A stretch of DNA of 22,587 nt from a virus: the IMG/VR virus record IMGVR_UViG_3300017762_000086, positions 1 to 22,587 of that record. The stretch is one strand, 5' to 3'. Below the pieces are notes generated by a model. That model was not told the DNA's origin. It saw only the letters and a program-made list of their open reading frames with translations, and ran no database searches. The first letter of the stretch is position 1. The number at the start of each line of letters is the position of its first letter. Of the stretch, positions 1 to 22,587 are shown one piece after another. Both the position numbers and the translations under genes were made by a program.

Positions 1-6
1 ATCACA

Positions 7-33
7 GGGGCCGGCAACGGCCCCCCTTTTTTT
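7..33 (+). terminator. Intrinsic terminator abutting the next start codon
   Basis: A perfect 7-bp GC stem (ggggccg at 7-13 with cggcccc at 18-24) closes a GCAA tetraloop of the stable GNRA type. It is followed by cc and seven T (27-33). This is a textbook Rho-independent terminator. The ATG of the next gene starts at 34, directly after the last T. By gene order it probably terminates or attenuates transcription from the major capsid gene to the left, outside the window. Confidence 0.9.
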
Positions 34-228
34 ATGAAAGTCACTTGCACCAAAGCAGTCATGGCAAGCGGCCAAGTCCTTGAGGCTGGTCAAAGCTATG
101 ACTTAAGCAACGCAGACGGTGAATTGCTAATCCGCATGGGTAAAGCAATCAAAGCTGACGAAACTGCTGCAGACCCTAAGCCCAAAGCAAAACGCACTCG
201 GAAACCTAAGGCTGATGGCGCTAGCTGA
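34..228 (+). CDS. Small head-region protein, 64 aa (gpFI-position)
   Basis: The protein has a compact N-terminal domain with the pattern VMxSGxxxEAGxxYDLxxADxELLIRMGKA (residues 9-38). It ends in a Lys/Arg-rich tail (KPKAKRTRKPK). I recall similar small proteins just after the major capsid gene in many siphoviruses, where the role is unknown. Its position matches lambda FI, but no homology to FI is claimed. The ATG at 34 is chosen because the conserved part begins immediately. The next ATG, at 61, would cut into it. There is no Shine-Dalgarno sequence, because the terminator T run abuts the start. The 3' end overlaps the next gene by 14 nt. Confidence 0.75.
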   Translation: MKVTCTKAVMASGQVLEAGQSYDLSNADGELLIRMGKAIKADETAADPKPKAKRTRKPKADGAS

Positions 229-508
229 TTTTTTATCAGACGATCTAGGGGTCTTCCTTAATGATCCTTTTGGCGTATCTGCAACGTCAGGCTCTACAAC
301 CGCCAAAGTCTTGTTGGATCAGCCCAGTCAAGTCTTGGCTGGTGACATGGTGTTGCATACCGACTACCAGATCACCGCCAAGGCTTCTGACTTTGGAACT
401 CTTACGGCAGGCACCAGCATCACCGTTGATTCTGTGGCCTATACAGTTCGTGAAACTCGTTTAATTGATGACGGGTTGCTTTGTGAAATCTCGCTGCAGA
501 AGACATGA
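215..508 (+). CDS. Head-tail connector, gpFII-like, 97 aa
   Basis: A small beta-rich protein. The C-terminal pattern (IDSVAYTVRETRLIDDGLLCEISL-like, residues 69-95) is typical of head-tail attachment proteins related to lambda gpFII, which sit at the head vertex and form the docking face for the tail. Length is close to the family size of about 100-120 residues. It overlaps the upstream gene by 14 nt and the tail terminator gene by 4 nt (ATGA), so translation is probably coupled. The assignment rests on motif style plus position between head and tail terminator genes. The family diverges strongly in sequence, so structure prediction would be the better test. Confidence 0.7.
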   Translation: MALADFLSDDLGVFLNDPFGVSATSGSTTAKVLLDQPSQVLAGDMVLHTDYQITAKASDFGTLTAGTSITVDSVAYTVRETRLIDDGLLCEISLQKT

Positions 509-936
509 CGACACTGCGCGAAAACATTCTTGAAGACATCATGAGCAGCCTGAGCGGCACCACGAATGTGGGCTCTCGGATTTATCGCAGCCGTGTTGTA
601 CCATTGCAGCGTGGTGAAAGCCCTGCATTAGTTGTTGAGCCTGTAAGTGATACGCCAGAACAGAACACAAGTTTGCCGACCTTGGATTGGTCGTTTGTTG
701 TTCGTGTGTCTGTAATCGTGCGAGGTGATAAGCCTGATGAAGTTGCCGACCCAATAGTTGAAAGCCTGCACAGCAAAATCATGGCTGATTTAACTCTTGG
801 CGGTTATGCAATAGACGTTCAGCCGCAAGGCGTAAGTTTTGAAATGGTTGATGCAGATCAACCCGCAGGCGTTATAGGTTGCGATTATCTAGTTCGTTAC
901 CGAACTCGATTAGCTGATCTGACGCAAGGACCTTAA
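505..936 (+). CDS. Tail terminator protein (gpU-like), 143 aa
   Basis: Begins with an N-terminal helix (MTTLRENILEDIMSSLSG). The sequence then alternates strands and helices, with an ALVVEP strand, a FVVRVSVIVRG strand, a helix DPIVESLHSKIMAD and a C-terminal strand DYLVRYRTR. This matches the small alpha/beta fold of siphovirus tail terminators and completion proteins. Such proteins form a ring that caps the tail tube and joins it to the head. It sits directly between the connector and the tube gene, as expected. The start overlaps the connector stop (ATGA). A minor-tail gpZ-type protein is the main alternative, because the lambda order has both Z and U here and only one gene is present. Confidence 0.7.
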   Translation: MTTLRENILEDIMSSLSGTTNVGSRIYRSRVVPLQRGESPALVVEPVSDTPEQNTSLPTLDWSFVVRVSVIVRGDKPDEVADPIVESLHSKIMADLTLGGYAIDVQPQGVSFEMVDADQPAGVIGCDYLVRYRTRLADLTQGP

Positions 937-937
937 G

Positions 938-1105
938 ATGGAAGATGAAAACTTGGGTCAAGGAGGTGCATACCTTGTTGATCCAAAAACCGGCAAACGA
1001 AAGCTCATTGAGCGGACTCAGCCGGCTCAACCTACTAGCCCCAATTTTGAGGTTGTAACCGATGACACTGAGGACGAGTCAACGCCTATTGCTGGCGAAG
1101 ATTGA
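938..1105 (+). CDS. Small conserved tail-region protein, 55 aa
   Basis: The ATG at 938 lies 2 nt after the tail terminator stop and reads to a TGA at 1103-1105. The N-terminal half carries the pattern GGAYLVDPKTGKRKLIERT. I recall this signature from short proteins next to tail tube genes in other phages. The C-terminal half is acidic and probably disordered. The 3' end overlaps the tail tube start by 44 nt in another frame. Its function is unknown. Tight packing and coding-like composition support it as real. Confidence 0.7.
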   Translation: MEDENLGQGGAYLVDPKTGKRKLIERTQPAQPTSPNFEVVTDDTEDESTPIAGED

Positions 1106-1994
1106 AAGCAGCTACGGGTCCGACCCAACAGCTGCAGGCACTGATGCGGTTTTAGTCCGCAACATGGAGATCACTCCGCTTCAAGCTGATGCTGTTGAGC
1201 GTGAGTTGATCCGTGGCTACATGGGTAATTACGACATTCTTTTGGCTAACCAGCGAGTTGAGATCTCGTTTGAGGTTGAGCTTGCAGGTTCTGGGGCTGC
1301 AGGCACAGCGCCTAAGTGGGACGCAATTATCCGTTCTTGTGGCAACTCAGTCACGACAGTGACAAGCACTTCTGTTACTTATGCGCCAATTAGCGCATCA
1401 TTTGAAAGTTGCACGCTTGAGTATTTTGTTGATGGAGTTCGTCACAAGTTGACTGGCTGTCGTGGCAGTTTTGCGATCACAGGCGAAGTCGGAGAGATCC
1501 CTGTTATCAATTTCACGATGACGGGATTGTTCAACACGCCAACTGACACAGCAAACCCAAGCACAACCTACGCAAACCAGGCTGCGCCAGTCATTTTCAA
1601 GAACGGCAACACGACAGCCTTTACTTTGTTCAGTTACGCGGGTTCATTGCAGTCCTTCAGCTTTGACCAGTCCAATACGACTGTTTATCGCGAATTGGTT
1701 GGTGGGACCAAAGAGGTTTTGATTACTGATCGCCGGCCTAATGGCACAATCGTGCTTGAGGCTGAATTGCTCGCCACTCATAACTTCTTTACTGATGCCA
1801 CAGGCACCAGCACCGGGACAAATACGTTCCAGCATGGTCAATCAGCCGGCAACATTGTCACCTTCAGTGCCCCACAGACTGACCTAGGTTCACCAACCTA
1901 TTCAGATTCTGACGGCATCCAAATGTTGAATTTGCCCTACAACGCAACGCCAACAACTGCAGGGAACAATGAGTACAGCATTGTTTGTACTTAA
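1062..1994 (+). CDS. Major tail tube protein, 310 aa
   Basis: The N-terminus (SQRLLLAKIESSYGSDPTA, residues 6-24) fits the conserved opening of siphovirus tail tube proteins (LLAKIExxYGxDPxP). The rest is beta-rich and Thr/Ser/Gly-rich, as expected for a subunit that polymerises as stacked hexameric rings around the tape measure. The start at 1062 is kept despite a 44-nt overlap with the 55-aa gene, because the conserved motif begins at residue 6. A GAGG sits about 9 nt upstream. The gene lies directly upstream of the G/GT chaperones, as in lambda, where V precedes G. A T-rich terminator-like element follows the stop. Confidence 0.85.
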   Translation: MTLRTSQRLLLAKIESSYGSDPTAAGTDAVLVRNMEITPLQADAVERELIRGYMGNYDILLANQRVEISFEVELAGSGAAGTAPKWDAIIRSCGNSVTTVTSTSVTYAPISASFESCTLEYFVDGVRHKLTGCRGSFAITGEVGEIPVINFTMTGLFNTPTDTANPSTTYANQAAPVIFKNGNTTAFTLFSYAGSLQSFSFDQSNTTVYRELVGGTKEVLITDRRPNGTIVLEAELLATHNFFTDATGTSTGTNTFQHGQSAGNIVTFSAPQTDLGSPTYSDSDGIQMLNLPYNATPTTAGNNEYSIVCT

Positions 1995-1995
1995 T

Positions 1996-2028
1996 GGTGC
2001 GCTAGTCTGACGGCGAATCACCTTTTTT
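1996..2028 (+). terminator. Weak terminator-like hairpin with T6 before start codon
   Basis: ggtg (1996-1999) can pair with cacc (2019-2022) and cgc (2000-2002) with gcg (2013-2015), leaving a 3-nt bulge. T6 (2023-2028) follows, and the ATG of the next gene starts at 2029. The stem is weak, so termination would be partial at best. The arrangement copies the strong terminator at 7-33: a hairpin and T run directly before the first gene after a highly expressed structural gene. Confidence 0.45.
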
Positions 2029-2373
2029 ATGGCATTCGTCCTCAAGAAGTCAAATACTTACAAGTGGCCTGTTTCTGTGGATGTTCCTGTTGATGGGGGC
2101 AAGCACGAACGGGTCACTTTTGATGTTGAGTTCAAAGACTTGACGCAGAGCAGACTTTTAGAGATTGCAGAGCTAAGCGCAGAGGGCAACCTGACGGATG
2201 TTGAGATTGCCCGTGAAGTGATGATGGGGTGGATTGGTATCGAGGATGAGGACGGTAAGGATTTGCCGTACAGCATCACAAAGCGAGACGAGCTATTAGA
2301 TGTGCCGATGATGGCAACGGCAATCGCTGGGGCTTATCTAGAGAGCAAGCAGGGAGCCAAGAGAAAAAACTAA
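2029..2373 (+). CDS. G: Tail assembly chaperone G, 114 aa
   Basis: A small acidic-to-neutral protein in the exact position of lambda gpG, between tail tube and tape measure. In lambda, gpG and the frameshift product gpGT coat the tape measure and recruit tube subunits, then leave before the tail is complete. The sequence has an N-terminal beta part and a helical part with acidic patches. The last codons read AGA AAA AAC TAA and contain a canonical slippery heptamer, so a fraction of ribosomes should continue into the downstream T frame. No Shine-Dalgarno is visible, because T6 abuts the ATG. Confidence 0.85.
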   Translation: MAFVLKKSNTYKWPVSVDVPVDGGKHERVTFDVEFKDLTQSRLLEIAELSAEGNLTDVEIAREVMMGWIGIEDEDGKDLPYSITKRDELLDVPMMATAIAGAYLESKQGAKRKN

Positions 2374-2404
2374 GCGAGGCCGTTGAGTATTTGTTCAGCG
2401 GTCC
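2364..2404 (+). promoter_or_regulatory. Programmed -1 ribosomal frameshift signal
   Basis: The slippery heptamer A AAA AAC occupies 2364-2370 in the correct G-frame phase and is followed at once by TAA. After a 7-nt spacer comes a hairpin. The 5' arm is 2378-2386 (ggccgttga), the loop is 2387-2394, and the 3' arm is 2395-2404 (tcagcggtcc). It has nine pairs, one of them a G-U, and a single bulged T at 2402. Heptamer, 5-9 nt spacing and stem-loop form the standard -1 frameshift module. The shift direction from G frame to T frame is -1, as in lambda G/GT. Confidence 0.9.
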
Positions 2405-2693
2405 AGGAGATCAGAGCCAGTTAAAGGCAGACGCTAAGGCGTTTGGCTTGGTGCTGCCTGAAGCGAAAGAGGAGCACTTTGAAGTATGGGAGGAGAATTG
2501 GCCCGCTGTTGAAATGTTCTTACGTTGTCAAACCCAGTGGCGCACAACAATGTCTGGCGTTTGCGGGCTGGACTATACAGCTGTGCAATGGCTGTTTAGA
2601 CTGTATGAAGTCAAGGATGCGCCAGCCGTGCTAGAGGACTTGCAAATCATGGAAGCGGCGGCCATGAAAATTTTGAACAAGGAGAGCAAGTGA
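2370..2693 (+). CDS. T: T extension of tail chaperone GT, -1 frameshift product
   Basis: After slipping at 2364-2370, reading resumes with CTA at 2370 and continues 107 codons to the TGA at 2691-2693. GT is therefore join(2029..2370, 2370..2693), about 221 aa. There is no good start in this frame: the first candidate, TTG at 2391, lies inside the frameshift hairpin and has no ribosome site. The T part is helical, with the pattern FEVWEENWPAVEMFLRCQTQW and then YTAVQWLFRLYEV, and is acidic. In lambda the T domain contacts soluble tail tube subunits. The stop is one base from the tape measure ATG, with AAGGAG upstream serving that gene. Confidence 0.88.
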   Translation, partial: LSEAVEYLFSGPGDQSQLKADAKAFGLVLPEAKEEHFEVWEENWPAVEMFLRCQTQWRTTMSGVCGLDYTAVQWLFRLYEVKDAPAVLEDLQIMEAAAMKILNKESK

Positions 2694-2694
2694 T

Positions 2695-4551
2695 ATGACT
2701 GCCAAGTTTGGGATGCTGATCAGCGCCAAAACGACTGGTGCAAACGATATAAAACGCCTTGGAAACTCCATGCAAGGAGTGCAGGGCAAGGCCAAGAACC
2801 TTGGCATGGCGGTAAAGGGCGTTGGCCTTGCTTTTAAAGCAATGTTTGCCGCTGCTGCCATTGGTGGTATTACGGCGTTTGTAAAAAGCTCTATTGATGC
2901 GGCTGATGCTCTTGGAAAGCTTGAGGTAAGAACTGGCATTGCTGCTGCGAAATTGCAGTCTTATGTAAACGCCGGCAAGCTTGCGGACGTTTCACAAAAG
3001 CAATTGGCTACTGGATTAAAAACTTTGGCCCGTACGCAGCTTGAAGCCGCTGATGGCGTGGCTACCTATGCAGACGCTTACAACAAGCTGGGAGTAAACG
3101 TTAAAAATTCTGACGGCACCATTAAGCAAAGTGATCAGCTGTTGGGCGAAATTGCTGACACGTTTGCAACTTTGCCTGATGGGCCAGAAAAAACCGCTAT
3201 TGCCTTGGATATTTTTGGCAAGTCTGGCGCTGACATGATCACTATGCTTAACGGCGGCAAAGCGTCACTTGAAGAATTTAATTATCAACTAAGTGACAGA
3301 TTTGCTCAAAATGCAGAATACTATAATGACCAAGTAACTAAACTTGGTTTTAAATTTGAAGGCTTTAGGATGCAATTGGCAGATGCTTTGCTTCCTGCCT
3401 TAAGTGCAATAACAGAAGTGTTTGCTGATTTGTTTGCTAGTGGGCAAGATTTTACCCCGTTATTTAAAATAATTGAAACAGGTGTTCGCGGTGTTGCTTC
3501 CGTTATTTTGGGTCTAGTTCAATCAATGCGGTTTTTTACTCGCACTATTAAAGACCTTGTAAAAATTGCAACTCTTGTTGCTAGCGGCAAATTTGGTCAG
3601 GCTTTTGACGTAGCAAAAACTGGGTTGTCTGAGACAAGAGATCAATTTTTTAAAGATATAGAGGCGCAAGGTAAGGTTTTATTTGGCACTTCTGAAGCTC
3701 CAGATAGCTATGGCAGAAGAACTGGTGAAGTATTGCCACCCGGTGGAGGCCAAGACTCAACGGAAGAACAAGCTATAAAGAAACGCAATGCCGCTTTAAG
3801 CAAAGGCGTAGATATAACTCTTAAGCAGACTGCAAGTTTTGCAAAAATGTTGCAAGGCTTAGAAGATGAAAGGCGTTTGCTTGAAGCAAAAATTCTAGGT
3901 AAAGAGAAAGAAGTTGCGTTAGAAATGAAGATTGAAGAAAAGACAAGAAATTTACCTCCAGTGATTGCGGCAGGCGTTGAACAACGTATACGAGGAAATG
4001 CAGCATTGCAAGACACAATTGATGAAACAAAAAATCTAAATACAGAAACCAAAAAAACTAATGCTCTTTTTGAATCAATCAAAAGCACTGTTGGAACAGG
4101 TTTGACCAACGCAATCATGGGCTTGATTGATGGCACAAAGTCTTTAGGCGAGTCTTTGTCTGGCGTATTGAGGCAGATGGCCTCTTTGTTCTTGCAAGCT
4201 GGAACGAAATCTTTAATTGGTTCAATCTTTGCTTCAGCCAACGGCAACGTATTTGCTCAGAATGGCATCGTGCCTTATGCCAAAGGCGGTTACATTGGCC
4301 GGCCAACAATGGCTTTAATGGGGGAGGCAGGCCCTGAAGCCGTGTTGCCTTTACGTCGTGGGTCCAACGGGAAGCTTGGTGTTGAGTCTTCTGGCGGAGG
4401 CACAAGTAACGTAGTGGTCAACGTTGACGCTTCTGGTTCTTCTGTTGAGGGTAATGGCGATCAAGCCGCGCAACTTGGCAAGGCGATTGGGATTGCAGTA
4501 CAACAGGAGCTGATCAAGCAAAAACGACCTGGAGGCTTATTAACTAGCTAA
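2695..4551 (+). CDS. H: Tail tape measure protein (gpH-like), 618 aa
   Basis: The N-terminus carries the lambda-family layout: a helix, then a hydrophobic segment (about residues 43-63, LAFKAMFAAAAIGGITAFVKS). After this comes the conserved block IDAADALGKLEVRTGI (about 67-82) and the block LPDGPEKTAIALDIFGKSGADMI around 160-185. The C-terminal part has GGYIGRPTMALMGEAGPEAVLPLRRG, another family hallmark. A charged coiled-coil stretch runs through about 395-460. The protein sets tail length and later helps DNA entry. At roughly 0.15 nm per residue, a tail of about 90-100 nm is inferred, shorter than in lambda. It has a strong AAGGAG ribosome site about 10 nt upstream. Its TAA overlaps the next ATG by one base. 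Bases 3290-4080 are visibly more A/T-rich than the flanks. Confidence 0.95.
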   Translation: MTAKFGMLISAKTTGANDIKRLGNSMQGVQGKAKNLGMAVKGVGLAFKAMFAAAAIGGITAFVKSSIDAADALGKLEVRTGIAAAKLQSYVNAGKLADVSQKQLATGLKTLARTQLEAADGVATYADAYNKLGVNVKNSDGTIKQSDQLLGEIADTFATLPDGPEKTAIALDIFGKSGADMITMLNGGKASLEEFNYQLSDRFAQNAEYYNDQVTKLGFKFEGFRMQLADALLPALSAITEVFADLFASGQDFTPLFKIIETGVRGVASVILGLVQSMRFFTRTIKDLVKIATLVASGKFGQAFDVAKTGLSETRDQFFKDIEAQGKVLFGTSEAPDSYGRRTGEVLPPGGGQDSTEEQAIKKRNAALSKGVDITLKQTASFAKMLQGLEDERRLLEAKILGKEKEVALEMKIEEKTRNLPPVIAAGVEQRIRGNAALQDTIDETKNLNTETKKTNALFESIKSTVGTGLTNAIMGLIDGTKSLGESLSGVLRQMASLFLQAGTKSLIGSIFASANGNVFAQNGIVPYAKGGYIGRPTMALMGEAGPEAVLPLRRGSNGKLGVESSGGGTSNVVVNVDASGSSVEGNGDQAAQLGKAIGIAVQQELIKQKRPGGLLTS

Positions 4552-4895
4552 TGGCTACTTTCCCAGATATTGACCCTGATTACGGCGCTCAAAAAAACAG
4601 TGCTCCAGTTGTTCGTAAAGTGCAATTCGGAGATGGCTATGAAACCAGATTGACCTATGGGCTCAATCAAAATCCAAAACAATGGTCTTTGTCCTTTGTA
4701 AACATTACAGAGACAGACTCTGACACGATTGAGACATTCTTAGACGCTCGCGCTCTTGACAACGCATCGTTTGATTGGCAGCCGCCAGGATCGTCCGTTG
4801 CTTACAAATGGGTTTGTGAAACTTGGTCGAAATCGATTCCGTATGCAAACCGCGCCACAATTAACGCAACCTTCCGCGAAGTATTTGAACCCTAA
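4551..4895 (+). CDS. M: Minor tail protein M, 114 aa
   Basis: Matches the gpM (Phage_min_tail) pattern: FPDIDPDYGAQKNSAPVVRKVQFGDGYETR at the N-terminus, then PKQWSLSFVNITETDSDTIETFLDAR in the middle and WQPPGSSVAYKWVCETW towards the end. The length is normal for the family, near 110 residues. In lambda, gpM joins the tail tip complex around the distal tube and contacts gpL. It overlaps the tape measure stop by one base (TAATG) and the L gene in the same way, so it is translated within a tightly coupled operon. Confidence 0.93.
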   Translation: MATFPDIDPDYGAQKNSAPVVRKVQFGDGYETRLTYGLNQNPKQWSLSFVNITETDSDTIETFLDARALDNASFDWQPPGSSVAYKWVCETWSKSIPYANRATINATFREVFEP

Positions 4896-5788
4896 TGGCT
4901 TACACCGCTTGGACCGGCAGCACTTCATTTTCTGTTGGTGACGTTAGACGTGCCACTAGCACGCAAAATAGCGGCCTCGTATTTCAGTGCTCAACTGCTG
5001 GAACGTCTGGAAGTTCCGAGCCTGCCTGGCCTACAGACATTGGAAGCACGCTTACAGACAATACTGTTGTTTGGACTGCAATCAGCTCTGTTTATGCCGA
5101 TGTTTCGGCGCTAGCTCCAAGCGCAATTATTGAATTATTTGAATTGCACTATGACAGCACGCTCCATGGCAGTTCTGACGTGCTGCGTTGGCACGCAGGA
5201 TCAAATGCAAACGTGTCGGGAAATATCACGTGGAACGGCAATGCTTATACGCGCATTCCAGTAAAGGCAGACGGTTTTGAATACACAAATGCTGGAGCCT
5301 TGCCAAGGCCAACGTTAACGGTCGCCAATCTAGACAAAATGATTACGGCATTACTTCTTGGGGTAAATGATGTAACCGTCGGCAACGACTTGACGGGCGC
5401 TAAAGTTAAAAGAATTAGAACACTCAAAAAGTTTTTAGACGGAGAGTCAGCTGCGGACCCATACGCAACGTTTCCCGTTGAAGAGTGGTACGTAGATCGT
5501 AAAGCGACTGAATCTCGCGATGTAGTTGTTTTTGAACTTGCAAGCAAGTTGGACTTGCAAGGCAAGGAGCTGCCTAACCGTCAGGTTGTAGCAAACGTGT
5601 GTCAATGGAAGTATCGAAATCCTGAGTGCAGTTATTCAGGCAGTAGTTATTTTGATGTAAACAACAACAGTGTCAGCACTTTCGCTGAAGATGCATGTGG
5701 CAAGCGTTTAAGCAGTTGCAAAGCGCGTTTTGGCGAAAACAATGAACTACCCTTTGGATCATTCCCTGGAGCAGGACTTACTTCATGA
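4895..5788 (+). CDS. L: Tail tip protein L with extra N-terminal domain, 297 aa
   Basis: Residues about 68-297 are the gpL family: SALAPSAIIELFELHY, then a beta-rich middle and a C-terminal Cys domain. The four cysteines are C236, C245, C268 and C275, with spacing 9-23-7. From memory, the iron-sulfur ligands of lambda gpL have the same spacing, so a [4Fe-4S] cluster is inferred. Residues 1-65 are an addition lambda lacks: a small Trp/Gly/Ser-rich beta module with SGLVFQC, TAGTSGSSEPAWP and TDNTVVWTAIS. This type occurs as an accessory carbohydrate-contact-like module in many tail proteins. The protein should form part of the tail tip hub. The TAATG start overlap and the ATGA stop overlap show coupling with M and K. 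Confidence 0.92.
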   Translation: MAYTAWTGSTSFSVGDVRRATSTQNSGLVFQCSTAGTSGSSEPAWPTDIGSTLTDNTVVWTAISSVYADVSALAPSAIIELFELHYDSTLHGSSDVLRWHAGSNANVSGNITWNGNAYTRIPVKADGFEYTNAGALPRPTLTVANLDKMITALLLGVNDVTVGNDLTGAKVKRIRTLKKFLDGESAADPYATFPVEEWYVDRKATESRDVVVFELASKLDLQGKELPNRQVVANVCQWKYRNPECSYSGSSYFDVNNNSVSTFAEDACGKRLSSCKARFGENNELPFGSFPGAGLTS

Positions 5789-6498
5789 CTCTGCCTTCAT
5801 CCGTTGTTGAACAAATTTTGGCTCATGCGGTTGAAACAAGTCCTAAAGAGTGCTGTGGTTTAGTTGCAGTCGTAAAAGGCAGGCGCAAGTATTTTCGTTG
5901 CAAAAATATTGCTGATACGCCTGATGAGCATTTTGTCCTTGATCCAGCCGATTATGCAGCTGTAGAAGACAAGGGTGAGATTGTAGGGGTAGTACACAGC
6001 CATCCCTTTACTAATCACAATCCTTCTCCTGCCGACCGTGTTGCTTGTGAGCAAAGCGGACTACCCTGGCACATCGTTAACCCAACAACAGGAAACTGGG
6101 GGTATTGCGAACCAGAGGGTTTTGAACTCCCGTATGTGGGGCGTAAGTTTTCTCATGGCGTTGTGGACTGCTATTCCTTGGTGCGGGATTGGTACAAGCG
6201 CGAACTAGGAATACAGCTGGGCAATTATTTTCGGCGCGACCGATGGTGGGATAAAGGAGAAAACCTGTATCTAGATAATTTTGAGAAAGAAGGTTTTAGG
6301 AAGATTTCAATTATGGAGGTAAAGCGCGGTGACCTGTTGTTCATGCAGTTGGCGTCTCAAGTACCAAACCACGCTGCAATTTATTTAGGTGACCAGGTTG
6401 TCCTGCACCATGTGCAAGGGCGTTTGTCTAGCAGGGACGTTTACGGCGGGTATTATTTGAAGAACACTGCTTGCACCTTGAGGCATGAAAGTCGTTAA
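5785..6498 (+). CDS. K: Tail tip peptidase K: JAMM plus NlpC/P60, 237 aa
   Basis: Two enzyme domains lie in lambda gpK order. Residues 1-110 are a JAMM/Mov34 metalloprotease-like domain with E22, H71-S-H73-P and S81-P-A-D84, so the zinc-binding residues are intact. Residues 120-237 are an NlpC/P60 cysteine peptidase-like domain with C129 in VVDCYSLVRDWY, H196 in PNHAAIYLGD, and H208 or H209 as third residue. In this family the NlpC domain is thought to open peptidoglycan during DNA entry. The JAMM domain may process a tail protein or act on cross-links. The start overlaps the L stop by 4 nt, and the end overlaps I by 14 nt. Confidence 0.94.
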   Translation: MTLPSSVVEQILAHAVETSPKECCGLVAVVKGRRKYFRCKNIADTPDEHFVLDPADYAAVEDKGEIVGVVHSHPFTNHNPSPADRVACEQSGLPWHIVNPTTGNWGYCEPEGFELPYVGRKFSHGVVDCYSLVRDWYKRELGIQLGNYFRRDRWWDKGENLYLDNFEKEGFRKISIMEVKRGDLLFMQLASQVPNHAAIYLGDQVVLHHVQGRLSSRDVYGGYYLKNTACTLRHESR

Positions 6499-7147
6499 GG
6501 TCTATGGCGCTTTGCGTAAGGAGTTAGGCCAGACTCGGTTTGAGTTTGTGGCTGACACGCCTGCTCAGGCAATGCGTGCCTTGCTGTCAAATTTTCCGCG
6601 CTTACAACAGTGGCTCATTGATAGTGAGAAAAGAGGTGTGGCATATCGAGTAACGGTAGGCAAGCAAAAAATCCACAACGACGACGTGTCAGGGCTGTTT
6701 ACCCCTTGGAGTGAGCGTGAGGTATTTAGTATTACGCCTGTTATGGCCGGAGCTGGACGAGGGACTGGTGCGCTTTTGTTTGGAGCTGCTTTGATTGGCG
6801 CTTCGTTTTTACTCCCGGGAGCTGGTTTGTTTGGAACGCAGGGTTTGATTACCGGCGCAGCCACGGGAACATTTTCTGGTTTAGCAGCAACCTCTGGCTT
6901 AGCTGGAACACTGACGGCAGTGGGTACTTCCTTGTCCTATGTCGGCGCAGGTTTGGTTTTGAGCGGTATTTCTACCATCCTTTCACCAATGCCAAAGCCT
7001 CCTCGTGAGGCGGCTAAGCTTGAGTCCAACAGTTTTAGTGGAGTTGTTCAAACAGCGCGTCAAGGCGTTCCAGTACCAATAGCTTATGGCCGCTTGTTTG
7101 TTGGCTCGGCAGTGATCTCCTCCGGTCTTGACATCGATCAGGTTTAA
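6485..7147 (+). CDS. I: Tail assembly protein I, 220 aa
   Basis: The N-terminus is a small beta-grasp-like domain (MKVVKVYGALRKELGQTRFEFVADTPAQAMRALLSNFP). A long Gly/Ala/Leu-rich hydrophobic region follows (about residues 85-160, starting VMAGAGRGTGALLFGAALIG). The C-terminal segment (about 170-220) has QTARQGVPVPIAYGRLFVGSAVISSGLDID, which is shared by gpI proteins. In lambda, gpI is needed for tail tip assembly but is not kept in the virion. Here it sits between K and J as expected. The 14-nt overlap with K and the 2-nt gap to J keep it in one translational unit. Confidence 0.92.
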   Translation: MKVVKVYGALRKELGQTRFEFVADTPAQAMRALLSNFPRLQQWLIDSEKRGVAYRVTVGKQKIHNDDVSGLFTPWSEREVFSITPVMAGAGRGTGALLFGAALIGASFLLPGAGLFGTQGLITGAATGTFSGLAATSGLAGTLTAVGTSLSYVGAGLVLSGISTILSPMPKPPREAAKLESNSFSGVVQTARQGVPVPIAYGRLFVGSAVISSGLDIDQV

Positions 7148-7149
7148 TC

Positions 7150-10100
7150 ATGACAACATCTAAGTACATTGCAGGCGCAGGCGGCGGCGGTGGCGGAAAA
7201 GGTGGAGGCGGCAACACTCCATCTGAAGCTGACGACACCCTCCAGTCGAATCAGTTTGCCAATGTTTTAGACCTGCTAAGCGAGGGAGAAATTCAAGGGC
7301 TTGATGATGGGCATAAAAGTATTTTTCTGGATAACACGCCGTTGCAGGCAGCTGACGGTACGGACAATTTTCAAGGGGTCAGTGTTTACCCAAGAACTGG
7401 AACTCAAATTCAGCATTATATCCCTGGAGTTTTCGGCAACGTTGAAGCCGAAATTCCTGTAGGCGTCCAAGTAGAAAACGGGACCCCTGTTGTACGAAGC
7501 ATTACTGACTCTAATGTCGATCGCGTAAGAGTTTCAATCAGCATTCCGTCTCTCCGCAAAGTGGAAGACGACGGAGACATCGTTGGAACGTCTGTCAGCC
7601 TATCTATTCAAGTTCAATACAACGGAGGAGGATATAGCACTGTCCGAACAGACGATATATCAGGCAAAAGCAGCTCAAACTACCAGCGCGATTACTTGCT
7701 AACTCTTTCAGGGCAGTTTCCCGTTGACATAAAAGTTGTTCGCAATACGGATGACTCTGATAGCGTAAAACTTGAAAACGACACCTTTTGGCAAGGCTAT
7801 ACTGAAATAATTGACGCAAAACTGAGCTACCCCAACAGTGCTTTAGTCGGACTGCGTATGGATTCAAGCCAGTTCAGCAGTATTCCAAGGCGCAAGTATC
7901 TTATTCGCGGAATCAAAGTCCGGATTCCAAGCAACGCTACGGTAGACACTGTTACTTACCCAGGGCGAATAACTTATTCAGGCGTCTGGAACGGCACGTT
8001 TAAGGCAATTCCTGAGTGGACGTGTGACCCAGCCTGGTGTTTGTGGGACTTACTGACTAATGAAAGATATGGATGCGGCATCCCTGAAGCTTCGCTGGAT
8101 CGGTATGATTTCTTTTCGATCAGTCAGTATTGCAACGAGCTTGTATCTAGTGGGAAAGGAGGGTTAGAGACTCGATTTAGCTGTAATTTACTAATTAATC
8201 AGCGCAAAGAAGTTTATAATGTGATTCAAGAAATGAGTAGTATTTTCCGTGGTATTTCATACTACGGTGCAGGATCTCTTGTCTTACAGCAAGACAAACC
8301 TGCAGACGCGCAGTATGCCCTAGGCCCTGCCAATGTTATAGATGGAATGTTTTCGTATTCTGGGTCATCGCTTCGCAGTCGTCACACCACTGCAACTGTT
8401 GCGTACCAAAACTATGACGATTTGGGAGAGGTTGCTTTTGAATACGTTGAGGATGCTGACGCTATTGACAAGTACGGCATAAACAATAAAGACATCAAGG
8501 CTGTTGGTTGTTACTCGCAGGGCCAAGCAAACCGAATTGGTAAATGGTCTTTGTTGAGCGAACAAAGCTTGCACGAGACCTGCAGTTTTGGAGTTGGCCT
8601 TGATTCAGGTATCGCTCTTCGCCCTGGAATGGTGGTTGACATCGCAGACCCGTTGCGCGGTGGGACGAGAAGAAATGGCCGTGTCTCTTCATCTACGACA
8701 ACTGTTGTGACGGTAGATAGCAGCAGCAACCTTTCGGTAAACATGAGTAATAGCCCTACTCTGTCGGTAATTTTGCCGACAGGTTTGGTTGAGACTCGCA
8801 GTATCAGCAGCATCAGCGGAAGAGCAGTAACTGTTTCTTCAGCGTTTAGCGAGGCTCCAGCAAGTAATGCACCTTGGTTAATTCAAACCAGCGACATTCA
8901 ATCACAGCAGTTTCGTGTTGTCAGCGTTGCTGATGCTGAGGATGGAACGCTTGGCGTTACCGCAATTAAATACAACGAGAGTATTTATGCCGCTGTTGAG
9001 CGTGATCTAAGTCTGACTGAACGGGATGTCAGCAACTTAAACGAGCAGCCAAGTGCCGTTGAAGGTCTCGACGGCCAAGAGTATCTATATCAAGAGGGCC
9101 AGACAGTCCACACCGGCTTCTCGTTGAGCTGGGTGCACAACAGAAAATTCTTGCAAGATTTTGTTGTTAAGTACAAGCTAGATAACGACAATGCTGTATC
9201 AATAACCACGTCTGACCCTTCAATTACGCTTACAGCATTGCGAGCTGGTGTACTAGAAGTTCAAGTTGTAGCAAGAAATTTCTACAAGAGGCAAAGCTCA
9301 GTAGCTTCTGCAACGTTCCAGCTGACAGGAAAAACAGCACCTCCTGCAGACGTGCAGAACCTGTCCATTGAGCCAATTAGTTCCAATAGTGCACGCCTGC
9401 GTTGGGACAAAACGGTTGATCTTGATGTAAAAGTAAACGGCCTAGTCCACATTAAACATAGCAATTTGACTGATGGGTCAGCGACCTGGCCTAACTCAAC
9501 TAATCTAATTGTTGCTGTACCAGGTAACTCAACTGAAGCAATTGTTCCGCTAGTTGCCGGAGAAATATTTGCAAAGTTTGAAGACGACCTTGGAAACAAG
9601 AGCATAAACGCGACAAGCGTACTTGCTCAGCTGCCTGAAACATTTGAGCGTTTAGTCATTGAAACTCGCAGGGAGGATAGCGACACTCCAAAGTTCCAAG
9701 GAGATTACAACAAGTGTTTTCGCGATGACACGCTGCAAGCTTTAATCCTTGATGGCAATAGCAAGATTGATGCTGTTTCAAGCTTTGATTCAATCAGTTC
9801 TTTTGTCACAGCCGGAGCCCTTGAAGTCTTTGGGGAATATGAGTTTCCCAGAACGCTGGACTTAGGCGAAAACTACGGGGTTCATATTGAGCGGCATCTT
9901 GTAACAGCGGCTTTCTTCCCAGATGACTTGGTTGATTCTCGAACGGCGCTAGTTGATTCTTGGACTGATTTTGATGGCGGGGACGCAGATGCAGTTAACG
10001 CAAAGCTTTATCTAAGAAGCACTTCAAACGAGCCAAGTCCATCCGCAACGTATGGAGCATGGCAAGAAGTTGTATCTGGAACGTTTCAGGGCAGAGCCTT

Positions 10101-10461
10101 CCAGTTCAAAGCTGAGCTAACGACTGCTGATGCAGCGCAGAACATCATAGTCAATCAGTTGGGCTATAGAGCCCTATTTCAGCAGAGGCAAGAAAACAGC
10201 GATGGTGTTATTGCTTCTGGAACGAGCACGAAGAGCGTTGCTTTCGGAAAAGGTTTTTTTACCGGCAACTCGATCACTGGAGGAGCAAACACCCATCTAC
10301 CAAGTGTTGCAATTACTGTCCACAACCTTGGCGATGGCGAAAGACTGAACGTCAGTAACGTCAGCGCCACCGGCTTTGATGTGGATATTTTGGATTCAAG
10401 CGACTCAAACGTTGATCGCAACTTCACCTATGCAGCTGTGGGCTATGGCAAAGCCGTATAA
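7150..10461 (+). CDS. J: Tail tip attachment protein J, 1103 aa
   Basis: A large central tail fibre and host-specificity protein. It starts with a Gly-rich linker (GAGGGGGGKGGGG) and the conserved block SEADDTLQSNQFANVLDLLSEGEIQGL (residues about 24-50). The hub domain includes IPEWTCDPAWCLWDLLTNERYGCGIP (about residues 290-315) and is typical of gpJ. Fibronectin-III-like segments lie around 685-820 (for example PADVQNLSIEPISSNSARLRW). The end is a beta domain with SVAITVHNLGDGERLNVSNVSATGF that probably reaches the cell surface. The length is close to lambda gpJ (1132 aa). It should form the trimeric tail tip and choose the receptor. The C-terminal third is the part expected to vary with host. 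Confidence 0.95.
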   Translation: MTTSKYIAGAGGGGGGKGGGGNTPSEADDTLQSNQFANVLDLLSEGEIQGLDDGHKSIFLDNTPLQAADGTDNFQGVSVYPRTGTQIQHYIPGVFGNVEAEIPVGVQVENGTPVVRSITDSNVDRVRVSISIPSLRKVEDDGDIVGTSVSLSIQVQYNGGGYSTVRTDDISGKSSSNYQRDYLLTLSGQFPVDIKVVRNTDDSDSVKLENDTFWQGYTEIIDAKLSYPNSALVGLRMDSSQFSSIPRRKYLIRGIKVRIPSNATVDTVTYPGRITYSGVWNGTFKAIPEWTCDPAWCLWDLLTNERYGCGIPEASLDRYDFFSISQYCNELVSSGKGGLETRFSCNLLINQRKEVYNVIQEMSSIFRGISYYGAGSLVLQQDKPADAQYALGPANVIDGMFSYSGSSLRSRHTTATVAYQNYDDLGEVAFEYVEDADAIDKYGINNKDIKAVGCYSQGQANRIGKWSLLSEQSLHETCSFGVGLDSGIALRPGMVVDIADPLRGGTRRNGRVSSSTTTVVTVDSSSNLSVNMSNSPTLSVILPTGLVETRSISSISGRAVTVSSAFSEAPASNAPWLIQTSDIQSQQFRVVSVADAEDGTLGVTAIKYNESIYAAVERDLSLTERDVSNLNEQPSAVEGLDGQEYLYQEGQTVHTGFSLSWVHNRKFLQDFVVKYKLDNDNAVSITTSDPSITLTALRAGVLEVQVVARNFYKRQSSVASATFQLTGKTAPPADVQNLSIEPISSNSARLRWDKTVDLDVKVNGLVHIKHSNLTDGSATWPNSTNLIVAVPGNSTEAIVPLVAGEIFAKFEDDLGNKSINATSVLAQLPETFERLVIETRREDSDTPKFQGDYNKCFRDDTLQALILDGNSKIDAVSSFDSISSFVTAGALEVFGEYEFPRTLDLGENYGVHIERHLVTAAFFPDDLVDSRTALVDSWTDFDGGDADAVNAKLYLRSTSNEPSPSATYGAWQEVVSGTFQGRAFQFKAELTTADAAQNIIVNQLGYRALFQQRQENSDGVIASGTSTKSVAFGKGFFTGNSITGGANTHLPSVAITVHNLGDGERLNVSNVSATGFDVDILDSSDSNVDRNFTYAAVGYGKAV

Positions 10462-10493
10462 AATAAAATGATGTTGTCCGTTAAAGGCTAAGA

Positions 10494-11399
10494 ATGGCTA
10501 CTCACGATTACGTGATCGAAAACGGCACGGGTGCGGCTGTGCGTAGCGATCTGAATAACGCTTTGGCGGCGGTTGTCACCAATAACAGCAGTAGTCAATC
10601 GCCATCAACAACTCATGCGTACCAATGGTGGGCAGACTCAGGATCCGGCCTGCTGAAGATACGAAACAGCGCCAATAGCGCATGGGTCACCGTGGGTAAG
10701 CTTGATGGAACGGAGTTGCTCCCTGACGGCAGTGCTTCCAGCCCTGGCCTGAGTTTTGTAGACGACACTAATACTGGAATTTTTAGCGGTGCTGCTGATC
10801 AGATCAACGTTTCTACAGGCGGTTCGGAGCGTCTTCGCATTGACAGCAGCGGAAATTTTTTAATAGGGTCCTACGGAACTTCAGTGCCCGGATTCGGTAA
10901 TTCAACGGTTGGTATGGCGCTTAGTGCGCCTAGTGACGGCACATCGCTGATGATTTCTCGTGCATCTAACGTTGCGATTCACGCAAACAGAAATTCAGAC
11001 GGCCAAGTAATTTCTATTCAAAAAGATGGAACGCAAGTTGGCAGCATTTCTGTAACTTCCTCTGCTACGGCTTACAACACGTCATCGGACCACCGGCTGA
11101 AGGAAAATGTTGCCACTCTGCCGGACGGCATTACTCGCGTAAAACAGTTGCTGCCCAAGCGGTTTAACTTCATTGCCGTACCCGAAACAACGGTTGATGG
11201 TTTTCTGGCACACGAAGCACAGGCCGTAGTCCCAGAAGCTGTCACTGGAACGCACAACGAAGTTGACGGCGACGGCAACGCCGTTATGCAAGGTATTGAT
11301 CAAGCAAAACTTGTCCCATTACTGACTGCGGCTCTGCAAGAAGCAATCGCTAAGATTGAAACGCTTGAGACCAAGGTTGCTGCACTCGAGGCGGCCTAA
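10494..11399 (+). CDS. Tail fibre with S74 self-cleaving chaperone, 301 aa
   Basis: Residues about 70-125 hold a repeat seen in cyanophage fibres: GLSFVDDTNTGIFSGAADQINVSTGG, then RLRIDSSGNFLIG. Residues 197-301 form a Peptidase_S74 intramolecular chaperone. The motif S198-D199-H-R201-L-K203-E-N carries the Ser/Lys dyad. It is followed by QLLPKRFNFIAVPETTVDGFLAHEAQAVVPEAV and an end helix ALQEAIAKIETLETKVAALEA. In this family the domain drives trimer folding and then cuts itself off just before the serine. The mature fibre would therefore be about 197 residues. AAAGG lies upstream of the ATG. A TATAAAATA at 10457-10465 could be a -10 element, but there is no convincing -35. Confidence 0.88.
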   Translation: MATHDYVIENGTGAAVRSDLNNALAAVVTNNSSSQSPSTTHAYQWWADSGSGLLKIRNSANSAWVTVGKLDGTELLPDGSASSPGLSFVDDTNTGIFSGAADQINVSTGGSERLRIDSSGNFLIGSYGTSVPGFGNSTVGMALSAPSDGTSLMISRASNVAIHANRNSDGQVISIQKDGTQVGSISVTSSATAYNTSSDHRLKENVATLPDGITRVKQLLPKRFNFIAVPETTVDGFLAHEAQAVVPEAVTGTHNEVDGDGNAVMQGIDQAKLVPLLTAALQEAIAKIETLETKVAALEAA

Positions 11400-11427
11400 G
11401 TTACAATCGTTTTGACGCGACCTCAAC

Positions 11428-11769
11428 ATGGCCGTTCAACCTGGTACGTATAACTTCACGCTGCAACGTCGGGCTGATTTTTCGCTTGATTTGCAGTTCA
11501 AAGACGGCAGTGACGCTGCTATCAATCTGACGGGTTATACCGTGTACGCCCAGGCTTGGAACAAAGCCCGCACCAAAAAATCTGCTGATTTTTCGATTAC
11601 ATACGTTGATCGATCTGAAGGCAAGATTACGTTGAGCGTAACTGACACGCAAACGGCTGCGTTTCCCGATGAGTTGCAATATGACGTGCTGTTGGAAGAC
11701 TCTGGCGGGACGCGAGAGTATTACTTAGAGGGCATTATTTTCGTTAGCCAAGGTTACACAGAGCCATGA
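11428..11769 (+). CDS. Small beta-domain tail accessory protein, 113 aa
   Basis: A beta-rich protein with the pattern [22 protein letters not shown], then [13 protein letters not shown], then [18 protein letters not shown] and a [18 protein letters not shown] end. This resembles the immunoglobulin-like N-terminal domain of baseplate upper-type proteins (BppU) and of other fibre-connecting proteins. It lies between two fibre genes and overlaps the collagen-like fibre start by 4 nt (ATGA). A role as an adapter or base for the collagen-like fibre is inferred from that coupling. No enzyme motif is present. Confidence 0.72.
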
Positions 11770-14700
11770 GCAACAAAGTTGTCGTTACCGAGGTCACCAC
11801 TTCTTCCTTGGTTCTTTCCACTGGTACCCGAGGAGCCACAGGCGATCAGGGGCCAGCAGGCGCTACTGGCGCAACCGGGCCTCAGGGCCCTGCAGGCGCA
11901 ACTGGAGCAACGGGCGCCCAAGGCGCAGCTGGAGCTGATGGTGCGGATGGCGCAACTGGTGCCACAGGCCCACAAGGTGCAACAGGCCCTCAAGGCGCAA
12001 CAGGTGCAGCCGGTACTGATGGAGCTGATGGTGCTGATGGTGCTACTGGCGCAACAGGTCCTCAAGGCCCAGCAGGTGCTACTGGCGCTGCTGGCCAGCA
12101 AGGCCCAGCAGGTGCTACTGGCGCTGCAGGAGCTGATGGATCTGACGGATCTGATGGTGCGGATGGAGCAACAGGCGCTACCGGACCACAAGGAGCAACA
12201 GGACCAACAGGACCAACAGGAGCAACAGGTCCTCAAGGTCCTGCCGGAGCTGATGGCGCGGACGGATCTGACGGTTCTGCGACCGTAAGTGTTGGCACAA
12301 CTACTACTGGCAATGCAGGTACAAATGCGTCGGTAAGTAATACCGGGACAAGTACAGCAGCTGTTCTTAATTTCACAGTTCCGCGTGGAGCCACTGGCGC
12401 TACTGGGGCTCAAGGCCCAGCTGGTCAAGATGGAGCACAAGGCTCAGCAACAGTAAGCATCGGAACTACAACTACTGGCTCAGCCGGTAGCAGTGCGTCA
12501 GTATCAAACAGCGGCACAAGTACTGCTGCAACTTTAGATTTTACAATTCCAAGGGGTGCCACTGGTGCTACTGGAAGCACTGGCGCAACTGGGCCTCAAG
12601 GTGCTACTGGAGCTGCAGGATCTGATGGAGCTGCTGGTGCAGCTGGGGCGGATGGTAGTGACGGCGCCGCAGCAACAGTTGCTGTTGGGACGGTAAGTAC
12701 TGGATCGCCAGGTTCTAGCGCCACAGTTACAAACAGCGGCAGTAGTTCTGCTGCAACACTTGATTTCAGCATCCCAACTGGAGCAACAGGCGCAACAGGT
12801 GCAGCTGGCTCAAACGGTTCTGATGGAGCTGCGGCAACTATTTCTGTTGGCTCTGTAAGCACTGGGGCCGCTGGGTCGAACGCCACTGTTACCAATAGCG
12901 GCAGTAGTTCTGCTGCGACACTTGATTTCTCCATTCCCAGGGGAGCCACTGGCGCAACAGGCGCTACTGGTGCTCAAGGCCCAGCTGGTGCGGACGGTAC
13001 TGATGGTGCGAATGGAGGCACAGACATTGTTTTAGATACGACCCCACAACTTGGTGGCGATCTGGACATGAACTCTAAGTTCATTTCTAGCGGCATCCTT
13101 GGGCTTAAAAACACTGGCTCTCAGTCAGAAGTTCGCTTGTACTGCGAAGTTAGTAACGCTCATTACGCAGCTATTAAGGCTCCAGCCCACAGCGATTTTA
13201 GCGGCAACATTACATTTACGATGCCTGCTACTGCAGGTTCAGCAAACCAAGTTTTAAAAACAAATGGCTCAGGCGTTTTGGCTTGGGTCGACCAAACGAT
13301 TACTGATGGAGACAAGGGAGACATCACTGTTTCAAACAGCGGGGGAACGTTCACGCTGGATGACGGTGCAGTCACTTCAGCAAAGTTAGAAGACAACATA
13401 ACAATTACCGGCAACCTTACAGTTAACGGGACAACAACAACTGTCAACAGCACAACGCTAAGTGTTGATGACAAAAATATTGAACTTGGCAGTGTTTCTA
13501 CGCCAACAGATGCCACGGCTGATGGTGGTGGCATAACCCTAAAAGGTGCAACGGACCACACGATTGTCTGGTCAAACAGCACTGACAGTTGGGACTTCTC
13601 TGAGCACGTCAACATTGCTAGTGCCAAGGAGTTCCGTATTGCAGGCACGAAAGTCCTTGATGCAACGAGTCTTGGCAGCGCAATTGTCACTTCAAGCCTG
13701 ACTGCTGTTGGCACCCTTGCAACAGGTGTGTGGAACGCAACGCCGATTGCAACTGCTTACATCGCTGATGATGCGGTAACAGCCGCCAAGCTCGCTGACA
13801 CTGCAGTTACTGCCGGAACTTACAGCGCCGCTGACATCACAATCGATGCTCAGGGTCGTATCACTTCTGCCTCGTCTGGAACGATTGTCACCAGTGAGAT
13901 TGCAGACACGGCAGTCACTACTGCCAAGATCGCTGATGATGCGGTAACTGCTGCAAAACTGGCAGATACTTCAGTTGCTGCTGGTACGTATACAGCGGCA
14001 GATATTACTGTCGATGCCCAAGGTCGTGTCACAGCCGCTGCTTCTGGGGCGATCGGCACCAGTGAAATTACTGATGCTGCAGTTACAACGGCCAAGGTTG
14101 CTGATGACGCAGTTACTGCAGACAAACTTGCCAATACTTCAGTTAGCGCCGGAAGTTACACAGCTGCCGACATTACTGTTGATGCTCAAGGTCGCATAAC
14201 TTCTGCAGCATCGGGAACAATCAGCACAAGCGAAATTGCTGACGATGCTGTTACCTACGCCAAGATCCAAAATGTAACAGCCACTGACAAGATCCTGGGG
14301 CGTAGCACGTCCGGCGCTGGTGCAGTTGAAGAGATCAGTTGCACATCTGCTGGTCGCGCATTGCTTGATGATGCGGATGCCGCCGCACAACGCACCACGC
14401 TTGGCCTAGCGATTGGTACGAATGTTCAGGCATACGATGCTGACACCGCAAAGCTGGACACCGCGCAGACGTTTACCGCTGCACAGACTTTCACGCCCCA
14501 AACCGTTCATAACGGTGGCGTTGTGCTCGATGGTCCGTACGAGCAAGTTGCTGAAGCTGTTTCCGCTCTGGATATTGATTTGAATGACGGCAACTATTTC
14601 ACCAAGACTATTAGTGCCAACTCGACCTTCACGTTTAGCAATCCGCCTGCATCTGGAACGGTTGGTAGCTTTGTGCTTCAAGTAACGGTATCGGGCGCCA

Positions 14701-14858
14701 ACACCGTAATTGTATGGCCCACGTCTGTTTACTGGAACGGAGATGCTGGGCAAAACGCTCCAACACTGACAGATACTCGCACTCATCTCTTTATGTTTAC
14801 AACTTCAAACGGCGGCACGACCTACCGTGGTGCTGCTCTGACTAACTACACAAACTAG
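11766..14858 (+). CDS. Collagen-like repeat tail fibre, 1030 aa
   Basis: Residues 20-171 are almost continuous Gly-X-Y triplets ([13 protein letters not shown] type), predicted to form a collagen triple helix. Residues about 171-393 alternate shorter collagen runs with four copies of a roughly 38-residue beta module of the type [11 protein letters not shown]-x(4)[22 protein letters not shown]. Residues about 418-665 carry fibre repeats such as [26 protein letters not shown]. Residues 666-833 are three 56-residue repeats. The C-terminal domain (about 900-1030) ends [16 protein letters not shown]-like, a tip domain I recall from cyanophage fibres. It should act as a long flexible trimeric fibre for host contact. 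Any chaperone would be supplied in trans, perhaps by the gene at 16268. Confidence 0.9.
11823..13017 (+). repeat. Collagen Gly-X-Y codon repeats with interleaved beta modules
   Basis: The DNA is dominated by 9-nt units coding for [12 protein letters not shown] and GSD triplets. Four beta-module units interrupt them, beginning near 12277, 12445, 12667 and 12829. The third and fourth modules are more alike to each other than to the first two ([14 protein letters not shown] against GTSTAA). That suggests stepwise duplication. The repetitive DNA is a likely hot spot for recombination and for assembly collapse. Confidence 0.85.
13761..14264 (+). repeat. Three tandem 168-bp in-frame repeats
   Basis: Units start at 13761, 13929 and 14097, exactly 168 nt apart, and each codes 56 residues. 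Shared marks are [28 protein letters not shown] and SGTI-x-TSEIAD. Nucleotide sequence has drifted mostly at third codon positions, so the copies are old and kept by protein-level selection. The last unit runs into a variant end ([11 protein letters not shown]). Confidence 0.88.
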
Positions 14859-14864
14859 GTAGAT

Positions 14865-16232
14865 ATGGATCCGATCACTTTTACTATTGCATTAGGGGCC
14901 TCTGGCGCTGGCGGCGCAGCAGAAAGTTATTGGTTTACAATCTCATACGAAACAAACCAAGATCCCTCAAAAGTCCAAGCACTAGCTGTTGGTTCATCTG
15001 GAAATGTATTTACGACTGGAACTGCGAACGCCTCAGCTAGTAACACAAACATGACCAATCAGCATGGTTTAATGCTTAATAAATATGACAGTGACGGTAA
15101 TTATCAATTTTCAAGGAAAAACGCAGCAAGTGATTTTCTTACTGGCATAAATGAACGTCTTGCAGCTGTGGCTGTTGATAGTAACGATAATGCTTACATT
15201 GTAGCAGATAGACCTCTGCGATATGTTAGCGGAGCAGTTATTTTTGGTGGGGCGTGGATTATTAAGTATAATAGTTCTGGTACGCGTCAATGGCATAAAA
15301 TGCTAGGTAATACTAATTCACAGGATGCTCAATTTTCCGACATTGCCATAGATAGTAATGACAACATTTTTGCTTTTGGTCGTGCTAGAAACAGCGGCAG
15401 TAGTAGTTATTGTTATCCTCTTGTAAAATATAACACGTCCGGAGTAGTGCAATTTCAAAAACAAATTACTGGCAGCGGCGCGATGTCTAGCGAAAGTGCA
15501 GGTCTTGCAATAGATAGTTCTGGTAACTTTTACCTTACTGGATTTTCTGTCGATGCCGCTGTTACCGTAAAGCTAAATAGCTCTTTAGCTGTTCAATGGT
15601 CAAGATCATATGCCCTAAGTGGTACAGAGCCTATGGGCAGAGGTATTGGAACGGATTCATCTGGAAACGTATATGTAAGAGTAAATGTTTTTGACTCTGC
15701 CAATAATCGTCTGATTAAATATAACTCATCTGGCACTTTGCAATGGGAACGTGAATTTACAGACAACTCTAGCTCTGATGGAAGTCTTGCGGTTGACAGC
15801 TCAGGCAATTCTTACGTTACTGGTAAAACAACAAGTAATGGGACAAATTTTATGAACATCATTAAGTTTAATTCATCTGGAACAGTGCAATGGAAAAGAA
15901 AAATTAGTGGTTCGGAAGGCAATGGAATTTTTGGCAGGCATATTTTACATTCTGGAGATAGTCTTTACGTCACTGCTAAAATTGATGGACACGGGCTCTC
16001 AGATTTTGTTGGTAAAATACCTGACGATGGCTCGTTAACTGGAACGTACAGCACCACTGATTTTGGTAATGTTGTCTATGAATCTTCTTCAATTTCAACA
16101 TCAACACCAAGTGCTACCACGGACTCCGCACATACTGCAAGTGTTTCTAATTTGTCTCTAACTGCGGCTGATTCTGGCACAACTAGCTATAATTTTACCC
16201 GTAATGGTGAGGAGAACATAACGCTATCATGA
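14865..16232 (+). CDS. SBBP-type beta-propeller tail protein, 455 aa
   Basis: After a short N-terminal motif (MDPITFTIALGASGAGG) the protein carries at least six repeats with the core LAVDSSGNxYVTG. They are anchored near residues 40, 102, 160, 214, 261 and 309, and each is paired with a KYNSSGTxQWxR strand. This is the SBBP beta-propeller repeat, with a six- or seven-bladed propeller likely. The C-terminal 80 residues are Ser/Thr-rich. I recall proteins with this N-terminal motif in marine cyanophages near tail fibres, where the motif may dock the protein to the particle. Surface binding is inferred. Base composition is clearly more A/T-rich than the collagen gene next to it, which suggests a separate origin. 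The start lies 6 nt after the previous stop. Confidence 0.85.
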   Translation: MDPITFTIALGASGAGGAAESYWFTISYETNQDPSKVQALAVGSSGNVFTTGTANASASNTNMTNQHGLMLNKYDSDGNYQFSRKNAASDFLTGINERLAAVAVDSNDNAYIVADRPLRYVSGAVIFGGAWIIKYNSSGTRQWHKMLGNTNSQDAQFSDIAIDSNDNIFAFGRARNSGSSSYCYPLVKYNTSGVVQFQKQITGSGAMSSESAGLAIDSSGNFYLTGFSVDAAVTVKLNSSLAVQWSRSYALSGTEPMGRGIGTDSSGNVYVRVNVFDSANNRLIKYNSSGTLQWEREFTDNSSSDGSLAVDSSGNSYVTGKTTSNGTNFMNIIKFNSSGTVQWKRKISGSEGNGIFGRHILHSGDSLYVTAKIDGHGLSDFVGKIPDDGSLTGTYSTTDFGNVVYESSSISTSTPSATTDSAHTASVSNLSLTAADSGTTSYNFTRNGEENITLS

Positions 16233-16267
16233 CACTAACTTTCTGGCCCTTACTTTCTTTTTAAGCC

Positions 16268-16735
16268 ATGGCTTTAGCTCTTGTCGAAAACAATGCTGTC
16301 ACTAAGTACCCCGTGGGTATTTATGAGCTGCGTAAAAAATTCCCTAACGTTAGTTTTCCTAAGCCGCTAGAAGGCGCAGACCTTGCATTTTTAGGCGTCG
16401 TCACCGTAAATGCTGTTGATGAACCTACTTTTGACAGCGGCACGCAAAAAGTTGAAGAAGGATCGCCTGCGCTAGCTGATGGGACTTGGAAGCAGACTTG
16501 GAACGTCATTGACTTCACTGCTGCAGAGTTGCAGAGCATCGCTGATAATGCCGCTGCAAGCGTTCGCGAACAGCGCAACCTAAAGCTAGCTGCCTGTGAC
16601 TGGACCGTTTTAACTGATAGTCCGTTAACGACGGCTAAGAAGACAGAGTGGAAAACTTACCGGACAGCACTGCGAAATATCACTGCAGCAGAAGGCTTCC
16701 CGAATAGCATTAGCTGGCCGACTGAGCCTTCCTGA
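16268..16735 (+). CDS. Tail assembly chaperone-like protein (Phage_tail_APC type), 155 aa
   Basis: The C-terminal 60 residues show the pattern RNLKLAACDWTVLTDSPL, then KTEWKTYRTALRNITAAEGFPNSISWPTEP. This is the known signature of tail assembly chaperone and fibre-assembly accessory proteins. The N-terminal half (about residues 1-90) is a beta domain with YPVGIYELRKKFPNVSFPKPL and KQTWNVIDFTAAELQ. The protein probably helps fold or attach the fibres coded just upstream. Only a short T-rich gap precedes the ATG, with no good ribosome site. Its TGA overlaps the next ATG by one base (TGATG). Confidence 0.85.
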   Translation: MALALVENNAVTKYPVGIYELRKKFPNVSFPKPLEGADLAFLGVVTVNAVDEPTFDSGTQKVEEGSPALADGTWKQTWNVIDFTAAELQSIADNAAASVREQRNLKLAACDWTVLTDSPLTTAKKTEWKTYRTALRNITAAEGFPNSISWPTEPS

Positions 16736-16929
16736 TGCAAAAACCCGACCCAATGATCCCCTGCAAGCCAGGGGCAGAAGACACTGAGGCAATGGCGAAT
16801 CGAGTGTCGTGGCTTGAGATGCTATTTATGCTTGAAGGCCGCGACAAGCCTGATCACCCAAAGCGTGGTCTTTTTACCGGATTGCATAAGAAGCACTACT
16901 CAACGTTCCCTGGAACGGATGAGAATTAA
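16735..16929 (+). CDS. Small conserved protein, 64 aa
   Basis: A soluble protein with the pattern CKPGAEDTEAMANRVSWLEMLFMLEGRD and then HPKRGLFTGLHKKHY. I recall similar short proteins in marine cyanophage genomes, without a known role. The start overlaps the preceding stop (TGATG), which supports the frame and co-translation with the chaperone-like gene. There is no signal peptide, membrane segment or metal site. The overlapping reading frame at 16814-17086 is judged not to be coding. Confidence 0.7.
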   Translation: MQKPDPMIPCKPGAEDTEAMANRVSWLEMLFMLEGRDKPDHPKRGLFTGLHKKHYSTFPGTDEN

Positions 16930-16997
16930 GGATCAGATTGTCAACTGTCCATTGACCACGCCAGCTAATCTGGCTCAAGAAAACTCAACCCCTTCTA

Positions 16998-17360
16998 ATG
17001 ATCAAGTCTTTTGTGATTGGTGCAGCCGCTACGGCAGTTGCATTGGCACCAGCGTCTGCCCTCGCTGGTCCTTACCTGAATCCTGAGTTCAACGGCACAA
17101 CTGTTGGTGACAACTACCTTGGTGGTTCGCTAAACCTTGACGTTGGCTACGAAGGCGGCGAAGGCGCTTATTCGTATTTCATCCAGGGCGGTCCAGTTAT
17201 TCTTATGCCTAATGGCGTGGATAGCGAAGTTGAGTTTGCCGGTAAATTTGGCGGCTCGGTTGCGGTTGCTGAAAGCGTTTCTGTTTACGGAGAACTCAGC
17301 GGCGTTTCTGGCGACGACTTCAGCTGGGGCTCAAAGCTTGGACTGAAGTACGGTTTCTGA
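16998..17360 (+). CDS. Exported protein with outer-membrane-type C-terminus, 120 aa
   Basis: Residues 1-23 form a Sec signal peptide: MIK, a hydrophobic core, then ALA before Gly24. The mature part of about 97 residues alternates polar and hydrophobic residues in strand-like runs (YLGGSLNLDVGYEG, AYSYFIQGGPVILM, KFGGSVAVAESVSVYGELSGV). It ends KLGLKYGF, with the terminal Phe and alternating hydrophobics read by the BAM machinery. It is short for a complete 8-strand barrel. Oligomers, or a periplasmic beta protein, remain possible. In lambda, the outer membrane protein gene lom also lies downstream of J. That is a positional analogy only. A terminator follows at 17387. Confidence 0.75.
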   Translation: MIKSFVIGAAATAVALAPASALAGPYLNPEFNGTTVGDNYLGGSLNLDVGYEGGEGAYSYFIQGGPVILMPNGVDSEVEFAGKFGGSVAVAESVSVYGELSGVSGDDFSWGSKLGLKYGF

Positions 17361-17386
17361 GCTAGTCTTTAAAAGAGCAACTGCAA

Positions 17387-17425
17387 CCTTCCCTGGTCTC
17401 ACACAGCAGGGGAGGTTTTTTCTTT
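17387..17425 (+). terminator. Intrinsic terminator after the exported-protein gene
   Basis: ccttccctg (17387-17395) pairs with caggggagg (17407-17415) in a 9-bp stem with one T-G pair and an 11-nt loop. T6 at 17416-17421 and then CTTT follow. It lies 27 nt after the stop of the exported protein and just before the next plus-strand gene (ATG 17437). It probably ends the long tail operon. Confidence 0.9.
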
Positions 17426-17436
17426 GCAATCTGATC

Positions 17437-17661
17437 ATGCAAAAAGTTTTTAATCTGCTCGGCGCTGCAGCATTTCTGATGTCTGGAGCGATGGTTGTTG
17501 GATCGGCTGTGCTTTACACCCGCATTCCATCAATCACAAAGCACTACATGGGTGAGCTTCAAACTGAGCTGACCAAGCTCGTTACTGACATGGTTCCTGG
17601 TCAGATCGATGATGTGATGCCTGAACTGCCATCAGTTACAGGACCAGCATTACCGTTCTGA
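17437..17661 (+). CDS. Single-span membrane peptide, 74 aa
   Basis: Residues about 6-27 form one hydrophobic segment (LLGAAAFLMSGAMVVGSAVLY). A basic and then acidic amphipathic region follows (ITKHYMGELQTELTKLVTDM), and the end is Pro-rich (MPELPSVTGPALPF). The segment could be an uncleaved signal anchor. The gene sits 4 nt ahead of the Pro-rich membrane protein at 17666, so the two are probably co-translated and may act together at the inner membrane. A pinholin or an inner-membrane spanin partner are possible readings, but no diagnostic motif is present. The function is not recognised. Confidence 0.6.
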   Translation: MQKVFNLLGAAAFLMSGAMVVGSAVLYTRIPSITKHYMGELQTELTKLVTDMVPGQIDDVMPELPSVTGPALPF

Positions 17662-17665
17662 TTAG

Positions 17666-18457
17666 GTGCCTGAAATACCTGAAATTGGGGTAAGACCGAT
17701 TGTCGTGCCGACAATTTTTGTAGGTCAGCCGATACCACCACCTGTTTTGCCAGCAGCACCGCCGGTAACATCTAGTCCGTTTCCTCTAATCGACATGCCG
17801 GGCTGTGTGCGTGCCCGTATCTCTTCAGGCAGTGGTGTTGAGTCCTTTGAAGAGGATCCAAACGGTGTTGTAACCCTGTGCCAAGGGGCTGTTCCTGTTT
17901 TTGAAGCAGCTGATTACAGACCAAACCAAGCGCAACAGCTAAAGCCTCCTACGCAGTTTGACCCGTTGGTCAACAAAAAAGAGCCGGAGCCAACAACTCC
18001 GACCCAAGACTCTCCCCTTAAACAACCGGTTTTGGATACCGGCAATTTAACGCTGCCACAAATTCCACCTTGTCCGCCATATGGTGCGAAAGAAATCGGA
18101 TCGCTTAATAAATTAGGAACAGAAGTTCTTACCGGTTATGAGTTAGAGGATGGCAAGTGTATAAAGATCTGGGATCCCGTGCCTGTCAGCCAAGTATTTA
18201 ACAACTATCTGCCTGACGCTGGTCCGACTGTATCAATTGCATTGACAGCTGCATTTGCCACAACTGCGGCAATCTTTGCCAAGCCAATCGCATCAATTTT
18301 GCAAAAGCTTGTTAAGCCTTTGACTAAGAAGGTAGTGAAAAAGATTAATCAGAAGCTTGGCCGTAAGGAGAAACTGGAATCCTTACAGGAGCGGCGGGTC
18401 GTTCAGCGTCACCGGAATCAAGCCATTCGCGATCTGAGACGGGCTTTGGGTAAATGA
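17666..18457 (+). CDS. Proline-rich membrane protein, 263 aa
   Basis: The frame opens with GTG directly after an in-frame TAG at 17663, so an earlier start is not possible. Residues 1-45 are Pro/Val/Ile-rich. Residues about 47-70 hold PGCVRARISSGSGVE and a second Cys follows near 74. Residues 95-125 are a Pro/Thr/Lys linker. Residues 135-170 contain a second small domain with PPCPPYGAKEIG and ELEDGKCIKIWDPV. A hydrophobic stretch (about 188-212, VSIALTAAFATTAAIFAKPIAS) precedes a strongly basic helical tail. Four cysteines could form two disulfides outside the cytoplasm. It is coupled to the 74-aa membrane peptide. The last 113 nt overlap the convergent gene at 18345. I recall similar proteins in marine cyanophages; the function is unknown. 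Confidence 0.68.
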   Translation: MPEIPEIGVRPIVVPTIFVGQPIPPPVLPAAPPVTSSPFPLIDMPGCVRARISSGSGVESFEEDPNGVVTLCQGAVPVFEAADYRPNQAQQLKPPTQFDPLVNKKEPEPTTPTQDSPLKQPVLDTGNLTLPQIPPCPPYGAKEIGSLNKLGTEVLTGYELEDGKCIKIWDPVPVSQVFNNYLPDAGPTVSIALTAAFATTAAIFAKPIASILQKLVKPLTKKVVKKINQKLGRKEKLESLQERRVVQRHRNQAIRDLRRALGK

Positions 18458-19112
18458 TCTCGTGTGTGTGTCCTTGAACAGGTGCGGGCCGAATGACAAC
18501 ATCCGCACAGATTGCGTAAAAGGGAGAGTTTTTAGAAAAGCCATAGTTGTTTTTTATGGCCTCAGAACAAGCCTTGAGCCTGCCCATTTCGTAGTTAAGC
18601 CTCTTGTCAGCTAAAGCCTGTTCATACAAGGCAACCTGTTTACTAGCTGCTTCTTTGCACAAATTAATTGATTCGCCAAGAGGAATTGACAGCGTTGCTG
18701 TTATTCCAAGGTTTTTGCTGTAGTTCTGCCTATATCCAGTTCTTTGCGGCTTATAATATAAAATTTCCCCGGGACTATCTGGTATCCCATTGGGCCCTTC
18801 AACGCCAGTAGTAGGATCAATTAGCCCATAATTGTCGCTATTGTTATACACAGGTTCTTGGTAATACTCGTTGTTGGGATCACCATATGTATGCACTCCA
18901 GAGATAAATGGAGAAATATTTAGCGTTGGAGAATCACACTGAATCGCGCCTCCAAAGCTGTGCCGCATATACTGCCCAGGGTTCACTTGCACCGCACTAT
19001 TTATCACTGAGCCTGATGAATTACTGACCGGAGATGCAGTTGCACTTATCTGACTTAGCGCAGGCGTGCTATAGAAAAAGACCGTAAAAAGAGCTGCTGC
19101 TGCTGCTTTCAT
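18345..19112 (-). CDS. Secreted Cys-containing protein, 255 aa
   Basis: Residues 1-20 are a signal peptide (hydrophobic run, then ALS before Gln21). The mature N-terminus has SPVSNSSGSVINSAVQV, then YMRHSFGGAIQCDSPTLNISPFISG. The C-terminal half has a helical part, LCKEAASKQVALYEQALADKRLNYEMGRLKACSEAIK, and then SPFYAICADVV. There are four cysteines, at 59, 152, 182 and 202. I recall relatives in marine cyanophages with the same SNSSG-x(4)-AVQV and C-x(22-30)-C layout, where the role is unknown. It is the last gene of the four-gene minus operon and overlaps the 128-aa gene by ATGA. The final 37 codons overlap the convergent 263-aa gene and look less conserved in type. Confidence 0.75.
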   Translation of the reverse strand: MKAAAAALFTVFFYSTPALSQISATASPVSNSSGSVINSAVQVNPGQYMRHSFGGAIQCDSPTLNISPFISGVHTYGDPNNEYYQEPVYNNSDNYGLIDPTTGVEGPNGIPDSPGEILYYKPQRTGYRQNYSKNLGITATLSIPLGESINLCKEAASKQVALYEQALADKRLNYEMGRLKACSEAIKNNYGFSKNSPFYAICADVVIRPAPVQGHTHEIIYPKPVSDREWLDSGDAERPAAPVRIPVSPYGQASD

Positions 19113-19495
19113 TGCGTGAATGTGCTGGTTGAGTCAATCACAGTTTCAGTAATCGTCTCTCTGTCGATACTTACCCTCTCAATAAGGCCAGGTTGATTCA
19201 GGGTCTCTGCAAACTGAAAAGCGTTGCCTGGGACTGTCTGCCGCCATTGCGTGCGGTCTGAAAGCGTAAGCACGTTACCGCTGACAGGTGGGCTAACGAT
19301 GCCGGACGCAGGCTCAACGCCAGTGCCGCTAACTGTGTATTCAAAGCCGCTTCTGTAGGACTCAGAAACAATGTTTTCTCGCACTACTGTTTTGGACTCA
19401 GTATGAGACGTAACTAGCCCCGAACCGAAATTTGGGACCACTGGGACCGCTGCTACTGGGGATGCCAACAGCAGCAAAAAAATTAGCCGATTCAC
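19109..19495 (-). CDS. Secreted beta protein, paralog of its neighbour, 128 aa
   Basis: Residues 1-16 are a signal peptide (MNRLIFLLLLASPVAA). The mature protein contains Y53-x-V-S56-G-T-G59-V60, then L76-T-L-S-D80-x-T-Q83 and G90-N-A-F93-x-F95-A. The same three blocks occur in the 168-aa protein next door, so the two are paralogs. The C-terminus is Thr/Ile-rich and strand-like (RVSIDRETITETVIDSTSTF). There are no cysteines and no enzyme motif. It overlaps both neighbours by 4 nt. The family is not one I can name. A structural or envelope-associated role is inferred only from export and composition. Confidence 0.72.
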   Translation of the reverse strand: MNRLIFLLLLASPVAAVPVVPNFGSGLVTSHTESKTVVRENIVSESYRSGFEYTVSGTGVEPASGIVSPPVSGNVLTLSDRTQWRQTVPGNAFQFAETLNQPGLIERVSIDRETITETVIDSTSTFTQ

Positions 19496-19998
19496 CGGAC
19501 AGTCAGCTCACTGATGACCTGGCCGATTGCAGCTGTGCCTGCCGCCCCTGGGCTCAAAGTAATCGCCCCGCTAGTCAATATGGTCCCGGCTAAACCTGTG
19601 TTGGTTCCCGCCGCAGTGCTTGTGATGTCTCCGAAGGCGGGCACGGCTCCAGTCGTTGGAGCTGTTGTGCTTATGGTGTCGCCAGCGGTATAAGAGGTCG
19701 CGAAAGAAAATGCGTTTCCGCTTGTAACTTGCGTTGCGTCCGATAAGGTCAATGCGTTAACGCCGTGGGTGGCCGCCCCCAATCCACCTACGGCGTTGTT
19801 GGTAGTGCTGCCGCCTGAGGTGACAGAGGTAGCAACGCCAGACCCTGAGATGGAATAACTGTTGCCAACGCGAATTGCGCGAGTTGAAGCCGCGTTCACA
19901 TCTAGCTGAATGCTGCTACTAAGCCGGTGTGTGAGGTCCGCTCTAGCAGGCAAAACAGCAGCCAATGTAATGCCCAATACCAAAAGTAAACGCCTCAT
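19492..19998 (-). CDS. Secreted beta-rich protein, paralog pair member, 168 aa
   Basis: Residues 1-20 are a signal peptide ending in ARA before Asp21. The mature part is Ser/Thr/Gly/Ala-rich. It carries Y48-S-I-S51-G-S-G54-V55, then a Gly/Asn-rich insert, then L83-T-L-S-D87-A-T-Q90 and G94-N-A-F97-S-F99-A, the same blocks as in the 128-aa protein. A low-complexity stretch follows (AFGDITSTAAGTNTG, then GAITLSPGAAG), and the end is a strand (IGQVISELTVR). There are no cysteines. The composition is like that of repeat fibres and adhesins. The start overlaps the holin-like gene stop by ATGA. Confidence 0.72.
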   Translation of the reverse strand: MRRLLLVLGITLAAVLPARADLTHRLSSSIQLDVNAASTRAIRVGNSYSISGSGVATSVTSGGSTTNNAVGGLGAATHGVNALTLSDATQVTSGNAFSFATSYTAGDTISTTAPTTGAVPAFGDITSTAAGTNTGLAGTILTSGAITLSPGAAGTAAIGQVISELTVR

Positions 19999-20264
19999 TT
20001 TGGTTTAGAGGTAAGGTTTTCTTGCTTAATTATAGGGTCATCTTTTTTCTTGCCATTGCCATTGGCCTTTCGCTCAATACCGAACGAAGCCATTGATCCT
20101 GTCAGCAGCGATGCAACAAAGGTGTTGTCCATTTTCATTTGGGGGAAAATCCCTAAATAGGAAACGGTGAGAAGTGTGGCGCTCCACAGCAACACCATGC
20201 ACTTAACAAGGTCAGCGATGGAGACTTTTTCCTTTTCGTTTTCTTCGTTGACTGAATCTGCCAT
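19995..20264 (-). CDS. Holin-like membrane protein, 89 aa
   Basis: A charged N-terminus (NEENEKEK) precedes a hydrophobic span at about residues 21-40 (VKCMVLLWSATLLTVSYLGIF). A short loop and a second weaker span follow (about 48-63, TFVASLLTGSMASFGI), then a long basic tail with KKKDD and KPK. Two spans with both ends inside fit a class II holin, and the size is typical. It heads the minus-strand operon of secreted proteins and lies divergently 23 nt from the plus-strand lysis-side genes. An inner-membrane protein that serves the exported proteins rather than lysis is the alternative. Confidence 0.65.
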   Translation of the reverse strand: MADSVNEENEKEKVSIADLVKCMVLLWSATLLTVSYLGIFPQMKMDNTFVASLLTGSMASFGIERKANGNGKKKDDPIIKQENLTSKPK

Positions 20265-20287
20265 GATGAAGTCACGCTAGAGGTCGA

Positions 20288-20542
20288 ATGGTGGTTGAAA
20301 TCTGGGCGGCTATAGCTGGGGCAAGTGTAGGGGCAGGTGCCCTTGCGGTTAAAAGCGCAAACCGCGAAAGCCTGCAAGGTCGTGATACGTTGGTTCGCCT
20401 CACAAGTGCTGTAGACAATTTAAGCTCTCAAGTCGATCTTTTCCGTAGAGAGCAGGCCGCCATCTCAACAGAGGTTTTTGCCAGGCTCAGTGATGCTGAA
20501 CGTGCAATAGCTCGTTTGCAAGGAATAACGGACCGCAACTAG
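20288..20542 (+). CDS. Membrane-anchored coiled-coil protein, 84 aa
   Basis: An N-terminal hydrophobic segment (about residues 4-20, EIWAAIAGASVGAGALAV) is followed by a charged helical region with heptad-like spacing (LVRLTSAVDNLSSQVDLFRREQAAISTEVFARLSDAERAIARL). This topology fits an inner-membrane spanin or another small phage membrane coiled coil. No outer-membrane lipoprotein partner with a lipobox was found in this window. GAGG about 5 nt upstream of the ATG supports the start. It opens the plus-strand run that leads to the C39 peptidase, 23 nt from the divergent holin-like start. Confidence 0.65.
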   Translation: MVVEIWAAIAGASVGAGALAVKSANRESLQGRDTLVRLTSAVDNLSSQVDLFRREQAAISTEVFARLSDAERAIARLQGITDRN

Positions 20543-20566
20543 ACTTTTGGCAAATGCAGGTTTCTA

Positions 20567-20740
20567 ATGCTTCTGCTAATTCGGCCAATCTTGTTCCGTT
20601 TTTTGAAATCGGATGGCGTCAAGAAGCTGGTTGTTGATCTTCTGACTGCATACTGCAAAACCACTGACAACACTGTTGACGACAAAGTGGTGGATTTTGT
20701 GAAATCAAACCTATTCCCAGGGACTCGCGTTGAAAAGTAA
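20567..20740 (+). CDS. Small basic helical protein, 57 aa
   Basis: The ATG at 20567 reads to the TAA at 20738-20740, which is immediately followed by the ATG of the peptidase gene. GCAGG lies 7-8 nt upstream as a ribosome site. The sequence opens MLLLIRPILFRFLKSDGVKKLVVD-like, with a hydrophobic-basic amphipathic helix. It then has LLTAYCKTTDN and VDDKVVDFVKSNLFPG. Placement between two lysis-side genes with zero-base spacing supports it as real. A membrane-active accessory role in lysis is possible but not shown. Confidence 0.7.
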   Translation: MLLLIRPILFRFLKSDGVKKLVVDLLTAYCKTTDNTVDDKVVDFVKSNLFPGTRVEK

Positions 20741-21463
20741 ATGTGGGTTTGGGTTGTAGTTGTGGGCTTACTGTCACTCCTTCCATTCTTTACTTTCTTT
20801 AAGAAAGGCGATCCCCATCAGCTTGCTGCCATTGCAGAGCTGGAGCGTTCGATTGACCAAGACCTGTTAAGTGATGAGGCTGAATGGTTTGAGGTCTGGA
20901 AGACCAGCGGCATTCACCAGGAGGTTTACGGCGTTCCGTACTACAACCAGCTAGATAGCCTGACTGGTTATGGCTATCGGGAATGCTTTGATACAGCGGC
21001 TGCAATGGTCGCAGCATTTCACCATGGCGTAGTAAAAAGCCGAGATGCTTATCGCCAAGTGCGCCTTAAGTTTGGAGACACTACCGAAGTCCATTCTCAG
21101 ATCTCTGCACTGAGGTCATTGGGGCTGGATGCTGAGTTTCGTAGAGACTCACGGATTGAGGACATTGAAAGTGAAATTGATGCTGGCAGACCAATCATGG
21201 TTGGTTGGTTGCATAAGGGTGACATCACTAAAGGCAACCCAGCGGTATGCGACAGCGAGGGCTGTGGTCATTGGAGCGTAATTGTTGGATATGACAAAAA
21301 TGATTTCATCGCTATGGATCCAATGGGCAAACCAGACATGGACCATGGAGGGCATGACATCACAAAATCTGGTGAGTTGATCAGGATGTCACGGCCTGCC
21401 TTCTATCAACGTTGGTCTATAGAAGGTGAATCTTCGGGGTGGGCTGTATTCGTGGATCGATGA
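20741..21463 (+). CDS. Membrane-anchored C39-type cysteine peptidase, candidate endolysin, 240 aa
   Basis: Residues 2-20 form a hydrophobic anchor (VWVVVVGLLSLLPFFTFF), perhaps a signal-arrest-release type. The catalytic part has VPYYNQLDSLTG with Q70 as oxyanion residue, RECFDTAAAMVA with C82, and GCGHWSVIVGYD with H177. It then has FIAMDP with D193. This is the order and spacing of the Peptidase_C39_2 papain-like family. The gene lies in the lysis region and no other muramidase, amidase or transglycosylase is present in the window, so a role as endolysin is inferred. A protease for a phage or host protein is the alternative. It starts directly on the TAA of the previous gene. Confidence 0.8.
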   Translation: MWVWVVVVGLLSLLPFFTFFKKGDPHQLAAIAELERSIDQDLLSDEAEWFEVWKTSGIHQEVYGVPYYNQLDSLTGYGYRECFDTAAAMVAAFHHGVVKSRDAYRQVRLKFGDTTEVHSQISALRSLGLDAEFRRDSRIEDIESEIDAGRPIMVGWLHKGDITKGNPAVCDSEGCGHWSVIVGYDKNDFIAMDPMGKPDMDHGGHDITKSGELIRMSRPAFYQRWSIEGESSGWAVFVDR

Positions 21464-21575
21464 GCTGGGGCTACATCAGTGCGTTCTGGACAACAGTCGT
21501 GATGAACTGTGTTCAACCTGTGAATTGGCAAGCTTGTTTACCAGTGCAGGACTGGTTATTCCCCGCTATAGGTGA
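21426..21575 (+). CDS. Candidate small CxxC protein, 49 aa (GTG start)
   Basis: In the frame opened after a TAG at 21420-21422, a GTG at 21426 reads to the TGA at 21573-21575. The product holds LYSWIDELGLHQCVLDNSRDE, then LCSTCELASLFTSAGLVIPRYR. The residue mix looks natural, with an acidic helix, one CxxC and an ordered hydrophobic pattern. It ends 29 nt before the well-supported gene at 21605. It overlaps the peptidase end by 38 nt and competes with another frame at 21460. I favour this frame on composition only. Confidence 0.42.
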   Translation: MNLRGGLYSWIDELGLHQCVLDNSRDELCSTCELASLFTSAGLVIPRYR

Positions 21576-21654
21576 TTACATACGGTTTAAGACGGAGGAA
21601 CCTTATGCTTCCGAAAAACGAGTCTTACGATCCATTCAAATGGATGATCGTTGA
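21460..21654 (+). CDS. Alternative small ORF after the peptidase, 64 aa
   Basis: The ATG overlaps the peptidase stop by ATGA, a junction used elsewhere in this genome. The product starts MSWGYISAFWTTVVMNCVQPV and has two weakly hydrophobic parts. Against it, the frame runs 50 nt into the next gene, which has its own strong ribosome site, and the C-terminal residues look out of frame. It and the 21426 frame are probably alternatives. At most one is expected to be a real gene. Confidence 0.3.
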   Translation: MSWGYISAFWTTVVMNCVQPVNWQACLPVQDWLFPAIGDYIRFKTEEPYASEKRVLRSIQMDDR

Positions 21655-21850
21655 ACAAAGTCTTGAAGAAGAGTTGACGCTAGAACGCAGCATTAGGGAA
21701 ATTGAGGACTGCGGAGACATCAACACGATGACTCAGTTGTGCGCCGCCATGGCGCGGCAACAGTGGCACCAAAGCAAGCTTTTAAATCAAGCCGTTAATC
21801 ACATCGCTGAGATGGATGCTTTGATCGCTGGCGGAGTGCAGATGCTCTAA
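21605..21850 (+). CDS. Small helical protein, 81 aa
   Basis: The ATG at 21605 is chosen over an ATG at 21572 because GGAGGA lies 6-7 nt ahead of it, the best ribosome site in this part. The protein is helical and acidic, with DPFKWMIVEQSLEEELTLERSIREIEDC. It continues INTMTQLCAAMARQQWHQSKLLNQAVNHIAEMDALI. I recall similar proteins in marine cyanophages, where the function is unknown. It is the last plus-strand gene. Its end overlaps a candidate minus-strand gene (21795-21971) by 56 nt. Confidence 0.75.
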   Translation: MLPKNESYDPFKWMIVEQSLEEELTLERSIREIEDCGDINTMTQLCAAMARQQWHQSKLLNQAVNHIAEMDALIAGGVQML

Positions 21851-21971
21851 AAGCTTTTTCTAGAGTGGTCAACCTTGGGTTGGATTCGTGCAAGGTGTCT
21901 CTGACCCTTGCTTTGGCTGCGTCAATTTGATCTTGAGGACGAGTTGTCCAATTCATGTTGACTGGGGCCAT
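21795..21971 (-). CDS. Candidate small helical protein, 58 aa
   Basis: The minus-strand ATG at 21971 lies 7 nt after the stop of the 52-aa gene and reads to a TAA at 21795-21797. The product has MNWTTRPQDQIDAAKARVRD, then LHESNPRLTTLEKAFRASALRQRS, a convincing helical, charged sequence. The internal Met6 (21956) is an alternative start. The last ten residues look less convincing and overlap the convergent plus-strand gene. There is no known family. Confidence 0.5.
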   Translation of the reverse strand: MAPVNMNWTTRPQDQIDAAKARVRDTLHESNPRLTTLEKAFRASALRQRSKHPSQRCD

Positions 21972-21978
21972 GGCTCAG

Positions 21979-22137
21979 TTACTGAGAGTTGGTCTTATCG
22001 CAGTTATAGAGACGTGTTAGATAGCTGTAAAGCCATTGGGCTTGCCAATCTTGCTCGTGGTATCGAACAACGCCAGCAGCTTCTACGCGCCAAACCAACT
22101 TGCCATCTTTTTCGACCTGCTCAATAGTTGGCTTCAT
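21979..22137 (-). CDS. Small conserved-looking protein, 52 aa
   Basis: The minus-strand ATG at 22137 reads 52 codons to a TAA at 21979-21981. The product opens MKPTIEQVEKDGKLVWRVE, then continues AAGVVRYHEQDWQAQWLYSYLTRLYN. A strand-turn-strand followed by a Trp/Tyr-rich helix looks like a genuine small domain, and I recall similar short proteins in marine cyanobacterial phages. The start lies 3 nt after the T tract of the terminator at 22141-22170. The plus-strand frames across this stretch are shadows. Confidence 0.65.
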   Translation of the reverse strand: MKPTIEQVEKDGKLVWRVEAAGVVRYHEQDWQAQWLYSYLTRLYNCDKTNSQ

Positions 22138-22140
22138 GTC

Positions 22141-22170
22141 AAAAGAATAGGCACGGTGGTTAGCCGTGCC
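22141..22170 (-). terminator. Intrinsic terminator on the minus strand
   Basis: Read on the minus strand, GGCACGG (22170-22164) pairs with CCGTGCC (22156-22150) around a 7-nt loop. The tract TATTCTTTT follows. It lies 10 nt after the stop of the 106-aa gene and just before the 52-aa gene start. The plus-strand side has no T run, so it acts on minus-strand transcripts only. Confidence 0.85.
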
Positions 22171-22180
22171 CTTGAGTTAA

Positions 22181-22501
22181 TCAGAAATCAACGTTGGTCT
22201 TGCTTGGGATTTGTTGCAGGTTGATCGAGCCAAAGTCGCCGTATTGACCGGTTTGACCTTTGCCGTTGAGGTAAAAGCCCTCAACTTCAACCTCTTCCTT
22301 CTTGGCAAAATCCCAGACCTTGCCGGGTTTGATGCGATCAGTTTCGCCAGCCAGTTTTGTTAGGTAAGACGCAAACTCACGAATTGACTGCTTGGTGACA
22401 AACAAGGACAATTGTTTTGGTTGCTTGCCTTCTGTGTCAAAACGGTTTTCACCGACAGACCATTTAATTTGGTGAGTGAGTGCGGGGACAAAATCAGCCA
22501 T
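22181..22501 (-). CDS. Conserved-type small protein, 106 aa
   Basis: The start at 22501 (MADFVPALTHQIKW) is chosen because the domain begins there and because it overlaps the upstream stop (ATGGCTGA). The open frame upstream to 22576 has low-complexity Ser/Lys content. The protein has SLFVTKQSIREFASYLTKLAGE, then a WDFAKKEEVEVEGFYLNGKGQTGQYGDFGSINLQQI end. This looks like a small alpha/beta or OB-like fold. I recall similar proteins in marine phages close to replication genes, with no assigned function. It is followed by the minus-strand terminator. Confidence 0.75.
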   Translation of the reverse strand: MADFVPALTHQIKWSVGENRFDTEGKQPKQLSLFVTKQSIREFASYLTKLAGETDRIKPGKVWDFAKKEEVEVEGFYLNGKGQTGQYGDFGSINLQQIPSKTNVDF

Positions 22502-22586
22502 TGTGATCGATACCTTTGAAGAATTGAGAGAGGATGGTTTTGATTGCTGCATTAGGTACGCCGTTGTGATTGGCATCGGCGTAATG
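22494..22586 (-). CDS. 3' end of a minus-strand gene, partial, 30 aa visible
   Basis: From the window edge the minus strand reads HYADANHNGVPNAAIKTILS, then QFFKGIDHNG, to a TGA at 22494-22496. The sequence looks like a real protein C-terminus. Its stop overlaps the start of the 106-aa gene (ATGGCTGA), a typical coupling. The start lies outside the window. No family can be assigned from 30 residues. Confidence 0.5.
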   Translation of the reverse strand, partial: HYADANHNGVPNAAIKTILSQFFKGIDHNG

Positions 22587-22587
22587 C

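Follow-up and report, generated by a model that had tools for sequence, protein, structure and literature searches.

Genes of the locus

The window, that is, the whole stretch of DNA analysed here, is 22,587 bases long and makes up an entire IMG/VR virus record; it is probably a fragment of a viral genome. It carries genes of a lambda-tailed phage (tail tube, Phage_min_tail, minor tail protein L, NlpC/P60, tip attachment protein J), followed by a collagen-like fibre. The latter is a 1030-aa collagen-repeat protein (11766-14858), after which comes a 455-aa protein with beta-propeller (SBBP) repeats (14865-16232). The genes of interest lie further on and are listed in Table 1.

Table 1. Genes of the cassette and of its surroundings in the window.
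Feature	Positions	Strand	Evidence
Cyanophage OMP-like beta barrel, 120 aa	16998..17360	+	PF24653 2.3e-34
PHROG 568 protein, 74 aa, single TM	17437..17661	+	PHROG match and hydrophobicity
PHROG 570 protein, 263 aa, Pro-rich	17666..18457	+	8.4e-55
PHROG 848 / 1755 protein, 255 aa, putatively exported	18345..19112	-	ATG start; PHROG match; hydrophobic N-terminus
PF19847 DUF6322 / PHROG 650 protein, 128 aa, putatively exported	19109..19495	-	GTG start; Pfam 4.6e-19, phrog_650 1.1e-31
PHROG 564 protein, 168 aa, putatively exported	19492..19998	-	ATG start; phrog_564 1.3e-47; paralogue of DUF6322
DUF6450 (PF20048) membrane protein, 89 aa	19995..20264	-	Pfam 6.4e-16; first gene of the row
N-terminal TM and coiled coil protein, 84 aa	20288..20542	+	topology; weak LPP match 0.003
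C39-type endolysin, 240 aa	20741..21463	+	phrog_10051 endolysin 2.6e-53; adjoins cassette

The original prediction concerned two neighbouring ORFs of 128 and 168 aa, which are present as described on the minus strand at 19109-19998. They belong to a row of genes, DUF6450-564-650-848, chained by 4-base overlaps: ATGA (19995-19998), GTGA (19492-19495) and ATGA (19109-19112). The overlap within the pair had been read as ATGA; it is GTGA, because the 128-aa gene begins with GTG, and ATGA is the sequence of the two flanking overlaps. Both proteins were also said to carry signal peptides, and each has a hydrophobic N-terminus ending at a predicted A-x-A-type site; that of the 168-aa protein is LLLVLGITLAAVLPARA, without a lipobox.

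Among the other members of the row, DUF6450 is holin-like in size and topology, with two hydrophobic segments in its relatives, and the 848 family has four conserved cysteines. On the facing arm, 570 has a hydrophobic segment near its C-terminus (residues 189-205) followed by a cationic tail. The label “plasmid stability” attached to PHROG 568 found no support here, yet it is repeated across several cyanophage records; the members inspected are short single-TM proteins with Pro-containing tails. The PF24653 protein has a signal-peptide-like N-terminus, and its gene adjoins the cassette in many siphovirus-type loci and lies near it in some myovirus-type ones. On the other side, the gene for the 84-aa protein sits between DUF6450 and the endolysin, 23 bases from the divergent DUF6450 start; it has an analogue beside 848 in podovirus S-RIP1. 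The endolysin has an N-terminal hydrophobic anchor (VWVVVVGLLSLLPFFTF), so it may be exported without a classical holin.

Homology and age of the 564-650 pair

Kinship between the two proteins had been proposed from three blocks, Y-x-[IV]-S-G-[ST]-G-V, LTLSDxTQ and GNAFxFA. All three are present, in order, at residues 53-60, 76-83 and 90-96 of the 128-aa protein and at residues 48-55, 83-90 and 94-100 of the 168-aa protein, and the gaps between blocks 1 and 2 are 15 and 27 residues respectively, as claimed. The similarity is significant by BLASTP (E = 1e-6). With the signal peptides removed, the local score was 70, compared to 32 +/- 5.6 in shuffled sequences, and none of 5000 shuffles reached 70. 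Family profiles built from 53 and 63 viral relatives were aligned by hhalign with a probability of 97% (E = 9e-11), while the neighbouring protein 848, used as a negative control, gave 0.4% and 1.9% against them. The profiles of PHROG 564 and PHROG 650 cross-match reciprocally, at a remote identity of about 22%, and the 650 profile also detects the 564 gene just upstream in seven reference genomes.

The three blocks do not contribute equally to this signal. LTLSDxTQ was found in 7 and 9 of 98 siphovirus-type relatives, which in essence make up the clade to which the window belongs, and was absent from all myovirus and podovirus members compared. Judged from these alignments, block 2 and the exact form GNAFxFA are peculiarities of the close relatives of this phage, and blocks 1 and 3 are the signal at the family level. 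The lack of conservation of block 2 in the families, together with an alignment that is short (65 aa) and of low complexity (S, T, G, V), might suggest that the resemblance is due to chance or composition. Set against the shuffling result, hhalign controls near 0-2% and the reciprocal profile matches, this explanation is very improbable. We conclude from the sequence comparisons that the two are true homologues and ancient paralogues.

The idea that they define an unrecognised family had to be abandoned. The 128-aa protein belongs to Pfam PF19847 (DUF6322) and PHROG 650: it scores 69.2 bits against DUF6322, for a curated cut-off of 30.6, and is a member over its full length. It is essentially identical in kind to this family, which has no assigned function in either library, and the name DUF6322 was not found in the open literature searched. 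The 168-aa protein remains below the cut-off (19.1 bits, E 0.002), and is thus a relative of DUF6322, not a member. It belongs to PHROG 564, fitting that family over its whole length (residues 1-167 on profile positions 1-162 of 164). No fibre or pilin family was matched in Pfam or PHROGs, and no PDB match rose above chance. In tblastn searches, the 128-aa and 168-aa proteins matched phage records numbering 406 and 403, respectively; judged by their names, all of these are cyanophages or marine/uncultured phages.

Local duplication followed by divergence had been put forward as the origin of the pair. Paralogy is retained; “local” is not, since the duplication predates the spread of the cassette. 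When a tree is built on the columns common to both, 564 and 650 part into two clades with a support of 1.0, and each clade holds both myovirus and siphovirus members, which places the duplication before that spread and rules out a recent duplication in this phage. Recent gene conversion is also unlikely, because the DNA of the blocks differs at many synonymous sites between the two genes. Co-occurrence in other phages was found as expected, 564 and 650 being present together in T4-like and siphovirus-type cassettes.

A beta fold common to 564 and 650, also suggested at the outset, is plausible on the basis of their homology. In the low-confidence AF2 model of 650 (pLDDT 69, pTM 0.28), residues 25-57 and 93-127 form two strands, each some 33 residues long; the model of 848, also of low confidence, has a beta region and a 41-residue helix. 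Fold searches with both models gave no PDB match at E <= 0.001. Three matches in BFVD were significant, one named as an uncharacterised uncultured-phage protein and two without names. Foldseek neighbours such as lysenin or anthrax PA pores, were not significant and were discounted as evidence.

A cassette in three kinds of cyanophages

Gene layouts were compared over 279 loci, and three recur. The window type reads endolysin<, DUF6450>564>650>848> facing 570<568<OMP<. In T4-like phages the order is hsp20<, 564>650>848> facing 570<605<568<DUF6450<, regA<. The T7-like layout, 9426(570-like)>DUF6450>650>848>, has only 650 of the pair, and 564 was absent from the podovirus-type cassettes examined. 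The cassette is thus common to three unrelated kinds of cyanophages, T7-like, T4-like and lambda-tailed. Even the cyanopodoviruses of the P-SCSP1 group, the smallest at about 37.8 kb, retain it.

Part of this had been seen before. Among 16 cyanomyoviruses, five hypothetical genes and a “plasmid stability” gene were described in 2010 as a conserved, possibly mobile cluster, found in all except S-PM2 (Sullivan et al. 2010, PMC3037559). In agreement with that report, 650, 848 and DUF6450 were all absent from S-PM2 in our search. By its neighbourhood and its “plasmid stability” gene, the T4-GC 218/219/234/235/237 cluster is probably the same cassette, the T4-GC numbers being unmatched singly. The window has the same arrangement of 564-650-848 facing 570 and 568. 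Its copy differs from the cluster of 2010 in being carried by a lambda-tailed phage, in adjoining an endolysin, in having DUF6450 on the 564 arm and no detected PHROG 605, and in a 650/848 overlap of 4 instead of 163 bases. Some podovirus records call a neighbour “gp165” after the T4-like gene, so the link to T4-like phages was noticed by annotators too. No description of the cassette in lambda-tailed phages was found in the literature. The families and the T4-like cassette were therefore already on record, and its occurrence in T7-like and lambda-tailed phages is what was found here.

A scan of 84,980 species genomes gave 15 matches, all with phage-type neighbours and many of them in MAGs, on short contigs. 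Of 386 cyanobacterial genomes, 385 gave no match, and the sole match lay on a 189-kb phage-like contig of a single-cell assembly. No cellular copy was found among these genomes, and a host origin of the cassette was rejected. Contigs carrying the cassette (L279-L293) have been binned into public Bacteroidetes, Gammaproteobacteria, Chloroflexota and Euryarchaeota MAGs, and include a 188-kb contig of Nonlabens xiamenensis; such cyanophage contigs in bacterial or archaeal bins are probably contamination.

In two of the three phage types the end of 650 is read in two frames. In T4-like and T7-like phages, the surroundings of the 650 stop offer 848 no ATG, GTG or TTG. A conserved in-frame ATG for 848 is found 163 bases inside 650 in 68 of 73 distinct T4-like genes and 205 bases inside it in 52 of 59 T7-like genes, which probably explains the arrangement better than a non-canonical start or a frameshift. 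The shared stretch is open in all 73 T4-like genes (11% expected from synonymous resampling of the 650 codons) and in 56 of the 59 T7-like genes (8% expected). Synonymous differences were reduced there, 0.36 versus 0.44 in T4-like and 0.29 versus 0.41 in T7-like phages. These counts come from related sequences and are not independent events, and both phage types agree in direction. On this evidence, a stretch of 163 to 205 bases codes for both 650 and 848, in different frames, and this double coding is conserved among cyanophages of the T4-like and T7-like types. Syn9 provides an example of the overlap (L112:8186-8351), and L228 and L114 are podovirus-type examples. Siphovirus-type members of DUF6322 / PHROG 650 are without the long out-of-frame overlap with 848, which is reduced to ATGA in the window type.

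At its other end, 848 is convergent with 570, and the two overlap in antisense by 113 bases in the window (18345-18457). Among loci having both genes, this overlap was present in 87 of 88 of the siphovirus type (median 113 bases) and in 53 of 67 of the myovirus type (median 101 bases). Conserved overlapping frames may explain why phage genome records often omit these genes or place their starts wrongly.

As to the timing of expression, the published late promoter of cyanomyoviruses is NATAAATA (PMC2984593). In T4-like loci, ATAAATA was found about 28-34 bases upstream of 564 in 29 of 63 cases, where 5% would be expected. It stands 28-30 bases before DUF6450 in 25 of 49 loci, or in 28 of 49 when any place within 150 bases is counted, for an expectation of 6%. 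The cassette of T7-like phages is flanked by tail fibre and terminase and falls among the class III genes (region as in PMC9860041). The presence of the motif before both T4-like arms and the class III position in T7-like phages point to late expression of the cassette in both types.

A possible role at lysis

The context is of greater interest than the pair itself: a conserved, apparently late envelope cassette, dual-coded in two phage types and present in most of the spanin-less cyanophages tested. Three of its proteins (564, 650 and 848) bear predicted export signals and three others (DUF6450, 570 and 568) have membrane segments, which suggests that it would act on the host envelope at the end of infection. 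In the record of P-SSP7, genes 042-044 are annotated as 1 TM, 2 TM and SignalP. The trio 564, 650 and 848 would be exported by Sec to the periplasm or the outer membrane, DUF6450 and 570 would be located in the inner membrane, and together these proteins may help to breach the outer membrane when the cell lyses, standing in for spanins where a phage has none; 564 and 650 might be combined in one assembly or form a specialised assembly each. Lysis genes typically move as modules between unrelated phages that share hosts, and in T7 the interval between tail fibre and terminase carries the holin, small terminase and Rz/Rz1 genes. A set of genes that is late, exported or membrane-bound, and passed among unrelated phages of the same hosts is suggestive of lysis. 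Its place beside the endolysin in the window and its retention in the smallest cyanopodoviruses count in favour of this reading.

A 2018 survey of spanins listed as lacking them 20 Prochlorococcus and Synechococcus phages, plus P-SSP7, PSS2 and Pf-WMP4; it proposed that the outer-membrane step may be unnecessary in these hosts, or that spanins might be replaced by an outer-membrane protein or by one with a C-terminal TM (PMC6139136). 570 and the exported trio would fit the latter idea. Of these 23 phages, 17 carry 650, 848 and DUF6450 together (16 of the 20 Prochlorococcus and Synechococcus phages, and P-SSP7), and in the remaining six (S-PM2, P60, S-CBS4, PSS2, Pf-WMP4 and Syn5) none of the three was found. 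This all-or-none pattern indicates that the three genes travel together; alone it does not show a role in lysis, because most of these phages are related T4-like viruses.

Several observations count against lysis. The six spanin-less phages just named, S-PM2, P60 and Syn5 among them, manage without the cassette; in T4-like phages it lies between hsp20 and regA, away from any recognised lysis gene; 570 lacks a signal peptide, which leaves its orientation a guess; no lipobox was seen in the cassette proteins examined; and no significant PDB fold was matched, both AF2 models being weak. We estimate at about 0.38 the probability that a late exported cassette helps to disrupt the outer membrane at lysis in place of spanins. 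The more specific proposal is rather doubtful, namely that DUF6450-(564)-650-848-570 would be its own kind of spanin-independent outer-membrane disruption system, exchanged among T7-, T4- and lambda-like phages of marine picocyanobacteria, the 650/848 overlap being dual-coded in two of these three phage types. If true, it would account for progeny release in most of the marine cyanophages that are listed as spanin-less.

Export could also serve other ends. The proteins might coat or modify the outer membrane, as surface remodelling or superinfection exclusion that keeps other phages or the progeny off debris and infected cells, which would suit the number of exported proteins, the nearby OMP-like barrel (PF24653) and a phage-only distribution limited to cyanophages. 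The late promoters and late gene position fit this poorly, exclusion normally acting early. The exclusion factors described so far are mostly lone small lipoproteins or membrane proteins; a cassette kept across virion types is not their usual form, and we consider the explanation unlikely. Late expression, as inferred above, the beta-rich predictions and the position beside tail fibres in podoviruses and the siphovirus would suit proteins of the virion, with 564, 650 and 848 reaching the particle, for decoration or adsorption, either through the periplasm or as the cell lyses. Proteins assembled in the cytoplasm would not be expected to bear Sec signal peptides, however; S-SM1 encodes the cluster, yet its virion proteome paper calls the cluster hypothetical proteins; and no PDB chain matches, though the virion of cyanopodovirus P-SCSP1u is solved. 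A place in the particle is accordingly improbable.

We give no better odds to a secreted fibre, matrix or pore, in which 564 and 650 would polymerise via their long strands, either extracellularly or within the outer membrane, in an amyloid-like form for instance, 848 being a secretion factor; such a structure could hold lysates together or serve nutrient release. The long strands modelled for 650, and the oligomeric rings and pores among its non-significant Foldseek neighbours, are what brings it to mind. The pTM of that model is 0.28, it has no PDB match at the threshold used, and Pfam shows no similarity to curli or other amyloid families. Compared to these alternatives, disruption of the outer membrane at lysis is the reading we prefer. 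Cyanophage release is a major route of carbon release in the ocean. If the cassette does this job, the last step of that release becomes testable with a handful of genes.

Comparison with the two-component spanins (lambda Rz/Rz1, T7 18.5/18.7) brings out both differences and likenesses. No sequence similarity to known spanins was found in Pfam or PHROGs. A lipobox ([LVI][ASTVI][GAS]C near the N-terminus) was seen in none of 17 cassette-associated proteins examined, so no cassette protein is a classical o-spanin; instead of a lipoprotein, 650 and 848 have predicted SPase I-type signals. An i-spanin is a type II membrane protein, linked to the o-spanin, that has an N-terminal TM and a periplasmic domain. 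One partner candidate is similar in topology only, with a TM and a periplasm-type segment; the 84-aa protein of the window has an N-terminal TM and a coiled coil, and 570 has a C-terminal TM instead. Like the spanins, the cassette would encode late envelope proteins, from overlapping genes, and in cyanopodoviruses it occupies the same genomic slot as T7 18.5/18.7.
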